Position numbers and translations under genes: made by a program. DNA of 64,000 nt from Oscillospiraceae bacterium (GTDB lineage: Bacteria; Bacillota; Clostridia; Oscillospirales; Ruminococcaceae), in assembly GCA_031260665.1 (NCBI GenBank), contig JAISLD010000036.1, forward strand, positions 62,001 to 126,000. The letters are read 5' to 3'. The notes under the pieces were generated by a model that was not told where the DNA came from, searched no databases, and worked only from the letters and a program-made list of their open reading frames with translations. Below, in pieces: positions 1-64,000 of this stretch (its first letter is position 1; each line of letters starts with the position of its first letter).

Positions 1-207
1 AAAGAGAATCTCTTTTCCTTCGGCTGCCACGGAGTTTACGAACCTGTACGCGTCGTCTAACTTGCGCACGGTCTTTTGCAAGTCGATGATGTAGATACCG
101 TTACGTTCCGTGAAGATGTACGGTTCCATTTTCGGGTTCCAACGCCTTGTCTGGTGTCCGAAGTGAACGCCTGCTTCAAGGAGTTGTTTCATTGAAACTA
201 CTGCCAT
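1..207 (-). CDS. rpsB: 30S ribosomal protein S2, N-terminal part (runs off the left edge)
   Basis: Structural protein of the small ribosomal subunit, needed for late 30S assembly and for docking of protein S1 where that is present. The visible 69 residues read [19 protein letters not shown] and continue with RRWNPKM and [17 protein letters not shown], which is the highly conserved S2 N-terminus. The start is the ATG at 205-207, preceded on the minus strand by an AGGAGA ribosome binding site. The 3' part lies outside the window. A consensus promoter about 100 bases upstream drives it away from the divergent heat-shock operon. tsf would be expected next downstream, but this cannot be seen. Confidence 0.96.
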
Positions 208-303
208 TTGGTTCTCCTGTTTACGTTTGATTTGGCTTGTCCGCGTGATTTTGCCCAACGTAACAACGAACAAGCAAGATTCGCGCTTTAAGGCGCAGGA
301 AAT

Positions 304-332
304 ATTATAGCATATTCTGTGAGCCTTGTCAA
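304..332 (-). promoter_or_regulatory. rpsB promoter
   Basis: On the minus strand, TTGACA (327-332) is followed after exactly 17 bases by TATAAT (304-309), a perfect sigma-A-type promoter. It leaves an untranslated leader of about 90 bases before rpsB. Such leaders can carry ribosomal-protein autoregulatory structure, but no known S2 leader motif was identified here. The divergent hrcA promoter lies about 110 bases away. Confidence 0.85.
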
Positions 333-440
333 GAGGCGGCGCTTCTGTTTTTGTTTTCTTTTAAGCAGCTGTTTTGTCGGCAACGCGACACGTCGCTGAC
401 GGTTGCGCAAATTGTTTCTTAACAAAAAATAAAAAAACAC

Positions 441-469
441 TTGACAAACGATTTAGGTTGTGTTACACT
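441..469 (+). promoter_or_regulatory. hrcA operon promoter
   Basis: TTGACA at 441-446 and TACACT at 464-469 are separated by 17 bases. The CIRCE operator starts 5 bases downstream of the -10 box and so covers the transcription start. This is the standard arrangement for HrcA-repressed class I heat-shock promoters in Firmicutes. Confidence 0.88.
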
Positions 470-473
470 ATAT

Positions 474-500
474 TTAGCACTCAACAAGGCAGAGTGCTAA
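474..500. promoter_or_regulatory. CIRCE operator (HrcA binding site)
   Basis: The sequence is a perfect 9-9-9 inverted repeat, TTAGCACTC, nine bases, GAGTGCTAA, identical to the CIRCE consensus. HrcA dimers bind it and repress transcription until heat stress titrates the GroE chaperonin needed for HrcA activity. The site sits between the hrcA -10 box and the hrcA start codon, so the operon is autoregulated. Confidence 0.97.
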
Positions 501-528
501 CACATACCGAGATTAACTTTAAGAACGA

Positions 529-1575
529 ATGGTTATGGAAAGAAAGTTTCAGATACTTGAGGCGGTGATAGACGAGTATATCCGCACAGGCGAACCTGTA
601 GGTTCAGGCACAATCAAAGACAGACTGCCGTTTGCGGTGTCCCCCGCGACAATTCGTGCCGAGATGTCGGCATTGGAAGCGGAGGGGTACCTCGGTCACC
701 CTCACACATCAGCGGGGCGAGTGCCGACTGTTCGCGGTTATCGGCTCTACATCGACCGAATGGGCGGCGCGGCTGTGTCAATCTCCGAGGAGGAGAAGCA
801 GAAACTCGATAACTTCTTTGAGGGGCTTGAGGGCGAGGGCGACGAAACGATTATCGACACGGCGTCACACGCGTTGTCGGAGATAACGCGCTGTGCCATT
901 GTCGCTACCGATACGTCGGCACGCTTCTCGGTCATCACCAAGGTTGACGTTATCCCGACAGGGCGGCGAATGTACGTTTTGCTTCTCGTCACATCGGCGG
1001 GAGATATCAAGAACCGTGTCTGCCGCTTGTCGTTCGACCTCACGAAAGAACAAACCGATTTCTTCATCGATTTCGTCCGCAACAATCTCGAGGGCGCGTC
1101 GCCCGAGCTTCTCACCCCCGATTTCTTTGAAGAGCTATCCATTGCGCTCGGCAACTATGTGATGACGCTGGCTCCACTGCTGAAAGTAGTCGCGGAGTTA
1201 TCCGAGGAGATGAAAACGCGGCGAGTTCTCGTCAAAGGTGAAACGATACTGATTGAAAGCGGGGACATAGGCAAGAACCAGCTGATATCTCTGCTTGAAC
1301 ACCGAAACGAAGTGACAGAGCTGTTTGACGGGGCGTTCAGCGGAATCAGCGTGGTGTTTGGCGAAGAACTAAGCGGTGAACGAAGCATTGTGGTGCAAAA
1401 CGGCGCGCTCTTATCGGGGGCGTTCAGCAAAGACGGCAAGCCTGCGGGCAGCCTTGGCGTTATCGGTCCGCTTAGGCTCGACTATAAAAAGATAATCCCA
1501 TATATAGAGTATTTCACGCAGAAAGTAACAGGAATTCTTTCGGGAGAAAAGGAGGAAGAGAAAGACAGTGAGTGA
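529..1575 (+). CDS. hrcA: Heat-inducible transcription repressor HrcA
   Basis: Represses class I heat-shock genes by binding CIRCE. The 348 residues fit the family. An N-terminal winged helix-turn-helix (about 5-75) contains the typical segments EAVIDEYIRTGEPVGS, SPATIRAEM and LGHPHTSAGRVPT. It is followed by the GAF-like dimerisation region and the C-terminal NGALLSGAF...GSLGVIGPLRLDY block seen in HrcA proteins. Translation may begin at the ATG at 529 or at the one at 535 (MERKFQ); neither has a strong ribosome binding site. The gene follows its own CIRCE operator and overlaps grpE by 8 bases, so the four-gene chaperone operon starts here. Confidence 0.97.
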   Translation: MVMERKFQILEAVIDEYIRTGEPVGSGTIKDRLPFAVSPATIRAEMSALEAEGYLGHPHTSAGRVPTVRGYRLYIDRMGGAAVSISEEEKQKLDNFFEGLEGEGDETIIDTASHALSEITRCAIVATDTSARFSVITKVDVIPTGRRMYVLLLVTSAGDIKNRVCRLSFDLTKEQTDFFIDFVRNNLEGASPELLTPDFFEELSIALGNYVMTLAPLLKVVAELSEEMKTRRVLVKGETILIESGDIGKNQLISLLEHRNEVTELFDGAFSGISVVFGEELSGERSIVVQNGALLSGAFSKDGKPAGSLGVIGPLRLDYKKIIPYIEYFTQKVTGILSGEKEEEKDSE

Positions 1576-2119
1576 TAAACCAAAGAAGCACAAAGGAGAA
1601 CCCGAAGCCACTAAACCTGCGACAAAAGAAGCGGAAGCGGACGTAGTGGTGGAGGAGAAGCCCGCTGAACCCGTGCAGGAGCAGATAAAACCGGCGGCAA
1701 ACGAAGCGGAGAAGCTTCGTGAGCAGCTGATGCGGCAAATGGCTGAATACGACAACTATCGCAAGCGCACAGCCCGCGAGAGAGCGGAGCTTGAACCCGA
1801 GGTAACGGCAAAGGTGCTGACAAAGTTCCTGTCTATTCTTGACAATCTTGACAGGGCGCTCACGCAAGGTTGCTCTGACGAGGGATTCCTGACGGGGATA
1901 AAGCTCGTGAGGGATAACTTCACGGCACTGCTTGAAGAGTCGGGCGTGAGCGAGATAGACACGAGCGGCAAGTTCGACCCGGCGCTTCATCAAGCAATAA
2001 GAAACGACCCTGCCGAGGGGAAAGAAAACGGCGATATAGCCGCGGTATTCCAAAAGGGATACAAACTCGGCGACAAACGCATACTTAGGTTCGCAGTGGT
2101 AAGCGTTGTGAACAACTAA
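1568..2119 (+). CDS. grpE: Nucleotide exchange factor GrpE
   Basis: Cytoplasmic DnaK co-chaperone that speeds ADP release. The protein has 183 residues. A low-complexity charged N-terminus (1-50, rich in K, E, A, P) precedes the long helix of GrpE (about 50-90, with LMRQMAEYDNYRKRTARERAE). The conserved C-terminal beta domain follows, with FDPALHQAI, GDIAAVFQKGYKLGDKRILRFAVVSV and the terminal N residues. The start is a GTG at 1568 inside the end of hrcA, with an AGGAGG ribosome binding site about 14 bases upstream, suggesting translational coupling. It is followed closely by dnaK. Confidence 0.96.
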   Translation: MSDKPKKHKGEPEATKPATKEAEADVVVEEKPAEPVQEQIKPAANEAEKLREQLMRQMAEYDNYRKRTARERAELEPEVTAKVLTKFLSILDNLDRALTQGCSDEGFLTGIKLVRDNFTALLEESGVSEIDTSGKFDPALHQAIRNDPAEGKENGDIAAVFQKGYKLGDKRILRFAVVSVVNN

Positions 2120-2153
2120 CTAAACTAATCAACTCAATGGAGGAACAAACATT

Positions 2154-3986
2154 ATGGCAAAGATTATAGGTATTGACCTTGGAACAACAAACTCGTGCGT
2201 ATCGGTTATCGAGGGTGGCGAAGCGGTGGTTATCCCGAACAGCGACGGAGCGAGAACAACGCCGTCTGTCGTCGGCTTCAAGTCCGATGGAGAACGTGTG
2301 GTGGGCTTATGGGCGAAGAACCAAGCCGTTGCAAACCCCGACCGCACCGTTATATCAATCAAACGGCATATGGGCAGCGACTATAAAATAAAAATAGACG
2401 ACAAGAAGTTCACGCCGCAGGAGATATCCGCGATGATTCTTCAGAAGCTGAAGAAAGACGCGGAGGGCTATCTCGGCGAAACAGTGACTGACGCGGTTAT
2501 CACCGTGCCGGCTTACTTCACCGACAGCCAGCGTCAAGCGACCAAAGACGCGGGGCAAATCGCGGGACTTAATGTTCAGCGTATCATCAACGAACCGACA
2601 GCGGCAGCTCTCGCTTACGGTATGAACAAAGAGCAAGAGCAGAAGATAGTGGTCTATGACCTCGGCGGCGGCACGTTTGACGTGTCGGTCATTGAGATAG
2701 GCGACGGTGTGCAGGAAGTGCTTGCGACAGCGGGAAACAACCGCTTAGGCGGCGACGACTTTGACCAACGCGTCATCAACTATCTCGCAGACGAGTTCAA
2801 AAAGACAGACGGCATTGATTTACATTCAGACAAAGTGGCAATGCAGCGGCTGAAAGACGAAGCGGAGAAAACGAAAATCGCTTTATCAAACGCAATGAGC
2901 GTGAACGTGAGCGTGCCGTTCATTACGGCGGACGTAACAGGAACGAAGAACCTCAACGTGACACTCTCACGCGCAAAGTTCAACGAGTTGACCGCCGACC
3001 TTGTAGAGCTGACGATGACTCCGCTTCGTCAGGCAATCGCGGACAGCGGACTCAAAACGTCGCAGATTGACAAGATACTGCTTGTCGGTGGTTCAACAAG
3101 AATCCCCGCGGTGCAAGACGCGGTGCGTGGCTTTATGGGGAAAGAGCCGTTCAAGGGAATCAACCCCGATGAGTGTGTGGCAATGGGCGCGGCTATCCAA
3201 GGCGGCGTTCTCAACAAAGAAGTCACGGGGCTTCTCCTCCTCGACGTCACTCCGCTTTCACTCGGCATTGAAACAGCGGGCGGCGTTTGCACCCGTATGA
3301 TTGAAAGAAACACGACAATCCCGACCAAGAAATCACAGATATTCTCAACTTATTCAGACAACCAACCGAGTGTTGACGTCAACATCTTGCAAGGCGAACG
3401 CGACTTCGCGAAAGACAACAAGGCGCTCGGCCTGTTCCGACTTGACGGCATTGCTCCCGCACCTCGCGGTATCCCGCAGATTGAAGTGACGTTTGACATT
3501 GACGCAAACGGCATCGTCAACGTAACGGCAAAGGACCTCGGCACAGGCAAAACGCAGCACGTTTCAATCACAGCGTCAACCAATATGTCGAAAGACGACA
3601 TCAACAGTGCCGTTCGTGACGCGGAAGTCTATGCCGAGGAGGACAAGAAACGCCGTGAAGCAGTGGAAGCGCGGAACGAAGCAGACCAACTCGTCTACTC
3701 AATAGAAAAGTCAATGCTTGATTTTGGCGACAAGGTGACGGCTGACGACAAGGCAAAGGTTCAGCCGAAGATTGACTCGCTGAAAGAATCGCTCAAGGGC
3801 GAGGATATCGAGGACATCAAGGCAAAGAAAGACGAGCTTCAAAAGGAGTTCTATGCCGTGGCGGAACGCGTGTATAAAGAGCAAGCGGCGGCTCAAGCTG
3901 AAGCGGCGCCCGAAGTACACGGCGAGGGTGGCAGCGACAACGACACACCAAACGGCGACAACGTGGTAGACGCGGACTTCAAGTAA
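2154..3986 (+). CDS. dnaK: Molecular chaperone DnaK (Hsp70)
   Basis: ATP-dependent Hsp70 chaperone. The 610-residue protein opens with [16 protein letters not shown] (phosphate-1 loop) and carries the other nucleotide-site signatures [19 protein letters not shown] and [14 protein letters not shown]. The interdomain linker is followed by [15 protein letters not shown], the substrate-binding beta domain and a helical lid ending in DNVVDADFK. The ATPase domain lacks the insertion of about 24 residues found in Gram-negative DnaK, as expected in Firmicutes. The ATG at 2154 has a GGAGG site 8-12 bases upstream. It is third in the hrcA operon; a strong hairpin lies between it and dnaJ. Confidence 0.98.
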
Positions 3987-3995
3987 AAAGAAGCA

Positions 3996-4029
3996 GTGTT
4001 TTCTCCCCGCTTAGGCGGGGAGAGAACAC
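3996..4029. terminator. dnaK-dnaJ hairpin (family C palindrome)
   Basis: A 15-bp stem (3996-4010 pairing with 4015-4029) encloses a TTAG loop, with the outer sequence GTGTTTTCTCCCC and its complement. It is not followed by a clear T-run, so it may attenuate or protect the message rather than terminate fully. The same GTGTTCTC...GAGAACAC outline recurs in other intergenic regions of the window, so it is also a member of a dispersed palindrome family. Confidence 0.6.
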
Positions 4030-4034
4030 AGAAT

Positions 4035-4112
4035 TATAGTAGGTTAAATTAAAAACGCTAAAGCGTTTTTATAGCCGCTTTCAGCGGCTACCGCTCCGCA
4101 GGAGCGGATTTA
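4035..4112 (+). repeat. Composite intergenic repeat (family D plus family A-like hairpin)
   Basis: The stretch from TATAGTAGGTTAAATT through AAAACGCTAAAGCGTTTT is found again, inverted, at about 7333-7378 and in degenerate form at about 41700-41735. It is followed by small hairpins AGCCGCTTTCAGCGGCT and CCGCTCCGCAGGAGCGG. The last is the hairpin found at one end of the family A elements elsewhere. No coding potential is visible. Confidence 0.65.
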
Positions 4113-4151
4113 ACTGGCTATATCAGTAACACTAACGTAAAGAGAAACATA

Positions 4152-5348
4152 ATGGCAGAAACAAAACGCGATTATTACGACACGCTTGGGCTGTCAAAAA
4201 GCGCAAACGACGACGAGATAAAGAAAGCGTACCGTAAGTTAGCGAAGCAGTATCACCCCGACCTCAACCCCGGCGACAAGGTGTCGGAAGCGAAGTTCAA
4301 GGAGATAAACGAAGCGAACGACGTGCTGACCGACCCACAGAAACGCCGCAAGTACGACCAGTTCGGTCACGCGGGCGTCGACCCAAACTACGGCGGAGGG
4401 GGCGGCGGATTCGGCGGCGGATTCCCCGGGGGATTTTCAGGCGGGAGCTTCAACGTCGGCGACGGTATCGACCTCGGCGATATCTTCGACAGCATATTCG
4501 GCGGTGGTGGGCGCGCCTCGTCAAACGTCGGACCGAAACGCGGCAGTGATATCGCTATCAACCTTGACGTCAGCTTTATGGAAGCCTGCAAAGGCGTGAC
4601 CGAGGACGTGGAAGTCAGCGTTATGGAGGGTTGCCCCACCTGCAACGGCAGCGGCGCGCGTCCCGGCACAATCGCGGCGACTTGCACACAGTGCGGCGGT
4701 ATGGGGCGTGTGCGTGTGAAACAGCGTTCGTTCCTCGGCGATATGACGACAGAGCAAACTTGCTCAAAGTGCCAAGGCAAAGGCAAAGTGATTGAAAGCC
4801 CTTGCGTCACCTGCAACGGAGCAGGGCGCGTTCACAAGAAGAAAACCGTTCGTGTCGGTGTTCCCGCAGGGATAGACGACGGGCAAACGCTGGTGATTCG
4901 CGACGAGGGCAACGCGGGCACATCGGGGGGAGCAAAAGGCAACCTCAATGTGCGAATCAGCGTGCGCCGTGACCCCGTGTTTGAAAGACGCGGCTCGGAT
5001 ATCTACATCGAAGTCCCCGTGACCTACAGCGAAGCGGCACTCGGTGCGGAAATCGAGGTGCCGACGATTGACGGCAAGCAAACGCTGATTGTCCCTGAAG
5101 GCACACAGCCGAACACCGTGTTCAGAATGAAAGACAGGGGGGTTCAGCGGCTGCAACGCGAGTCGCGCGGGGACCAGTACGTCAAGGCGTCAATCGAGGT
5201 GCCAAAGCACCTGAACGCGCAACAAAAGGAGCTAATAAAGCAACTGCAAGAGTCACTCGGTGAACGCAACTATGAAAAGAAAACGTCGTTCACGGAGAAA
5301 CTGCGGAAGTTTGGCGGCGATATCAAACGCGGATTCACGGGCATATAA
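4152..5348 (+). CDS. dnaJ: Chaperone protein DnaJ (Hsp40)
   Basis: Type I J-protein that delivers substrates to DnaK and stimulates its ATPase. The 398 residues show a J domain (5-70) with the catalytic HPD in KQYHPDLN, a Gly/Phe-rich linker (about 78-125), and four zinc-finger repeats of the CxxCxGxG type (CPTCNGSG, CTQCGGMG, CSKCQGKG, CVTCNGAG, about 158-225). The two beta-sandwich peptide-binding domains follow. It is separated from dnaK by 165 bases of hairpin-rich repeat DNA and may therefore be transcribed at a lower level. A long bidirectional terminator follows it. Confidence 0.98.
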   Translation: MAETKRDYYDTLGLSKSANDDEIKKAYRKLAKQYHPDLNPGDKVSEAKFKEINEANDVLTDPQKRRKYDQFGHAGVDPNYGGGGGGFGGGFPGGFSGGSFNVGDGIDLGDIFDSIFGGGGRASSNVGPKRGSDIAINLDVSFMEACKGVTEDVEVSVMEGCPTCNGSGARPGTIAATCTQCGGMGRVRVKQRSFLGDMTTEQTCSKCQGKGKVIESPCVTCNGAGRVHKKKTVRVGVPAGIDDGQTLVIRDEGNAGTSGGAKGNLNVRISVRRDPVFERRGSDIYIEVPVTYSEAALGAEIEVPTIDGKQTLIVPEGTQPNTVFRMKDRGVQRLQRESRGDQYVKASIEVPKHLNAQQKELIKQLQESLGERNYEKKTSFTEKLRKFGGDIKRGFTGI

Positions 5349-5390
5349 ACAAAACAAAACCTGTTCTTAAAAGAACAGGTTTTGTTTTGT
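5349..5390. terminator. Bidirectional terminator between dnaJ and the collagen-like gene
   Basis: A perfect 20-bp inverted repeat (5349-5368 and 5371-5390, core ACCTGTTCTT) has A-rich and T-rich outer arms. It can act as an intrinsic terminator on either strand. It lies between the ends of two convergent transcription units, which supports that role. Confidence 0.9.
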
Positions 5391-5398
5391 CTGCCGAT

Positions 5399-6400
5399 TT
5401 AATCGGGGAAGTCCTCAAGCACTTGAGGCGCGGGGTAGTTGTTGTTCGCGGCAGTGTTGACCGCGCCGCTCTTTGCAATCGGGAACAGCTTGTAGTAATA
5501 CGGCGTGTCGAGTTCAACGTCATAGTCGTAAAGCCCCGATGTTGCGTGTTGGTTTCGCACCGTGTTTGTTTTGATAAGCACGCCGTCGTTTTCATCAATC
5601 GGATAACTGCCGATTTTCCGCACCAACTTGGTGTGCTGCCACTCGGTCAGCTTGGCGCCGCCGTAAACCACGTCGTCGGGGTCAGCCCACCGCAACATAA
5701 TGTCGGTGATGCCGAGATAGCAGTAGAGTCCCGTGCAGTTCGGCGTGGCGATTCCCTTGTAGCCGCCTGCCGACACGACCGCGCCCCCCGCGTCAATCGC
5801 CGTTTCATCTGACAGCGTGATGATTAGATGACCGCTTCCGTTGAAAGCCGCCCCCACCACGGACACGCCGTCCGCCCCCGTGTCGCCGGTATCGCCTTTG
5901 TCGCCGGTATCGCCTTTGTCACCTTGCTCACCCTGTTCCCCTTGAACACCCTGTTCACCTTGCTCACCCTGTTCACCTTGAACACCCTGTTCACCCTGCT
6001 CACCCTGTTCCCCTTGAACACCCTGTTCCCCTTGAACACCCTGCTCCCCTTGGATACCTTGTTCCCCTTGGATACCCTGCTCACCTTGAACACCTTGTTC
6101 CCCTTGGATACCCTGTTCACCCTGTTCTCCTTGAACACCTTGTTCACCTTGGATACCCTGTTCCCCTTGGATACCCTGCTCACCTTGTTCCCCTTGTTCC
6201 CCCTGCTCCCCTTGAACACCTTGTTCCCCTTGGATACCTTGGATACCTTGCTCACCTTGGATACCCTGTTCCCCTTGAACACCCTGCTCACCCTGTTCCC
6301 CTTGTTCCCCTTGTTCCCCTTGAACACCCACGGTTGCGGGATACCCGCCGACTTCGCTTGTTGCTCCCGGGACGAAAAAATCTCCGCTTATTGTTATCAT
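5399..6400 (-). CDS. Collagen-like Gly-X-Y repeat protein
   Basis: A short N-terminus (MITISGDFFVPGATSEVGG) leads into about 50 Gly-X-Y triplets, mostly GEQ, GVQ and GIQ, ending with GDKGDTGDTGADG. A C-terminal domain of about 140 residues follows, beginning VSVVGAAFNGSGHLIITLSD. Long perfect G-x-y runs form collagen-type triple helices; in bacteria such proteins are usually surface or spore-coat filaments, and the globular end often drives trimerisation. There is no signal peptide, membrane anchor or sortase motif. The start at 6398-6400 was preferred to one 18 bases upstream because GGGAGG lies directly before it. The repeats are nearly identical at DNA level, so their number is probably unstable. 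Its role is unknown. Confidence 0.85.
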   Translation of the reverse strand: MITISGDFFVPGATSEVGGYPATVGVQGEQGEQGEQGEQGVQGEQGIQGEQGIQGIQGEQGVQGEQGEQGEQGEQGIQGEQGIQGEQGVQGEQGEQGIQGEQGVQGEQGIQGEQGIQGEQGVQGEQGVQGEQGEQGEQGVQGEQGEQGEQGVQGEQGEQGDKGDTGDKGDTGDTGADGVSVVGAAFNGSGHLIITLSDETAIDAGGAVVSAGGYKGIATPNCTGLYCYLGITDIMLRWADPDDVVYGGAKLTEWQHTKLVRKIGSYPIDENDGVLIKTNTVRNQHATSGLYDYDVELDTPYYYKLFPIAKSGAVNTAANNNYPAPQVLEDFPD

Positions 6401-6492
6401 ATGCCCTCCCAAAGCCATTGCGCCTTTTCAAGCCTTATGATAACACGGTTTGGCACTGCAAGTAAATGCAGGCGAGTGCAAAAGACTGCAAG

Positions 6493-7287
6493 TTACAGCC
6501 AGCCTTTGTTGGTCGCTATCTCTGTGAGGTCAGCAATGCGAATCCCCTGCCGCTCTTGAATAATGCGGATAAACTGCGCCGCGTCTGTCAAACTCTCAAA
6601 CGTGCCCGTGTCAAGCCACGCGAAGCCGCGGTTAAGCAGCTGAACATCAAGCTCATCGTGTTCAAGATAAATGCGGTTGAGGTCGGTTATCTCGTACTCA
6701 CCTCTTGCCGAGGGCTTCAGCCCCTTTGCGTATTCAACCACGCGGTTGTCGTAGAAATAGAGTCCCGTCACAGCGTAGTTTGACTTCGGCTTCTTTGGCT
6801 TCTCCTCAAGTGACAACGCCTTGCCGTTATCGTCAAACTCCACCACGCCAAACCTTTCGGGGTCGGCGACACGATAGCCGAACACGGTTGCGCGTTTGTT
6901 CTGCTCGGCGTTGTTGCACGCCGACTTCAGCCGTTCAATGAAGCCGCCGCCATAAAACACGTTGTCGCCGAGTATCATCGCGGCGCAGTCGTCGCCGATG
7001 AACTCCTCACCGAGAACAAACGCTTGCGCCAAGCCGTTCGGCACCTGCTGTTCTTTATAGGACAACCGTATCCCGAAGTCCGAGCCGTCGCCGAGGAGTT
7101 TTCGGAAGTTCGGAAGGTCACGCGGCGTTGATATGATGAGGATATCGCGGATATCGGCGAGCATAAGCACCGACAGCGGATAATAGACCATAGGTTTGTC
7201 GTAAATCGGAAGCAGTTGCTTGCTGGTGACAAGCGTCAGCGGGTGCAGGCGTGTGCCCGAACCGCCCGCTAAGATTATGCCTTTCAT
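6493..7287 (-). CDS. rfbA: Glucose-1-phosphate thymidylyltransferase
   Basis: Makes dTDP-glucose from glucose 1-phosphate and dTTP, the first step towards dTDP-sugars such as dTDP-rhamnose for surface polysaccharides. The nucleotidyltransferase signature [17 protein letters not shown] is at the N-terminus, followed by [21 protein letters not shown], the [11 protein letters not shown] segment and LGDNVFYGG with the metal-binding Asp. It has 264 residues and is shorter than many RfbA proteins (about 290), lacking part of the C-terminal allosteric extension. Other rhamnose genes (rfbB, rfbC, rfbD) are not in the window. It is followed after 92 bases by the collagen-like gene. Confidence 0.92.
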
Positions 7288-7327
7288 TTTGACCTCTTTT
7301 GTTGTTTAGTAAACGCTTTGTTGGTAT

Positions 7328-7395
7328 AGCCGGTTAAACTCAAAACACTTTAGCGTTTTTAATTTAACCTACTATAAGAGAACACTAAAGCTAAT
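7328..7395 (-). repeat. Family D repeat with half of a family C palindrome
   Basis: Read on the minus strand this matches the dnaK-dnaJ spacer: AGTAGGTTAAATTAAAAACG followed by CTAAAGTG. On the plus strand it is joined to GAGAACACTAAAG, the right arm of the family C palindrome. The second arm is absent, so this looks like a rearranged copy. It lies between rfbA and the GGGtGRT gene. Confidence 0.6.
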
Positions 7396-7412
7396 CATCA
7401 TTATACACAAAA

Positions 7413-7441
7413 CCGCCTTTCAAGTTTGACTTGAAAGGCGG
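7413..7441 (-). terminator. Terminator after the GGGtGRT gene
   Basis: A 12-bp perfect stem (CCGCCTTTCAAG and its complement) has a 5-base loop, followed on the minus strand by TTTTGTGT. It lies 12 bases beyond the stop of the GGGtGRT gene and ends that two-gene transcript. Confidence 0.85.
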
Positions 7442-7452
7442 TGTGAATAGGT

Positions 7453-8463
7453 TTACGCTTTGCTTGCCTGTTCAACAGCAACAGCGCAAGCGACAGTCGC
7501 GCCGACCATCGGGTTGTTGCCCATTCCGATAAGCCCCATCATCTCAACGTGAGCCGGCACGGAAGAACTCCCCGCGAATTGTGCGTCCCCGTGGACACGA
7601 CCGAGGCTGTCGGTCAAACCGTAAGACGCGGGACCCGCCGCCACGTTGTCGGGGTGAAGCGTGCGCCCTGTGCCGCCGCCCGAAGCCACGGAGAAATACT
7701 TCTTGCCGTTCTCGACCGCCCACTTCTTGTACGTCCCTGCCACGAGGTGCTGAAAGCGCACCGGGTTGGTCGAGTTGCCTGTAATCGACACCTCGACGAC
7801 TTCTTTCTTCATTATAGCGACGCCCTCAATCGGGTCGTTACAGCCATAACACTTCACCGCCGCCTTGTCCCCCTTTGAGAACGCAACTTCACGGACAACC
7901 GTCAGCTCGTCTGTCGAGATGTTGTAGTCGGTTTCAACGTAGGTGAAGCCGTTTATGCGTGAGATAACGTACGCCGCGTCTTTGCCAAGCCCGTTCAGTA
8001 CAACACGCAGCGGCTCTTTACGCGCCTTGTTCGCGGTGCGCGCGATACCGATTGCGCCCTCTGCCGCGGCAAAACTCTCGTGACCCGCGAGGAAGCAAAA
8101 GCACTTTGTTTCTTCTTCAAGAAGCATTGCGCCGAGGTTCCCGTGACCGATACCGACCTTGCGGTTCTCCGCGACAGACCCGGGCACAGTGAACGCCTGA
8201 AGTCCTAATCCGATTGCCGCAGCCGCGTCAGCCGCTCTCGTGATACCTTTTTTGATTGCGATAGCTGTGCCGAATGTGTAAGCCCAGACAGCGTTTTCAA
8301 ACGCAATCGGCTGAACGCCTTTCACTATCTCCTCGATGTTGATTCCCTTTTCGAGAGTGAGGTCGCGCGCGGCTTCAATGGAATCAAAGCCATATTCTTT
8401 GAGGGCGGCTTCAAGTTTAACTTCACGCCGTTCTTTCCCCTCGAACTTTACATTTATTGCCAT
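7453..8463 (-). CDS. GGGtGRT family protein
   Basis: The 336-residue protein carries the motif SGGGTGRTLHPDN (about residues 264-276) that names the GGGtGRT family, a conserved family of anaerobes without an assigned reaction. Other conserved blocks are TFGTAIAIKKG, VGIGHGNLGAMLLEEET and a single CYGC motif near residue 208 that could bind a metal. There are no membrane segments or signal peptide. The gene lies 15 bases downstream of a NifU-like scaffold gene, a pairing I recall from many clostridial genomes, which suggests a role with iron-sulfur clusters. The ATG at 8463 has a GGAGGAGG site just upstream. Confidence 0.85.
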   Translation of the reverse strand: MAINVKFEGKERREVKLEAALKEYGFDSIEAARDLTLEKGINIEEIVKGVQPIAFENAVWAYTFGTAIAIKKGITRAADAAAAIGLGLQAFTVPGSVAENRKVGIGHGNLGAMLLEEETKCFCFLAGHESFAAAEGAIGIARTANKARKEPLRVVLNGLGKDAAYVISRINGFTYVETDYNISTDELTVVREVAFSKGDKAAVKCYGCNDPIEGVAIMKKEVVEVSITGNSTNPVRFQHLVAGTYKKWAVENGKKYFSVASGGGTGRTLHPDNVAAGPASYGLTDSLGRVHGDAQFAGSSSVPAHVEMMGLIGMGNNPMVGATVACAVAVEQASKA

Positions 8464-8478
8464 AATCGCTCCTCCTCC

Positions 8479-9174
8479 TTATTCCTCACGCGGGTCAATC
8501 GTCTTGACCGCCTCGTCGTATCTGCCGTATTGTCCGCACGCGCCCTTGTAGGCTTCGTCGGGGGATTTGCCGTGGCGAATATCATCAAGCATTTTGCCAA
8601 TCTTGACGAATCTGTAGCCGATAATCTCGTTGTTTTCGTCAAGCCCGAGAGATGTGATGTAACCCTCGGTCATCTCCATATAACGAACGCCTTTTTTCTT
8701 TGTGGAGAAGATTGTGCCGATTTGTGAACGGAGAACCTTGCCTAAATCCTCGAAACTTGCGCCGACTGAAAGCCCGTCGTCGCTGAACGCTGACTGTGAC
8801 CGACCGTAAACTATTTGCAGGAACAACTCTCTCATTGCCACGTTGATTGCGTCGCACACGAGGTCGGTGTTCAGCGCCTCAAGTATGGTTTTCCCGGGGA
8901 GGATTTCGCCCGCCATTGCGGCCGAGTGGGTCATACCCGAGCAACCGATGGTTTCAAGCAGTGCCTCCTCGATAATGCCGTCTTTGATGTTGAGCGAGAG
9001 TTTACAGGTGCCTTGTTGGGGGGCGCACCAACCGATACCGTGGGTGAAGCCGCTGATGTCTTTAATCTCATAAGGCTTTACCCATTTGCCCTCTTCGGGG
9101 ATTGGAGCGGGACCGTGGTGAGGACCTTTAGCCACCACGCACATATGCTCCACTTCGTGAGTGTAGTTTGTCAT
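8479..9174 (-). CDS. Iron-sulfur cluster assembly scaffold protein (NifU-like, paired with GGGtGRT)
   Basis: The 231-residue protein has the NifU/IscU-type core: a Cys in WCAPQQGTCKLSL, then LLETIGCSGMTHSAAMAGEILPGKT with the second Cys, then a helical segment; a third Cys lies in YKGACGQYGRYDEA. In IscU, three cysteines hold a transient iron-sulfur cluster. The N-terminus (MTNYTHEVEHMCVVAKGPHHGPAPIPEEG) is longer than in IscU and typical of the version that accompanies GGGtGRT proteins. No cysteine desulfurase lies nearby. The gene has its own consensus promoter and a hairpin in its leader. Confidence 0.85.
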   Translation of the reverse strand: MTNYTHEVEHMCVVAKGPHHGPAPIPEEGKWVKPYEIKDISGFTHGIGWCAPQQGTCKLSLNIKDGIIEEALLETIGCSGMTHSAAMAGEILPGKTILEALNTDLVCDAINVAMRELFLQIVYGRSQSAFSDDGLSVGASFEDLGKVLRSQIGTIFSTKKKGVRYMEMTEGYITSLGLDENNEIIGYRFVKIGKMLDDIRHGKSPDEAYKGACGQYGRYDEAVKTIDPREE

Positions 9175-9210
9175 AGATTCTTCCTTTCCGTTTATTCGGT
9201 CACAGCTTGT

Positions 9211-9241
9211 GGAACTGTTAAAAAATAAGTTGAACAGTTCC
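9211..9241 (-). promoter_or_regulatory. Leader hairpin upstream of the NifU-like gene
   Basis: A perfect 9-bp inverted repeat, GGAACTGTT and AACAGTTCC, with a 13-base A/T-rich loop lies in the untranslated leader between the promoter and the start codon. As RNA it forms a stable hairpin; as DNA it could be an operator. No T-run follows on the transcribed strand, so it is not a simple terminator. Confidence 0.5.
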
Positions 9242-9263
9242 TATGACTGTACTTGCTTCACCT

Positions 9264-9292
9264 ATTATATACCAAAAGTTACAGTTTGTCAA
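9264..9292 (-). promoter_or_regulatory. Promoter of the NifU-like/GGGtGRT pair
   Basis: On the minus strand TTGACA (9287-9292) and TATAAT (9264-9269) are separated by 17 bases. The predicted start lies near 9257, giving a leader of about 80 bases that contains the 9211-9241 hairpin. Confidence 0.87.
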
Positions 9293-9295
9293 CAA

Positions 9296-9445
9296 GTCCG
9301 AGCGCGGACAGCGCAATAAGCTAATAGTGATACGTTGCCGGTTAAGTCCGAGCGCGGACAGCGCAATAAGCTAATGGTGGTGCGTTGCCAGTTAAGTTCG
9401 AGCGCGGACAGCGCAATAAGCTAATGGTGGTACGTTGCCGGTTAA
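9296..9445. repeat. Three tandem 50-bp repeats (family B)
   Basis: Units at 9296-9345, 9346-9395 and 9396-9445 are almost identical. Each starts with a GTCCG-AGCG-CGGAC hairpin and continues ACAGCGCAATAAGCTAAT. There is no spacer variation, so this is not a CRISPR array. The units share hairpin and tail with single-copy repeats scattered in other intergenic regions and with the 75-bp tandem array near 36 kb. They fill most of the gap between two divergent promoters. Confidence 0.85.
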
Positions 9446-9470
9446 CTCTATTGCCCGCCCCCGCAAGGGG

Positions 9471-9514
9471 TTGACATATATCAACTTGTGTGATATAATA
9501 CAAGTGTAATACAC
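9471..9514 (+). promoter_or_regulatory. padR promoter with overlapping palindromic operator
   Basis: TTGACA (9471-9476) and TATAAT (9494-9499) with a 17-base spacer form a perfect promoter. ACTTGT (9484-9489) and ACAAGT (9500-9505) make a dyad spanning the -10 box, and a second palindrome GTGTAATACAC (9504-9514) follows. PadR-type repressors bind dyads of this size over promoters, so autoregulation is likely. Confidence 0.82.
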
Positions 9515-9529
9515 AACACGGGGGATACA

Positions 9530-10081
9530 ATGTCACTTAAACACGGGATACTCGGCTTCCTCAAGTACAGCGAGATGACGGGTTATGAACTAAGCAAAGC
9601 GTTCGATTCATCGATGGCAAACTTCTGGCACGCTTCGTCAAGCCAGATATACCGCGAACTTGATTCACTGCAAACAAGCGGCCTTGTCAGCTGTGAAATG
9701 ATTGTTCAGCGTGACAAGCCGAACAAGAAAGTCTACAACATAACAGAAACGGGAGAAGAAGCGTTCGGGGCGTGGCTGTCAAGCCAAAGCGACGATTTTG
9801 TCAGTATCCGCAACTCGTTTCTTGTCGGGGTGTTTTTTGCGGGAGAGCGTTCACCCGATGAGCTGCTCGTGAAACTTGAGCGGTTGAAATCAGACTGCGA
9901 GAACATCTTGGACGAATCAGCCGACTGGAGCAGAAGCGCGGCGGCTTACGGCGACGCGGTCCCGCGTGAGCGGCAAATCGGTTGGCTGCTGACCGCTGAT
10001 TTTGGCAAGCGATACTATCAAATGTGCGTCGATTGGGCCGACAACGCCGCGAGCATCTTAAGAGGAGAACCAAATGAGTGA
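9530..10081 (+). CDS. PadR family transcriptional regulator
   Basis: The 183-residue protein begins MSLKHGILGFLKYSEMTGYELSK, the typical PadR winged helix entry. The recognition region has WHASSSQIYRELDSLQTSGLV, and the wing KVYNITETGEEAF. The C-terminal half (about 95-175) is helical, like the PadR C-terminal dimerisation domain (Vir_act_alpha_C). It probably represses the gene that overlaps its stop codon by 8 bases (ATGAGTGA). It has its own perfect promoter with a dyad over the -10 box. The inducer is unknown. Confidence 0.92.
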   Translation: MSLKHGILGFLKYSEMTGYELSKAFDSSMANFWHASSSQIYRELDSLQTSGLVSCEMIVQRDKPNKKVYNITETGEEAFGAWLSSQSDDFVSIRNSFLVGVFFAGERSPDELLVKLERLKSDCENILDESADWSRSAAAYGDAVPRERQIGWLLTADFGKRYYQMCVDWADNAASILRGEPNE

Positions 10082-11564
10082 AACCAAAGCGTTAGTGATA
10101 AACGGCAGCCCGCGAGGAGAGAACAGCAACTCGTATAAACTCACCGCGGCGTTCCTTGAGGGAATGGGAATAAGCGACCATGAAACGCTGAACATCAGCG
10201 AAATGAACATCAAGCCGTGTCGCGGTTGCTTCGCTTGCTGGAACAAAACACCGGGTGTTTGCGTAATCAAAGACGATATGTCGAGTGTGCTTGATAAGAT
10301 AATGGCGGCTGACCTTATTATCTGGAGTTTCCCACTCTACTACTTCGGTCTGCCGGGTGCGCTGAAAGTCCTCGTCGACCGTCAGCTTCCGCTTAACCTG
10401 CCGTTTATGACGGGGCAAGAAAGCGGTGGTCACCCGTCGCGGTATGACGACACGGGCAAACGTCACGCGGTCATCTCGACTTGTGGGTTCTACACCGCTG
10501 TCGGTAACTACGCGGCTGTTGACGCGATGTTCAGCCGATATTGCGGTGAGTACTTAGACATCTACTGCGGTCAAGGCGAGTTGTTCGGCGTGCCTGAGCT
10601 GAAGAAACGCACTGACGAATACCTCGCGACAGTGAGGCAAGCAGGTGCGGAGTACAAAAGCGGCGATGTGTCGCCGACCACACGCGCCGCTCTTGACACG
10701 CCGCTTTACCCTCAAGCGGTGTTTGAGAGAATGGCTGACGCGAGTTGGGGCGTTGAACCACAAAGCGGCGATGTTCACGATGAAGCAACGGAAGCGAACG
10801 AATCACTTGTGTTCACTCGTCAAATGGCGGCGCTCTATAACACGGAGCATTACGACAAAGACCGCGTGATTGAAATGCGTTACACGGACATAAAGCAAAC
10901 GTATCAAGTCGTGTTGACCAAAGAAAAGTCGGTGGTTGTGACGGATAACTTCACGGCACCCGACACAACGATTGAAACGCCGTTCACTGTCTGGAAGTCA
11001 ATCGCGGCAGGTGAGATTGAGGGAAGCGTTGCTCTTGCGGCAGGTCAGTACCGCGTGACGGGCGACTTCACGCTTATGCTGAAGTGGGACGACTTGTTCG
11101 GCTTCGGCACGCCCGCGCCTGCGGCGACTGCGCCGTCCCCATTTGTCAAACGTGCCAAGTTCATCAACGGGGTGAACATCGCGGGTGCGGGAATGGCGGC
11201 GGCTTTCATCATCAGCGGAGCGGACGGCTGGTTCGTCGTGGCGGCGGAGCTGTTCTTCGCTGTGTTTTGGGGAGTGACGGTGTTTCTCAAGGTGCCGCTG
11301 ACCTGCTACTTCTCGGCTTCGTCATACGGCGGCGAGAAGATGCTGAAGAACCCGTTGTTCACGAGAACCAACCGCATACTTACCGCGTGTTGGGCGGTGG
11401 AGTTTCTTCTAATGTCGGCGGCACTTGCGGTTTGCCAGCTCTACGAGGTGAACTCGCTGCTTGCGGGAATAGGCAGCTATATCCCCGCGCCGTTGCTTGG
11501 GATATTCACGGCTTGGTTTCAGAAGTGGTATCCGGCGAAAGCGGCGCGAGGACGCGTCCGATAA
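10074..11564 (+). CDS. Three-part protein: flavodoxin-fold oxidoreductase, SCP2-like domain, membrane segments
   Basis: Residues 1-185 form an NAD(P)H-dependent flavin oxidoreductase of flavodoxin fold, starting ALVINGSPRGENSNSY (the phosphate loop for FMN), with CRGCFACWNKTPGVCVIKDD as in iron-sulfur flavoproteins. Residues about 240-345 resemble an SCP2 sterol-carrier domain (RQMAALYN, VVVTDNF, WKSIAAGEIEGSVALAAGQYRVTGDF). Residues about 365-485 hold three or four hydrophobic helices. The fusion suggests a reductase acting on a lipophilic substrate at the membrane; this is inference. It overlaps the PadR gene by 8 bases and is followed by a terminator, so the two form one unit. Confidence 0.8.
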   Translation: MSETKALVINGSPRGENSNSYKLTAAFLEGMGISDHETLNISEMNIKPCRGCFACWNKTPGVCVIKDDMSSVLDKIMAADLIIWSFPLYYFGLPGALKVLVDRQLPLNLPFMTGQESGGHPSRYDDTGKRHAVISTCGFYTAVGNYAAVDAMFSRYCGEYLDIYCGQGELFGVPELKKRTDEYLATVRQAGAEYKSGDVSPTTRAALDTPLYPQAVFERMADASWGVEPQSGDVHDEATEANESLVFTRQMAALYNTEHYDKDRVIEMRYTDIKQTYQVVLTKEKSVVVTDNFTAPDTTIETPFTVWKSIAAGEIEGSVALAAGQYRVTGDFTLMLKWDDLFGFGTPAPAATAPSPFVKRAKFINGVNIAGAGMAAAFIISGADGWFVVAAELFFAVFWGVTVFLKVPLTCYFSASSYGGEKMLKNPLFTRTNRILTACWAVEFLLMSAALAVCQLYEVNSLLAGIGSYIPAPLLGIFTAWFQKWYPAKAARGRVR

Positions 11565-11622
11565 GGGGTATGACCTTCGGGTCGGTTTCCGACAAGATAA
11601 GGCGATACGCTTATATAAAACA

Positions 11623-11646
11623 AACCCTCTCCGATTGGAGAGGGTT
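11623..11646. terminator. Terminator between the PadR operon and the tRNA cluster
   Basis: A 10-bp perfect stem AACCCTCTCC with loop GATT. It lies beyond the ends of two convergent units: the flavodoxin/SCP2 gene and the tRNA genes. The flanks are T-rich on either strand, so it can serve both. Confidence 0.8.
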
Positions 11647-11699
11647 CTGCTTATTAAACAAGTGTGTGCCTTTTGCCCTATTGCCTGTCGGGCACCGAC

Positions 11700-11775
11700 T
11701 GGAGCGGACGACGGGGCTCGAACCCGCTACCTCCACCTTGGCAAGGTGGCGCTCTACCAGATGAGCTACGTCCGC
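11700..11775 (-). tRNA. tRNA-Gly (GCC)
   Basis: A complete 76-nt cloverleaf on the minus strand. The 7-bp acceptor stem is GCGGACG with CGTCCGC, the anticodon stem CCACC/GGTGG encloses TTGCCAA with anticodon GCC, the T arm contains GGTTCGAGCC, and CCA is encoded. It is last in the six-tRNA cluster. Confidence 0.96.
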
Positions 11776-11828
11776 GTTGCCGCCCGAAAGGGCAGACTAT
11801 TAAAGAAACGCTCGCAGTAACGAGCGAA

Positions 11829-11904
<76 letters not shown>

Positions 11905-11979
11905 GGACTCCGTGGCGGCAAGGCACAAGAGATGACTTTCAATCCAACGCCTTGTCTGACAAGGGAAGAAGCGTGGGAT

Positions 11980-12056
11980 TGGCGACCTGGATGGGACTCG
12001 AACCCACGACCTCTAGCGTGACAGGCTAGCGTTCTAACCAGCTGAACTACCAGGCC
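11980..12056 (-). tRNA. tRNA-Asp (GTC)
   Basis: A 77-nt cloverleaf on the minus strand. The acceptor stem GGCCTGG pairs with CCAGGTC (one G-U pair), the anticodon stem is CTAGC/GCTAG with loop CTGTCAC (anticodon GTC), the discriminator is G, and CCA is encoded. Confidence 0.96.
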
Positions 12057-12060
12057 AATA

Positions 12061-12136
12061 TGGTGGAAGTTATAGGGTTCGAACCTATGACCCTCAGTTT
12101 GTAGGACTGACGCTCTCCCAGCTGAGCTAAACTTCC
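12061..12136 (-). tRNA. tRNA-Val (TAC)
   Basis: A 76-nt cloverleaf on the minus strand with acceptor GGAAGTT, anticodon stem TCAGT/ACTGA and loop CCTACAA (anticodon TAC). The discriminator is A and CCA is encoded. It is the first tRNA after the internal promoter at 12168-12196. Confidence 0.96.
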
Positions 12137-12167
12137 ATATTTATGCCACACTTGTGACAGCTTTAGT

Positions 12168-12196
12168 ATTATATCAGAAACCGCGGCACTTGTCAA
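12168..12196 (-). promoter_or_regulatory. Internal promoter of the tRNA cluster (Val-Asp-Phe-Gly)
   Basis: On the minus strand TTGACA (12191-12196) and TATAAT (12168-12173) are separated by 17 bases. It lies in the gap between tRNA-Glu and tRNA-Val, so the last four tRNAs can be transcribed independently of Lys and Glu. Confidence 0.87.
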
Positions 12197-12242
12197 GGGG
12201 TTTTGAGAAAAATGTTTTCTTTTGTAACAACTTGCGGTTTGC

Positions 12243-12317
12243 TGGTGACCCGTACGGGAATCGAACCCATGTTTCCAGCGTGAGAGGCTAGCGTCTTAAC
12301 CGCTTGACCAACGGGCC
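12243..12317 (-). tRNA. tRNA-Glu (CTC)
   Basis: A 75-nt cloverleaf on the minus strand. The acceptor GGCCCGT pairs with ACGGGTC, the anticodon stem CTAGC/GCTGG encloses CTCTCAC (anticodon CTC), and CCA is encoded. The C34 anticodon reads only GAG; a TTC isoacceptor is expected elsewhere in the genome. Confidence 0.94.
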
Positions 12318-12346
12318 ATTGGTGGTGCGGGGGTTGTCCGCACCTA

Positions 12347-12422
12347 TGGTACACCTTCAGGGACTCGAACCCAGGACCCAGTGATTAAGAGTCACTTGCT
12401 CTACCAGCTGAGCTAAAGGTGC
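12347..12422 (-). tRNA. tRNA-Lys (CTT)
   Basis: A 76-nt cloverleaf on the minus strand. The acceptor GCACCTT pairs with AAGGTGT, the anticodon stem AGTGA/TCACT encloses CTCTTAA (anticodon CTT), and CCA is encoded. It reads AAG only; a TTT isoacceptor is expected elsewhere. It is the first tRNA of the cluster. Confidence 0.95.
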
Positions 12423-12450
12423 GTGTCTGTCGGCAAACGCCGACTTTTCA

Positions 12451-12479
12451 AGTATAGCACAAAGTTTGGCGGTTGTCAA
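12451..12479 (-). promoter_or_regulatory. Promoter of the tRNA cluster
   Basis: On the minus strand TTGACA (12474-12479), 17 bases, then TATACT (12451-12456). The start would fall about 20 bases before tRNA-Lys. The -35 box lies 23 bases past the stop codon of galU. Confidence 0.85.
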
Positions 12480-12502
12480 TAGGATTTTATGAAGTTTTTA
12501 TG

Positions 12503-13363
12503 TTAAATTATCGTGTTCAACCACTTACGAAACTCCTCGCCGATAACCTCGTGTGCCAAAGCGGTTTCAACCGTGGCTTTCATCACACCGAGTGGGCTTC
12601 CCATATCGTAACGCCGTGCTTTGCAGACCACGCCTGTCATTCCGTCAGAACGCGCAAGCTCCCGCATTGTGTCGGTGACGTATGCCTCGCCGTTACGGCC
12701 GGGCTTCACGTCTTTCAGCATTGCCATTGCTTTTGACGGCAGCACACACCGACCGGCAACGCCAAACAGCGACAGCACTTCGCTTGGGCTTGGCTTCTCC
12801 ACCATATCGGTGACGCTGTATCTTCTCTGTCCAAGCGGAGACACGGCAAGGCTTGAGTATTTGTGTATCGTGTCCGCCGTGAACTCGTCAATCGCGACCG
12901 CACCGAGTCCACGCTCCTCAAAAGCGGAACACAACTCACCTGTCGCCGATTGACTGCCGATGTAGATATCATCGGCATAAACCACCGCGAACGGCTCGTT
13001 CCCGACAAAGGTTTCGGCTTTAAGCACCGCGTCAGCCGTGCCTTTCGGGAACGGCTGACGTATGCAGACGATGTTGGCAAGGCGGCTGATGCTTACAACG
13101 CTGTTCAGCGTTTCGTCTTGCCCTTTCGCCGACAACGCGGCTTCAAGGTCGGGGCTGCGGTCAAAGTGGTCGGCAATCGCGGTTTTGCCGCGGCTGATTA
13201 TCAAAGCGATGTCGGTTATTCCCGCTGCCGCGAGTTCTTCAACCACGTACTGTATCGCGGGTTTGTCAACAATCGGGAACATTTCTTTCGGGATTGCTTT
13301 GGTTGCGGGTAACACGCGTGTGCCAAGACCTGCCGCCAACACGACCGCTTTGGTTACTTTCAT
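12503..13363 (-). CDS. galU: UTP--glucose-1-phosphate uridylyltransferase
   Basis: Makes UDP-glucose for cell-surface glycans and glycolipids. The N-terminal signature is KVTKAVVLAAGLGTRVLPATKAIPKEMFPIVDKPAIQYVVEELAAAGI, typical of GalU rather than the thymidylyltransferases. It continues with RQPFPKGTADAVLKA, FAVVYADDI (metal-binding Asp) and VEKPSPSE. Length is about 286 residues, normal for the family. Translation may start at this ATG or at a GTG 9 bases upstream; AGGA lies only 2 bases before the ATG, so the choice is uncertain. A pseudopilin gene lies directly upstream on the same strand and the two may be cotranscribed. Confidence 0.95.
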   Translation of the reverse strand: MKVTKAVVLAAGLGTRVLPATKAIPKEMFPIVDKPAIQYVVEELAAAGITDIALIISRGKTAIADHFDRSPDLEAALSAKGQDETLNSVVSISRLANIVCIRQPFPKGTADAVLKAETFVGNEPFAVVYADDIYIGSQSATGELCSAFEERGLGAVAIDEFTADTIHKYSSLAVSPLGQRRYSVTDMVEKPSPSEVLSLFGVAGRCVLPSKAMAMLKDVKPGRNGEAYVTDTMRELARSDGMTGVVCKARRYDMGSPLGVMKATVETALAHEVIGEEFRKWLNTII

Positions 13364-13378
13364 TGTCCTCACTTTACG

Positions 13379-13882
13379 TTAAGCGAACGTCGTTATGTCC
13401 GACCAGGTTGCGGGTCCGTTTGTGTAAAATCCAACCAATCCCGAGCCGTCACGAAGCTCCGCCGCAGATGTGGCGGCTTCGTCGGTGTACCACACGGCTA
13501 TCCAGTACGACTCGGTGTATGTAATGACATCAAGCGTCGTGCCTACCACCAAGCCGAGCGTGCCTTTCGGGTTGTTTGACAGCGAAGCCAAGCTGACGTA
13601 TGATTCGCCTGACTTAAGCCTAACAAACGGCGTTGTGCCTTTGATACCCGTGTTCAGCGGAAGCGAGCGGTCAATGCCGCCTTCTTTTGCGGCGGCGGCA
13701 AGTGCCGCTGAAGCCTGAACTCCCGCGTTGCGCGCCGAGTATTTGTTGGCGGCGCGTTTCTCCTCAACGAAGTATCCGCCGAGAAGCGGCACCAACACAG
13801 CGGAGATTATGGCGACAATTGCGATAACGACTATCAGTTCCACCAAAGTGAACGCCCTGCGACTTGTCTGCAGTCTATTCAT
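13379..13882 (-). CDS. Prepilin-type pseudopilin protein
   Basis: A class III (type IV pilin-like) leader is clear: a short basic N-terminus ending SRRA, then FTLVELIVVIAIVAIISAVLVP with the Glu at +5 required for assembly. Position -1 is Ala rather than the usual Gly. The rest of the 167 residues is a soluble domain with no strong family match. Such proteins are cut by a prepilin peptidase and form short fibres for secretion, DNA uptake or adhesion. No secretion ATPase, platform protein or prepilin peptidase is encoded in this window. A second pseudopilin domain occurs fused to a transporter near 31 kb. It has its own promoter. Confidence 0.87.
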   Translation of the reverse strand: MNRLQTSRRAFTLVELIVVIAIVAIISAVLVPLLGGYFVEEKRAANKYSARNAGVQASAALAAAAKEGGIDRSLPLNTGIKGTTPFVRLKSGESYVSLASLSNNPKGTLGLVVGTTLDVITYTESYWIAVWYTDEAATSAAELRDGSGLVGFYTNGPATWSDITTFA

Positions 13883-13919
13883 ACCGCACCTTAGATTGTG
13901 GAGAGTTTAGTTACATAAC

Positions 13920-13948
13920 ATTATAGCATATTTGCTTTATTATGTAAA
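13920..13948 (-). promoter_or_regulatory. Pseudopilin promoter
   Basis: On the minus strand TTTACA (13943-13948) and TATAAT (13920-13925) with a 17-base spacer. It lies 38 bases before the pseudopilin start and probably also serves galU. Confidence 0.75.
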
Positions 13949-13970
13949 GTAGGTGAAAGCACATTTGTGA

Positions 13971-13999
13971 TTGCTTTATGGTTACAGATTTGTTATAAT
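13971..13999 (+). promoter_or_regulatory. trmK promoter
   Basis: TTGCTT (13971-13976) and TATAAT (13994-13999) with a 17-base spacer. The leader of about 125 bases contains fragments of the dispersed repeats: an inverted family A start (GGGATGACCTTCGG), half of family C (GAGAGAACACAAGG) and a family B hairpin (GTCCGGCACGGAC). Confidence 0.65.
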
Positions 14000-14133
14000 A
14001 TACTATACCGAGGGGGATGACCTTCGGCAGTGGAGAGAACACAAGGTTTGTTTACGAAGCGAACATATCGCGTTAACCCTGTTGACCGTCCGGCACGGAC
14101 CATTCGGGAATATATCCTCGCGTTTGACATAAT

Positions 14134-14652
14134 ATGAATAATATGATACAATTAGAATATTACCCAAGAGAGCCGCAACTGGACAAGCGGCTTGCGGCAA
14201 TCGCCACGCGTGTTCGGCCAAACGCGCCGCTGTTTGACATAGGAAGCGACCATGCCAAACTTCCCGCGTATCTCCTGCGGCACGGTCACAGAGGCGAGAT
14301 AACCATATCTGATGTGAGAGAAAAGCCGCTTCTCACCGCGAAAGCGCGCCTTGGTGAGGGAAACGCCGCGTTTGTTTTGTCAAACGGCTTTGAAAACCTG
14401 CGGTTTGTCAGCGGAGCAGACATAATCATCGCGGGAATGGGCGGCGAAACCATTGCCGACATTATCCTCGGTTGCCCGTTTCTTCAGTCGTTCACCGACA
14501 ACGAGCGGTTTTTATTGCAGCCGATGACACAACAGCATATTATGCTGTCGCGACTTGCCGAATGTGGCTTCATGGTCACAGACACCGAAGAAGTCGCCGT
14601 AAGGGACAAACATTATACCATATATCTAATGATGAAAGGGGCAACAGAATGA
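14134..14652 (+). CDS. trmK: tRNA (adenine(22)-N(1))-methyltransferase
   Basis: S-adenosylmethionine-dependent enzyme that methylates A22 in the D arm of tRNA. LDKRLAAIATRV leads into the cofactor loop DIGSDHAKLPAYLL, then ADIIIAGMGGETIADIIL with the catalytic-region GMGG and LQPMTQQHIMLSRLAECGF. At 172 residues it is shorter than Bacillus TrmK (about 230) because the C-terminal coiled coil is missing. It overlaps the nif3 gene by 4 bases (ATGA), the usual Firmicute order. Confidence 0.92.
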   Translation: MNNMIQLEYYPREPQLDKRLAAIATRVRPNAPLFDIGSDHAKLPAYLLRHGHRGEITISDVREKPLLTAKARLGEGNAAFVLSNGFENLRFVSGADIIIAGMGGETIADIILGCPFLQSFTDNERFLLQPMTQQHIMLSRLAECGFMVTDTEEVAVRDKHYTIYLMMKGATE

Positions 14653-15422
14653 AAGTACGCGATATCTACAACCTGCTCGACAAAGCCGCTCCGTTTTCGC
14701 TCCAAGATAAGAGCGACAACTCGGGTCTGCTGATTGGCGACCTTGACCGCGACGTCACCAAAATCGCTCTCTGCCTTGACGTAACAAGCGAGTGTATCGC
14801 CGAAGCCGTACTTAAAGGCGCAAACCTCATTGTCACGCACCACCCGATTATCCGCAAGCCGTTGTCGTCAATCAGCTTTTCTGAACGAGTGGCACAGCTG
14901 ATAAAGCACGACATCGCGGTGATATCGGCGCACACCAACTTTGATATGGCTCGTATGTCCGACATTCTCCTCAAATATCTCGGCTTGTCGAGCGACGGTG
15001 CCGACGTGCTTCAACCTGTTCACGCAAACGGCTACGGTTACGGCAAGTTTGTCGACACCGAAACGCCTTTCGACGCGGACGGCTTTGCCACACGAGTAAA
15101 AGCGGCTCTCGGCTGCAACATCATACGTTACACCAAGGGACGCGACGAGATTCGGCGGATTGCCGTGTGTTCGGGAGCAGGCGGCGACCTCTATGAGGCG
15201 GCAATCGCTAAAGGTTGCGACGCGCTCGTGACAGGCGACGTGAAGCACAACCAGTGGGTCGGGGCAAACGCGGCAGGTCTTGCCTTGTTTGACGCGGGGC
15301 ATTTTCACACCGAAAACGTGTTCTGTGAAGAAATGCAGTCGGTTATCTGCGCGCGTTTCGGCGAGAACGCGGCGTTCATTTGCGACAACAGCAAAGACCC
15401 CGTGCTTTATATCGTTGATTAA
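14649..15422 (+). CDS. Nif3-like dinuclear metal center protein
   Basis: Member of the NIF3/YqfO/GTP cyclohydrolase I type 2 family; the cellular role is unsettled. The conserved metal-binding blocks are seen: DNSGLLIGD, VTHHPIIRKPLSSI (two His), ISAHTNFDMA and, near the C-terminus, VTGDVKHNQWVGANAAGLALFDAGHFHTE. It has 257 residues without the internal PII-like insertion found in longer homologues. The ATG at 14649 overlaps the trmK stop (ATGA), and the trmK-nif3 pair is standard in Firmicutes. Confidence 0.93.
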   Translation: MKVRDIYNLLDKAAPFSLQDKSDNSGLLIGDLDRDVTKIALCLDVTSECIAEAVLKGANLIVTHHPIIRKPLSSISFSERVAQLIKHDIAVISAHTNFDMARMSDILLKYLGLSSDGADVLQPVHANGYGYGKFVDTETPFDADGFATRVKAALGCNIIRYTKGRDEIRRIAVCSGAGGDLYEAAIAKGCDALVTGDVKHNQWVGANAAGLALFDAGHFHTENVFCEEMQSVICARFGENAAFICDNSKDPVLYIVD

Positions 15423-15450
15423 CAAAACATCAACAACTTAGGTTCAGATA

Positions 15451-15575
15451 CCGAAGGTCATACCCCTCGGGGCACAGGCTGACGGCCGCTCGGTGCCCAA
15501 GGGGCAATAGCTGACCGGCAACGTATTCTGCTATAGCTTATTGTTTGTCCGGCGCAGACTTAATTACACAGGCTT
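15451..15575. repeat. Composite repeat: family A plus inverted family B
   Basis: Begins with the family A core CCGAAGGTCATACCCCTCGG and continues GGCACAGG. It is followed by an inverted family B unit (CCGGCAACGTATTCTGC, then TAGCTTATTG and GTCCGGCGCAGAC), which matches the reverse complement of the 50-bp tandem units at 9296-9445. It fills the whole gap between nif3 and rqcH; no open reading frame or promoter is evident. Confidence 0.75.
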
Positions 15576-15578
15576 TTA

Positions 15579-17306
15579 ATGTCATTAGACGGAACATTCT
15601 TACGGTTAACAATAAACGAACTCGCTTCAATGGGACTGATAGGCGCAAGACTTGACAAGGTGACGCAGCCCACTGCCAACGAAATCATCATCAGCTTTCG
15701 CTTTGGGGGCGGCAACCTGCGCCTTTTGTTCTCCGCGAACGCCGTGTCTGCCCGTATCGGTTCTACAGAACGCGTGGTCGAGGGGGGCGGCACACCGCCG
15801 CTTTTCTGCACGCTTCTTCGCAAGTATCTGCTTGGCGGCAGAGTGACGGCGATAAGGCAAGACGGAGCGGAACGCGTGGTTTGCTTTGACATCTCATCGA
15901 CTGATGAACTCGGTGAGCTGCAGAACCTCACACTCGTCACCGAGATAATGGGTCGTGCTTCCAATATCATACTGATTCGTGATAACGGCGTCATCATCGA
16001 CAGTGTTCGGCGGACAACAGGCGGCGAAAGCGCGCGACGAATCTTGCCGGGTGCCGTTTACGAACCACCAACACGGACAGACCGCGTCTGCTTGTTTGAC
16101 TTTAATAATTCTGATAACAAAGACAAGTTGTTCTCGCTATTAACAAACAGCGATGAAGAGAAGCTGTCGCGTTCGCTTCTCGCTTCGGTTGAGGGGATAT
16201 GCCCGTTGTTCGCAAGAGAAGCCGCTTATTACACGCTTCGTGACACGAACGGCACAACCGCCGACTTGTTAGGCGACAACTCACGACGTGAAAGGCTCGC
16301 GTTCTTCCTTGGCAACGCGGTCAAGCACGCGTCGCCGACTGTCGTCTATGACGACAGCGGTAAACCGAAAGACTTCACGTTCGTGAACATCGAGCAATAT
16401 GGCGGCACGGTGAGGACTGTGACGGCAGGGTCGTTCAATGAACTGCTTAACGGCTTCTTCTCGCTTCGTGACGAAGCGGAGCAGGCAAAGCAAAGCGGCG
16501 CGGAACTCTCGAAGTTGCTTCTCGTTTTATATGAGCGGCTTTGCCGCAAACTTGAGGCGCAAAAGACTGAACTCGCGGCGTGTGTCGCCAAGAACGACAA
16601 GAAAATCAGCGGCGACTTGATAATGAACAGCTTGTTCACCATGAAGAAAGGCGACAGTGAGCTGACCACCACTCACTATGAAACAGGCGAGGAGATAACG
16701 ATTCCGCTTGACACTCGGTTGACTCCGCAAGAGAACGCCCTCCGTTACTACAAAGACTATCGTAGGCTTGACACAGCGGAGAAAACGCTGACCAAGCTGA
16801 TTGCAAGCGGTGAGGAAGAGCTGGTCTACCTTGAAAGCGTGTTCGACGAAGTGACGCGAGCCAAACTGAAAGCGGAATTTGCCGAGATACGCGGAGAACT
16901 TGCGGCGACAGGATTCCTGAAGAAGTCGGCACTGAAAAAGGGCGAGAAGAAACAGAGGGCGTTGCCTCCGCTGAAGTACGAACACGGTGGGTTCGAGATA
17001 CTTGTGGGTCGCAACAATATCCAAAACGACCAACTGACACTAAAGACGGCCGACCCGAAAGACCTGTGGCTTCACACCAAGAACATACCGGGCAGCCACG
17101 TCATTCTAAAGACAAACGGCAAGACACTGACAGACGACGTTGTCGTCACGGCGGCGAAAATCGCGGCAAAGCACTCAAAGGCAAGCGGCGGCACGAACGT
17201 GCCTGTTGACTGCGTGGAAGTGCGCTTCGTGAAGAAACCGGCGGGGTCAAAACCCGGGAAAGTGATATTCACGCACAACAAGACGCTTTATGTAACGCCT
17301 GATTAA
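15579..17306 (+). CDS. rqcH: Ribosome quality control protein RqcH (NFACT family)
   Basis: Binds stalled 50S subunits with peptidyl-tRNA and recruits tRNA-Ala to add C-terminal alanine tails that mark the chain for degradation. The 575 residues show the NFACT-N domain (1-200, with LNELASMGLIGARLDK-like start and TEIMGRASNIILI), a central coiled-coil/HhH region, and the NFACT-R domain with GFEILVGRNNIQNDQLTLK, DLWLHTKNIPGSHVIL and AAKHSKASGGTNVPVD. Older annotations call it a fibronectin-binding protein. It stands alone between two repeat elements. Confidence 0.95.
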   Translation: MSLDGTFLRLTINELASMGLIGARLDKVTQPTANEIIISFRFGGGNLRLLFSANAVSARIGSTERVVEGGGTPPLFCTLLRKYLLGGRVTAIRQDGAERVVCFDISSTDELGELQNLTLVTEIMGRASNIILIRDNGVIIDSVRRTTGGESARRILPGAVYEPPTRTDRVCLFDFNNSDNKDKLFSLLTNSDEEKLSRSLLASVEGICPLFAREAAYYTLRDTNGTTADLLGDNSRRERLAFFLGNAVKHASPTVVYDDSGKPKDFTFVNIEQYGGTVRTVTAGSFNELLNGFFSLRDEAEQAKQSGAELSKLLLVLYERLCRKLEAQKTELAACVAKNDKKISGDLIMNSLFTMKKGDSELTTTHYETGEEITIPLDTRLTPQENALRYYKDYRRLDTAEKTLTKLIASGEEELVYLESVFDEVTRAKLKAEFAEIRGELAATGFLKKSALKKGEKKQRALPPLKYEHGGFEILVGRNNIQNDQLTLKTADPKDLWLHTKNIPGSHVILKTNGKTLTDDVVVTAAKIAAKHSKASGGTNVPVDCVEVRFVKKPAGSKPGKVIFTHNKTLYVTPD

Positions 17307-17316
17307 CCAATTGAAA

Positions 17317-17412
17317 TATACCAAAGGCCATACCCCTCAGGGCAGAGGCGGGCGACCGGAAAGTCCTTGCCGCTCCCGCAGGAGCGGAATCTTTGCGAAA
17401 CAACTTGTTTAG
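17317..17412 (+). repeat. Family A intergenic repeat (full length)
   Basis: A nearly complete copy: ACCAAAGGCCATACCCCTC, then GGGCAGAGGCGGGCGACCGG, AAAGTCCTTGCCGCTCCCGC and AGGAGCGGAATCTTTG. Copies with the same order of blocks lie near 20334, 54039 (inverted), 60597 (inverted) and 63188. It fills the gap between rqcH and coaX. Confidence 0.8.
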
Positions 17413-17444
17413 GTTGTTGACAAAAAAGAAAGAGCCACAACGAT

Positions 17445-18209
17445 ATGCTTCTGACAATCGACATAGGAAACACAAACATCGTGTTCGCCGTGTATGACGG
17501 CGAACAACAACGCTTCGAGTCGCGAATGGACACAGACGTGAAGCGTATGCCCGACCAATACGCCGTTTATCTCTCCGAAATAATGCGAATGAACAGGCTT
17601 CACACCCAAGTGGTGACCGAGAGCATTATCTCGTCGGTTGTTCCGCTTGCTGTTCAGCCGCTTGTTTCAGCGGTGAAGAAGCTGTTCGGCACCGATAGCC
17701 TAATCGTCGGTCCCGGTGTGAAGAACGGGCTGAATATCCGCATTGACGACCCGTCGTCAGTCGGCGGCGACCTTGTCTCTGCTTGTGTGGCGGCGAAAGC
17801 GAAGTATCCGCTGCCGCTTATTGTCGCCGACCTTGGCACCGCAACGAAAATCCTCGCGGTTGACGGCGGCGGCAACTTCATAGGCGGTGCGCTTTATCCG
17901 GGGGTGCGCGTCTGCTCTGAGAGCTTGTCGGGAAGCACCGCGCTTCTGCCGTCAATCACGGCGGAAGGCACAGTGAAAGCGATTGAAGCGGAAACAGCCG
18001 CTTGCATGAAAAGCGGGATTATCCTCGGCACAGCGGCAATGCTTGACGGTATGATTAGCCGAATGGACAAGGAACTCGGCGGTATCAAGACAGCGGTTAT
18101 CACAGGCGGGCACGCCGCCGTTATTCTTCCTCACTGTGAAACCAAGTTTGTTCACGATGGCACGCTTGTGTCTTACGGGCTGAAGATAATAAACGATAAG
18201 AATAGATAA
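17445..18209 (+). CDS. coaX: Type III pantothenate kinase
   Basis: Phosphorylates pantothenate, the first committed step of coenzyme A synthesis. The 254-residue protein has the ASKHA fold signatures: MLLTIDIGNTNIVFAVYDG (phosphate loop), VGPGVKNGLNIRIDDPSSVGGDLVS with the pantothenate site, IVADLGTATKILAVDGGG (phosphate-2) and GGALYPGVRV. CoaX is feedback-insensitive and has high Km for ATP, unlike CoaA. No other CoA gene is nearby. Confidence 0.96.
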   Translation: MLLTIDIGNTNIVFAVYDGEQQRFESRMDTDVKRMPDQYAVYLSEIMRMNRLHTQVVTESIISSVVPLAVQPLVSAVKKLFGTDSLIVGPGVKNGLNIRIDDPSSVGGDLVSACVAAKAKYPLPLIVADLGTATKILAVDGGGNFIGGALYPGVRVCSESLSGSTALLPSITAEGTVKAIEAETAACMKSGIILGTAAMLDGMISRMDKELGGIKTAVITGGHAAVILPHCETKFVHDGTLVSYGLKIINDKNR

Positions 18210-18240
18210 GAACACGAATAAATGATAAGTGAGGTGACTT

Positions 18241-19518
18241 ATGTCAGAACTGTCTTACATCGAAACGCTCTGTCACCGTGTGAAGCACGCTGAGGGCGAC
18301 ACCGCGGCACTTCATTCGTCACACAAGAACAAGGTGCTGCTGCACCTCGCCGAACTTCTTGACGAACGGCGCGCAAACATCATTGCGGCAAACAAACTTG
18401 ACCTTGACAACGCCACCAAGGCAAACCTGCCCGAATCGTTCATTGAACGGCTGACACTTGACGGCAAGCGGATAACGACGATGATTGAGGGGCTTCACGG
18501 GGTTGCGGCTCTTGCCGACCCTATCGGCGAGGTCATTGGGGGCAATGTGCTTGACAACGGGCTGAAGATAGTGAAACGCCGCGTTCCTATCGGAACAATC
18601 GGCATTATCTATGAATCACGACCGAACGTCACCGTCGATTCGTTCGCGCTGTGCCTCAAGTCGGGCAACTGCGCCGTGCTTCGGGGCGGAAAAGAAGCGA
18701 TAAACACAAACAAAAAGCTGATGGAGCTGATACGCCGCGCCTTGATGTTCGGTGAAGCGAACCCAAACTCAGCGGCACTTGTTGAGGACACGTCAAGAGA
18801 AGCGGCGGCTGAGTTTATGCGGCAGAACGCCTATATCGACGCGCTTATCCCGCGTGGGGGCAAGGGCTTGATTGACGCGGTGGTGAGGAACTCGACCGTC
18901 CCTGTCATTCAAACAGGTGCGGGGAACTGCCACTTGTATGTGGACGAATCAGCCGAACTCGATATGGCAATCAAGATTGCCGACAACGCGAAGCGGCAAC
19001 GCCCAAGCGTCTGCAACTCCATTGAAACGCTGTTGGTTCACGAAAAGATTGCCCCGCTGTTTCTTCCACGGATAGCGGAGCTGTGGAACACGCCCCCGGT
19101 GATGACGCTTTATGCCGATGAAGTTTCGACGAAGATAATCCGCGACTTCGCGTTTATCAACGCGGCGCGCGATGTGACCGACGACGATTTCTACAAAGAA
19201 TACAACAACTATGAGATAGCGATAAAGGTGGTTGAGGACTTTGAGGAAGCGGTGGCCCACATAAACAAGTACGGCACCAAGCACAGCGAGTGCATTGTGA
19301 CAAGCAATATGCGAAACGCCGAACGCTTTCAAGACCGTGTGGACGCCGCCGCCGTCTATGTCAACGCGTCAACGCGGTTCACCGACGGTTTTCAGTTTGG
19401 AATGGGCGCGGAAATAGGAATCAGCAACCAAAAACTTCACGCACGCGGTCCGCTTGGGCTGACGGAACTCACCACCTACAAGTACCTCATAAGCGGCGAC
19501 GGTCAAGTAAGAATATAA
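18241..19518 (+). CDS. proA: Glutamate-5-semialdehyde dehydrogenase (gamma-glutamyl phosphate reductase)
   Basis: Second enzyme of proline synthesis: NADPH-dependent reduction of glutamyl 5-phosphate. The 425 residues include IGVIYESRP-like GTIGIIYESRPNVTVDSF, LKSGNCAVLRGGKEA, the catalytic Cys in RPSVCNSIETLLVHE, and the C-terminal DGFQFGMGAEIGISNQKLHARGP. GAGGTG just upstream of the ATG is a good ribosome binding site. proB and proC are not adjacent, so the proline genes are split. It is followed after 15 bases by a membrane protein of unknown function. Confidence 0.97.
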   Translation: MSELSYIETLCHRVKHAEGDTAALHSSHKNKVLLHLAELLDERRANIIAANKLDLDNATKANLPESFIERLTLDGKRITTMIEGLHGVAALADPIGEVIGGNVLDNGLKIVKRRVPIGTIGIIYESRPNVTVDSFALCLKSGNCAVLRGGKEAINTNKKLMELIRRALMFGEANPNSAALVEDTSREAAAEFMRQNAYIDALIPRGGKGLIDAVVRNSTVPVIQTGAGNCHLYVDESAELDMAIKIADNAKRQRPSVCNSIETLLVHEKIAPLFLPRIAELWNTPPVMTLYADEVSTKIIRDFAFINAARDVTDDDFYKEYNNYEIAIKVVEDFEEAVAHINKYGTKHSECIVTSNMRNAERFQDRVDAAAVYVNASTRFTDGFQFGMGAEIGISNQKLHARGPLGLTELTTYKYLISGDGQVRI

Positions 19519-19533
19519 CAAGGACACCAACGA

Positions 19534-20328
19534 ATGAACAGCGGCAACAACTACGACAACCTCTATCCCGAAAAGAATATCCTTGAGAGCCTGAGCGGAA
19601 CAATCGAGGAGATGACGCCTTCGGATTACGCGTTCCCTGAACCCGAAGAAACAAAAGACGAGCAACTGCCCGTCTCAAAGACGCGAGAGCGGCTGATGTT
19701 TGCTTTGGGGCTTGCCATATCTCTGCTTGCGATAATCGGGCTGATAAACACGGCAATCTTCTCGGTTCACTTGGTCGGTGATATCCAAGGGAAAACCAAG
19801 CTGAAAAACGAGGTTGCACGGTTTGTTTACCCTGTCGTAATTGTCGACGCACCGGGCTTTACGGGTGCGGCGAACCTGTTGCCGCGCACCGTTGTGTCAA
19901 CCTCGGTCTGGAAAGTTATCCTTGAGGGCAACACCGCTGAATACGAGAAAACCGTTGACTTTATGGTGGTGCCCGCCGCTGACGTGGAAGCGGCTGCCGC
20001 TGAACTCTACGGGACAATCACGGTGGAACACCAGACTATCGATGAGGTTGACATCATCTTTGAATACGACCCGACACGGAACTCTTACATAGTGCCCGAG
20101 AACCCCCGCTACTTCTCTTACACGCCGTCTGTTGACACGGTGCAGAACATCGGCGACAAGATAATCGCGACTGTCGCTTATATCGCGCCCAGTCCCCTTG
20201 AGGTGATGAACCCAAGCTATAACAATCCCCCCGTTAAGTCAATGATTTACACCATAACTCGAACGGGGGACACTATGAGGATTGACAGCCTTGAGATTAA
20301 ACTGAACGAAGTGCAGTACGGCAATTAG
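19534..20328 (+). CDS. Uncharacterized single-pass membrane protein
   Basis: Not recognised. The 264-residue protein has an acidic cytoplasmic N-terminus (1-48), one transmembrane segment (about 53-75, MFALGLAISLLAIIGLINTA) and an extracytoplasmic domain of about 185 residues rich in beta-strand-like alternation (VDIIFEYDPTRNSYIVPENP, KSMIYTITRTGDTMRIDSLEI). It has no cysteines and no catalytic motif is evident. It lies 15 bases downstream of proA and is followed by a repeat element. An anchored extracellular domain is all that can be inferred. Confidence 0.7.
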   Translation: MNSGNNYDNLYPEKNILESLSGTIEEMTPSDYAFPEPEETKDEQLPVSKTRERLMFALGLAISLLAIIGLINTAIFSVHLVGDIQGKTKLKNEVARFVYPVVIVDAPGFTGAANLLPRTVVSTSVWKVILEGNTAEYEKTVDFMVVPAADVEAAAAELYGTITVEHQTIDEVDIIFEYDPTRNSYIVPENPRYFSYTPSVDTVQNIGDKIIATVAYIAPSPLEVMNPSYNNPPVKSMIYTITRTGDTMRIDSLEIKLNEVQYGN

Positions 20329-20333
20329 TCGGT

Positions 20334-20410
20334 GCCATACCGAAGGTCATACCCTCGGGGCACAGGCGGGCGACCGAAACGACTCAGTCGGCGCCCTTGC
20401 CGTGTGGTTG
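20334..20410 (+). repeat. Family A intergenic repeat (variant)
   Basis: Family A blocks ACCGAAGGTCATACC, CTCGGGGCACAGGCGGGCGA and GCCCTTGCCG are present. The middle stem differs from other copies (CCGAAACGACTCAGTCGG), again forming a palindrome. It lies between two convergent genes and ends beside the mazF stop codon. Confidence 0.75.
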
Positions 20411-20414
20411 CTCG

Positions 20415-20765
20415 TTAAACCGCGCCAAGTCCGAAGCTGACGCTTAACGCGTCGTCTACCTGCTTCATCGACGAACCGTCGAGTTCGCCCATTCTCTCAC
20501 GCAGGCGGCGTTTGTCGAGGGTGCGCACCTGCTCAAGCAAGACAATCGAGTCTTTCGCAAGACCGCAACCCTCTGAACTGAGCGAGATGTGTGTCGGCAG
20601 CCGCGACTTGTCTTTCTGGCTTGTTATCGCTGCCGCGATGACGGTGGGGCTGTGCTTGTTGCCCGTGTCGTTCTGCACAATCAGCACAGGGCGCATTCCC
20701 CCTTGTTCTGACCCTACCACGGGGCTTAAGTCGGCGTAATATATCTCGCCACGTTTGATGTACAT
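20415..20765 (-). CDS. MazF/PemK family endoribonuclease toxin (no adjacent antitoxin)
   Basis: Small ribonuclease that cuts mRNA at short sequence motifs. The 116 residues include YIKRGEIYYADLSPVVGSEQGG with the MRPVLIVQND block, and IAAAITSQKDKSRLPTHI; these hold the conserved Arg and the Thr/Ser of the active site. It most resembles the Bacillus NdoA (EndoA) branch. The start at 20763-20765 has AAAGGGGA upstream; an ATG 18 bases earlier has none. A MazE-like antitoxin should lie just upstream on the same strand, but that DNA carries the divergent mscL gene, so the toxin is solitary here. Confidence 0.88.
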   Translation of the reverse strand: MYIKRGEIYYADLSPVVGSEQGGMRPVLIVQNDTGNKHSPTVIAAAITSQKDKSRLPTHISLSSEGCGLAKDSIVLLEQVRTLDKRRLRERMGELDGSSMKQVDDALSVSFGLGAV

Positions 20766-20852
20766 AGGTACGTCCCCTTTCACTTCAAGTATAAGTTTAT
20801 AATCTTATTTTTGACAGTGAAAGGAAATTTATACAACTTAAATGGAGAAACA

Positions 20853-21293
20853 ATGCAAGACACCCCCGAAACCCCAAAGAAATCAATCACGCGGGAGTTC
20901 CGCGAGTTTATATCAAAAGGCAACGCGATTGACCTCGCTGTCGGTATGATAATCGGCTCGGCGTTCACCGCTATTGTCAACTCACTTGTCAATTCGATTA
21001 TCAATCCGTTTCTTGCCGCGATAATCCACGCGTTTGTATCACTGTTTCCGTTTTACGGCAGGATAGTCAACTCTGCTGTTTGGATACATACAGGCGACTT
21101 TCTCGGTGCTGTGCTTAGGTTTTTGGCGATTGCTTTGGTGGTGTTTGTGCTTGTCAAGGTCATCAATCTCGTGCAAAACCGTGCCGAGAAGAGCCTGAAG
21201 ATTGAGAAGCTGCCGACTAAACCGACTGAACTTGAGCTTCTCACTGAGATACGCGACTTGCTTAAAGCAAACGCTACATCGGAAACCGAATAA
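20853..21293 (+). CDS. mscL: Large-conductance mechanosensitive channel
   Basis: Pore protein that opens under membrane tension and releases solutes after osmotic downshock. The 146 residues start with the amphipathic N-helix EFREFISKGNAIDLAVGMIIGSAFTAIVNSLV, characteristic of MscL TM1. A periplasmic loop, TM2 (FLAIALVVFVLVKVINLV) and a C-terminal charged bundle (EKLPTKPTELELLTEIRDLL) follow. The start at 20853 follows GGAG; upstream in-frame codons lack a site. A strong terminator follows. Confidence 0.95.
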   Translation: MQDTPETPKKSITREFREFISKGNAIDLAVGMIIGSAFTAIVNSLVNSIINPFLAAIIHAFVSLFPFYGRIVNSAVWIHTGDFLGAVLRFLAIALVVFVLVKVINLVQNRAEKSLKIEKLPTKPTELELLTEIRDLLKANATSETE

Positions 21294-21299
21294 ACATAA

Positions 21300-21321
21300 C
21301 CCCCCGATTAACATCGGGGGG
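21300..21321 (+). terminator. mscL terminator
   Basis: A 9-bp stem CCCCCCGAT with loop TAAC and its complement, followed by GTGTTTATTT. It lies 7 bases past the mscL stop codon. A fragment of family A (about 21340-21376, inverted, TATTCCGCTTCTGCGGGAG) follows. Confidence 0.88.
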
Positions 21322-21387
21322 GTGTTTATTTGCAAGTATTCCGCTTCTGCGGGAGTGGCAAGGGCTTGGGGGGTTGTTGTTATAAAA

Positions 21388-22131
21388 TCAATCTTCTAAA
21401 TCTTCTAAATTAGAATACGGCTCGTTCGTGTAGAGCACGACAAGCCCTTTATCGGTTGTGTACGACACATCGGCATAGACCTCAAGGTACTGCCCTGTCA
21501 CCGCTGTTGAGGGGAAGATACCCGTTGTCTTTATGTCATAAGTGTAACGAATTGTCAGCCGTCCGTTGTTTCCTTTGAGGCGAAGATGATAGCTTCGCGA
21601 GTCGTTCAGATTGTCGGCAAGTGTCGTGAAATCCTCGCTAAGCACCTCGGGTTCGGCTTTCTTGTCGCCGTCGGATACCGTGTCCGCTTCAAAGTTGGAG
21701 AGAGCAAAGCCCGCAGATTCAATCTCGATGTGAACATTTGTCATATCAAACCGCGAATTTTCCTGTCCTTTATAATATTCTTGATTGAATCCCGCACCAA
21801 ACACGAACACGTTGTTTATCGGGTCGGCGACAACGGTGGTGAAGTAAAACGCGGGATAGAACTCGGGTGTGCCTGAAGCGAGAGCCGCGGCATAAATCTC
21901 GTCTTCGGAGAACTCAACAGCGACAAGCGACCCCTCGACCTTCTCGGCAAACGCGTCGGTGTCAACACCTGCGGCATAGAGCCGATGAATCACCATTTCG
22001 TTGCCTGTCGGGTTTTTCGTCGGTGTGTCGCGAACGAAGTTTATCTCGGGTACGGAGAACTCGCTTAACACGTAGAACGCGGTCACTCCGGCCACCACGA
22101 GAATCATAAATATAAAGAAAATTCTTCTCAT
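21388..22131 (-). CDS. Uncharacterized membrane-anchored protein
   Basis: Not recognised. The 247 residues begin with RRIFFIFMILVVAGVTAFYVL, a signal-anchor or signal peptide without a lipobox Cys. An extracytoplasmic domain follows, with acidic patches and alternating strands. There are no cysteines in the mature part. The C-terminus is very acidic (NLEDLED). It stands alone between the mscL terminator and a family C palindrome. It might be a secreted or anchored substrate-binding or wall-associated protein, but nothing in the sequence decides this. Confidence 0.7.
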   Translation of the reverse strand: MRRIFFIFMILVVAGVTAFYVLSEFSVPEINFVRDTPTKNPTGNEMVIHRLYAAGVDTDAFAEKVEGSLVAVEFSEDEIYAAALASGTPEFYPAFYFTTVVADPINNVFVFGAGFNQEYYKGQENSRFDMTNVHIEIESAGFALSNFEADTVSDGDKKAEPEVLSEDFTTLADNLNDSRSYHLRLKGNNGRLTIRYTYDIKTTGIFPSTAVTGQYLEVYADVSYTTDKGLVVLYTNEPYSNLEDLED

Positions 22132-22160
22132 ATCATCTCATCAACACAGGTGAAGCACTC

Positions 22161-22194
22161 GTGTTCTCTCTCCCACACAAGGGGAGAGAGAACG
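22161..22194. repeat. Family C palindrome
   Basis: GTGTTCTCTCTCCC pairs with GGGGAGAGAGAAC across a loop of ACACAA. It matches the hairpins near 4.0, 37.75 and 60.7 kb in sequence and size. It could terminate transcription of the FkbM gene, which ends just to the right. Confidence 0.7.
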
Positions 22195-22204
22195 CTAAGG
22201 TTTG

Positions 22205-23290
22205 TTATCGCGTGTCCGGCACGGACGACATTGCCACCAAGTTCAAGTCCCAACCCGGCAGGCTTTCGGTTTTGCGGAGATAGAACTTGTAGTCGGGGTT
22301 GAGGTCGTGGAGAAGCTCGGGGATACGAAGCAGGTCGTCACAGCGGTGATAGACAGCGACCATAAGCTTCGGCTTGGCGTTTCTTATCAGCTCCGCTCCG
22401 CCGAGAATAGCGGCTTCTTCCGCACCCTCGATGTCCATCTTGATATAAGTCGGCGTGTCGTCCTCACAAAGAGAGAGGATACTGCGGCAGTATATCTCGC
22501 GGGTTCTCCCCGAATCGGATATCTTGCCGTGCTTGCCCCCCGCCGCAAAGAAGTCGGTCGTGCCGTCGTGGTCGCTCACCGCGGCGTTGAACGCAAAGAA
22601 CTTGTCGAGTCCAAGCTGATAGAAGCGGCGGCGCAGCTTCATAAAGTTTTTCATATCGGGTTCAACCGCTGTGATACGGTGAAACTCGCCGCTTGTCATC
22701 TCAAGAAAATCCTGAACGGTGTCTCCGTCAAACGCGCCGAGGTCGAGATAAGACTCAGCACCGTCGGGGTCGAGCTGCAGAAGCGACAACATCTCGTACT
22801 TGTCGCTGTAACTGTTGCGAACGTAATCGAGGACACCCGACAAACGAAAGTCGATGATACAGTCGAACAGAAACTGCGACCACTCGTCGGCGAGAAGCCC
22901 ACGCACGCGTTCTATTCGCCGAATGTTTCGCTCGATGTAATCCTCGTTCCAGATACCGCCGCCGACAACAGGCAAGTCGGGCACGTAGAACTCGCACTGT
23001 GTGCTTAACTCGTAGATATCATCGAGAACCTCGGGCTTGTTTGTGCCGAACGCAAGCAAAACAATTGGGTCGGGGAAGTCGGCGAACATATCGTCGATAG
23101 TTGTGACCGTGAAGCCGCGAAACGACTGACCGCGTACGAACGAATCGCTTGCGCAGACACCTGACAGCGGCAAGCCGTACATCTCGAGAACCTCGGCAAT
23201 CTTGTCTGCGCCGTCGCCCATTCCGTAAAGGATAATCGGCTTGTCGTTCCCCGCGAGATAACTCCACAGGCTGAAAGTTTCTTGAAACAT
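22205..23290 (-). CDS. FkbM family methyltransferase
   Basis: The C-terminal half (about 185-355) is an S-adenosylmethionine-dependent methyltransferase of FkbM type: ESYLDLGAFDGDTVQDFLEM (cofactor loop), ITAVEPDMKNF, FFAAGGKHGKI, PTYIKMDIEGAEEAAILGGAELI. These O-methylate sugars or polyketides. The N-terminal part (1-140) has a Rossmann-like segment IILYGMGDGADKIAEVL, as in sugar-modifying proteins. The start at 23290 was chosen because a promoter lies between it and an upstream in-frame codon. The last residues (VPDTR) are encoded by a family B hairpin (GTCCGTGCCGGAC), so the C-terminus seems to be extended by a repeat. The substrate is unknown. Confidence 0.88.
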   Translation of the reverse strand: MFQETFSLWSYLAGNDKPIILYGMGDGADKIAEVLEMYGLPLSGVCASDSFVRGQSFRGFTVTTIDDMFADFPDPIVLLAFGTNKPEVLDDIYELSTQCEFYVPDLPVVGGGIWNEDYIERNIRRIERVRGLLADEWSQFLFDCIIDFRLSGVLDYVRNSYSDKYEMLSLLQLDPDGAESYLDLGAFDGDTVQDFLEMTSGEFHRITAVEPDMKNFMKLRRRFYQLGLDKFFAFNAAVSDHDGTTDFFAAGGKHGKISDSGRTREIYCRSILSLCEDDTPTYIKMDIEGAEEAAILGGAELIRNAKPKLMVAVYHRCDDLLRIPELLHDLNPDYKFYLRKTESLPGWDLNLVAMSSVPDTR

Positions 23291-23327
23291 CTTTATTCTC
23301 GGTTGGTATAGAGTACACTTGTGTTTA

Positions 23328-23357
23328 ATTATAACACAAGACACGCGTATATGTCAA
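23328..23357 (-). promoter_or_regulatory. Promoter of the FkbM gene
   Basis: On the minus strand TTGACA (23352-23357) and TATAAT (23328-23333) with an 18-base spacer. Transcription would start near 23321, about 30 bases before the chosen start codon. Confidence 0.83.
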
Positions 23358-23359
23358 CC

Positions 23360-23443
23360 GCCTCTCGCGGGGACAGGCAATAAGTTAATGGGATAAGTCT
23401 GTATAATAAAACAACACTCTCCCTTGAGGGGGAGGGTGTTGTT
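23360..23443. repeat. Family B unit followed by a family C-type hairpin
   Basis: GGGGACAGGCAATAAGTTAATGGG is a family B tail, here spanning about 23368-23391. It is followed by AACACTCTCCC and its complement GGGAGGGTGTT (23412-23442), which resembles family C. The second hairpin sits directly before the -35 box of the next gene. Confidence 0.65.
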
Positions 23444-23445
23444 TG

Positions 23446-23474
23446 TTGACATTTGTTTCACATTATGTTATAAT
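23446..23474 (+). promoter_or_regulatory. Promoter of the hemolysin III gene
   Basis: TTGACA (23446-23451) and TATAAT (23469-23474) are separated by 17 bases. The start codon at 23502 follows after a short leader containing AAGGA. Confidence 0.87.
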
Positions 23475-23501
23475 AACCCGATTAAACTCCAAGGACATGA
23501 T

Positions 23502-24191
23502 ATGAAACCAATGAAACCAAAGAAGCCTCACAAGAAAGAAGAGCGGACACCGACAGACGCTCTGCGGCTTTATTCGGCATTGACACACGGGATCGGGGCG
23601 TGGCTCGCTTCAATTGCCGTGGCTGTGCTTATCTTTTGGGCGGCAATGACAGGCTCTGCTTGGCAAGTCGTCAGCTTCTCTGTCTACGGGTTCACGCTGA
23701 TTGCCCTTTACACCGCAAGCACGCTTTATCACAGCTTGCGGCTTCGCCCCTCGCGCCGACTGACACTCCGCAAACTCGACCACGTGATGATTTACATGCT
23801 CATCGCGGGGACATACACACCGATATGTCTTGTGTCGCTTCGCGAGCAAAAGGCGTGGGGCTGGGCAATTTTCGGGGTGATTTGGGGCGTTGCTTTGATT
23901 GGTGCGGTCGTCAAACTCTGCGTAAAGAACCCACCTCGCGGTATTTCCACCGCCACATATCTCCTTATGGGTTGGCTTGTCATCGTGGTGATAATCCCGC
24001 TGGTCAAAGTTATGACGACGACTTCGCTTGTGCTTCTTGGCGCGGGCGGCTTGTGCTATACGGTCGGCGCGATTCTCTACGCACTGAAGTGGCCGAAGAA
24101 AGACAGCAAGTACTTCGGGTTTCACGAGGTGTTTCATATCTTTGTGCTTCTTGGGAGCGTCTGCCATTATATCATGATGTTTTTTCTTTAG
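23502..24191 (+). CDS. Hemolysin III family (PAQR) membrane protein
   Basis: Seven-helix membrane protein of the progestin/adipoQ receptor superfamily (YqfA/TrhA/HlyIII). Conserved metal-site motifs are present: LYSALTHGIGAWLAS (His in TM1), STLYHSL, LDHVMIYMLIAGTYTP, and FGFHEVFHIFVLLGSVCHY near the C-terminus. The 229-residue protein has a lysine-rich N-terminus. In bacteria the family is linked to membrane homeostasis; a true hemolysin activity is doubtful. The start was chosen downstream of the promoter, with AAGGA before it. It is monocistronic. Confidence 0.93.
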   Translation: MKPMKPKKPHKKEERTPTDALRLYSALTHGIGAWLASIAVAVLIFWAAMTGSAWQVVSFSVYGFTLIALYTASTLYHSLRLRPSRRLTLRKLDHVMIYMLIAGTYTPICLVSLREQKAWGWAIFGVIWGVALIGAVVKLCVKNPPRGISTATYLLMGWLVIVVIIPLVKVMTTTSLVLLGAGGLCYTVGAILYALKWPKKDSKYFGFHEVFHIFVLLGSVCHYIMMFFL

Positions 24192-24234
24192 TCGCGGCGC
24201 GACAGGCAATAGGGTTGATGGATAAAGCCGCGCC
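24192..24234 (+). repeat. Family B repeat
   Basis: The hairpin GTCGC-GGC-GCGAC is followed by the conserved tail AGGCAATAGGGTTGATGG. Both stem arms differ from the common GTCCG/CGGAC in a compensating manner. The element abuts the stop codon of the hemolysin III gene. Confidence 0.75.
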
Positions 24235-24281
24235 AAACAAAGCTTTTCACAATGTTACACAACGCCGCAAAAAGCAAATTG

Positions 24282-25823
24282 TCATTCCCACTCAATCGTA
24301 GCGGGCGGCTTTGACGTGATGTCATAGCAAACGCGGCCAATCCCGCTGACCTCGTTCACAATCCGTGTTGACACCTTGGAAAGCTGGTCATACGGAAGCC
24401 TCGCGAAGTCTGCGGTCATAAAGTCGTCGGTGTTGACGGCACGAAGCACGCAGGTATAGCCATAGCTTCTCTCATCGCCCGTCACCCCGACCGACCTCGT
24501 GTCGGTCAGCACCGCGAAGTATTGCCCCGGGGTGACGATAAACTGCTCAAGTTCGCTTCTGAATATGTAGTCGGCTTGCTTCAGCAGTGTCAGCTTTTCG
24601 CGCGTCACTTCCCCGATGATACGAATGGCAAGCCCGGGACCCGGGAACGGTTGCCTGTTTACGAGATGTTTCGGCAGTCCGAGTGACGTGCCAAGGCGGC
24701 GCACCTCGTCTTTGAAGAGAAGCCGAAGCGGTTCAATCAGCTCCTTGAAGTCGATATGTTCGGGCAACCCGCCGACATTGTGGTGCGACTTGATTGTCGC
24801 CGCGTCGCCCGTGCCGCTCTCGATAACATCGGGGTAGATTGTCCCCTGTGCAAGAAAGTCGACCGCGCCTATCTTCTTCGCTTCTTCTTCAAACACAGAT
24901 ATAAACTCCGCACCGATTATCTTTCGCTTTTGTTCTGGGTCGGTGACTCCCGCAAGTTTCGCTAAAAAGCGGTCAGCGGCGTTCACCCGAACAAAGTTGA
25001 TGTCGCCTTTCCCAAATATCGCCTCTATCTCGTCGCCCTCGTTTTGCCTCATCAGTCCGTGGTCAACGAATATGCAGTGCAGGTTCTTGCCGCACGCCTT
25101 GGTGAGGAGAGCGCAGGCTACACTGCTGTCAACGCCACCAGACAAAGCAAGCAGGGCTTTTTTGCCGCCGATTTTGTCTTTAAGTAGCTTCACGGCGGTG
25201 TCGGCATAGCTTGACATCTGCCAGTCGCCGCTTGCCTTGCATACGTTGTAAAGGAAATTGCGCAGCATTTCTTTGCCGAAATCCGTGTGAGTGACTTCGG
25301 GGTGGAACTGAACCGCGTAGATTCGCTTTTCGTCACTTCCGAAAGCCGCGACGGGGCACTTTGCTGTCGTCGCGAGGACGCTCCACGAGGGGGGCGGCGT
25401 TTTGATGAAATCGTTGTGGCTCATCCAGACTTCGGAAGCGGACGGCGTGTTGTCAAACAGGGGGCTTCGCTTAAAGAAACACGAGGTCTTGCCGAACTCT
25501 GACGTGCTGCCGCTTGCTCCCGCTTTCTCCACCGTGCCGCCGAGCAGGTGGGCGGTAAGCTGTGCGCCGTAACATATCCCGAGTATCGGGATACCGAGGT
25601 TGAATATCTCTCTGCTGATTGTCGGCGCGTCGACGGTGTAAACCCCGGCGGGTCCCCCTGTGAAGATAATCCCGATAGGTTTCGCCGCTTTTTTGTTTGT
25701 GACAGCGGCGAGTGCCGACCTGTAAGGCACGACTTCGCAGTAAACACCGTGGTCACGAACACGCCGAGCAATCAGCTGATTGTACTGACCGCCGAAGTCG
25801 ATGATTAAAACCATTTCATTCAT
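24282..25823 (-). CDS. guaA: GMP synthase (glutamine-hydrolysing)
   Basis: Converts XMP to GMP with glutamine and ATP. It has 513 residues and three domains. The class I glutaminase (1-195) has the nucleophile in [17 protein letters not shown] and the His/Glu in [18 protein letters not shown]. The ATP pyrophosphatase has [17 protein letters not shown]. The C-terminal dimerisation domain ends [10 protein letters not shown]. No purine riboswitch was seen in the short leader. It stands apart from other purine genes; hpt for salvage lies 31 kb away. Confidence 0.98.
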
Positions 25824-25855
25824 AATAAAACGTCCCTATTGTTATTAACTATCTT

Positions 25856-25893
25856 TGCGTACTCTTTCCCAAAATGGGGGGAGAGGGTACGCA
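25856..25893. terminator. Hairpin between guaA and the HD-domain gene
   Basis: TGCGTACTCTTTCCC pairs with GGGGGGAGAGGGTACGCA with small mismatches. It is a long, stable hairpin in the gap between two genes on the same strand, ending the HD gene transcript before guaA. Its CTCTTTCCC/GGGAGAG core is reminiscent of family C. Confidence 0.6.
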
Positions 25894-25906
25894 TTATATT
25901 ATTTGT

Positions 25907-26377
25907 TTAAGCTAACTTAGACATAGTTTCAGTCACAGAGCAGCACTTGTCGGCAAGGCACAGCAGCCAGCCCTCACGGTTACGCGGCAACCGCCAAAAA
26001 GTAAACGGCCACATGTGGCAAAAGATGATATCGCGTTCTTTCTTCGTCAGCGGAAAGCGAGCCGAAGCGTTCTCCATCGCAATCCTTGGGTGAACAAAGC
26101 CGTGGAGTTCACGCAGTTTCTTCTTGTGCCAATCGTAGAGAAAGAAGTCGTGAAGAAACGCGCCGACAGCAAGCGCCTTGAGGTCAAAGCGGAGCGGATT
26201 GCCGAACAACAGGGCGGCGCGCAGGCAAAACCTCACGGTTCGCATACAGTGCTGATAGACCGACACATCGCCGTGCATAATGACGTCGTTCATCAGCGTG
26301 ACATCGGGGTGAGCGAGAATCTCGCGCAAGTAGCGGTGAGTGAGCAGGTCAAGGGTTATCTTCTTGTTCGTCATCAT
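25907..26377 (-). CDS. HD-domain protein (putative phosphohydrolase)
   Basis: About 156 residues. The motif order H...HD fits the HD superfamily: VYQHCMRTVRFCLRAALLFG supplies the first His, LKALAVGAFLHDFFLYDWH the HD pair, and HPRIAMENA and IIFCHMWPF further histidines. These proteins usually hydrolyse phosphate esters of nucleotides. The gene overlaps the end of the upstream CmpB-like permease gene by 29 bases, a pairing I recall from clostridia. Start codon choice (26377 or 26374) is uncertain because no clear ribosome binding site is present, which fits translational coupling. Confidence 0.82.
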   Translation of the reverse strand: MMTNKKITLDLLTHRYLREILAHPDVTLMNDVIMHGDVSVYQHCMRTVRFCLRAALLFGNPLRFDLKALAVGAFLHDFFLYDWHKKKLRELHGFVHPRIAMENASARFPLTKKERDIIFCHMWPFTFWRLPRNREGWLLCLADKCCSVTETMSKLA

Positions 26378-27098
26378 CAAAACCGTGTTCAATGTAGAAA
26401 AGATATGCTTCGTCGTCGGGGTCGTAGTCATACGGTTCGTCAAATCGAACAAGACCTGTGTGACGCGCCGTCCACGAATGAATGAAAGAGCGGGTTCTCC
26501 TCACCGTGTAGGATATCTGGTGCTGAATCCGTTTCACTCTCTCTGTCGGAAGCTTTGCGGCAATTCTCTCGAACCGTTCGTACTTGCGGACAGCCATCAC
26601 CGCGTCATACGTCATCATAAACATAAACACGGTGTTGACAAGAATGACGGCGTTTTCGTCAACTGTCTTGATAAAAGGGTAGAGTGTGCCGAACAACGCG
26701 TAGACGAGCATTAAGGCGAGAAGCCCCCAAAAGATTGACGAGAATAAGTTGATGCGGTTCTTATAAGTAAAGCGAAGCATTGAGTAATCCCAGAACTGCC
26801 GATTGAACAGCTTCTCGAGGATAACCCCCGTCATATACTCAAGCACCGTGCAGGCGCCCATGCCGACAAGGAACACAAACAGCGGGTGATTCTTAAACGG
26901 CAAGCAAAACAAGAGCATTGCGATTGCGCCGAACCCGTATATCGGGATATACGGTCCTTTAAGGAACCCCCTGTTGATAAGACGGCGCGCGTAAAGCGAC
27001 TCGATGATAGATTCCTGAACCCACCCCCACACGGAGAAGAAAAAGAACAGCAACAACATCTTTGCAAGGGAAAGGTCCTGTAGTAATAAATGGTGCAT
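26349..27098 (-). CDS. CmpB-like putative ABC-transporter type IV membrane protein
   Basis: The 249-residue protein matches the CmpB family (putative ABC-transporter type IV, PF06541): four or five membrane helices with FFFFSVWGWVQESIIESLY, LINRGFLKGPYIPIYGFGAI and LEYMTGVILEKLFNRQFWDYS. The Trp/Tyr-rich signature with GxxxGPxxPIYGxG is typical. No ATP-binding partner is adjacent, and transport has not been shown for the family to my knowledge. The C-terminus is basic, then strongly acidic. It is followed by an overlapping HD-domain gene and preceded by a zinc-ribbon protein after 9 bases, making a three-gene unit. Confidence 0.86.
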   Translation of the reverse strand: MHHLLLQDLSLAKMLLLFFFFSVWGWVQESIIESLYARRLINRGFLKGPYIPIYGFGAIAMLLFCLPFKNHPLFVFLVGMGACTVLEYMTGVILEKLFNRQFWDYSMLRFTYKNRINLFSSIFWGLLALMLVYALFGTLYPFIKTVDENAVILVNTVFMFMMTYDAVMAVRKYERFERIAAKLPTERVKRIQHQISYTVRRTRSFIHSWTARHTGLVRFDEPYDYDPDDEAYLFYIEHGFDDDEQEDNP

Positions 27099-27107
27099 AG
27101 TTTCCTA

Positions 27108-28178
27108 TTATTCTTCCGCTTCAGGTTCAGCTTCTTCTTCAGCCGCTTCCCCGTGACCTTTGGCTTTCGCCTTTTTGGTTTCGGTGGTTTCTTCTTCGGC
27201 TTTGGTCTTGTCGCTGTGGGCGGCGCGTTCAAGCTGATAGTTGACGTATCCCGCGTCACAAGGCTTCCACGCCGTGCTTCCCGCGTTTATCGCCGAATTT
27301 GCCGCGTCAAACGCTTCTTTTTGCCCCATCATTGCCGCCGCTGTTATTCGGTCGCGGTTGTTGTCGCTGTCTTTCAGCTGATTATAAAGTGATTCGTTGA
27401 ACGGCAGGTATATCGTGTAGTCCCCGTCCTCATAGACAATGCGGAGATTCAGTTCTTTGTATCCCGTAACTGAGTCGGGGGTGTAACCACAGAGGATTAT
27501 CTCGGTGAAGAGCTTGCCTTTACGAACAAACGCGGAGCGTAAGCGAAGGTCAGCGGCTTCGGGCACGTTGTCCTCTGTTATCAGCACACATTCTTTCACA
27601 AAGCGGTTGTTCTCGGTGTCGTATGCCATATCACCGAAGAAATAGCTGAGGGCAATCCCAAGTGAGAACGCCGCAACCGCGATAAGAATAGTCAGCACCA
27701 AATGAACAAGCGCACGTGGAATGACGGCGTTCAGTGTTTGAAGCAGATAGCTTTTCCCACCCTTGAACACCCATGTCTTGCGTCGTTTTCGCTTTTTTGG
27801 CTTGAGGAATGGGATAGACAAGGCTTTGCGTTTCTTTGCGGGCTTCTTCTTCTTTTTCTTCGGTTGCTTTATCGGTTTTGGCTTCTTCGGTTTAGGCGGC
27901 GCTTTCAGCGGTGGTTCTTTGGCGGCGGCACCGGGCTGAAACTCTGCCATCGCTCCCCCAAGAAACGCAAGCTGCGCTTCTGCGGTTATCTCGTCCCCGT
28001 GAACCACCACGGTGTCGGATTCATCAGCAGCGGGTTCTTCTTCAGCGGCAGGTGGTTCTTCTTCAGCAGATTTTTTTGGGTCGGGGATAATAGGCGGCAA
28101 CTTGAGGCCGCACTTTGGGCAAAAGTTGAGCGACTCGGCTTCAAGTTTGGCTGAGCAACCGGGGCAAATAATATTCAT
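27108..28178 (-). CDS. Zinc-ribbon membrane protein, uncharacterized
   Basis: The 356 residues begin with MNIICPGCSAKLEAESLNFCPKCG, a CxxC...CxxC zinc ribbon (residues 5-23). An acidic linker and a very basic region (about 92-135, KPKKPKPIKQPKKKKKK-like) follow, then one transmembrane helix near 155-185 (LVHLVLTILIAVAAFSLGIAL) and an extracytoplasmic domain (190-320). The tail is again charged, rich in E and K. This resembles the zinc-ribbon domain proteins common in clostridia. The function is unknown. It is the first gene of the unit with the CmpB and HD genes and has its own promoter. Confidence 0.75.
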   Translation of the reverse strand: MNIICPGCSAKLEAESLNFCPKCGLKLPPIIPDPKKSAEEEPPAAEEEPAADESDTVVVHGDEITAEAQLAFLGGAMAEFQPGAAAKEPPLKAPPKPKKPKPIKQPKKKKKKPAKKRKALSIPFLKPKKRKRRKTWVFKGGKSYLLQTLNAVIPRALVHLVLTILIAVAAFSLGIALSYFFGDMAYDTENNRFVKECVLITEDNVPEAADLRLRSAFVRKGKLFTEIILCGYTPDSVTGYKELNLRIVYEDGDYTIYLPFNESLYNQLKDSDNNRDRITAAAMMGQKEAFDAANSAINAGSTAWKPCDAGYVNYQLERAAHSDKTKAEEETTETKKAKAKGHGEAAEEEAEPEAEE

Positions 28179-28230
28179 ATGTCTGCACCTAATGACAAAG
28201 TGTAGCTGTGTTTATTCTACATACTCTCTC

Positions 28231-28259
28231 ATTATAACATATAAACAAATCATTTGCAA
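28231..28259 (-). promoter_or_regulatory. Promoter of the zinc-ribbon/CmpB/HD unit
   Basis: On the minus strand TTGCAA (28254-28259) and TATAAT (28231-28236) with a 17-base spacer, about 50 bases before the start codon. Confidence 0.75.
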
Positions 28260-28263
28260 GTCG

Positions 28264-28315
28264 GTCCGTGCCTACCCCTCGGGGCACAGGCGACACGCAA
28301 TAGAGTTAATGCGAC
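28264..28315 (+). repeat. Hybrid repeat: family A hairpin joined to a family B tail
   Basis: GTGCCTACCCCTCGGGGCAC gives the hairpin head of family A. It continues AGGCGACACGCAATAGAG and TTAATGCGAC, the tail of family B. This junction suggests the two families are versions of one modular element. The right end contains the stop codon and last codons of the small Cys-rich gene. Confidence 0.7.
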
Positions 28316-28467
28316 ACGGTCGTGTTCAAGTCATATTGCGTATTAGAAACCGACTCATAGTATCGGCAACCCGCGCCAACCGCGTTGGTCACTTGCGCAC
28401 CCGCGGTGAGGGCGCAGTACCCGTTGTCGCAGTGGCGACACTTTTCGCTGCAAGGTATGATGTTCAT
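28306..28467 (-). CDS. Small cysteine-rich protein (53 residues)
   Basis: Reading the minus strand from the ATG at 28465-28467 gives MNIIPCSEKCRHCDNGYCAL followed by a middle part ending GCRYYES and a short tail. The cysteine pattern (C-x3-C-x2-C-x4-C, then one more 16 residues on) matches tiny clostridial proteins often mislabelled hydroxymyristoyl-ACP dehydratase; they probably bind metal. GAGG lies 7-10 bases upstream. The last few codons and the stop lie within a dispersed repeat. Expression and function are unknown. Confidence 0.72.
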   Translation of the reverse strand: MNIIPCSEKCRHCDNGYCALTAGAQVTNAVGAGCRYYESVSNTQYDLNTTVSH

Positions 28468-28560
28468 ATAAACCTCGTCTGATGAATAACTACTCGTTTC
28501 GCTAATATTATGCGGCGGTCACTTCAAAAAATACAGAGCAACTTGTTAACTATTCGCTCA

Positions 28561-28647
28561 GTGTTTTCCCCCGTGGAAGAGAACACTAAACGCAACTCAT
28601 CTCATTAGCTCTATTGCCCGTCATACCCCTCGGGGCACAGCCGACAG
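28561..28647. repeat. Family C palindrome and a fused A/B fragment
   Basis: GTGTTTTCCCCCG and GAGAACAC (28561-28586) form a shortened family C hairpin. Farther on, CTCTATTGCCCGTCATACCC (28609-28628) joins the inverted family B tail directly to the family A core, then CTCGGGGCACAGCCGACAG. The remaining DNA between 28468 and the GH25 promoter shows no gene. Confidence 0.65.
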
Positions 28648-28685
28648 CGACTTGTTTGTCAAACTTCGACGGAAAAATTATCAGG

Positions 28686-28714
28686 TTGACAAATCTCTCG
28701 AAATATGTTTTAAT
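28686..28714 (+). promoter_or_regulatory. Promoter of the GH25 gene
   Basis: TTGACA (28686-28691) and TTTAAT (28709-28714) with a 17-base spacer. A TATC tetranucleotide repeat follows at about 28731-28743. The leader of about 110 bases ends with AGGAG before the ATG. Confidence 0.75.
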
Positions 28715-28830
28715 ATATATGCGTTTCTTATCTATCTATCTATAAGAGTAACTTTGTTCTGTCGGCAAACGAAGAACACGCAGTCGCTGCGGCAGAACCC
28801 ACATACATCTAATACATACAGGAGAACACG

Positions 28831-30408
28831 ATGTCTTTTTACATAAAGAGAATCTTAGCCTTTACTGTTATGCTTGCAACCTTGTTTACCATTGTCAACG
28901 TGCCGTCAGCCGCCGCTTCATACATCGCTTATGACGGCAAGATGACGATGAAGTCAGGCGTGGTCTACACCGTGAAGAAAACCGTCACGGTCACAGGGAA
29001 TATGACAATCCCGACAGGAGCGAAGCTGCTTGTCTACGACGGCGCAACGCTTAAGCTGTCGGGTGCCTCAAAGACCTACGATGTCAAAGGCACGCTGTCA
29101 ACAGCGGCAGGCGGCACGGTGTCGCTGGTTCGTGGCGCGCTGACGATTGACGGCGGCGGTGCGGTCAGTGTTTACGGCACAATGCTTCACTATAAAGACG
29201 CTCTCCTTAAAATCAAGAGCGGTGAGCTGAAAGTCTTTAACGCAGGCGACTTCACGTCGTCGGGCAAGGTGCAGATTTACACAGGCGGTTCTTTTCTTGT
29301 ACGAAATAAAGCGGTGTTCACCAAGTCAAGCGACGTCACGGTCACGGGTTCTGTCACGAGTGACAAAGGCGCTGAACTGTCGCTTCAAGGCGCGTTCGGT
29401 ATCACCAAGGCAGGCAGTGTTGTGAGCAATGGTCATCTCACGGTCGGCGGTGTGGGCGTGGTGAAGAACAGCGGCGTGTTCACCTTGGCAAAAGGCTCGA
29501 CTATCACGAAGTTCGGCAAAATCATCAACTCCAAGAACGGCAGCTTCCGTGACCTCCGCACAGCTTCAGACAAAGCGGACAACAGCTTGGTTGAAATGCT
29601 GGCGGCAGCACCCAAGGTGGTGAGCCTTGGCATTGACGTGTCGTTCTATCAAGGCAACATTGACTGGAAAATGGTGAAGAACTCGGGTGTTCGCTTCGCG
29701 ATACTGCGTGCGGGTCGCGGCACATTCAGCGACGCGAAGCCGATTGCCGAGGACACGACTTTCAGGCAGAACCTTGAGGGAGCAAACGCGGCCGGAATGG
29801 ACATCGGCGTTTATTTCTACAGCTATGCCAAGTCGGTCAGTGAGATAAAGCAGGAAGCGAAGTTCCTGGTCAACTCACTGAACGGCATAGAGCTGCGTTA
29901 TCCCGTGGTGCTGGACGTGGAAGAGGACGACAGCTCAATCAGCGTGTCGGTTATGACCAAAATGGTCGAGGCGTTCTGCGACATCATCGTTGACGCGGGT
30001 TACTACCCAATGCTTTATTCACACGGAACGTGGCTGAACAAGTATCTCGACAATAATACCCTCAACAAGTATCCCGTGTGGCTTGCGGCTATTCAGCAAA
30101 ATCCGACCTACAAAGGCACATACTATATGTGGCAGTATTCGTGGAAAGGCAGTGTGCCGGGTATCACGGGAGATGTTGACCTCAACGTGTCGTATCGAGA
30201 TTTCCCGACGCTTCTTTATAACAACAAGTTCAATCACATCGCGACCAAGCCGACCCCGATAACAACCAGCGACCCCGAGCCGTTCTCTGAGGTGAAGTAC
30301 GACACATCGACGAATATCCCGGACGCTGAAGCTGACAGCGGCGACGGTTGGAGCAGTGACGACGACAGCGACGACGAGATAACAATGGACGACACGGTCT
30401 ACGAGTGA
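28831..30408 (+). CDS. Secreted GH25 muramidase with a beta-helix-like N-terminal region
   Basis: The 525-residue protein has a signal peptide (1-29, ILAFTVMLATLFTIVNVPSAAA). Residues about 35-245 are short beta-strand repeats (for example GKVQIYTGGSFLVRNKAVF and GAFGITKAGSVVSNGHLTVG) that suggest a beta-helix or filament-forming scaffold. The GH25 lysozyme domain (about 265-460) has SLGIDVSFYQGNIDWKMVK, AILRAGRG and VVLDVEEDD with the catalytic Asp/Glu. It should cut peptidoglycan between MurNAc and GlcNAc. The tail is very acidic (SDDDSDDE), with no anchor. It is monocistronic. Confidence 0.93.
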   Translation: MSFYIKRILAFTVMLATLFTIVNVPSAAASYIAYDGKMTMKSGVVYTVKKTVTVTGNMTIPTGAKLLVYDGATLKLSGASKTYDVKGTLSTAAGGTVSLVRGALTIDGGGAVSVYGTMLHYKDALLKIKSGELKVFNAGDFTSSGKVQIYTGGSFLVRNKAVFTKSSDVTVTGSVTSDKGAELSLQGAFGITKAGSVVSNGHLTVGGVGVVKNSGVFTLAKGSTITKFGKIINSKNGSFRDLRTASDKADNSLVEMLAAAPKVVSLGIDVSFYQGNIDWKMVKNSGVRFAILRAGRGTFSDAKPIAEDTTFRQNLEGANAAGMDIGVYFYSYAKSVSEIKQEAKFLVNSLNGIELRYPVVLDVEEDDSSISVSVMTKMVEAFCDIIVDAGYYPMLYSHGTWLNKYLDNNTLNKYPVWLAAIQQNPTYKGTYYMWQYSWKGSVPGITGDVDLNVSYRDFPTLLYNNKFNHIATKPTPITTSDPEPFSEVKYDTSTNIPDAEADSGDGWSSDDDSDDEITMDDTVYE

Positions 30409-30418
30409 TATCGGTCCT

Positions 30419-30480
30419 AAGGTGAAAGCCCTTGCCGTCGCCGCAGTGGCGGAATCTATCAAGGCGGCGGCGTAGCCTTG
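30419..30480 (+). repeat. Partial family A repeat
   Basis: AAGGTGAAAGCCCTTGCCGT, then CGCCGCAGTGGCGGAATCTA: the right half of family A. The terminal hairpin has changed arms (CCGCCGCAGTGGCGG against CCGCTCCCGCAGGAGCGG). A further GC-rich inverted segment follows. Confidence 0.65.
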
Positions 30481-30531
30481 AAGTGCGACAAACTCAGCAC
30501 TCAATAACCGATGTGAGCGGTTGAGCTTTTC

Positions 30532-30577
30532 AAAAACAACAACCCCGACTGTTTAATCAGTCGGGGTTGTTGTTTTT
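30532..30577. terminator. Bidirectional terminator at the gtrA end
   Basis: A perfect 20-bp inverted repeat (arms end in CCCCGACTG and start with CAGTCGGGG) has a 6-base loop and A/T-rich outer arms. It ends both the GH25 transcript and the convergent gtrA transcript. The stop codon of gtrA lies inside the hairpin. Confidence 0.9.
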
Positions 30578-31030
30578 CTTAAACACGAGCAACTTACTTA
30601 AAACATAGTTCAACACCACAATGATAACCGCGTCGGCACACTTGACGAGAATCTCCCACGTGGGAGCGTACCACTTCGGCAAGTCGAGCAGAAGATAACA
30701 AAACGCCGTGTCAACCACAAGCGACAGCAACCGTGCCCCGACAAACAAGCCAATCTCACGCAGTATGCCCTTGCCTGATGAACGGCTTTCAAAGACGAAC
30801 CGCCTGTTCGTCACATAAGCGAACGTGACAGCGAGAACCCACGAACAGACATTAGGCAAGGCGGTGACACTGCCGAGTATCGAGATGTTTTCGCCCCACA
30901 GCACACGAAACAAAGCGTAAGAGCCAAACGAAACAGCGGTCGTAAGCACACCGAACACAAGATAACGGACGGCTTCTCTTGATGTGACAAGAGAAGCCGC
31001 ACGTTTGATGATATGTTTAATTTTGCTCAA
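30557..31030 (-). CDS. GtrA family membrane protein
   Basis: Four-helix membrane protein of the GtrA/DPMS family, thought to help flip undecaprenyl-linked sugars for surface glycosylation. The 157 residues include REAVRYLVFGVLTTAVSFGSYALF (TM1), VCSWVLAVTFAYVTNRRFVFES with the family hallmark AYVxNRxFVF, and a final helix with VLNYVLSKLLVFKK. It overlaps the end of the upstream AI-2E/pseudopilin gene by 4 bases, so the two are one unit. Glycosyltransferases are encoded farther right. Confidence 0.92.
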   Translation of the reverse strand: MSKIKHIIKRAASLVTSREAVRYLVFGVLTTAVSFGSYALFRVLWGENISILGSVTALPNVCSWVLAVTFAYVTNRRFVFESRSSGKGILREIGLFVGARLLSLVVDTAFCYLLLDLPKWYAPTWEILVKCADAVIIVVLNYVLSKLLVFKKNNNPD

Positions 31031-32937
31031 GGATAAACCCCGATAGCTTTGTTCTCGGAGAGGGAGGGCGTGAAGCTGATATTCGCGATGTTATCGGTGA
31101 ACGACGCGTTAATCACGCGGTAGAACCGCACGCCGTTTGTTTCGGTCACAAGCACTGTCGCACCGAACAGCCCCCTTGACGAGTTGATGTTGACGCCGCC
31201 GCTGAACTGACCCATTCGCTTCAGCGTATACGCAATCTCTTTTCCGACAGGCGTAAGCCCTGCGGCTGTCGCTTCGCCGAATGTGTTGAACGACGTGTTC
31301 GTCACCACGGGCACGCCACCGTCAAGGCTCATTCTTTCGGGCACGTTGTTGGTGAACACCATTGTGATTGTGTGCGTGCCTGTCGCTATTTCCCCCGAGT
31401 AGGGCTTGCCGTCAAGTGCGTTCGCCGACAGCGTGTCTTGCAGCCGATAGTAGAACGCTTTTGCGTTTGTGTCGGCTTCCCGCTTCGGGTTGAGAGCGGA
31501 GAGCGTGGTGGGTATGGCTACAGCGGCAAGCACCGCGAGAATAGCCAGCACGATAATCAGCTCAACCAACGTGAACGCTTTGCGACCGCGTTTCAGCTTC
31601 GCAATCACCTTGCCGACCAAACTGCCGCGGCCTTTCTTGTCCTCGCGGATTTGTTTACTTGCACGCGCCTTTTCGGCGGTAAGTAGGTTCTCGTTCATTG
31701 TGACAAACCCTCCCGTTTCAGTATCGAGTGAATAAAATTCAAGGTAACTTGCCGTTTCAGGCGGCAGCCCTTTGTCTTTGAGGACGGACGATATCTTTGC
31801 TTTGATGAGAGCGTAAAGAGCGGCGAAGAGTGGCACGCCTATTATCAGGCCGACAATACCGAACAGATATTCGCCGAGAATAAGAGCGAAGATAACCCAG
31901 AAGGTGGAAAGCCCTGTGTTGTCGCCGAGAATCTTCGGTTCTATTATATTGCCGTCCACTTGCATAATGACCACGCAGATTATCGCGAAGTAGAGCATCT
32001 GCATCGGGTCAACAAAGAATATCAGCAGTGCTGCGGGTACGGCGCCGATGAACGGTCCAAAGTAAGGAATAATGTTTGACACAGCCATTATGACACTTGC
32101 AAGGAGTGCGTAAGGCACGCCGAATATCGACATGACGACAAAGAACATCACACCGACGACAAGGCAGTCGAGGAGTTTGCCGACGATGAACCCACCGAAC
32201 CGTGCGTTCACGTCGCGAACCTGAAAGAGAACGGCGTTCGCTGTCTTGGGCTTGAAGAAGCAGAACAACAGCTTCTTCGCTTGTGCGGCAAATAGGTCTT
32301 TGCCATACAGCAGGTAGGCGCAGATGATGAAGCCGACGACTATGTTGAATATCAGCGACACTACAGCGATAAGTCCCTCGGAGAGTTTGCCCGCGATGTC
32401 TGTCATTTGCGGCAAGATTGTGTCGCGAAGCCACTCGGTGAGATACCGCGTGAAGTTCGTCAGGAAATCGTTGACTACATCTACGGCTTCGGGGTAACCG
32501 CGCAGTTTGTCTGAAGTCCACTCAAGTGCGCTCTCAAGGTAGACGTTCATGTTGGCGGCAATGTTTTGTATCGTGGTAAAGACTTGAGGTATTACCGCAA
32601 CCAACGCACCCGCAATCAAACCAACAGCAATCATGATAGCGAGAAGCGCGGACGTGATTTTAGAGATTTTGGCGATTCTTCGGGGGGATAACTTGGGGAA
32701 GAAACGCTTGAGGAGAGGACGCAGACACTTGCGGTCGATGAAATTCATCACGGGGGAGAGGAGATAAGCGAAAGCGAAGCCGCAGATAACAGGCATAAAC
32801 GCCCGTGTTATCCCACCGAAGAAGTCGGCGAATATCTTGAAGTTTGTGACGAGAGTATAAAACAGAATGGTCGCCGCTATCACGGCAAACGCCGTAACGC
32901 CTGCCGCCACATACCGCTTGTCAAAGTTAAACTTCAT
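31027..32937 (-). CDS. AI-2E family transporter fused to a C-terminal pseudopilin domain
   Basis: Residues 1-395 are a permease of the AI-2E/PerM family: helices near the N-terminus, long amphipathic region, then GFIVGKLLDCLVVGVMFFVV, NIIPYFGPFIGAVPAALL and IVGLIIGVPLFAALYALIKA. After a charged linker (about 395-450), KRGRKAFTLVELIIVLAILA (about 450-468) is an intact class III pilin leader with Glu+5, followed by a soluble pilin-type domain to residue 636. No stop separates them. The start at 32937 was chosen because the promoter -10 box overlaps the earlier in-frame ATGs, and GGAGAG precedes it. A real fusion, a recent gene fusion or an assembly or sequencing error are all possible. Confidence 0.8.
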   Translation of the reverse strand: MKFNFDKRYVAAGVTAFAVIAATILFYTLVTNFKIFADFFGGITRAFMPVICGFAFAYLLSPVMNFIDRKCLRPLLKRFFPKLSPRRIAKISKITSALLAIMIAVGLIAGALVAVIPQVFTTIQNIAANMNVYLESALEWTSDKLRGYPEAVDVVNDFLTNFTRYLTEWLRDTILPQMTDIAGKLSEGLIAVVSLIFNIVVGFIICAYLLYGKDLFAAQAKKLLFCFFKPKTANAVLFQVRDVNARFGGFIVGKLLDCLVVGVMFFVVMSIFGVPYALLASVIMAVSNIIPYFGPFIGAVPAALLIFFVDPMQMLYFAIICVVIMQVDGNIIEPKILGDNTGLSTFWVIFALILGEYLFGIVGLIIGVPLFAALYALIKAKISSVLKDKGLPPETASYLEFYSLDTETGGFVTMNENLLTAEKARASKQIREDKKGRGSLVGKVIAKLKRGRKAFTLVELIIVLAILAVLAAVAIPTTLSALNPKREADTNAKAFYYRLQDTLSANALDGKPYSGEIATGTHTITMVFTNNVPERMSLDGGVPVVTNTSFNTFGEATAAGLTPVGKEIAYTLKRMGQFSGGVNINSSRGLFGATVLVTETNGVRFYRVINASFTDNIANISFTPSLSENKAIGVYP

Positions 32938-32974
32938 TCGCTCTCCGCTGTCCATTTGCTGTATATTCTCATTC

Positions 32975-33003
32975 ATTATATAACAAAACGAGGGATTAGT
33001 CAA
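32975..33003 (-). promoter_or_regulatory. Promoter of the AI-2E/pseudopilin-gtrA unit
   Basis: On the minus strand TTGACT (32998-33003) and TATAAT (32975-32980) with a 17-base spacer. The expected start is near 32968, which rules out the upstream in-frame ATG codons of the AI-2E gene. Confidence 0.8.
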
Positions 33004-33084
33004 TAGGTGAGGACACAAAAGTGTTTTGAATTTAACCGACGAGAGTAAGCACTTGCGTTGGCGGCTTGAACAAGTTGCTTTAAT

Positions 33085-33238
33085 TATAAGTCCCCGCTCC
33101 CTGAAGGGAGAGAGAACGGTAAAAACGGATTCTTCGCCTATACTGTGTAACCGCGAAGCGGCTTGTTATGCCAACCGCCGCGAAACGGCGGAAAGTTAAA
33201 CTGAAAGTTTAACCCTTTACGGAGTATATCAACATGGC
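33085..33238. repeat. Cluster of intergenic repeats (families C and D)
   Basis: CCCCGCTCCCTGAAGGGAG is followed by AGAGAACGGTAAAAACGG, a reduced family C copy. From about 33154, GCGAAGCGGC, then CCGCCGCGAAACGGCGG, then GTTAAACTGAAAGTTTAACC and ACGGAGTATATCAACA. The last portion matches 37681-37737 closely. No gene is seen here. Confidence 0.6.
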
Positions 33239-33308
33239 GAAAACGACGACTTAAAACCCAAAATACTTTGATATTTTTAACTTAAGCGGCTATAAAGTCG
33301 CTCAAGAC

Positions 33309-33352
33309 TTGCATAGAAACGTCCGATATGATATAATGATATATGATATAAT
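33309..33352 (+). promoter_or_regulatory. Promoter region of the FliM-motif microprotein and PAS/GGDEF gene
   Basis: TTGCAT (33309-33314) and TATAAT (33332-33337) with a 17-base spacer; a second TATAAT lies at 33347-33352 in a repeated ATGATATA context. A perfect 12-bp palindrome ATGATATATCAT (33401-33412) downstream may be an operator. A hairpin CGAGGC/GCCTCG follows near 33433-33451, just before the ribosome binding site of the microprotein. Confidence 0.6.
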
Positions 33353-33470
33353 CTTTGTACGCAGAGTATATCGATATGGTTACGGCTTGATTTAAGCTAA
33401 ATGATATATCATATAAATACAGTAGGACTTATCGAGGCGTGGTTTTGCCTCGGAAAGGAATGGTGAAAAG

Positions 33471-33617
33471 ATGAGGATACTTTCACAGGCGGAAATCGAC
33501 AACTTGCTCTCCAGTATGCTCGCGAACCCCGCGATTCTACCGGGAAAAGACGCGGCACCCGAGGCAAAGCCCGCTGAATCTGACGCAAACAAGCCCAAAA
33601 CTCCCGCTGCGGTTTAA
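33471..33617 (+). CDS. Microprotein with a FliM/FliN-type N-terminal motif (48 residues)
   Basis: Codons 1-48 read MRILSQAEIDNLLSSMLANP and continue with a Pro/Ala/Lys-rich tail. LSQAEIDNLL matches the short N-terminal segment of flagellar FliM and FliY (LSQxEIDALL) that binds phosphorylated CheY. Here it is a separate peptide with no switch-complex domain after it. An AAAGGAATGG stretch precedes the ATG. The gene lies 33 bases before a PAS/GGDEF-like signalling gene, so the two are probably cotranscribed. No flagellar or Che gene is present in the window. It may be a decoy or adaptor for a response regulator; this is inference. Confidence 0.7.
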   Translation: MRILSQAEIDNLLSSMLANPAILPGKDAAPEAKPAESDANKPKTPAAV

Positions 33618-33650
33618 TGTACATACACCAAAGCCACAAGAGGTTCCCCT

Positions 33651-35903
33651 TTGACTTCTCTCATCAAATCCCTCGATAACTTCAGCAGGGTGTTTTCTCT
33701 CATACCACTTCCGCTGTTTGTCGGTCGTGTGTCAGAGAACCCGACCTTGGTTTATGCCAACGAGTCGTTCTACACGTCACTCGGCGTTCCGCCTGATGTG
33801 CTGAAAGACACGTTCCTTAATCTTGTGTCCGCTTTTGTTGAATACGCTGACTATGACAGCGTTTGCTTCGCTATGGGTCAAGCCGCAGAGCTTCGCACGC
33901 CGCTGTCTGTTCGCGCGCGCTTCGTGTCAGACAAGCACGGCGGGATAAGCGGCACGCTTCACCTTGTCTACTGTGGCGACGATGAGGACGGCACTCCCCT
34001 TGTCAACTGTATGCTGATTGACGAATCGGAGAGCATAAAGGCAGTGAGCGACATTGACACGCGTTGGCGTGAGTTTGAAAGCATAGCGATGGCAATCCCC
34101 GGCGGTATGTCCAAGATAACCTACAAGGACAGGACCGTTGACTATCAGTATCTGTCAAACGGGCTGCACGGGGTCGCGGGTTACGCGGTGGACGACGCCG
34201 AGTGCCGCAGTGTCGAGGCAATAATCTGTGACGAGGATATAGACAAGTATTATGAGGAGATAGAGCGGCAGAAAGACTATTCCGCGTTTCAGCTGGTCTA
34301 CAGGGTCGTCAACAAAGACGGAACGCTTCGTTGGGTGCTTCACAACGGGGTGCTTACCGAGGTGAACGAGGACGGCTTTGTCTTTGTTTGCGCTTATATC
34401 GACATCAACGAGATAAAAAAGTCACAGCTTGCCGCTGACCGTGAACGTGAGCGGCTGTCTATAATTATGGGCGTGTCTGACGATATCTTGTTTGAATATA
34501 ACATCAAAAACGATTCAATGCACCTGACCGACAACGGACTGAAAGCAATCAACCAAGAAGCCGAGATGACGATTGAAAACTATGTCGGTGGGTATCTCAA
34601 GGGCAACGTCATTCATCACGACTATCATATCCCAATGAAGTCGTTCCTCACCGAGAAAGGCGTGGCAAGCCTTGAGTATCTCGCAAAAACTATCGATTCG
34701 GTTGACGAGTTCCGTTGGAATCAGATTATCGGTGCGGGAGTCCGTGACTCCGAGGGTTATGTGTCCGAAGTCGTCGGGATAATCCGCGATGTTCACGAAA
34801 AAAAGCTGATGCTCCTAAAAGAAGCAGACGAGCAGAACCGTGACCAACTGACAAAGGTCTACACCTTGCCTCACTTCGGCAAACTTGTTGAACAGCGGCT
34901 GGCAAACAAAGGCGGCAGAAGAATCGGTGCGTTTGTCTTTATCGCGGTGGAGAACCTGTCGGTTATGTCGTCGCGGCTGTCTACGGTCTATGTCGGCTGC
35001 ATACTGCGTCACTTCGCCGAGTTCCTCATTGACGCGTTCCCGCAGGACACAATCCCCGCGAGAATCAGCCCGACTGTTTTCGCTTTGTTTGTCCCGAATG
35101 CCGCTGACATCAAAAACATAATCGAAACCTCTGAACGTACGGCGGAGAAGTACAGCGAGCTTTACTTTGACGGGGACGACGCGCAGTCGTCACATCTGTC
35201 GATAGGCATTGCGTTCTCTCCGCGTGACGGCGACACGTTCGATAAACTTTGCGAGCGGGCTGCAGCTGCCGCGGAAGTATCACGGGCAAACGGCGGCGAC
35301 GTCACGGTGTTCTCTCGTGACTTTGAGAAGCAGGAAATCGGGCTTGACACACTGGGCACAATAGAATCGGAAGCGGCTGACGGCATACTTGACGACGCGG
35401 AAGCGGGCGAGGTGCTGAACCTGCTCATCACATCGCAAGATACGTCGCTGTCGGTACAGGTGGCTCTCGGAACACTCGGTCATCGCTTCTTCGCTGACCG
35501 TGTAACGGTCTATAACTCCGACAAAGAAGCGACCGTGCTTCTGCTTAAGTACGAGTGGCGTTCCTCCGGGACAAACGCCGCCGCTTCGATAGTTCATCGC
35601 TATGTTGACGACGACGACGACGATGATGAGGACATCTTCGACTTGTTCAAGTCGGGTGAACCTGTGGTGGTTGAAATGGACGGCGGCGACTACAATCTGT
35701 CGCTTCACGGCGCGAATATCCCCGACAGCACCGACCGAACAGTCGCGCTGTTTCCGATACTGAGTGACAACGGACTGCACGGTGTGGTCGGGTTTATGAG
35801 GCTTGGCGGCGGCTACCCGTTCTCTGACGGAGAGCTGCTGCGAATGAGATATATGGCGGACGTTATCGGAATGTATACGATGAAGATTAACACTAAGGAG
35901 TAA
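33651..35903 (+). CDS. PAS-domain sensor with degenerate GGDEF and C-terminal GAF-like domain
   Basis: The 750 residues appear to contain three PAS-like domains (about 10-115, 130-258 and 265-392; the second has FQLVYRVVNKDGTLRWVLHNG and a closing ...AYIDINEIK), a GGDEF-fold domain (about 395-560, RDQLTKVYTLPHFGKLVEQRL at its start) and a GAF-like domain (about 575-750). Where an active cyclase has RxGGDEF there is ISPTVFALF near residue 472, so diguanylate synthesis is not expected. It may bind GTP or c-di-GMP or only transmit signals. No membrane segment is seen. The start is TTG at 33651, with AGAGG upstream; there is no better start nearby. Confidence 0.83.
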   Translation: MTSLIKSLDNFSRVFSLIPLPLFVGRVSENPTLVYANESFYTSLGVPPDVLKDTFLNLVSAFVEYADYDSVCFAMGQAAELRTPLSVRARFVSDKHGGISGTLHLVYCGDDEDGTPLVNCMLIDESESIKAVSDIDTRWREFESIAMAIPGGMSKITYKDRTVDYQYLSNGLHGVAGYAVDDAECRSVEAIICDEDIDKYYEEIERQKDYSAFQLVYRVVNKDGTLRWVLHNGVLTEVNEDGFVFVCAYIDINEIKKSQLAADRERERLSIIMGVSDDILFEYNIKNDSMHLTDNGLKAINQEAEMTIENYVGGYLKGNVIHHDYHIPMKSFLTEKGVASLEYLAKTIDSVDEFRWNQIIGAGVRDSEGYVSEVVGIIRDVHEKKLMLLKEADEQNRDQLTKVYTLPHFGKLVEQRLANKGGRRIGAFVFIAVENLSVMSSRLSTVYVGCILRHFAEFLIDAFPQDTIPARISPTVFALFVPNAADIKNIIETSERTAEKYSELYFDGDDAQSSHLSIGIAFSPRDGDTFDKLCERAAAAAEVSRANGGDVTVFSRDFEKQEIGLDTLGTIESEAADGILDDAEAGEVLNLLITSQDTSLSVQVALGTLGHRFFADRVTVYNSDKEATVLLLKYEWRSSGTNAAASIVHRYVDDDDDDDEDIFDLFKSGEPVVVEMDGGDYNLSLHGANIPDSTDRTVALFPILSDNGLHGVVGFMRLGGGYPFSDGELLRMRYMADVIGMYTMKINTKE

Positions 35904-36135
35904 ATCAAACGTATACCTGTCCCGTCAACTCTATTGCCTGTCCGGCACGGACCGATGAAGATAAACACTAAGGAGTAAATCAAGCGTATACCTGTCCCGT
36001 CAACTCTACTGCCTGTCCGGCACGGACCGATGAAGATAAACACTAAGGAGTAAACCAAGCGTATACCTGTCCCGTCAACTCTATTGCCTGTCCGGCACGG
36101 ACCAATGAAGATAAACACTAAGGAATAATTATACA
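35880..36135 (+). repeat. Tandem 75-bp repeat (family B) at a gene boundary
   Basis: Units begin at 35880, 35955, 36030 and, truncated, 36105. Each contains ATGAAGATAAACACTAAGGA (the last codons of the PAS gene), then a stop, GTATACCTGTCCCGTCAAC, CTCTATTGCCTG and the hairpin GTCCGGCACGGAC. The final partial unit supplies AAGGA, the ribosome binding site of the next gene. The inner part is an inverted family B element, so a repeat together with the adjacent gene end has been copied in tandem. Confidence 0.88.
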
Positions 36136-37659
36136 ATGAAGAAGAATCTCGTAGCAAAAATCAAAGAGTCCCTATCAAGCGCACTGCCGATTACCGTAAT
36201 CGTGCTGATTCTCGCCGCGACTATCGCGCCTGTATCAGGTGAGATGATGTGTATGTTCTTAATCGGTGCGGCAATGCTGGTTATCGGAATCGGGCTGTTC
36301 ACCCTTGGCGCTGACACTTCGATGATGGTGATGGGCGAGAAAATCGGCGCGGGAATCACGCGGACCAAGAAACTGCCGCTGATACTGTTCACTTGCCTCT
36401 TTATCGGCATAATGATAACAGTTGCTGAACCTGACCTCCGTGTTCTCGCGGAGCAAACGTCAATCGCCGAGAATATGACGCTTATCCTCGCCGTCGCTAT
36501 CGGTGTCGGTCTGTTTCTTGTGGTCGCGTTTCTTCGCATAATGCTGAAGCTGCGGCTGTCTGTGCTTCTCTTTGTGTTTTACCTTGGGGTGTTTGTGCTG
36601 GCTCTCTCTCCGCTGACACAAAACGAGTTCATTCCTGTTGCGTTTGATTCGGGTGGCGTGACGACAGGACCTATCAGTGTGCCGTTTATTATGGCGCTCG
36701 GTGTGGGGCTTGCTTCCATTCGCGGCGATAAGTCAAGCCAAGACGACACGTTCGGGTTGGTTGCGCTTTGCTCGATTGGTCCTATCGTGACGGTGCTGAT
36801 TCTCGGCGCGATAGCGGGCGGCGGTGGTACAGACGACACGGTAGCCGAGGTGATTAACCCCGCTGACACACAGCAAGTCGTGGTCGGTTTTCTTCACGCG
36901 TTCCCCGAACAGTTTGCCGATGTGGCACTCGCTGTCGCGCCGATTGTCGGGATATGCCTTATATTCCAGCTTGCGATGATAAAGATGAGCATGAAACACA
37001 TGAAGCGAGTGATTGTCGGCTTCTTGTTCACTTATTTCGGTTTGGTCATATTTCTCACAGGTGTGAACGTCGGGTTTTTGCCTATGGGAATGACAATGGG
37101 CGAGGCGCTCGGCGGTGGTAAGTTCGCGGCTCTGCTTGTCCCGATTGGCGCGATAATGGGATACTTCATTGTCACCGCTGAACCCGCTGTTCACGTACTT
37201 AAAAAGCAAGCGGAAGACGTGACGAATGGTGTCATAAGCGGCAAGACTCTCGGTTTGGCGTTGTCAATCGGCGTCGGTGTTGCTGTGGCACTCGCAATGC
37301 TTCGTGTGCTGACAGGAATGAATATCCTGTGGCTTATTATCCCCGGTTACGCGTTTTCACTCATCATCAGCTTCTTTGTGCCGCCGATTTACACCGCGAT
37401 TGCGTTTGACTCGGGCGGCGTTGCTTCGGGTCCCATGACCGCGACGTTTCTCTTGCCGTTTGCGATAGGTGCGTGTGTCGGTGTCGGTGGCAACATCGCG
37501 ACAGACGCGTTCGGTATGGTGACAATGGTGGCGTTAGCTCCGCTGATTACCATTCAGATTCTCGGTTTCTACGGCAAATATTTCAAGAAACACGCGAAAC
37601 CCGCAATCAAGTACACGCGTGATATGTTCCTCCCCGAAGAAATCATCGATTTGGTATAA
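36136..37659 (+). CDS. DUF1538 domain integral membrane protein (internal duplication)
   Basis: A 507-residue membrane protein with about 12-14 helices, made of two homologous halves. Each half has a signature, AFDSGGVTTGPISVPF (about 169-184) and AFDSGGVASGPMTATF (about 423-438), each followed by a Gly/Ser-rich segment and an Asp-containing FGxV motif. This matches DUF1538 proteins, which look like transporters with inverted or tandem repeats; the substrate is unknown to me. The next gene encodes a double PII-like protein, suggesting regulated transport, as AmtB is regulated by GlnK. The ribosome binding site AAGGA comes from the 75-bp tandem repeat. Confidence 0.88.
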   Translation: MKKNLVAKIKESLSSALPITVIVLILAATIAPVSGEMMCMFLIGAAMLVIGIGLFTLGADTSMMVMGEKIGAGITRTKKLPLILFTCLFIGIMITVAEPDLRVLAEQTSIAENMTLILAVAIGVGLFLVVAFLRIMLKLRLSVLLFVFYLGVFVLALSPLTQNEFIPVAFDSGGVTTGPISVPFIMALGVGLASIRGDKSSQDDTFGLVALCSIGPIVTVLILGAIAGGGGTDDTVAEVINPADTQQVVVGFLHAFPEQFADVALAVAPIVGICLIFQLAMIKMSMKHMKRVIVGFLFTYFGLVIFLTGVNVGFLPMGMTMGEALGGGKFAALLVPIGAIMGYFIVTAEPAVHVLKKQAEDVTNGVISGKTLGLALSIGVGVAVALAMLRVLTGMNILWLIIPGYAFSLIISFFVPPIYTAIAFDSGGVASGPMTATFLLPFAIGACVGVGGNIATDAFGMVTMVALAPLITIQILGFYGKYFKKHAKPAIKYTRDMFLPEEIIDLV

Positions 37660-37674
37660 ATAGTAAACACCGAT

Positions 37675-37785
37675 TAACTATACTGCGAAGCGGCGGAGGT
37701 TAAACTAAAAGTTTAACCTGTTAAGGAGTATAACAATAAAGTAGCCGTGTTCCCTCCTCACCGCGGGTGGGGAGGGAACACAAGT
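37675..37785. repeat. Repeat cluster between the DUF1538 and PII genes
   Basis: GCGAAGCGGCGGAGG, then GTTAAACTAAAAGTTTAACC and AAGGAGTATAACAATA (37684-37737), matches the element at 33154-33233. A family C palindrome follows (GTGTTCCCTCCTCACC and GGGTGGGGAGGGAACAC, about 37748-37781). The arms differ from other family C copies by paired changes (CTCTCC to CCTCC). It may lower transcription into the PII-like gene. Confidence 0.7.
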
Positions 37786-37815
37786 GATTAGTTATTAAGC
37801 AACAAGGATTAAATA

Positions 37816-38496
37816 ATGCAGATAGTATTCACGATAATCGACCAAGGCGCGACTTCACGGCTTGCCGCGTTGTTCGACAGCGAAAACATCACGTTTCGCA
37901 ACACAATCAAGGGCGAGGGTTCGGCTGAAAGCGCAACGCTTGAGCTGCTCGGCTTGGGCGAGAACCGCAAGGCAATCTGCCTTGCCGCCTGCCCGAACGC
38001 ACAGGTTCAGCCGCTGTACAGGCGGCTGAACCGCGAAATGCGCTTCTTCCGACCGGGTGCGGGCGTGGCGTTCGCTGTGCCGACCGCAAGGGCAAGCACC
38101 ACGGTTGCGGCACTGACAGGGCTGTCCCCCGATGAACTTAAACAAGAAAAAGGTGAACTTGATATGAGCAACTATCCGTTTGAACTTATAATCACGATTG
38201 TCAACCGCGGCTTCTCCGACATCGTAAAGATCTCGGCACGCGAACTCGGCGCGAGAGGCGGCACGGTAATCCACGGACTTGGAATGGACACTTTGGGGGC
38301 GGCTTTCCTTGGGATACAGCTTCAACCCGAGAAAGACGTGGTGCTGATTGTGGTGCCGACAGGCGAGGCGCGCCCGATGATGGAAAAGATAGTCAAAGAC
38401 GCGGGAGTCGACACACCGGGCAAGGGCATCTGCTTCTCGCTGCCTGTCAGCAGTGCCTGCGGCTTGGCGACCAAAGACGACCCCGATTTTAATTAA
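37816..38496 (+). CDS. Tandem PII-like (GlnB-fold) protein
   Basis: The 226 residues hold two PII-like domains. The first (1-105) is divergent: MQIVFTIIDQGATSRLAAL. The second (about 118-226) is closer to GlnB: FELIITIVNRGFSDIVKISARELGARGGTVIHG, then EKDVVLIVVPTGEARPMMEKI and PGKGICFSLPV. GGTVIHG stands where GlnB has GGxTVxxxRG near the T-loop. The tyrosine uridylylation site is absent. Being next to a DUF1538 transporter suggests it senses a nucleotide or metabolite and gates that protein; this is inference. It starts at ATG 37816 after AAGGA. Confidence 0.82.
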   Translation: MQIVFTIIDQGATSRLAALFDSENITFRNTIKGEGSAESATLELLGLGENRKAICLAACPNAQVQPLYRRLNREMRFFRPGAGVAFAVPTARASTTVAALTGLSPDELKQEKGELDMSNYPFELIITIVNRGFSDIVKISARELGARGGTVIHGLGMDTLGAAFLGIQLQPEKDVVLIVVPTGEARPMMEKIVKDAGVDTPGKGICFSLPVSSACGLATKDDPDFN

Positions 38497-38507
38497 ACGA
38501 GAACCAA

Positions 38508-40490
38508 ATGAAGTCAAACATCACGGACACCAAGCCGATTCTCTCTGTCAGTATGATAGTGAAGAACGAGGAAGCGCACCTTGAGAAGTGCCTTGCCGCT
38601 ATTGCTCCGCTGCTGAAAGCGGTGAGAAGCGAGCTGCTGATTACCGATACGGGTTCAACCGATAAGACCGTGCAGATTGCCGAGAAGTATGCCGACAAGG
38701 TGCTTCACTTTGATTGGTGCAACGACTTTTCAGCCGCAAGGAACTTCGGGCTGAAAGAATGTCGCGGCGAATGGTTTATGTTTTTAGACGCCGACGACGT
38801 CTTCGACCCCGAGTATATGGACGAAATGATAGACTTCTTCAGAAATGAAAAGCTGAACAAGAACTACAACTCGGCGACTTACGTCACACGGAATTACAAC
38901 GACAGCACCTGTACATCGTACAACATCTTTGTGCAGTCGCGGATATTCAGACGCGTGGTTCTCCTCGGGAACGGCGTGTTCTCCGAGGTGCGCTTCAAGG
39001 GGCGTGTCCACGAGGCGGTGGGTCCACGACCGCCTTGTTACAACCTGCGCACCTACGACTGGCACACGGGATATGTTTTTCAAGATTTTGCGGAGGAGGA
39101 ACGAAAGTCAAAGCGGAATATGGAGCTGATTAAGTTGGACCTTGCCGACCACCCGGACGACACGCGTAATCTTGAGCTTGCAATCCGCAACGAAGTGAAC
39201 CCCGATGAGAAAAAGAAATATGTTGACCTTGCTTTATCGGTGAAAGACCTGCCCGAACATCAAGGCAAGCCGTACCTGTTCAGCCTGTATCACATTGTGA
39301 TAATCTATTATTCTCGAACCGATATGAAGAAGTCGCTTCAGCTGACAAACGAAGCGATAGAGAAACTCGGCGACGCAAAAGATGTCATTCTTTGCGAGTT
39401 TTACGGGCTGAAATGCAACGCGCTAAGCTCGCTTGGACGTTTTGCCGAAACACCCGAAGCGTATGAGAAATACCGTCAATTGTTGGCGAAGTATAAGGCG
39501 GGGGAACTGAACGTCAATTTGCTTCGTTTTATCAATGCCGCCGCGATATACGACGAGGGCGAGCAAACGCTGTTCTCGGCGGCGATTGCCTCGCTTCGTT
39601 CGCTTGGAGAGTGCGACAAGGCGTTGCTGTATTGGAACGACTTTGGTGCGATAGACAAGCCGATAAAGGAGTTTCGTCCGCTTGTAAACACCATTGCGGA
39701 CCTCGTGAACGCGGGTCGTGCGTATCAGTTGGCACGAAAAATATACGACAGTTTGCTGAAGAAAGGCGACAAAGACCAAATCGTTTGCTTTGAGGGCGCG
39801 ATTGAGAATATATTCTATCATTCAGACGAAAAGCAGGAATTTTTGGCGGCGTTTGCGGGTGGAACGGGGCGATATTTCGACCTTGCTTTGCTTGTAAAAA
39901 CGCAGAATGAATCCGGTGAGTTTTTGCAGAAACTGCAGCTGTTTATTAACGAAACAGACTGGTGCAAACACTTTTCCGAGGGGATTTATCTCGCGATTAA
40001 ATACGGCGCGGATTTGTCGCCGCTGCTTCGCCGCATTGGTCACGATGAAACTGAACATTCGCTGAAACTTATCGCGCTTTATCACGACGATTACGGCAAG
40101 TTGGTGACGCAGAATTGCCTGCCTGAAAATTACGATAAATCAATGACGGAGTTGTTTTTCTTGGTCACGGCGCTTGAAAAAGCCGCGTATGTCCCCGGCG
40201 ACATCACCGACGACGAAAAACACGCGCTTTATGAGCGATTTACGCTTATGCTCGCGATTTTTGTCACGAATATTTACAATCCCGACGCACTGAACGGCTC
40301 TGACATCGCGGTGTTCCCGCCCACGCATAGGTTCGGCTATTATATGGCGGCAGCATACGGCGCGAAGCGGGACGGCGACGGCGTGGGGTTCATCAAAGGG
40401 CTGTCTGACGCGCTTCGTGAGTTTCCTGAACTTAACGCGGTGGTGTCAGCACTGCTTGACGCGGCAAAAAAAGAATACGGTTTGACATAA
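38508..40490 (+). CDS. Family 2 glycosyltransferase with TPR-like repeats
   Basis: Residues 1-250 are a GT-A glycosyltransferase: ILSVSMIVKNEEAHLEKCLAA, LITDTGSTDKTVQIAEKYAD, FDWCNDFSAARNFGLKECRGEWFMFLDADDVF with the DxD metal site, then GRVHEAV and WHTGYV. Such N-termini occur in SunS-like and other clostridial enzymes that modify peptides or surface glycans. The rest (about 260-660) is helical and TPR-like, perhaps for protein binding. There are no membrane segments. It lies 11 bases after the PII-like gene and about 50 bases before the acyltransferase locus, so read-through is possible. Confidence 0.88.
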   Translation: MKSNITDTKPILSVSMIVKNEEAHLEKCLAAIAPLLKAVRSELLITDTGSTDKTVQIAEKYADKVLHFDWCNDFSAARNFGLKECRGEWFMFLDADDVFDPEYMDEMIDFFRNEKLNKNYNSATYVTRNYNDSTCTSYNIFVQSRIFRRVVLLGNGVFSEVRFKGRVHEAVGPRPPCYNLRTYDWHTGYVFQDFAEEERKSKRNMELIKLDLADHPDDTRNLELAIRNEVNPDEKKKYVDLALSVKDLPEHQGKPYLFSLYHIVIIYYSRTDMKKSLQLTNEAIEKLGDAKDVILCEFYGLKCNALSSLGRFAETPEAYEKYRQLLAKYKAGELNVNLLRFINAAAIYDEGEQTLFSAAIASLRSLGECDKALLYWNDFGAIDKPIKEFRPLVNTIADLVNAGRAYQLARKIYDSLLKKGDKDQIVCFEGAIENIFYHSDEKQEFLAAFAGGTGRYFDLALLVKTQNESGEFLQKLQLFINETDWCKHFSEGIYLAIKYGADLSPLLRRIGHDETEHSLKLIALYHDDYGKLVTQNCLPENYDKSMTELFFLVTALEKAAYVPGDITDDEKHALYERFTLMLAIFVTNIYNPDALNGSDIAVFPPTHRFGYYMAAAYGAKRDGDGVGFIKGLSDALREFPELNAVVSALLDAAKKEYGLT

Positions 40491-40509
40491 AACAAAGCGT
40501 GTAAAACGC

Positions 40510-40538
40510 TTGACAAATTTACAGAAATATGGTATAAT
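40510..40538 (+). promoter_or_regulatory. Promoter at the acyltransferase repeat tract
   Basis: TTGACA (40510-40515) and TATAAT (40533-40538) with a 17-base spacer. The -10 box lies 1 base before the ATG at 40540, so transcripts from this promoter would start inside or at the edge of the 7-bp repeats. If it is used, the ATG would be lost from the message unless the start point is unusually close. Confidence 0.75.
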
Positions 40539-40543
40539 TATGA

Positions 40544-40599
40544 GGCGACAGGCGACAGGCGACAGGCGACAGGCGACAGGCGACAGGCGACAGGCGACA
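40544..40599 (+). repeat. Eight perfect 7-bp repeats (GGCGACA)
   Basis: GGCGACA is repeated eight times without error directly after ATGA (40540-40543). Seven is not a multiple of three, so each gain or loss of a unit shifts the reading frame between the ATG and the acyltransferase. With eight units the ATG runs into TGA at 40603-40605; with seven, it would read straight into the acyltransferase frame without a stop. This is the structure of a slipped-strand phase-variable locus. Confidence 0.92.
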
Positions 40600-41707
40600 G
40601 CTTGAAAATCTAAGCGGAAATTCTGTAGGTGAATTACTAAAAGCAAGCGGACGAAACAACAACTTTGATATTATCAGGCTTTTTGCGGCGATATTTGTGC
40701 TGTTTGCGCACTCGTTTGCGTTGACGGGAAACGGCGGCGCGTACGTTTCCGGCATGATTTACAAAATCTTTCGTGTCCCCGATTTCGGCGGGTTCGGTGT
40801 GAATATCTTCTTCATTCTCAGCGGCTTTTTGATAATGATGAGCTATGACAGATGCGCTTTGAATAAAAACGGCGATGCAAAATACTTGAAAAACCGTGCC
40901 CTTCGCATACTCCCCGCGCTTTACGCCACGCTTCTGCTAAGTTCGCTCGTCTATGGACCGCTGCTCACAACATTTGATTTGCCGCGGTATTTCAGCGATA
41001 AAGACTTTTGGCTTTATCTTTGCAACGTGACTTTGTTACCGCTGAATTTCTTTCAGGTTTTGCCCGGTGTTTTTCCAAACAACCCGTACACGAGCGCAAT
41101 CAACGGCTCTTTGTGGACAATCACGGTGGAAACCGCGTTTTATATAATGATTTTGCTAATTGGCATAATTAAACAGCACAAAAACAAAACGCTTATACTT
41201 GCGGGATTTGCTTTTACAACAATTATATACGCGTTGGCTGACACCGAAACATTCATCACAAACAGATATATCTTGCTGACGTCACGCCTTTTAATCCCGT
41301 TTGTTTTGGGAATGTTGGCTTATATGTACCGCGACAAAATCCGATTAAACGTGAAACTCGCGGTCATTTCTCTTGCGGGACTTTTGCTCTGCTTCAGGAT
41401 TTTCGGCAGCGACGGTCACATACTTGCCTGCGTTTTTCTCGCTTATCTGCTGCTGTTCCTCGGCTTGAAAAAACAGTGGAGAGTATCGCGGCTGCTGTCA
41501 AAAGCGGGGGATTTTTCATACGGTGTCTATGTTTACGCGTTCCCTGTTCAGCAAATCACAGTCGATTTGTTTTTACGGAAAGGCGTCGCTGTGTCGCAAA
41601 GCGCAAACTTTTTCATCTCGCTGTCCTTCACGCTGGTCTTAGCGATACTTTCGTGGCATTTTATTGAAAAGAAGTTCTTGAAGTTTAAGCATAGCCGTTT
41701 AACTTAA
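40544..41707 (+). CDS. Acyltransferase family 3 protein, start possibly switched off by the repeat tract
   Basis: Membrane acyltransferase (OatA/NolL-like) that O-acylates surface sugars. The frame is open from 40544 and carries the family N-terminus NNNFDIIRLFAAIFVLFAHSFAL (codons before 40720), then GFGVNIFFILSGFLIMMSYDR, FLKNRALRILPALY-like and INGSLWTITVETAFY. About ten helices follow. In this frame there is no ATG, GTG or TTG before the GTG at 40697, which would remove the conserved Arg of DIIRLFA. The only good start, ATG 40540, is one frame off because of the repeat number. The cell sequenced here may thus be in the OFF state. A terminator follows. Confidence 0.85.
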   Translation, partial: GDRRQATGDRRQATGDRRQLENLSGNSVGELLKASGRNNNFDIIRLFAAIFVLFAHSFALTGNGGAYVSGMIYKIFRVPDFGGFGVNIFFILSGFLIMMSYDRCALNKNGDAKYLKNRALRILPALYATLLLSSLVYGPLLTTFDLPRYFSDKDFWLYLCNVTLLPLNFFQVLPGVFPNNPYTSAINGSLWTITVETAFYIMILLIGIIKQHKNKTLILAGFAFTTIIYALADTETFITNRYILLTSRLLIPFVLGMLAYMYRDKIRLNVKLAVISLAGLLLCFRIFGSDGHILACVFLAYLLLFLGLKKQWRVSRLLSKAGDFSYGVYVYAFPVQQITVDLFLRKGVAVSQSANFFISLSFTLVLAILSWHFIEKKFLKFKHSRLT

Positions 41708-41748
41708 AACGCTTTAGCAATTTAACCTACGATAACAATAATTACAAA

Positions 41749-41773
41749 AATCCCCTTCATAACGAAGGGGATT
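41749..41773. terminator. Terminator between the acyltransferase and murG
   Basis: A 10-bp perfect stem AATCCCCTTC with loop ATAAC. On the minus strand it is followed by TTTTTGT, on the plus strand by CTTTATTT. It lies between convergent genes and overlaps the 3' end of murG. A degenerate family D fragment (AAAACGCTTTAGCAATTTAA) lies just to the left. Confidence 0.88.
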
Positions 41774-42896
41774 CTTTATTTATCAAGTCAAGCAGTATCG
41801 ACACGATTTTCCCTGCCGAATCAGGCACCATAAGCGCCGCGGCGTTGCGTCCCATCTCTGCGAGTTTCTCGCGCTCGGCAATCAGCGGAAGCACGACCTC
41901 GCAAAGTTTCTCGGGGGTCAGTTCTTCGTCAGTTATCAGCGCCGCCGCGTTCTTCTCCACAAGCGACTGCGCATTGAAATACTGGTGGTTTTCAGCGGCG
42001 CCGCTCCATGGCACAAGCACCGACGCTTTGCCCGCCGCTTTCAGCTCGCTTATCGTCATCGCTCCGCTTCTCGCTATCACAAGGTCAGCCGCCCCGTAAC
42101 ACGTGTACATATTGTAGATGTACTCGCCGAGGATTGTGCGGTCGGGGTCGGGTACCGCGCCATACTTGGCAAGCGACTCAAGAAACGCGGCTTCTCGCCC
42201 CGTACCGTATGCGTGAATGTGATTGATATTGCCGATTCGCCGCTCCTCCCCGATGAGATGAGCCACCGCGTCGCTTAGGGACTCGGCGCCGCGGCTGCCG
42301 CCGAATGAAAGTATTGTGATTCCGTCGGGGAGTCCAAGCTTCGTCAAACAGTCGGCGCGGTTTGCCACCGTGATGTTGGCGCGAAGCGGATTTCCCGTCA
42401 CGATGCACTTTTCTTTGCGTGAGATGTGGCTTACTGCCGCTTCGTCGGCAGTCAAGATGTAATTGGCTGTTCTCGCGAGTGCCTTTGTCGACAGCCCCGG
42501 CAGAGAATTACTCTCGTGATTGACGGTCTTGATGCCGAGCCGATGCGCCGCAAGCAAAACAGGCAGCGACACATAGCCGCCCGTCCCGACCACGACGTCG
42601 GGTGCGAACTCCTTGATAATCCTCCTCAGCTTAACGGGCGAGGAGGCGAGCCAGTAGGCGGCTTTCGCGTTGCGAACAAAGTTTTTCGGCGACAAACTTC
42701 GTTGAAGCCCCGCAAGGCTCACCCCCGTGAACGGATAGCCCGCTTTGACGACAAGGCGTGCCTCCATACCATCGGGTGTGCCGATAAACAGCACTTCTGT
42801 GTCGAGGAACACACTCTTAAACTTGTCCGCAATGGCAAGAGCGGGATTGATGTGCCCGGCGGTGCCACCTGCCGCAAAGAGTAGTTTGTATGCCAT
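41757..42896 (-). CDS. murG: UDP-N-acetylglucosamine--lipid I GlcNAc transferase
   Basis: Adds GlcNAc to lipid I to make lipid II at the inner face of the membrane. The protein starts MAYKLLFAAGGTAGHINPALAIAD with the first glycine-rich loop, then DVVVGTGGYVSLPVLLAA, HESNSLPGLSTKALARTA (acceptor region) and ILSFGGSRGAESLSDAV, and the donor site with SGAMTISELKAAGKASVLVPWSGAAENHQYFNA. It has 379 residues, slightly longer than usual. It is the last gene of the dcw cluster, 27 bases after ftsW. Confidence 0.97.
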   Translation of the reverse strand: MAYKLLFAAGGTAGHINPALAIADKFKSVFLDTEVLFIGTPDGMEARLVVKAGYPFTGVSLAGLQRSLSPKNFVRNAKAAYWLASSPVKLRRIIKEFAPDVVVGTGGYVSLPVLLAAHRLGIKTVNHESNSLPGLSTKALARTANYILTADEAAVSHISRKEKCIVTGNPLRANITVANRADCLTKLGLPDGITILSFGGSRGAESLSDAVAHLIGEERRIGNINHIHAYGTGREAAFLESLAKYGAVPDPDRTILGEYIYNMYTCYGAADLVIARSGAMTISELKAAGKASVLVPWSGAAENHQYFNAQSLVEKNAAALITDEELTPEKLCEVVLPLIAEREKLAEMGRNAAALMVPDSAGKIVSILLDLINKESPSL

Positions 42897-42923
42897 ATTA
42901 ACCTTCAATCAGCGATAATGAGT

Positions 42924-44228
42924 TTACTTCAGCTGCGACCTTCGCGATACAGCAAGCACAAGCCCGACCTCAATCATCTGGATTATCAAAGCGGTGCCGC
43001 CGTAACTCATAAACGGAAGCGATATGCCCGTGTTAGGGAACGAGTTGCTCACCACCGCGATGTTAAGCAGGGCTTGAATACCAAGCTGCATTGTTATGCC
43101 AAATACGAGAAGCGACGAGTAGCGGTTGGTGTTTCGCACCGCTATGTTGATTCCGCGGACGACCATAACGGCAAACAGCGTTATCATCACGACGCCGCCG
43201 ATGAAACCGAGTTCTTCCACAATGACGGAGAACAAGAAGTCGTTGTGTGCGGCGGGTATGTAGGCGTATTTCTGGTGCGATTCACCAAAGCCAACCCCCG
43301 AAAACCCACCCGAACCGATTGCGATAAGCGACTGGTACGTCTGGAATGTCGCACCCGTGATGTCGGACTCAACGTCGGTCATATTCTGAAACCGCACCGA
43401 CATATACTCAGGTTTGACGAGAGCGATAGCAAGCAGCCCACCGACAGCGAACACAAGCACTTGCGCAAAGACGCGCCGCTTCTTGCTTTCGGCGACAAAG
43501 CCCATAATCGTGCCGACAAGGAAGATGATGATTGTGCCCGACAAGTGAGGTTGCGCAATCGTCACAATGCAGGCAAGACCGAGGATAACGCAGTTAAGCG
43601 TGTACATTCCGAAGAACTTGCAGACGACGGTGGGCAGCCACAGCACCACACGAACAAGCGTGGACCGCGAGGTCATCGACTTGCCGCTTTCAAAGAACAT
43701 CAAGGCGTTAAGCACCGCGCTCTTTTGTTCGGCGTGGGGCTTCAGCTTGTATTCGTCGTAGTCAATTGTCGAGATGTAAGCGATACAAAGGATAACCGCG
43801 ACTTTAAGGAACTCTGACGGCTGAAACGTAACGCCGAACATCGTGACCCACCTGTCCGCACCACCTTGGTTGACGGGCTTGAACCTTGCGTACAGCATAA
43901 GCACAAAGCAGAACAGCGTGTAAACGGCAATCAGCGTTTTGTTCCCGTAGAGGGCACGAGGAAGCAGCGACACAACGAGAGCAATCACAATCCCCGCGCC
44001 GGCGAATAAGAGTTGCGGCTTGATGAAGTGCAGGCTGTCGCCAAACTTTGAGAGTGCCTGCGGGAAACTCGCGGAGTAAAGCATTGTCAGCCCAAACCCA
44101 AGGAGAACCAGCACCAACACAAAGTAGGTGTAGTCCATCTTCTGAAAAGGCTCAAGTTCACGCTTTTCGCGCGGTTTCTTCACGCGGCGTGGCCGAACGA
44201 TTGGCTTGGTTGCTGTCTTTGTTGACAT
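42924..44228 (-). CDS. ftsW: Lipid II polymerase of the SEDS family (FtsW)
   Basis: Peptidoglycan glycosyltransferase of the division machinery. The 434 residues contain a basic cytoplasmic N-terminus, then about ten helices with GLTMLYSASFPQAL, GGADRWVTMFGVTFQPSEFLKVA (conserved loop) and the essential SEDS segment AHNDFLFSVIVEELGFIGG, ending FMSYGGTALIIQM. The start at 44228 follows AAAGGA; an in-frame TTG 30 bases upstream has none. It sits between mraY and murG; the murD gene usually found here is absent. SpoVE is a close paralogue and cannot be excluded. Confidence 0.94.
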   Translation of the reverse strand: MSTKTATKPIVRPRRVKKPREKRELEPFQKMDYTYFVLVLVLLGFGLTMLYSASFPQALSKFGDSLHFIKPQLLFAGAGIVIALVVSLLPRALYGNKTLIAVYTLFCFVLMLYARFKPVNQGGADRWVTMFGVTFQPSEFLKVAVILCIAYISTIDYDEYKLKPHAEQKSAVLNALMFFESGKSMTSRSTLVRVVLWLPTVVCKFFGMYTLNCVILGLACIVTIAQPHLSGTIIIFLVGTIMGFVAESKKRRVFAQVLVFAVGGLLAIALVKPEYMSVRFQNMTDVESDITGATFQTYQSLIAIGSGGFSGVGFGESHQKYAYIPAAHNDFLFSVIVEELGFIGGVVMITLFAVMVVRGINIAVRNTNRYSSLLVFGITMQLGIQALLNIAVVSNSFPNTGISLPFMSYGGTALIIQMIEVGLVLAVSRRSQLK

Positions 44229-44254
44229 GCTTCGTTTATCCTTTCGGGTTAAGG

Positions 44255-45268
44255 TCAAAGTCGTAAGAAGTTGATTGCCACAGCCACGCCCCCCGCAACC
44301 AGCGAGAGAAAAGAGAACAGCATAACTATGCCGCTTTCTTTCCAGCCGCTTTTCTCAAAACTGTGGTGAATCGGCGTCATCTTAAACAGGCGTTTGCCGT
44401 GTGTCAGCTTGAAGTATACGACTTGAATGACGACGGTCAGCGCCTCCCAGATGTAGACAGCGGCGGCGAGAATCATCAGCACTTCTGTGCCGCAGCCGAA
44501 GCCAAGAGCGCAGACTATGCCGCCGAGAAACAATGACCCCGTGTCCCCCATAAATATCTTTGCGGGGTGAAGATTCCAGACCAAGAAGCCGACGACCGCG
44601 CCGCCGACACAGACCGAGAGGAGCGACAACTCGTAAAAGCGAAGCGTGAACGCAATGACGGCGAACGCCGCTGTGTAAACCACCGACACACTGCCGCAAA
44701 GTCCGTCAACTCCGTCGGTCAAGTTGACGGCGTTGACAAGGTAGAGTATCACAAGCCCCGATATGATGTAGTAGAAGAACGACAGCTCAAGCGTACCGAT
44801 GAACGGAAAGTCAATCGCGGTGGAAGTGTTGCCCGACATATATCTCACCGTGAAGTACGCCGCGACGACAAGCACCTGAAGAATCAGCTTCTGTTTGACC
44901 GACAGTCCTTCATTTCGCCGCTTTTTTATCTTGATATAGTCGTCGGAGAAACCGATAAAACCCATACACACCGCCATGACGAACCCCGACAACGCGGCGG
45001 TGAACGCCTGTGTTCCCGCCGCGTCAAACGAGATAAGCTCGGCGTTCCAGAGATAGACAAGCCCTGCCGTGAACGCAAGCAGTGTCCCCGCTATGAACAT
45101 AAGACCGCCCATCACGGGTGTGCCGCCCTTTGACTTGTGCCACGCGGGACCTATGTCGAGGATTGTTTGACCAAACTTCATTCGTCTGAGGAAAGGCACA
45201 AGCCACAATCCCAACACTGCCGCCACAATAAACGCCGCGCCTGCGGAAAAACCGAGCGCAATTTCCAT
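44255..45268 (-). CDS. mraY: Phospho-N-acetylmuramoyl-pentapeptide transferase
   Basis: Transfers phospho-MurNAc-pentapeptide to undecaprenyl phosphate, making lipid I. The 337-residue, ten-helix protein includes KSKGGTPVMGGLMF, GFIGFSDDYIKIKKRRNEGLS with the DD pair, NAVNLTDGVDGLCG and the loop PAKIFMGDTGSLFLGG, ending in MTPIHHSFEKSGWKE with the HHxFE motif. It follows murE after 69 bases; murF, which usually separates murE and mraY, is missing. ftsW follows after 26 bases. Confidence 0.97.
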   Translation of the reverse strand: MEIALGFSAGAAFIVAAVLGLWLVPFLRRMKFGQTILDIGPAWHKSKGGTPVMGGLMFIAGTLLAFTAGLVYLWNAELISFDAAGTQAFTAALSGFVMAVCMGFIGFSDDYIKIKKRRNEGLSVKQKLILQVLVVAAYFTVRYMSGNTSTAIDFPFIGTLELSFFYYIISGLVILYLVNAVNLTDGVDGLCGSVSVVYTAAFAVIAFTLRFYELSLLSVCVGGAVVGFLVWNLHPAKIFMGDTGSLFLGGIVCALGFGCGTEVLMILAAAVYIWEALTVVIQVVYFKLTHGKRLFKMTPIHHSFEKSGWKESGIVMLFSFLSLVAGGVAVAINFLRL

Positions 45269-45337
45269 ATTATTTCCTGTTTAATTCGCTCAAAAAGTCT
45301 TGTCGCCCGCGGCCAAGCCGCTCGGGACTTTTCTCGC

Positions 45338-46792
45338 TCAAATGGGGACTTCGCCCCCAACCCCCCATATTAAGTTTTTCACAATCTCTTTCTCGTCAAA
45401 CGGGAGGTAGTCAGCCCCGATAACCTGGTATGTTTCGTGACCTTTGCCGCAGAGAAGCACTAAGTCGCCGTCTGTCGCCACGGATAACGCAAACTGAATC
45501 GCTTTTCGTCTGTCACGTTCGCGTGTGTACTTGCCGCCTGCTTCGTCTAAGCCGACCGCCACCTCCGCGATGATGTCGTCCTCGTTTTCAAAGCGTGGGT
45601 TGTCTGACGTGACGACCGAAAAGTCGGCAAGGTGAGCGGCGGTTCTGCCCATTGCGGCACGTTTGCCCTTGTCACGCTCTCCTGCCGCGCCAAACACGAG
45701 GATAACCTTGCCTGTCGTCGTCGGCTTGACCGACGATATAAACTTGATGAGTGCGTCCTCTGTGTGTGCATAGTCGCGGATAACCGTGAACTTTTCGTTA
45801 TACAGCACTTCGCTTCTTCCCGGCACACCTTTTAGAGATAAAAGTGCGTCCGCCGCGTTTTGCGCCGTCACACCAAGTGTGACGGCGGCGGCAACCGCAA
45901 GCACCGCGTTGCTTACGTTGTACTCGCCGGGGAGCGGAAGCGTCACGGGGTAACTCCGCTGTTCTTGTTCACTCGTCAGCGTGAACTTCATTGCGGCACC
46001 GCAGCTCGTGATATCAGCCGCGAAGTAGCCGCGTTGCTTTTTGTTTGAGCAAGCGACAGTGGTCACGTTCTTGTCGGCGAGATAATCGGCAATGTTCCGC
46101 CCGTATTTGTCGTCTGTGTTAAGCACCGCGTTGTCGCACATATCAAAGAGCGAGCGTTTTGCGAGGAAGTACTCGTTCATTGTGCCGTGCCAGTCAAGGT
46201 GGTCTTGCGTCAGGTTCGTGAACACAGCCGTATGAAACCGTTCGTTGGCAAGCCTGTGCTGCGAGAGCGCCTGTGACGAGGCTTCAATGGCACAATGAGT
46301 TGCGCCGCTGTCCGCCATTTCGCGGAAGTACCGATACAGCTCCATTGGTTCGGGTGTGGTGAGCCGTGCTTCATACTCCTTTTCGCCTGTGTTCACGCTT
46401 ATTGTGCCGATACTGCCGCATTTTATCCCGTTTTCGCTGAGGATATGCCGCAACAGCGTGACAAACGTGCTTTTGCCGTTCGTGCCCGTCACACCGACAA
46501 GTGTCAGCGACCTGGTCGGTCTGCCGTAATATCGGCTTGCCATTTCAGAATAGAAAGCGCGTGTATTACCGACTGTCAACTCGCGTTCAAGCCCAAGCGA
46601 TTGTTCGGTGACCACAAGCGCCGCGCCCTTGATAAGCATATCGGCGGCGACTGAGTGACCGTCGAAGTGCTTGCCTTTTATCGCGACAAAGATGTCGCCC
46701 GCTGTCACCTTGCGTGTGTCGTCGGTAATCGTTCCTATTTCGCGTTCAGCGAGAACGCCGCGTGTTTCGGGGAGAAGTTGATGTAAAGTCAT
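45338..46792 (-). CDS. murE: UDP-N-acetylmuramyl-tripeptide synthetase (meso-DAP type)
   Basis: Adds the third residue of the peptidoglycan stem. The 484 residues include ITDDTRKVTAGDIFVAIKG, the ATP loop VTGTNGKSTFVTLL, ASSQALSQHRL, TNLTQDHLDWHGTM with the conserved His, and VTSDNPRFENEDDIIAEV. DNPR is the motif that selects meso-diaminopimelate, so the wall is probably of the mDAP type. The native end is near VKNL; the last ten residues (IWGVGGEVPI) derive from a GGGGACTTCGCCCCC repeat. The start is at 46792 (MTLHQLL); an upstream in-frame ATG is less plausible. Confidence 0.95.
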   Translation of the reverse strand: MTLHQLLPETRGVLAEREIGTITDDTRKVTAGDIFVAIKGKHFDGHSVAADMLIKGAALVVTEQSLGLERELTVGNTRAFYSEMASRYYGRPTRSLTLVGVTGTNGKSTFVTLLRHILSENGIKCGSIGTISVNTGEKEYEARLTTPEPMELYRYFREMADSGATHCAIEASSQALSQHRLANERFHTAVFTNLTQDHLDWHGTMNEYFLAKRSLFDMCDNAVLNTDDKYGRNIADYLADKNVTTVACSNKKQRGYFAADITSCGAAMKFTLTSEQEQRSYPVTLPLPGEYNVSNAVLAVAAAVTLGVTAQNAADALLSLKGVPGRSEVLYNEKFTVIRDYAHTEDALIKFISSVKPTTTGKVILVFGAAGERDKGKRAAMGRTAAHLADFSVVTSDNPRFENEDDIIAEVAVGLDEAGGKYTRERDRRKAIQFALSVATDGDLVLLCGKGHETYQVIGADYLPFDEKEIVKNLIWGVGGEVPI

Positions 46793-46827
46793 AGCTTTCT
46801 GTTTGTTTTGATGTGCGTTGCCGCAAC

Positions 46828-49221
46828 TCAACCTGTTTCGTCGTTCACGATGAACGCGACTTCAATCGTCGTGCCTTTCGGCAGAACCGCGCCTACCGCT
46901 TGGCTTTGAACAGTCGCTCTCGCCAACTCGTTCTCCGCCGCGCCGCCTGTCGCTCGTATGTTAAGTCCGTGGTCAAGGAGAGCTTTCGTCGCTTCCTGCA
47001 CGCTCATACCGACAACATCAGGGACAGCCGTGGTTTCTTCCGCGATATCGGAGAAGTAAACATAGACTTTGCCGCCGTGAGCAAGGTAGCTGTACGGCGC
47101 GGGATAGCACTTGACCGCCTTGCCGCTTTGTTCGCCCACCACCTCGATAGTCAGCCCCGCGGCGTTGAGAGCCGTGGTTGCGTCAAGCACAGACTTTCCT
47201 ATTGTGCCCGGCACCTGAACGTCAAGGTTTTGCAGTTGCTCGGTGGTGTAACTCGGGTAGATATCAAGGTTGCGGAACACCTCGCCGAACACAGCGGACA
47301 CGACAGGCGCGGCGACCGCGCTGCCGTAATACTCGGTGCCGCGTGGGTCGTCAACAGCGACCAGGAGAATCACCTTGGGATTGTCGGCAGGGGAGAACGC
47401 GCAGTAACTCGACACATAGCGCATTTCGTCCAGCCCGTACTTAAACTGCTCGTCAACCTTTTGTGTTGTGCCGCTCTTCCCACCGATAGAATAGCCCATT
47501 ATCCTCGCGTTTGCCCCGCCGTTCGCTTCAACGACTTGATAGAGGATATCGCGCATTAGCTCCGACGTTTCTTCGCTGATTACCTGCCGCTTTGCCTTCG
47601 GTTCGGTCACCTTGATGATGTTTCCGTTTGAATCGACTATCTTTTCAACCACATACGGCGTCATAAGATAGCCGCCGTTGATTGCCGCCGAATACGCGGT
47701 TATCATTTGAAGCGGCGTGATTTTGTTTGTCTGACCGAACGCGGAGCTTGCAAGCTCGACAGGTCCCATTCCCACTTCGCCTTGATAGATAGGATAGGCT
47801 TCACCCGGTAAGTCGATGTTGGTGCGTTCGGTGAAACCAAACGCGTCTAAGTAGCGGCTGAACTTCGACACGTTCAGCCTGCCGCCTATATCGATAAACG
47901 CGACGTTGCACGACTTTGTTATCGCGCCGACCAAGTCGAGGTTGTTGTGCCCGTTCTTTGTCCAGCAGTGGAACACGTTGCCCGCGATTGTCACCTCACC
48001 GGGGCAATAGAACGATGTGTGGAGGTCCACCTCGTTTTCTTCAAGAGCGGCGGCGGCGGTGATGACCTTGAATACCGAACCGGGAAAGTAAAGCTCGCCG
48101 ATTGCTTTGTTTCGCCACTGTTTTTCAAGGAGAGCGCTCGGCAGACTCTCGTTATACTTTTGTTCTATCTCGGCGACCGACTGTGCCGACGGCAGAAGCC
48201 CCAGCGAGTCAATCTCTTTTTGTTTGTTAGCGTTCCACTGCGCCAACTCAAAGTCGGAGAAAGTCGCGGTTATTTCGTCATACTTGCCCGGGTTCGGGTC
48301 AAAAGACGGATAGGTCGCCATCGCGAGGATTCGCCCTGTTGACGGCTCCATCATTATGCCTGTTGCGCGGTTGTTCGGCAAATGCTGCTTCGACGCTTCG
48401 GCAAGTGCCTTCTCAAGCTGATACTGCAGCGTTTCGTCGATGGTGAGATATATGCTGTTGCCGTTTTGCGGCTCTATTCGTTCTTCGTCGCCTGTCGGCA
48501 TTGACCGACCTTGCGCGTCTTTCAGCATCTCCACTCGACCCGGGACACCCGATAAGTAGTTGTCGTACTGCGACTCGACGCCGTAAGCACCGCCGACACT
48601 GTTGACAAAGCCGATAACCTGCGAAGCAAGCTCGCCTTTCGGGTAGATACGCCTGCTTGACTCGACCGTGTAGACGCTGTAGGTGCCGAGTGACTTTTCT
48701 GATTTGATTTTGTTTAACGCGTCAACCTGCGGCTTTTCCACTTCTTTCGCGATGATGACATACTGGCTGTCGAGTTTGCGGCACTTCTCAAGAAGCTCCG
48801 CTTCATCAAGCCCGAGTATCTCGGACAACGCCGCCGCTATCTCAGCCGCTTCGTCATACACCACGCCTACAGGTGGTTCAGTCCCCGCGTTCTTTGCCGC
48901 GATTACCGCTTTGGTTTCACGCTTTTCTTGATAATCTTTGACTTCATCGGCTTCACGAATGTCGTTCGGTGAGATGATGACAGTCCAAACAGGTTGCGAC
49001 TGCGCCAAAGCCACGCCGTTCTTGTCATAGATGTTGCCGCGTGCCGCACCCAGCTCAAGGCTCTTGAACTGCTGGTTGTTTGCAAGCTCACGGTAGTATT
49101 CGTTCTTGACGACGGAGAGGAAGTATATCCTTGCGGCAAGCGCACCCGATACAAAGAGTATCACCGCGAAGAATATCAGCCACATTCGTTTTCTTATTTT
49201 GTCGCTTGTAAGGTCGGTCAA
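46828..49221 (-). CDS. Class B penicillin-binding protein with PASTA domains (FtsI/SpoVD type)
   Basis: Transpeptidase of septal or spore cortex synthesis. After a short cytoplasmic part and one helix (MWLIFFAVILFVSGALAARI) come the dimerisation domain and the transpeptidase domain with SxxK in GSVFKVITAAAALE, SxN in KSCNVAFIDIGG and KSGTTQKV. Two PASTA domains (about residues 665-790; the second has VPDVVGMSVQEATKALLDHG) may sense muropeptides. The start is a TTG at 49219-49221 with GAGGT 8 bases upstream. The longer upstream frame is made of repeat sequence. About 797 residues. A PASTA-bearing form is typical of SpoVD, but position in the cluster suits PbpB/FtsI. Confidence 0.92.
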   Translation of the reverse strand: MTDLTSDKIRKRMWLIFFAVILFVSGALAARIYFLSVVKNEYYRELANNQQFKSLELGAARGNIYDKNGVALAQSQPVWTVIISPNDIREADEVKDYQEKRETKAVIAAKNAGTEPPVGVVYDEAAEIAAALSEILGLDEAELLEKCRKLDSQYVIIAKEVEKPQVDALNKIKSEKSLGTYSVYTVESSRRIYPKGELASQVIGFVNSVGGAYGVESQYDNYLSGVPGRVEMLKDAQGRSMPTGDEERIEPQNGNSIYLTIDETLQYQLEKALAEASKQHLPNNRATGIMMEPSTGRILAMATYPSFDPNPGKYDEITATFSDFELAQWNANKQKEIDSLGLLPSAQSVAEIEQKYNESLPSALLEKQWRNKAIGELYFPGSVFKVITAAAALEENEVDLHTSFYCPGEVTIAGNVFHCWTKNGHNNLDLVGAITKSCNVAFIDIGGRLNVSKFSRYLDAFGFTERTNIDLPGEAYPIYQGEVGMGPVELASSAFGQTNKITPLQMITAYSAAINGGYLMTPYVVEKIVDSNGNIIKVTEPKAKRQVISEETSELMRDILYQVVEANGGANARIMGYSIGGKSGTTQKVDEQFKYGLDEMRYVSSYCAFSPADNPKVILLVAVDDPRGTEYYGSAVAAPVVSAVFGEVFRNLDIYPSYTTEQLQNLDVQVPGTIGKSVLDATTALNAAGLTIEVVGEQSGKAVKCYPAPYSYLAHGGKVYVYFSDIAEETTAVPDVVGMSVQEATKALLDHGLNIRATGGAAENELARATVQSQAVGAVLPKGTTIEVAFIVNDETG

Positions 49222-49322
49222 AGCGATTACCTCAGTGTTATAGCCGATTAAACAATCCGCTTCTGCGGGAGCGGGTCTGTGCCGGACGGGCATATCGAGT
49301 TGCTTGTACTTAAACTATATGA

Positions 49323-49820
49323 TTAGCCGAACAGATTATTCCAGAAATCCGTTAGCTTTTGCCGTATTGTGTCAGCCGCGACAGCTTCGCTCGACTTTGC
49401 CGCGACAGAGATTTTCGCGGGGGGGACGCTGATACGAACTTCTTGTGCAGCTGAAACCTTCTGCATACCAAGCACATCTTTCGCGTATGCCTCAACGTCT
49501 GATATCCCCGCCTTTGACTCGAGTATCGTTGTAAGTCGCGCCGTTTCTGACTGTGCTTCAGATAGCTCGCTGTTCACCACCTCAAGTTCACGCACTTCTT
49601 CGTTCAGCTCGCTTCGGCTTGCAACGCTGATGAAAGGTATCACGAGCGCCGCAACGAGAGCCAGCGTATAAAGAAAAGCGTTGCCGTTTCTCGCAACCGC
49701 GTTTTTGGTCGCGACAAAGGCGTTGATTGAACGGACGCGAAAGTCGGCGGTGGACTTTGGTGTTTGCTGTTGTTCGGGTTTCTTGTCCGAATGTTTTTTA
49801 TAGGCGAGGTTTGTGTTCAT
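49323..49820 (-). CDS. FtsL-like division protein
   Basis: A small bitopic protein of 165 residues: basic cytoplasmic N-terminus, one helix near 48-68 (AFLYTLALVAALVIPFISVA), then a coiled coil (LNEEVRELEVVNSELSEAQSETARL, in parts) and a Val/Ala/Lys-rich tail. Its place between rsmH and the penicillin-binding protein and its layout are those of FtsL, though sequence conservation in that family is very low. FtsL joins DivIC and the penicillin-binding protein at the septum. It overlaps rsmH by 4 bases. Confidence 0.82.
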   Translation of the reverse strand: MNTNLAYKKHSDKKPEQQQTPKSTADFRVRSINAFVATKNAVARNGNAFLYTLALVAALVIPFISVASRSELNEEVRELEVVNSELSEAQSETARLTTILESKAGISDVEAYAKDVLGMQKVSAAQEVRISVPPAKISVAAKSSEAVAADTIRQKLTDFWNNLFG

Positions 49821-50737
49821 GGCGCAGACCTTTCTATACAGCGTAGCTTTGCGGTTCGGCTTCGTATGTTCTCTTCAAGTTCGGCGGCAGACGGGAGAAT
49901 CGGCTTGCGGTTTACTAAGTCGTACTTCTTCACACCGCCGCAAGCACAGGCGGGAAGCCCGGGTGGGCAGGTGCAGGAGCGGGATATATCGCGGAACTTC
50001 TTCGTCACAATGTCGTATTCAAGCGAGTGAAACGTGATGACAGCGAGTCTGCCGCCGACTTTCAGCAGCGAGAGCAGCGTGTCAAGCCCCTGCTTCAGTG
50101 AGTCAAGCTCCGCGTTCACTTCAATCCGAAGTGCCATAAAGCTTTTGCGGCAAGGGTGCTTGTCGTTTCGGTACGAGAGCGGCACGTTTCGTTTGATTAT
50201 CTCAGCGAGTTCAAGCGTTGTTTCAATCGGTTTGGTTTCACGGTAGCTCACTATCCCTGCCACGATACCGCGAGCATACTTTTCCTCACCGTAGGAGAAC
50301 AGGATACGCGTCAGTTCGTCGGCTTGATAGGTGTTGACCACATCGGCGGCGGTCATTCCCTCGTGTGACATTCGCATATCGAGGGGCGCGTCCTCGTGAA
50401 ACGAAAACCCGCGGTCGCCCTCAAGCTGCCGCGACGACACGCCGAGGTCAAGCACCGCGCCGTCTATCTCGGTTATGCCGAGTGACGACAAATGTTTGCC
50501 TGCATTTGAGAAGTTATCTTTGACAAAAACCACATCGGGATAAGGCGCAAGGCGTGCCGCCGCCGCCGTGATTGCTTCGCTGTCGCGGTCAAAGCAGACA
50601 AGCCTGCCGCCACGATTCGCTATCTCCGCCGAATGACCGCCGCCGCCTGTCGTCCCGTCAATGTAAAGACCGCCCGCCTTGACGTTCAGCACATCAATCG
50701 TTTCGGTCAGCAAGACGCTGTAATGTTTGAAAGTCAT
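49817..50737 (-). CDS. rsmH: 16S rRNA (cytosine(1402)-N(4))-methyltransferase
   Basis: Methylates C1402 at the ribosomal P site. The 306 residues begin KHYSVLLTETIDVLNVKAGGLYIDGTTGGGGHS, the hallmark of RsmH/MraW, followed by DGAVLDLGVSSRQLEGDRGFSFHEDAPLDMRM, HPCRKSFMALRIEVNAEL and GGRLAVITFHSLEYDIVTKKF. It overlaps mraZ by 4 bases (ATGA) upstream and the FtsL-like gene downstream. Confidence 0.97.
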   Translation of the reverse strand: MTFKHYSVLLTETIDVLNVKAGGLYIDGTTGGGGHSAEIANRGGRLVCFDRDSEAITAAAARLAPYPDVVFVKDNFSNAGKHLSSLGITEIDGAVLDLGVSSRQLEGDRGFSFHEDAPLDMRMSHEGMTAADVVNTYQADELTRILFSYGEEKYARGIVAGIVSYRETKPIETTLELAEIIKRNVPLSYRNDKHPCRKSFMALRIEVNAELDSLKQGLDTLLSLLKVGGRLAVITFHSLEYDIVTKKFRDISRSCTCPPGLPACACGGVKKYDLVNRKPILPSAAELEENIRSRTAKLRCIERSAP

Positions 50738-51168
50738 ATTAAGTCATACTTGTCAAGTTCATCTGATGTATACTTCGATAGCTCATCGTTGAAGTAAATG
50801 TCGAACACCTCTTCATCCCACAACTCCACGCGTTCGCCCATTCCTTTTACGCAGATTTCTTTTTTGAGGCAGGCGTATTCACGGAGAACAGCGGGCAAGA
50901 CCACACGCCCTTGCTCGTCTGCAGTCAGTTCGGTGACAGACGACAAGACTGTTCGTTTGTGCAAGTCGCGAAGCCGCGTGTTCGTGATTGTGTCGGTGTT
51001 GCGGCGCAGTTCTTCAAGACCGTCGGCTGTGTAAAGCAGCAGGCAGCGTTCGCGGAAAGCGCGCACAGCAAAGAAAGACTCCCCTAAGTTCTCACGGAAA
51101 GCCTTGGGCACATTAAACCGTCCCTTGTCGTTCAACGCGGCGCGGTATTCGCTGTAAAAGCCCGTCAT
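50734..51168 (-). CDS. mraZ: Transcriptional regulator MraZ
   Basis: DNA-binding protein that usually controls its own division and cell-wall operon. The 144 residues have two AbrB-like halves, with NDKGRFNVPKAFR in the first and ADEQGRVVLPAVLREYA in the second, the repeated DxxGR pattern of MraZ. It is the first gene of the dcw cluster, overlapping rsmH. Upstream lies a group of GTTGAAA repeats that may be its operator. Confidence 0.96.
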   Translation of the reverse strand: MTGFYSEYRAALNDKGRFNVPKAFRENLGESFFAVRAFRERCLLLYTADGLEELRRNTDTITNTRLRDLHKRTVLSSVTELTADEQGRVVLPAVLREYACLKKEICVKGMGERVELWDEEVFDIYFNDELSKYTSDELDKYDLI

Positions 51169-51183
51169 ACTGCTACACTTTCA

Positions 51184-51251
51184 ACATTATTAACAACCAT
51201 TGTTGAAAACTCACCGTTGTTTCAACCGTTTCAACAGAGTTTTCAACATAA
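51184..51251 (-). promoter_or_regulatory. Cluster of GTTGAAA repeats upstream of mraZ (possible MraZ operator)
   Basis: On the minus strand TGTTGAAAAC, TGTTGAAAC, GGTTGAAAC and TGTTGAAAG occur in direct orientation and TTTTCAACA inverted, within about 65 bases of the mraZ start. MraZ proteins bind several short direct repeats upstream of mraZ, although the repeat differs between phyla. The repeats lie in the leader, downstream of the predicted promoter at 51297-51326. Confidence 0.6.
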
Positions 51252-51296
51252 AACCACTGTACACCACAAAAGGGCACAAAACTGCTATTGATAGGT

Positions 51297-51326
51297 ATTA
51301 TACAACAAAAATAGCTCATATGTCAA
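51297..51326 (-). promoter_or_regulatory. dcw operon promoter
   Basis: On the minus strand TTGACA (51321-51326) and TATAAT (51297-51302) with an 18-base spacer. It leaves a leader of about 120 bases before mraZ, containing the GTTGAAA repeats. Confidence 0.8.
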
Positions 51327-51349
51327 GCGGTGAATGAATGAAAGCAAAG

Positions 51350-51382
51350 CAAAAGCCCCGACAAACGCTGTCGAGGCTTTTG
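51350..51382 (-). terminator. Terminator of the 2-oxoacid oxidoreductase operon
   Basis: CAAAAGCCCCGACA pairs with TGTCGAGGCTTTTG (one mismatch) around a 5-base loop, followed by a T-containing tract. It lies 24 bases past the gamma-subunit stop codon and just before the dcw promoter. Confidence 0.85.
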
Positions 51383-51405
51383 TTATTTTGTTACATCAAG
51401 TCACA

Positions 51406-51951
51406 TTAGATAAAATTATACCCAATGTCAAACGCTTTCAGGTTGCTTTCAAACATCTGCGGCTTTTTTGCCGGCGTATTCTTCTCAAGGGCTTTTCTCA
51501 CGGTGTCTTTGCTTGTGAACGGCACTTCTTTGAGGAACTTGCCGAGCAGGATTATGTTCGCCGCGCCTTTCAGTCCGTGTTCTGTCGCCAAAGCGGTCGC
51601 GGGGACAAAGAAGCTTTTGATATCACCGCGTATGTTCTCCGCTGAAACCAAAGTTTCATCGATAAACGCCGTGCCTCCCGCTTCAACTGTCGCGATGAAC
51701 TTGTCGTAACTCGGCGTGTTCATGACGAACAGGACGTTCGGTTCGGTAATCAGCGGCGAACCGACGGGTTTGTCGCTCACCGTGACGGAGCAGTTGCAGG
51801 TGCCGCCACGCATCGCGGGTCCGTATGACGGCAACCACGACACTTCTTTTTCGTCAAGAAGTCCAAAGTAAGCGAGGAGTTTCCCCGCAAAGAGTATCCC
51901 CTGACCGCCAAAGCCTGCAAGCACCGCTTTTATCTCGTGTGTATCAGCCAC
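51406..51951 (-). CDS. 2-oxoacid:ferredoxin oxidoreductase, gamma subunit
   Basis: Small catalytic-complex subunit (181 residues) of the pyruvate/2-oxoacid:ferredoxin oxidoreductase family. It begins IKAVLAGFGGQGILFAGKLLAYFG and has WLPSYGPAMRGGTCNCSVTVSD, the two hallmarks of the POR-gamma fold. It is the last gene of a four-gene operon (ferredoxin, alpha, beta, gamma) in the order seen for Kor and Vor enzymes. The complex oxidises a 2-oxoacid to the acyl-CoA and reduces ferredoxin. Confidence 0.94.
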   Translation of the reverse strand: MADTHEIKAVLAGFGGQGILFAGKLLAYFGLLDEKEVSWLPSYGPAMRGGTCNCSVTVSDKPVGSPLITEPNVLFVMNTPSYDKFIATVEAGGTAFIDETLVSAENIRGDIKSFFVPATALATEHGLKGAANIILLGKFLKEVPFTSKDTVRKALEKNTPAKKPQMFESNLKAFDIGYNFI

Positions 51952-51963
51952 GTTTCTTCTCCT

Positions 51964-52716
51964 TTACGCATTGAAATTCCGTACCGCGCCTTCTTTGAAA
52001 ACGCCGAGCGGATAGTAAGCCGCAAGTTCGTTCTTCACGCGGTCGAGAGCGGCGACAGGCGTCATTCCCCAGTTGGTGGGGCAGGTGGACAGCACCTCTA
52101 TGATAGAAAACCCTTGCTTCTTCAGCTGAAAGTCGAATCCTTTGCGGATTGCTTTCTTCGCGTTTGCCACACTCTTCGGGTCATAGACCGCAACTCGCTC
52201 CGCTAACGCAACGCCCGACAAAGTCGCCAGCATTTCGCTCACACGAACGGGGAAACCTTCGGTGTCGGTGTTTCTGCCGTATGGCGTCGTTTGCGTGACT
52301 TGCCCTGGCAAGGTGGTCGGTGCCATTTGACCGCCTGTCATTCCGTAAGTCGTGTTGTTGATGAATATGATTGTTATGTTCTCACCGCGAGTCGCCGCGT
52401 GAACGGTTTCGGCTGTGCCGATAGCGGCAAGGTCGCCGTCGCCTTGATAGGTAAACACAACCTTGTCGGGCAACGCACGCTTAACTCCCGTCGCTACAGC
52501 GGGGGCGCGACCGTGCGAGGCTTCCATCATATCGCAGGCAAAATAGTCATACGCCATAACCGAGCAACCGACGGGGCAGACGCCAACGGTGTTGTTCTCT
52601 ATGCCGAGTTCGTCGATGATTTCGGCGACAAGTCGGTGAACAATGCCGTGGGTGCAACCGGGACAATAGTGGGTTGGGATATCGCAAAGTGATTTGGGTC
52701 GTTGAAAGTCAGGCAT
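51964..52716 (-). CDS. 2-oxoacid:ferredoxin oxidoreductase, beta subunit
   Basis: Thiamine diphosphate-binding subunit (250 residues). THYCPGCTHGIVHRLVAEI carries the CPGC and following His of the cofactor region; VFTYQGDGDLAAIGTAETVHAATRGENITIIFINNTTYGMTGGQMAPTT contains the GDGD...NN metal-pyrophosphate motif; SIIEVLSTCPTNWGMTP follows. It lies 3 bases after the alpha gene. Substrate preference (branched-chain 2-oxoacid or 2-oxoglutarate) cannot be decided from sequence alone. Confidence 0.95.
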   Translation of the reverse strand: MPDFQRPKSLCDIPTHYCPGCTHGIVHRLVAEIIDELGIENNTVGVCPVGCSVMAYDYFACDMMEASHGRAPAVATGVKRALPDKVVFTYQGDGDLAAIGTAETVHAATRGENITIIFINNTTYGMTGGQMAPTTLPGQVTQTTPYGRNTDTEGFPVRVSEMLATLSGVALAERVAVYDPKSVANAKKAIRKGFDFQLKKQGFSIIEVLSTCPTNWGMTPVAALDRVKNELAAYYPLGVFKEGAVRNFNA

Positions 52717-52719
52717 ATG

Positions 52720-53772
52720 TTACACTCCCTTTAACTTCTCTAATATTTCTTCGGGCTTCGGGATAATGCCGCCCGTTCTGCCGAAGAAATCAACGGGGAT
52801 TTTGCACTCAAGCGCAAGTCTTACGTCGTCAACCATCTGCCCCATTGACATCTCGCAGACGAGAACGCGCTTTGCTGTCTTGGTCGCTTCACGCAGTTCG
52901 TTGACTGGGAACGGGTAGAGAGTAATCGGACGGAACACACCCGCCTTGATTCCGAGTGAGCGCGCTTTTTCGGCGGCTGTGCGGGCAAGACGCGCGGTTG
53001 AACCGTAAGCCGCGATAATCACATCGGCGTCGTCTGTCATATACGACTCTGCCATTGTGTGCTTCGCTTTTATCTCGTCATATCGTTTGAATCTCTCGTG
53101 AATCTTCTCCTCAAGTTCAGTCGCCTCGAGGTAAAGCGAGTTGATTATGTTGTGTTTTCGTTTGCCGCCGTGTCCGTTAGCCGCCCAGCTTTTGTCAAAC
53201 GATTTGCCGTTTTCTTCCCGCTTCTTGAACACAACGGGTTCCATCATTTGACCGAGAAGCCCGTCAGCGAGGAGCATAACAGGCATACGATACTCGTCGG
53301 CAAGGTCGAACGCCCTTGTCACCAAGTCGGCCATTTCCTGCACGGTTGACGGTGCCAACACAATGACGTGGAAATCCCCGTGACCAAGCGCCCGTGTCGC
53401 TTGCCAGTAGTCGGCCTGTGACGGTTGGATACCGCCGAGTCCCGGTCCGCCACGCTGCACGTTGATGACGACGCAAGGCAGGTCGGCGCCCGCGATATAA
53501 GACAGACCCTCGCTTTTCAGCGAGATTCCGGGTGAGGACGAGCTTGTCATACAGCGTGTGCCTGTGCCTGCGCAACCGTAAACCATATTGATTGCCGCGA
53601 TTTCGCTTTCAGCCTGCAAAAACACGCCGCCCACTTTGGGCAGCCGCTTTGAAAGATATGCCGATATTTCAGTCTGCGGTGTTATCGGATAGCCGAAGAA
53701 GCATTTGCAACCCGCTGATATAGCGGCTTCCGCCAACGCCTCGTTGCCTTTCATCAAAACGCGTTCGCTCAT
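52720..53772 (-). CDS. vorB: 2-oxoacid:ferredoxin oxidoreductase, alpha subunit (VorB-like)
   Basis: The pyrimidine-binding part of the enzyme (350 residues): VLMKGNEALAEAAISAGCKCFFGYPITPQTEISAYL, SEIAAINMVYGCAGTGTRCMTSSSSPGISLKSEGLSY and QRGGPGLGGIQPSQADY, then the C-terminal transketolase-like domain with VIIAAYGSTARLARTA. It most resembles proteins annotated as VorB (3-methyl-2-oxobutanoate dehydrogenase). The start at 53772 overlaps the ferredoxin stop (ATGA) and has a GGAGG site; longer in-frame starts run into the ferredoxin gene. Confidence 0.92.
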   Translation of the reverse strand: MSERVLMKGNEALAEAAISAGCKCFFGYPITPQTEISAYLSKRLPKVGGVFLQAESEIAAINMVYGCAGTGTRCMTSSSSPGISLKSEGLSYIAGADLPCVVINVQRGGPGLGGIQPSQADYWQATRALGHGDFHVIVLAPSTVQEMADLVTRAFDLADEYRMPVMLLADGLLGQMMEPVVFKKREENGKSFDKSWAANGHGGKRKHNIINSLYLEATELEEKIHERFKRYDEIKAKHTMAESYMTDDADVIIAAYGSTARLARTAAEKARSLGIKAGVFRPITLYPFPVNELREATKTAKRVLVCEMSMGQMVDDVRLALECKIPVDFFGRTGGIIPKPEEILEKLKGV

Positions 53773-53987
53773 TCTTTCCCCTCCTTTTTTACTGTAATGG
53801 CACATTCGGGACACATCACGGCACAGAGAGCGCAAGCGATACATTTGTCGTCGTCAACGCAGACAGCCGTGTTGAAGCCTGCGTTGTTCAGTTTGGTGGT
53901 GTCGAGTTCCACAATCTTTTTCGGGCACTGTGGAATACAAAGTCCGCACCCCTTACAGCGTGAGAAGTCAACGGTCATTTTGGGCAT
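53769..53987 (-). CDS. 4Fe-4S ferredoxin subunit of the 2-oxoacid oxidoreductase
   Basis: A 72-residue two-cluster ferredoxin. CKGCGLCIPQCPKKIV and CIACALCAVMCPECAI are the two C-x2-C-x2-C-x3-C clusters. It passes electrons from the TPP subunits to free ferredoxin. The ATG at 53987 has AGGAGA upstream. It is the first gene of the operon and overlaps the alpha gene by 4 bases. Confidence 0.95.
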   Translation of the reverse strand: MPKMTVDFSRCKGCGLCIPQCPKKIVELDTTKLNNAGFNTAVCVDDDKCIACALCAVMCPECAITVKKEGKE

Positions 53988-54038
53988 AAGTTTATGTTCT
54001 CCTATCGATATCAACACTTGAACAATCTGTTTCACGAG

Positions 54039-54126
54039 GATTCCGCTCCTGCGGGGAGCGGCAAAGGCGTTGACCGAGTCATTCCGGTCGCCCGCCTCTG
54101 CCCCGAGGGGCATGGTCTTCGGTATG
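54039..54126 (-). repeat. Family A intergenic repeat (inverted, full length)
   Basis: Read on the minus strand: ATACCGAAGACCATGCCCCT, CGGGGCAGAGGCGGGCGACC, GGAATGACTCGG, and TTGCCGCTCCCCGCAGGAGC ending GGAATCC. The hairpin loops vary while the stem blocks are kept. It lies between the ParA-like ATPase gene and the ferredoxin operon, in the probable promoter region of the latter. Confidence 0.8.
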
Positions 54127-54150
54127 CAGCGTTGATGGTTGACATTATTC

Positions 54151-54783
54151 TTATATAAAAGTTTTTACGAATACATCAATCGGTTTAATCCCGTGTCTGT
54201 CGCTTGGGAACAACCCCGCTTTCGCGGTGGTGAAGAGAAGCGGCAGGTTTGTGATACGCGACAATTCTTTCGCTTGTACGACTGATGATTCGATGATATC
54301 CGCGGTGGTTTGCTCGCCTAAGTTTGTGTTGTTGACGATAGCGGTGGCGGAAGTGCCGCTTGCCGCTTCAATCTCTCGCATAAGCCGCTCCGCTTCGCTC
54401 GGCGTTTGCGTCAGAAACCTGCGGAAGTTTACGACATAGATAAACTCTACTTCGCGGTTATTCAGCACGTTTTTGTATCGACCCAGCGCCTTTGCACCCT
54501 CGTCGTCGCCACCCACGTCGATAATCAGCGGCAGTTTGTCCGTGGGTTCGGCACTCAGCCCGAAGTTCAGCGCGGGGATATCGAGGTTCGTGTTAGCGTA
54601 AGACGACACGTTCAGCTGAATGTTGTTTCGCAAAAAAAGTTCCGCGAAATCCGCGGTACGAAAGAACGGGTTTACTATGTCGAGGTCGGCGATACGGCAG
54701 GGGCTTTGCCACAAGGCGAGGTTAACCGCCAAGTTCGTTTTCCCGCTGCCGTAATGCCCTGTCACTATGGTTACTTTGCTCAT
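54151..54783 (-). CDS. ParA/MinD-like ATP-binding protein
   Basis: P-loop protein of 210 residues: [21 protein letters not shown] (Walker A), [17 protein letters not shown], and [20 protein letters not shown] (Walker B with a DVGGD variant). [15 protein letters not shown] and [13 protein letters not shown] form the rest of the nucleotide site. Similar proteins commonly lie beside 2-oxoacid oxidoreductase genes in clostridia; their role is not established. It overlaps ftsH by 4 bases, so it is read in the rplI-ftsH direction. Confidence 0.85.
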
Positions 54784-56729
54784 TCGGTGGTGTCGGTGTC
54801 GGGCGCTTCGTCTGACGCTTCGTCAGGTGCGTCCGCTGTGCCGACAAGTTCTTCTATCGCTTCTTCTTTCAGTTCTTCGTCCTCAATCTGCTCGAGTTCG
54901 CCATTCATCAGCTTATCAAAGTCGTCGCCGCTGATTTTCTCGTTCTTCAGCAGATACTCGGCTACGATGTGCAGTTTGTCCACGTTGGCCTTGAGGATAT
55001 CCTCGGCTTTGGTGTAAGACGTTTCAATCAGCAAACGAATCTCTGAATCTATCTCGGAGGCTACATTGTCGGAGTAGTTCTTCCCCTGTGAATAGTCGCG
55101 ACCGAGAAAGACCTCCTCGCTGTCGTGCCCGTAAACGACAGGACCGAGTTTCTCGGAGAAACCGTATCGTGTCACCATGCTGTGAGCAATCTTGGTTGCC
55201 CGCTGCAGGTCGTTTGAGGCACCCGTTGATATATCGTCGAGTATCAGCTTCTCCGCCACACGACCGCCAAGCAGCGCGACAATCTCTTGCTCGTATTCCG
55301 ACTTGGTGGCAAAGCTCTTGTCGTGTTCGGGCAGCGACATCGTGTAACCGCCCGCTGTTCCGCGCGCTATAATCGACACTTGATGCACCTTGTCGAGTTT
55401 CTCGCAACAGAAAGTCACGACTGCGTGACCTCCCTCGTGATACGCGGTCAAACGCCGTTCTTTCTCGGTCACAACCTTCGACTTCTTCTCGGGACCCGCG
55501 ATAACTTTGATTAACGCTTCTTCAATGTCGGGCTGGTTGATTTCTTTTCTGTCCACACGCGCCGCAAGAAGCGCCGCCTCGTTCACGAGGTTCTCGAGGT
55601 CCGCCCCCGTAAAGCCCGACGTCGTCTTTGCGATAGTCGAGATGTTTATGTCCGCGCCGAGTTTCTTGTTTCTTGTGTGAACCTTGAGGATATCCTCTCT
55701 GCCTTTTATGTCGGGGTAGTTGACGACAATCTGTCGGTCAAAGCGACCCGGTCGAAGCAAAGCGGGGTCGAGGATATCGCGGCGGTTAGTCGCCGCCAAG
55801 ACGATAATGCCCTCGTTGTCCGAGAATCCGTCCATTTCCACAAGCAGTTGGTTCAGTGTCTGCTCACGTTCATCGTGACCGCCGCCAAGTCCGGCGCCGC
55901 GGTGCCGACCCACCGCGTCAATCTCGTCTATGAACACAACCGACGGCAGTTTCTTCTTTGCTTGGTCGAACAAGTCGCGCACGCGCGACGCGCCGACGCC
56001 GACGAACATCTCCACGAAGTCAGAACCGCTGATTGAGAAGAACGGCACGTCCGCTTCACCTGCCACAGCTTTAGCGAGGAGGGTTTTACCTGTACCGGGA
56101 GGTCCGACGAGAAGCACGCCCTTCGGGATACGCGCGCCAAGTTCGACATACTTGCGCGGGTTCTTCATGAAGTCTACAATCTCGGCGAGTTCTTCCTTTT
56201 CTTCGTCCGCACCCGCCACATCATCAAAGCAAACTTTCTTCATGCTCATCGGCTTGGTGTTTGCCCGTGAGAACGAAGCCATCTTGCCGCCGCCGCCTGT
56301 TTGCCGCATAATGACAAACATCATCACCGCCATTACGCCTATCAGGAGCAGATAAGGGAGAAAACTGGTGAGGAACGTGTTGTCGGCAACGGGCGCGTAG
56401 TCTTGAAGCACAGGTTCGTTTGCGTGCAAGACGTTGTACTTCTGCCGATATTCCATTGTGTCATTGAGAAACAGGTTGACACTCGGCACGGTGTATTCGT
56501 GAATCGAAGCGGTTTCGCTTTCACCGCGAAGCTTATACCTAAGAACACCCGTGCCGAGGTTAAGCCCGTACTGGCTGACCTCGTATTTGTCAAAATGAGA
56601 GATTACATCTGAATAGGTGTCGGTCTTGGCTTTCGGGCTGACCATAGTGAGGATTGAAACAAGCCCCACCACCAACAGAATAATAATCGCAATATAGATA
56701 AGTATTCCGCGTAGTTTGTTCGACTGCAT
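54780..56729 (-). CDS. ftsH: ATP-dependent zinc metalloprotease FtsH
   Basis: Membrane-anchored AAA protease for quality control of membrane and regulatory proteins. The 649 residues show two membrane helices (about 8-28 and 108-132), the AAA domain with [19 protein letters not shown] (Walker A), [16 protein letters not shown] (Walker B) and [16 protein letters not shown]-like second region of homology, and the zinc site [13 protein letters not shown]. The Gly at HEGGH replaces the usual Ala but keeps HExxH. The tail is very acidic. GGAGAA precedes the ATG. hpt lies upstream, as in Bacillus. Confidence 0.98.
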
Positions 56730-56765
56730 TAGTTCTCCTTCTTGTTCTTGCTTTCAGTAGGTAGT

Positions 56766-57305
56766 TTAAGAATATATTTCTCTTTTCAGCACGCCCACAT
56801 AAGAGAGGTTGCGATATTTTTCCGCGTAATCAAGCCCGTAACCGACCAAGAACTCGTTGGGGCAATCAAATCCACTGAAATCCGCGTCAATGTCGGCGGT
56901 ACGCGCCTCCCGCTTGTTAAGCAGGGCGCAGACCCTGACAGAACGCGCGCCTTTCCCCTCGAAGTGCTTTTTGAGGAAATAAAGCGTGTTCCCTGTGTCG
57001 ATGATATCCTCGACAATCAGCACGTCTTTGCCTGTTATGTCGGCGGTGATATCTTGCTTCAGCGTCACGTCACCGGAGCTTGTCGTCCCAGCGCCATAAG
57101 ACCCGATTGTGATGAACTGAATCGTGACAGGCAATGTGATTTGACGAAGCAGGTCGGTGAAGAAGAGGCACGCACCCTTAAGCACACAGATAAGGACAAG
57201 CCCCTCGTCCTCGTTGTAGCTGTCGCTGATTTGCTTGCCGAGTGTCGCCGCCGCGAGAGCAAGCTGCCCGTCTGTGAACGCGATGCGTTCTATATCCTTA
57301 TTCAT
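56766..57305 (-). CDS. hpt: Hypoxanthine phosphoribosyltransferase
   Basis: Salvages hypoxanthine and guanine with PRPP. The 179 residues include LVLICVLKGACLFFTDLLRQI, TIGSYGAG (flexible loop) and the PRPP motif VLIVEDIIDTGNTLYFL, ending ECPNEFLVGYGLDYAEKYRNL-like (here DCPNEFLVGYGLDYAEKYRNL in parts) and YVGVLK. The tilS-hpt-ftsH order is the Firmicute standard. A promoter lies directly upstream. Confidence 0.97.
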   Translation of the reverse strand: MNKDIERIAFTDGQLALAAATLGKQISDSYNEDEGLVLICVLKGACLFFTDLLRQITLPVTIQFITIGSYGAGTTSSGDVTLKQDITADITGKDVLIVEDIIDTGNTLYFLKKHFEGKGARSVRVCALLNKREARTADIDADFSGFDCPNEFLVGYGLDYAEKYRNLSYVGVLKREIYS

Positions 57306-57352
57306 AATATTACCTGTATTTTACCAGATATTGCCTAACTAAGGCATTATTC

Positions 57353-57381
57353 ATTATAGCATTATCGGCGTGAAAAATCAA
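57353..57381 (-). promoter_or_regulatory. hpt-ftsH promoter
   Basis: On the minus strand TTGATT (57376-57381, overlapping the tilS end) and TATAAT (57353-57358) with a 17-base spacer. It would let hpt and ftsH be expressed separately from dnaB and tilS. Confidence 0.7.
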
Positions 57382-58346
57382 TCTCTTTTCTTGTAGTTTT
57401 GATGAAAGTTTTCGGTGTAAAGTTCACCGTGACGGACGATGATGAACTTGTCAAGCTGTGGGTTCAGCTTGCCGCCTGTAACGAGAAGCGAAGTCACTTC
57501 GTCTATTATAAGACCGGAGGGCGTTATGTTATTGTCGGTAAGAAACGCCGCGATTATACGTCTTTGCAGACTTGGCGGGCAATCGGCAAGACGCGCCGCG
57601 TCAATTCCCTTGCTTGTTTGCAGCAAACATACTTGTTTCAACGCAAGCGTGTCAAGAAAATCGCAGTCTTCGCGGAGATACTTCGTCAGTTTGGTCGTGC
57701 CGCGTTCAAGCGAGGGGTTCAGCGTTCTCAGCTGAGGCAAGACGTTCAGGCGGACGCGATTGCGTGAAAACTGAACATCGGTGTTCGTTTTATCAACAAC
57801 GTATGCTTCGCCGCGTCTGTTCATATCGTCACGGATTTCCGCCGAAGTTGCGTAGATAAGCGGTCGAATGATGTCGCCGCGGACAGGTGGTATGCCGCAG
57901 AGTCCTTTCAGCGAGGTGCCGCGTGTGAGAGAGAGCAGCACCGTTTCGGCGTTGTCGGTCGCGTTGTGTGCCGTTGCAATCAGCGTTTGTGCGCCGCCGA
58001 CTTGACCAAAGCAGTTGTAACGCGCTTCTCTCGCGGTTTCTTCAGTGCTGTGGTGCTTTTGCTTCAGCGACTTCACGTCTATGACAGCAACACTAAGCGG
58101 AACACCGAGTCGGTTGCATAATTCGCGGCAAAACGCTTCGTCGTCGCCGCTTTCTTGACGAAGCAGGTGATTGACGTGAACCGCCTCGACTTGCTTGATA
58201 TCGAGCCGTTCTTTCAACTCAAGAAGATTGAGAAGAAGGCAAACGCTGTCCGCTCCGCCCGACAACGCGACCACCACGGTCCGGCCGGTGGGGAGCATAC
58301 GAAAGTCGTTTATCGCGGCAATGATGTTGTCGGCTACTCTGTTCAT
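57378..58346 (-). CDS. tilS: tRNA(Ile)-lysidine synthase
   Basis: Converts C34 of the minor tRNA-Ile to lysidine so that it reads AUA. The N-terminal PP-loop domain has TVVVALSGGADSVCLLLNLLEL and IATAHNATDNAETVLLSLTRGTSLKGLCGIPP, the standard TilS blocks, then RPLIYATSAEIR and DKTNTDVQFSRNRVRLNVLPQL. At 322 residues it lacks the C-terminal domains of longer TilS proteins. It overlaps the dnaB stop by 4 bases. Confidence 0.95.
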   Translation of the reverse strand: MNRVADNIIAAINDFRMLPTGRTVVVALSGGADSVCLLLNLLELKERLDIKQVEAVHVNHLLRQESGDDEAFCRELCNRLGVPLSVAVIDVKSLKQKHHSTEETAREARYNCFGQVGGAQTLIATAHNATDNAETVLLSLTRGTSLKGLCGIPPVRGDIIRPLIYATSAEIRDDMNRRGEAYVVDKTNTDVQFSRNRVRLNVLPQLRTLNPSLERGTTKLTKYLREDCDFLDTLALKQVCLLQTSKGIDAARLADCPPSLQRRIIAAFLTDNNITPSGLIIDEVTSLLVTGGKLNPQLDKFIIVRHGELYTENFHQNYKKRD

Positions 58347-59743
58347 GGAGAGGACGGCGTTCTGTTGTCGGCTACAGCATAGTCAACCGACGTAAACTTG
58401 TAGAACTCGCCGCGAAACTCAAGCGGAACGCGGTCAACCGAACCGTGGCGGTTCTTTGCCACGATACACTCGCAAAGGTTCGGGTTTTCCACGGTTTTGT
58501 CGTAGTAATACTCGCGGTGGAGGAACATAACGACGTCGGCATCTTGCTCGATAGAGCCGCTGTCACGCAGGTCTGAAAGGAACGGGCGTTTGTCCTTGCC
58601 CGGCCGCTTCTCGTTGTCACGAGAGAGCTGCGAGAGGAGGATAACAGGCACGTTCAGCTCTTTCGCGAGAATCTTGAGGTTACGCGTTATCTCGCTTATC
58701 TCGTTCACACGGTTGCCGTCGCGTCGGTTCGTGCTCATCAGCTGAAGATAATCGATGACGACCAGCCCAAGGTTTTTGGTGCGCCGAAGCTTCGCTTTCA
58801 TCTCGGTGATAGAAACATTCGGTGTGTCGTCGATATAAAGCGGCAGTTTGGTGAGAACAGCGGCGGCGTCCGCGATTTTCGGCCAGTCCCCCCCCTCGAA
58901 CATTCCGCTCTTGAACTTGCCGTTGTCAACGGTCGCTTCGGTTGAAAGCATACGTGTGACGAGTTGTTCGCGCGACATCTCAAGGCTGAATATCGCCACT
59001 GCTTGTCCGTTTGTTCGTTTTGCGATGTTGGTCGCCATATTGACCGCGAACGCCGTCTTACCCATACTCGGACGTGCCGCGATAACAATGAGGTCGGAGC
59101 GGTTAAGCCCGGATAAAAGCAGGTCAAGGTTCTTGAACGAAGTTGAAAGCGATTTGTTTTTAACGGAGTTCGGGTCGTTTGACAGCGCGCTTAACTCTTG
59201 AACGACGTTCATCACGGTCGGCGAGATTTGCAGCAGTCCGTTTATCTCGCGTCCGTTTCTGATTGAATAGATAGTCGATTCGGCAAAGTCGAGCAATGCG
59301 TTCGGCTCGTCGCCCTCTGCTGCCGCAAAGCCGAACACCTCGTTGCAAGACGTGAGGATTTGCCTCACCAACGCTTTGTCCTCGATGATTTTGGCGTAAG
59401 CAGGCAGACTTGACGGCGCGAAAGACAAGTCGGCAAGTTTCTTTAGGTAGGCGACCGCTTCTTCCTGCGTGTCAAAGACATTGCGGCGGCAAGTTTCGTT
59501 GATGACCGTGATGATATCAATCGGTATGCCGCTGATATACATTGTGCTGACAGTTGAATAGATATCGCGGTTAAGCGGTGTGAAGAAATGCTCGGCTTTA
59601 AGTTTGTCGGCGACCGCCGATATCAGCGACGGGTCGGTCAGAAGCGCACCAAGCACGGCCTGCTCCGCTTCAAGGCTGTTGGGCATACGAACGGCAGGGT
59701 TTTGTATTGTTTGCAGGTGCTGTGGAGAGTTTAATTCAGCCAT
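58343..59743 (-). CDS. dnaB: Replicative DNA helicase DnaB (DnaC in Bacillus naming)
   Basis: Hexameric fork helicase. The 466 residues have the N-terminal primase-interaction domain (MPNSLEAEQAVLGALL, then PLNRDIYSTVSTMYISGIPID) and the RecA-like domain with VIAARPSMGKTAFAVNMATN (Walker A), LVVIDYLQLM (Walker B), ILLSQLSRDNEKRPGKDKRP and DSGSIEQDADVVMFLHREYYYD. It lies 9 bases after rplI, the common Firmicute arrangement. Confidence 0.98.
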   Translation of the reverse strand: MAELNSPQHLQTIQNPAVRMPNSLEAEQAVLGALLTDPSLISAVADKLKAEHFFTPLNRDIYSTVSTMYISGIPIDIITVINETCRRNVFDTQEEAVAYLKKLADLSFAPSSLPAYAKIIEDKALVRQILTSCNEVFGFAAAEGDEPNALLDFAESTIYSIRNGREINGLLQISPTVMNVVQELSALSNDPNSVKNKSLSTSFKNLDLLLSGLNRSDLIVIAARPSMGKTAFAVNMATNIAKRTNGQAVAIFSLEMSREQLVTRMLSTEATVDNGKFKSGMFEGGDWPKIADAAAVLTKLPLYIDDTPNVSITEMKAKLRRTKNLGLVVIDYLQLMSTNRRDGNRVNEISEITRNLKILAKELNVPVILLSQLSRDNEKRPGKDKRPFLSDLRDSGSIEQDADVVMFLHREYYYDKTVENPNLCECIVAKNRHGSVDRVPLEFRGEFYKFTSVDYAVADNRTPSSP

Positions 59744-59752
59744 ATATTTGAT

Positions 59753-60196
59753 TTACTTTTCGCCGACCGCGACGTAGAACTTCGCCGATACATTCGGGTA
59801 GAGCTTCGCTTCCACCTCGAATGTGCCGAACGACTTTATCTCGCCGTGAACGAGTTTCTTCTTCTCGACATTCAGCGACAACTGCGCCGACAACGCGGAA
59901 GATATGTCTTTGCCTGTCACCGCGCCAAACAACCTGCCGCCCTCTCCGCCTTTCGCGCTCACACGGACAGTCTTGCCCGCGAGAGTTTCGGCTGTCGCTT
60001 TCGCCGTGTCGAGTTCGACTTGCTTTTGGTGAGCAACCGACTGCTTTTTGCTGTCGAGTTCGGCGATAGTCGCCTTGGTTGCTTCGGCGGCAAGCCCCTG
60101 CTTGAACAAGAAGTTCTTTGCGTAACCGTCTTTCACTTCTTTCAGCTCGCCCTTTTTGCCTGTGCCCTGAACATCTTGGAGAAGAATAACTTTCAT
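59753..60196 (-). CDS. rplI: 50S ribosomal protein L9
   Basis: Binds 23S rRNA near the L1 stalk and limits frameshifting. The 147 residues start [30 protein letters not shown], the unmistakable L9 N-domain, followed by a long helix ([21 protein letters not shown]) and a C-domain with [16 protein letters not shown]. It heads the rplI-dnaB-tilS unit. DHH-domain gdpP, often directly upstream, is absent; a candidate small RNA and spoIIE lie there instead. Confidence 0.97.
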
Positions 60197-60256
60197 TTAT
60201 GTTTACCTCGTATGTCGCTTAAAAGAAGTATACCCACATAATGGCATACGATTGTT

Positions 60257-60285
60257 ATTATAACATATAATCGGTGATTACACAA
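60257..60285 (-). promoter_or_regulatory. Putative rplI promoter
   Basis: On the minus strand TTGTGT (60280-60285) and TATAAT (60257-60262) with a 17-base spacer, about 60 bases before the rplI start. The -35 box is poor. Confidence 0.5.
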
Positions 60286-60328
60286 GCCCCTTGGTGTACA
60301 GTCAGTGTTCACTGTTAAAAAGAAAAGC

Positions 60329-60424
60329 AAAAAAAGAAGCTCGACGTCCGAGCTTCAAGGTGAGGTGAGAACAGATGAGTACAAAAGAAAGGAGAAAAGG
60401 AGAAACAAAGCACTACATTTGCAT
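60329..60424 (-). ncRNA. Candidate small RNA with anti-Shine-Dalgarno motifs
   Basis: A perfect promoter (60431-60459) and a hairpin with a seven-T tail (60329-60356) on the minus strand bracket a transcript of about 96 bases. The body is pyrimidine-rich and holds TTTCTCCTTT-type segments twice and CTCACCTCACC once, which are complementary to AAAGGAGA and GGTGAG ribosome binding sites. The C-rich unpaired motifs recall Firmicute sRNAs such as RoxS/RsaE, but no sequence match is claimed. An overlapping plus-strand frame of 59 codons exists, but has no promoter. Confidence 0.62.
60336..60356 (-). terminator. Intrinsic terminator of the candidate small RNA
   Basis: GAAGCTCG pairs with CGAGCTTC around a 5-base loop. 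On the minus strand it is followed by TTTTTTTGC, a textbook intrinsic terminator. No protein gene ends just before it on that strand. Confidence 0.85.
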
Positions 60425-60430
60425 AATGTT

Positions 60431-60459
60431 ATTATATCACAATGCTTTCGGTTTGTCAA
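60431..60459 (-). promoter_or_regulatory. Promoter of the candidate small RNA
   Basis: On the minus strand TTGACA (60454-60459) and TATAAT (60431-60436) with a 17-base spacer, a perfect consensus. The predicted start is near 60424. No start codon with a long reading frame follows before the terminator. Confidence 0.85.
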
Positions 60460-60596
60460 TATGTTATAAAAACTTTTCTCTAAAAATCAAATTTTTGGTA
60501 CTATTGCACAAAAGCAATGCTTGGTTTTTGTTCACTTGTTGGGTAATGCCTTGACTAAAAATGTCAATCTGTGTCAAACAGGCAATTCGTTTTGCA

Positions 60597-60745
60597 GATA
60601 TTCCGTTCCTGCGGGAGCGGCAAGGACTTTTCGGTCGCCCGCCTGCGCCCCGAGGGGTATGACCTTCGGGACTGCACTTCAGCTGTTGATGAGTGAAGAA
60701 ACAGTGTTCTCTCTCCCGTCTTTGGTGGGAGAGAGAACACTAAAT
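60597..60745. repeat. Family A repeat (inverted) followed by a family C palindrome
   Basis: 60597-60672, read on the minus strand, has CCGAAGGTCATACCCCTCGG, then GGCGCAGGCGGGCGACCG, AAAAGTCCTTGCCGCTCCCG and CAGGAACGGAATATC. From 60703, GTGTTCTCTCTCCC and GGGAGAGAGAACACTAA form the best-paired family C hairpin in the window. This cluster lies between the small RNA locus and the spoIIE stop codon and may terminate spoIIE. Confidence 0.8.
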
Positions 60746-60758
60746 GATTCACTTAGCC

Positions 60759-63029
60759 CTATTTCTTTAGTCTTACGGCGATAACCGATATATCATCCTC
60801 CCTTCCTTTCTCGGCGGAATACTTTGCCGCCGATGCGATATGTTCCGCGATTGCGCCGAGTTCCGAACCCGCAAGACTTTCCTTTTCGAGTTGACGCGCC
60901 AGCCATTCGTCCGACAAATCGGCGCCGTCACTCGCCATAACAAGCAAATCCCCCTTTCCTATCGTGAACGTCTTGCTTTCAAACATCGGCTTTCCTATTC
61001 CCATTGGCATACCCCCTCCCGCCGCTTTAGCGAACGCTTGTCCGCATTTGATGAAAGTCGGCGCGGCTCCCGCCTTGTACAGCGTGGTTTCACCGCTGCA
61101 GAGGTCAATCTCCGCCGCGTCGAGTGTCGCGAAACTCTCGTCGTCGGTGCAAACCGAGAGTGCGTTCGCTGTGATTTCAGCCGCAAGCCCGAAGCTCACG
61201 CCCGAACGAATCAGCTTTGACATCATGCCGCAAGCAAACGCCGAGTCAACCCTTGCCCTCGCTCCGCTTCCCATTCCGTCGGAGAGAATGACGTAGGCGT
61301 GTCCGTTCCCCGACGTGAATGTTTCGTAGTAATCGCCGCAACTCTTCTCGCGTCCCTTGGCGACTTGAAACGCCCCAAACTCCGCCTTGTAACCCGCTCG
61401 TTCACGCAGCGTCATAAAAAAACCGCCGCCGAATGTATTGACATCAGGCGTGTCGAACACCGTCCGTAAAGCGACCGAGATTCGTTCAACCAAGAATGAC
61501 AGCTTGACGTTTGGTTCGGTGTTGCCGAAACATTCGGCGAAGTATCGCCCGTTTATTCGCGACACCGCCGCTCTCGCGTTGCCGACGCCACATTCGGCGA
61601 GTATCGCTTCCACAGCCGCCGAATCGGCAAGCAAGGCTTCTTCGCGTTCCCCGTCAAGCTTGAAACTGTCGGCGAGTTCTGTCAGCAGTTTCTCTGAAGC
61701 GGTCAGCTGCGACATAAGCGCGTCGCGTGCCGACGATATCTTCGACGAAGTGTTCATCACACTCACTCGTTCACGGAAAAGCCGCTCACTCACACGAATG
61801 TGCGTTTGTGTCCGCTTGCACTTGTCGCGAAACCACTGCGGAAAATCCGTGTCCTCGATGTGTTCCCCGTGTCGCATTGCCGTGACAAGCGACGACAGCA
61901 CGCTTGCCGTGTCGTTGTAGCCTTTGCCCCAACAATCCGTGTTGCGTTTGCAGTTGCGGCAGACTTCTCCTGCCGCTGATTGCGGTATGTCGGCAAAGTT
62001 TTTCGGTGCCGACACCCCCGTGACAGCCGCGCTTTCTTCCACGGCTTGCCGCACCTCGCCGATAGTCGCGGCGGTGCGGCAAAGGCGTGCGCCAAACAAG
62101 CCGCGCATATCGGGAGCGGTGCGAATCTCGCTTGCCGCTTCTCCAAACGAGAGCTTTGAACGGGGAAGCACCAAGAAAGGTATCGTTGATAACAAAGTTG
62201 TGGGGAACATAAGGACGGCACGGTCAAGCATACCGGCAAGGAGAATCCCGACAGCGGACGACAGGAGGAACGCCGCCGCTGTCAAGAGCCTGTTTCTCTT
62301 GCCGAGAAACTGAAAGAAAACCCCGGCGACCACAAACCCGACCCCTGTGCCGAAAAACCACGGGTCGGCAAGCGCCAGCCCCAGCAGTGACAGCACACCC
62401 GCATAGACAGGCGCGTCTTTTCTCCCCAAGAACATTCCCGAGGAACAAAGCACCACAAACCCCGCCGAAAAGACGCCCGCGTTGATAAGGAGCGGCACGG
62501 TGGTTTCAATTCCCGCGAGAGCGCAGACAGCGAAGAGATAGGCGACCGATAAGCAAGCGGTTTCGCGTCCCGTGAAGGTGCGGCGTTCTCCTTTGGCGGC
62601 AAACACCTTGACAGCGGCATTAAGCGAGAACGACGCGGCAAACGCGACTGTCGCGAGGACAGCGGCGGCGAGGTAATCAGTCGCGGTTGTCGACTGAAAA
62701 GCGGCGAGCGAGAACACAGCAAGCGAGCAGACAAGCGAACTCACGACGGAAAAGAACGCGGAGGTTCTGCGGCCAAACAACAGGCGAAACGTGCCGACCG
62801 CAAGCAGAACGAAAGTCCCTGCCACGACCGTGCCTCCGTTCGCTCCCGACAGGGCAAGCCCCGCGGCTCCGCCGACAAACGCGGCAGGTATGTAAAAGCC
62901 GCTGAGAGCGGACACAAGAACAGCCGCAAACGGCGATGGAAAGCCGAAGAGTTCGCCCCCCGCAAGCAAAAACGCACCCAAGGCTGCCCCCGTGAAGCTG
63001 ACCGATGTTTTGATGATAGGATTTCTCAT
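60759..63029 (-). CDS. spoIIE: Stage II sporulation protein E (membrane PP2C phosphatase)
   Basis: Dephosphorylates SpoIIAA to activate sigma-F in the forespore and takes part in polar septation. The 756 residues comprise about ten N-terminal helices (1-300), a central regulatory region (about 310-520, with a CRNCKRNTDCWG cysteine motif) and a C-terminal PP2C domain with KSCGDYYETFTSGNGHAYVILSDGMGSGARA, then TLDAAEIDLCSGETTLYKAGAAPTF and LLVMASDGADL. The metal-binding Asp residues are present. It shows that the organism belongs to a spore-forming lineage. An atypical promoter with a 21-base spacer lies upstream. Confidence 0.96.
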   Translation of the reverse strand: MRNPIIKTSVSFTGAALGAFLLAGGELFGFPSPFAAVLVSALSGFYIPAAFVGGAAGLALSGANGGTVVAGTFVLLAVGTFRLLFGRRTSAFFSVVSSLVCSLAVFSLAAFQSTTATDYLAAAVLATVAFAASFSLNAAVKVFAAKGERRTFTGRETACLSVAYLFAVCALAGIETTVPLLINAGVFSAGFVVLCSSGMFLGRKDAPVYAGVLSLLGLALADPWFFGTGVGFVVAGVFFQFLGKRNRLLTAAAFLLSSAVGILLAGMLDRAVLMFPTTLLSTIPFLVLPRSKLSFGEAASEIRTAPDMRGLFGARLCRTAATIGEVRQAVEESAAVTGVSAPKNFADIPQSAAGEVCRNCKRNTDCWGKGYNDTASVLSSLVTAMRHGEHIEDTDFPQWFRDKCKRTQTHIRVSERLFRERVSVMNTSSKISSARDALMSQLTASEKLLTELADSFKLDGEREEALLADSAAVEAILAECGVGNARAAVSRINGRYFAECFGNTEPNVKLSFLVERISVALRTVFDTPDVNTFGGGFFMTLRERAGYKAEFGAFQVAKGREKSCGDYYETFTSGNGHAYVILSDGMGSGARARVDSAFACGMMSKLIRSGVSFGLAAEITANALSVCTDDESFATLDAAEIDLCSGETTLYKAGAAPTFIKCGQAFAKAAGGGMPMGIGKPMFESKTFTIGKGDLLVMASDGADLSDEWLARQLEKESLAGSELGAIAEHIASAAKYSAEKGREDDISVIAVRLKK

Positions 63030-63093
63030 TCGTCGTAACTCCGAAAGCGATGTCTAACTCGCTGTGTATGTGAATAGACTGTAGTTTATACCC

Positions 63094-63126
63094 ATTGTAA
63101 TATCTTTCCCCCGTGAAATTTGTCGT
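63094..63126 (-). promoter_or_regulatory. Possible Spo0A-activated spoIIE promoter
   Basis: On the minus strand ACGACA (63121-63126) and TACAAT (63094-63099) are separated by 21 bases. Bacillus spoIIE also has a sigma-A promoter with about 21 bases between its boxes, activated by Spo0A bound at the -35 region. GAACGACAAA overlaps the -35 box and is 5/7 identical to the 0A-box core. This is suggestive only. Confidence 0.4.
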
Positions 63127-63187
63127 TCTGAGTAGCGGCGACTAAAGTTGTCAATCTAAACAGAATATCAACAACTTCAGCTCATAT

Positions 63188-63275
63188 TGCGAAGGTCATA
63201 CCACTCGGGGCACAGGCGGGCGGCCGGAAAGCCCTTGCCGCTCACGCGGGAGCGGAGTATCTGTGAATCGGATTG
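63188..63275 (+). repeat. Family A intergenic repeat (full length)
   Basis: GCGAAGGTCATACCACTCGG, GGCACAGGCGGGCGGCCGGA, AAGCCCTTGCCGCTCACGCG and GGAGCGGAGTATCTGTGAAT keep the block order of the 17317 copy. It lies between the divergent spoIIE and V-ATPase transcription units. The rest of the 480-base gap holds the two promoters and no visible gene. Confidence 0.8.
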
Positions 63276-63417
63276 TTTAAGTTGTTCATATTGAGGCTGA
63301 TTCAGACACATTAAAGTAACTTCAACCTTAAACGGCTGTGTGACGACACTGTGACAAAGTTTTGTAGCATATTGAACAAAAAAGTGTAAATTTATGCGAC
63401 AAATTTCTCAAAACCTA

Positions 63418-63446
63418 TTGCAATTCACTTCAAGCTGTGATATAAT
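63418..63446 (+). promoter_or_regulatory. V-ATPase operon promoter
   Basis: TTGCAA (63418-63423) and TATAAT (63441-63446) with a 17-base spacer, about 60 bases before the first gene. Confidence 0.72.
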
Positions 63447-63509
63447 AGTTACTGTTGTGTTACACAACTTCATACCCTATATATAAACGCTCTTGCAAGG
63501 GAGTTACTT

Positions 63510-63821
63510 ATGCCGAACGTAATAGAACAAATCATTGAAATCGACAGAAGCGCAAGGGGCAACGTCGCTGCCGCTCATCAAAAAGCGCACGACATATACG
63601 AAGCGACCCGCGTTGAAGTCGAGGCGCTTGCGCGTGACTACGAGTCGCAGATGAACGGGCGTGTCACGGCAATTCGTGTTGCTTCACGGAAGAACGCGGA
63701 AGCCGAGGTGTCGAAGCTGACTGTCAAGCGTGACGAGTCGCGTGCCGAAGTGTCGCAGATATTCCGCGACCACCGCGTCAAGTGGGAAGATGAAATCTTC
63801 GCGAGGATAACCTCCGTATGA
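63510..63821 (+). CDS. V-type ATPase peripheral stalk subunit (G/H type)
   Basis: A 103-residue, wholly helical protein with heptad-like spacing: VIEQIIEIDRSARGNVAAAHQKAHDIYEA, then VEALARDYESQMNGRV and AEAEVSKLTVKRDESRAEV. This is the coiled-coil layout of the small stalk subunit (NtpF/subunit H) that starts V-ATPase operons in clostridia. It pairs with subunit E as stator. It overlaps the next gene by 4 bases. Identification rests on layout and context. Confidence 0.75.
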   Translation: MPNVIEQIIEIDRSARGNVAAAHQKAHDIYEATRVEVEALARDYESQMNGRVTAIRVASRKNAEAEVSKLTVKRDESRAEVSQIFRDHRVKWEDEIFARITSV

Positions 63822-64000
63822 GCGGCGAATACGGCGCGCTTGCCGCAAAGGCGAGAGCGATTTACGGCAGACGCCTGACTGCGGCGGATTTTTCCGCCCT
63901 CATAAGAAAATCTTCTGTGGCTGAAGTTATGTCCTATCTCAAGGGCACGCCGCGATTCTCGTCGGAGTTTGCCTCCGTGAACGAGCTTACCGCAAGACGC
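63818..64000 (+). CDS. V-type ATPase subunit C-like protein, N-terminal part (runs off the right edge)
   Basis: The visible 61 residues read MSGEYGALAAKARAIYGRRL, then LIRKSSVAEVMSYLKGT and end near ELTARR. They fit the start of the V0D/AC39 (NtpC) family, which joins the membrane ring to the central stalk. The ATG overlaps the stop of the stalk gene (ATGA). The remaining V-ATPase genes must lie to the right. Confidence 0.7.
   Translation, partial: MSGEYGALAAKARAIYGRRLTAADFSALIRKSSVAEVMSYLKGTPRFSSEFASVNELTARR

Follow-up and report, generated by a model that had tools for sequence, protein, structure and literature searches.

An acyltransferase 3 (AT3) gene in the window, by which we mean the whole stretch of 64,000 nucleotides analysed, runs in open frame through a tandem array of GGCGACA units that directly follows a consensus promoter and an ATG. 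The only other full-length AT3 gene of the genome, on contig C42, carries the same module with GGCAACA units, and this twin is what is new here. We think it probable that the array is the switch of a slippage-driven contingency locus, in which the AT3 protein would be translated from the ATG at 40540 across the repeats. Slippage would add or remove 7-base units, each step shifting the frame by one base, and the ATG would be joined to the AT3 frame at one unit number in three, the other numbers yielding a short peptide. With eight units the window locus (locus 1) would be OFF, and with fourteen the twin would be ON in the same assembly. The ATG-bearing transcript would come from upstream, at locus 1 perhaps by read-through from a glycosyltransferase gene. 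We infer that the repeats slip in the living cell, that the ATG is used and that the enzyme has a target which it acylates.

The repeat module and its reading frames at locus 1

Upstream of the module lies a family-2 glycosyltransferase gene on the + strand (38508-40490, 660 aa; PF00535, E 2.7e-23), whose stop codon (40488-40490) sits 49 bases ahead of the ATG. A palindrome, AAGCGT-GTAAA-ACGCTT (40495-40511), overlaps by two bases the -35 box of a 12/12 consensus promoter on the + strand (40510-40538), which is composed of TTGACA (40510-40515), a 17-nt spacer ending in TATGG (extended TG) and TATAAT (40533-40538). The candidate start, ATG 40540-40542, begins one base past the -10 box and stands directly before the array, in which eight error-free GGCGACA units (40544-40599) are followed by the first base of a ninth (40544-40600 in all). 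The frame of this ATG, which is also that of the TTG in the -35 box and is open from there into the ATG, spans 21 codons at eight units and is closed by TGA 40603-40605; at this count the AT3 domain lies in a different frame, which is open on the + strand from 40544 to 41707 (387 codons and a stop), directly after a TGA at 40541-40543, and the domain frame thereby passes open through the whole array, as it does at the twin. A sequence scan placed a terminator-like hairpin (41746-41776) between the AT3 gene and a convergent murG-like gene. The first-pass annotation had described the ATG, the eight units and the TGA, and on re-reading the sequence its coordinates and arithmetic proved right.

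Members of the AT3 family are membrane proteins that acylate surface or cell-wall glycans. The assignment of the locus 1 product to this family, also proposed earlier, is borne out by PF01757 (E 2.2e-30; 106.3 bits against a cut-off of 31; profile positions 2-325 of 326), which is its sole Pfam match; NCBIfam gives none, and no relative of solved structure was found by sequence at E 0.01. In AT3 enzymes an R-X10-H motif in helix 1 is reported to be essential and RXXR is a further motif, according to an excerpt of PMC9833829. Locus 1 encodes both, as RLFAAIFVLFAH (R-X10-H; Arg 40676-40678, His 40709-40711) and RALR (RXXR, from 40895), and its frame is intact over the full length, motifs included. 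A profile search of the genome yielded two AT3 genes of full length and, on contig C35, one further partial match below the cut-off, with in-frame ATGs ahead of the domain and no array.

The earliest ATG, GTG or TTG of the locus 1 AT3 frame is GTG 40697-40699, in agreement with the earlier statement that no other normal start precedes the conserved first helix. This GTG lies past the Arg of R-X10-H and before the His, and is the sole in-frame standard start before the His. Initiation there would drop the Arg, and an active enzyme made from this codon is unlikely on sequence grounds. Since no standard start lies between the array and the essential Arg at either locus, an active enzyme should start upstream of the array, with the ATG as the candidate, non-standard codons aside. 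Eighteen codons separate the locus 1 array from a conserved NNNF motif, and two relatives (L008 and L009, 34% and 30% identity) start 12 and 8 codons ahead of it, so there would be room for a start after the array at this locus. No Shine-Dalgarno-like sequence was read ahead of ATG 40540; such sites, scored by lenient rules, precede 28 of 40 ORFs in the window and 195 of 295 sampled ORFs.

The overlap of promoter and start codon is kept at both loci. Transcription begins about 7 bases after a -10 box, and for this reason transcripts of the locus 1 promoter are expected to start inside the first repeat unit, past the ATG. Promoters matching at 12/12 positions are in themselves ordinary in this genome: a 477-kb sample contains 45, counting those of both modules, and one lies 15 bases ahead of the tmRNA gene. 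In the 4.7 kb upstream (35800-40509) the scan listed no further promoter-like site on the + strand, nor did it place a + strand terminator between the module and the glycosyltransferase gene before it. As no site is listed in that interval, read-through from a promoter farther up or below the threshold would be needed, and its reaching ATG 40540 is an assumption. The perfect promoter ending one base before the ATG had been flagged in the first-pass annotation as a caveat; the promoter is as described there and the same at the twin, and the caveat has become sharper with the overlap conserved, no Shine-Dalgarno-like site and no second + strand promoter-like site in 35800-40509. A leaderless start at ATG 40540 is unlikely. 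Among the 295 sampled ORFs, a -10-like box (at least 5 of 6) stands one base before the ATG in 4, no more than at other distances, and these ORFs form no class with the ATG one base after a -10 box. Elsewhere, on the minus strand of L128 (contig C42), ATG 1036 lies five bases after the -10 box of a 12/12 promoter and before a 208-aa ORF, for which a leaderless transcript is possible.

A twin module on contig C42 and the rarity of both

The twin array consists of fourteen perfect GGCAACA units (C42:85085-85182) before the second full-length AT3 gene (PF01757, 96.1 bits, profile positions 4-321), whose product carries RGIAAFIVVFAH (R-X10-H) and RFSR (RXXR). The modules have in common 22 identical bases (AAAGCGTG through the end of TTGACA) and a 17-base spacer identical at 12 of 17 positions, the last five included, followed by TATAATTATGAGGC. 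At the twin, the ATG and the AT3 domain share one frame (MRQQATGN...GYLVPLDALRG). Only nine codons separate the twin array from the Arg of R-X10-H, and there is no ATG, GTG or TTG among them. With the ATG as start, both arrays (8 x 7 bp at locus 1, 14 x 7 bp at the twin) would lie in the 5' coding frame, and their unit length is not a multiple of three. Upstream nearby, the twin has a 9/12 promoter-like site by scan and, by eye, a TGTGATATAAT box ahead of the palindrome.

The module is thus the same at the twin, while heptamer, unit number and AT3 gene all differ. Identity between the two AT3 proteins is 24% in a long alignment with the repeats kept in and 27% over 79 residues with low complexity masked. 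Each gene is preceded by a family-2 glycosyltransferase gene (PF00535) on the same strand, and these two products share 27% identity over 74 residues. Because both the AT3 proteins and the glycosyltransferases are only distantly alike, the twin does not stem from a recent duplication of the glycosyltransferase-AT3 pair.

Perfect tandem arrays of at least 21 bp and at least three copies, with a period of 1-15, were collected from a sample of the own genome comprising the window and stretches from seven contigs (477,425 bases, 32.8% of the assembly). There are three, namely the GGCGACA array, the twin array and a 9-mer present three times at 6294; given so few in 477,425 bases, the GGCGACA array is beyond chance. 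No other perfect heptamer array occurs in this 32.8% sample. Outside this sample, searches of the assembly were limited to patterns of the GGCGACA/GGCAACA-type heptamer and of the module; over the whole assembly the heptamer-type pattern returned two arrays, both at AT3 genes. The window also holds longer repeats: a 75-bp unit in 3.3 copies at 96% identity (35878-36128), directly before the start of a 507-aa ORF at 36136; a 50-bp unit in three copies at 93% (9294-9445); and long imperfect repeats of 18/36/45 bp (5881-6329) within a minus-strand ORF (5399-6418), of collagen-type look by eye.

Parts of the module were also traced separately. TATGGTATAATTATGA is matched exactly at the two loci and with 2 mismatches at four other sites, where no array follows. 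GCGTGTAAAACGCTTGACA is exact at three sites and occurs at three more with 3 mismatches. The third exact copy, on contig C8 (L122:7716-7736), lies between the 3' ends of converging ORFs (5294-7615 on the + strand and 7756-8610 on the - strand of L122); this copy of the palindrome and -35 box is not followed by a -10 box, ATG or repeats, and the 23 bases upstream of it match locus 2, the twin, at 19 of 23 positions. Read on the minus strand, the palindrome of locus 1 also has a terminator-like score. The C8 copy may be what is left of a dispersed element, or it may be a terminator or operator that the sites share.

Beyond the own genome, a generalised module pattern (TATAAT-N-ATGA plus three NNNNACA, one mismatch) run over 394 genomes of the order returned both loci of the own genome and three single matches lacking tandem repeats, that is, no second case in the 393 others. 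The AT3 family is present in 47 of 71 genomes of the genus, own included, and in 98 relatives nothing matched the locus 1 protein at E 0.001. None of 29 AT3 loci from other genomes of the genus carries a perfect tandem array of at least 20 bp, and at 28 of the 29 (the exception being L095) a standard start lies in frame just upstream of the domain. Of seven window genes that neighbour the glycosyltransferase gene, none was found within 16.0 and 12.9 kb, respectively, of its two best homologues in the genus. Of the 71 genomes, 4 (own included) have matches to a degenerate heptamer pattern. In one of these (G052) short, partly imperfect GGCAACA/GACAACA arrays occur at five places (L066, L069, L073, L077 and L079), several near contig ends; none directly follows a -10 box and ATG, and one has TATAAT about 20 bases before it. 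The matches in G059 and G033 are in other settings. Another genome of the genus, G020, gave 99 matches (37 and 62) to the reversed control pattern, far above any other genome, and may have many short repeats of some other kind.

Weighing the explanations of the arrays

The case for a phase switch rests on one module standing before two distantly related AT3 genes, with both arrays perfect and the frame states differing. Against it are the lack of a Shine-Dalgarno-like site, a promoter expected to start transcripts past the ATG, the lack of another + strand promoter-like site in 35800-40509, the absence of a gene class with its ATG one base after a -10 box, the room for a later start at locus 1 and the G052 heptamer arrays, which have nothing to do with such a module; the missing upstream promoter-like site in particular lowered our confidence to its present level. 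A phase-variable acyltransferase had been proposed in the first-pass annotation. The twin, with its ATG in frame, strengthens the proposal, of which the translation start and variation in unit number (there being one genome per species) are unproven; its description of locus 1 as apparently OFF holds at the assembled count, on condition that ATG 40540 is the start. Some other modes of action fall away more easily. A switch acting through promoter spacing is rejected, the array lying downstream of the -10 box, and a start after the array is unlikely with standard codons, GTG 40697 being past the Arg at locus 1 and the twin having none from array to Arg. The idea of the first-pass annotation that the repeats might affect transcript structure did not hold up, as the arrays fold no better than shuffled sequences (z -0.6, 0.9 and -1.6).

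That absence of structure also bears on a reading of the array as a variable 5' leader, in which transcripts would start in the first unit, unit number would tune mRNA stability or translation, and a non-standard codon would serve as start. The 12/12 promoter, kept at both loci with its expected start in the first unit, fits such a leader, and AGAT repeats in the leader of Moraxella uspA2 offer a precedent in an excerpt of PMC4679880. However, at both loci the domain frame is open across the entire array and no standard start follows before the conserved Arg, and we regard a leader as unlikely. We are equally reserved, or slightly more so, about neutral repeat growth, by which heptamers would arise readily in the lineage and lie at gene starts by chance, their number being fixed or irrelevant and the locus 1 AT3 gene maybe silenced for good. 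G052, of the same genus, does have heptamer arrays at five places without the module, intergenic heptamer sets with no demonstrated phase variation are described in excerpts of PMC4692102 and PMC4679880, and the locus 1 frame is closed at the assembled count; yet both arrays are perfect and hold the same module position, the two genes concerned are the only AT3 genes of full length, and the AT3 frame of locus 1 is unbroken throughout and retains its motifs. An error of unit number in the draft assembly of 48 contigs, with both genes in frame in the living cell, is very improbable: the 56- and 98-bp arrays are error-free, have unique flanks and are internal to contigs of 164 and 90 kb, and a wrong number would leave the arrays themselves in place.

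A further suggestion, which we offer tentatively and hold to be rather less than likely, is that palindrome over the -35 box, promoter, ATG and hypervariable heptamer form a portable cassette placed before two unrelated AT3 genes, its upstream part occurring alone at the third site between converging genes. Expression would then be gated twice, by promoter firing and by repeat number, because the strong promoter would start past the ATG while upstream transcripts would include it. The module shared by two unrelated AT3 genes suggests a start-site cassette that could be reused to make genes switchable, and its overlap of promoter and start codon raises the concrete question of how the ATG gets onto the mRNA. 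If the phase-switch reading is true, there would be two independent switches and four acylation states per cell, readable from sequencing reads.

Comparison with known switching systems

Tandem heptamer sets, often near gene starts, are described for Beggiatoaceae, Cyanobacteria and Xanthomonas in excerpts of PMC4679880 and PMC4692102. There, many sets and gene classes are found per genome, whereas here there are two arrays, both at AT3 genes. In Moraxella catarrhalis, a short tandem repeat downstream of the uspA2 promoter alters expression (PMC4679880, in excerpt). That leader is untranslated; at the present loci, in contrast, the domain frame spans the repeats, and there is no suitable standard start after them. 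Searches of an open-access library for phase variation through repeats, covering acyltransferases, clostridia and gut Firmicutes, turned up no clostridial example, which is a weak negative.

Gram-negative pathogens are known to switch the acylation of surface glycans by slippage, through oafA and neuO. The closest likeness in enzyme family is to oafA of Haemophilus influenzae, an AT3 gene for a lipooligosaccharide O-acetyltransferase, which is reported in an excerpt of PMC9558356 to be phase variable and to belong to the genes with tandem repeats, in its case tetranucleotides. The present loci differ in having heptanucleotides, outside a Gram-negative pathogen, and one promoter-ATG-repeat module before two unrelated AT3 genes. 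NeuO, in turn, is of an enzyme family other than AT3, and its gene, for a capsule O-acetyltransferase, is phage-borne on prophage CUS-3. In Escherichia coli K1, neuO carries the heptanucleotide AAGACTC in its 5' coding region and is fully translated if the repeat number is divisible by three, and by count it is OFF in 42 of 64 complete genomes (PMC13001214, in excerpt). The likeness, as far as that excerpt goes, lies in a heptanucleotide in the 5' coding region that allows full length in one frame class only. Unlike neuO, the present genes are AT3 genes beside chromosomal cell-wall genes, and a phage origin of that type was set aside after five scans of viral contigs gave neither the module nor a relative. 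Provided that their unit number varies, the loci described here would function as oafA and neuO do.
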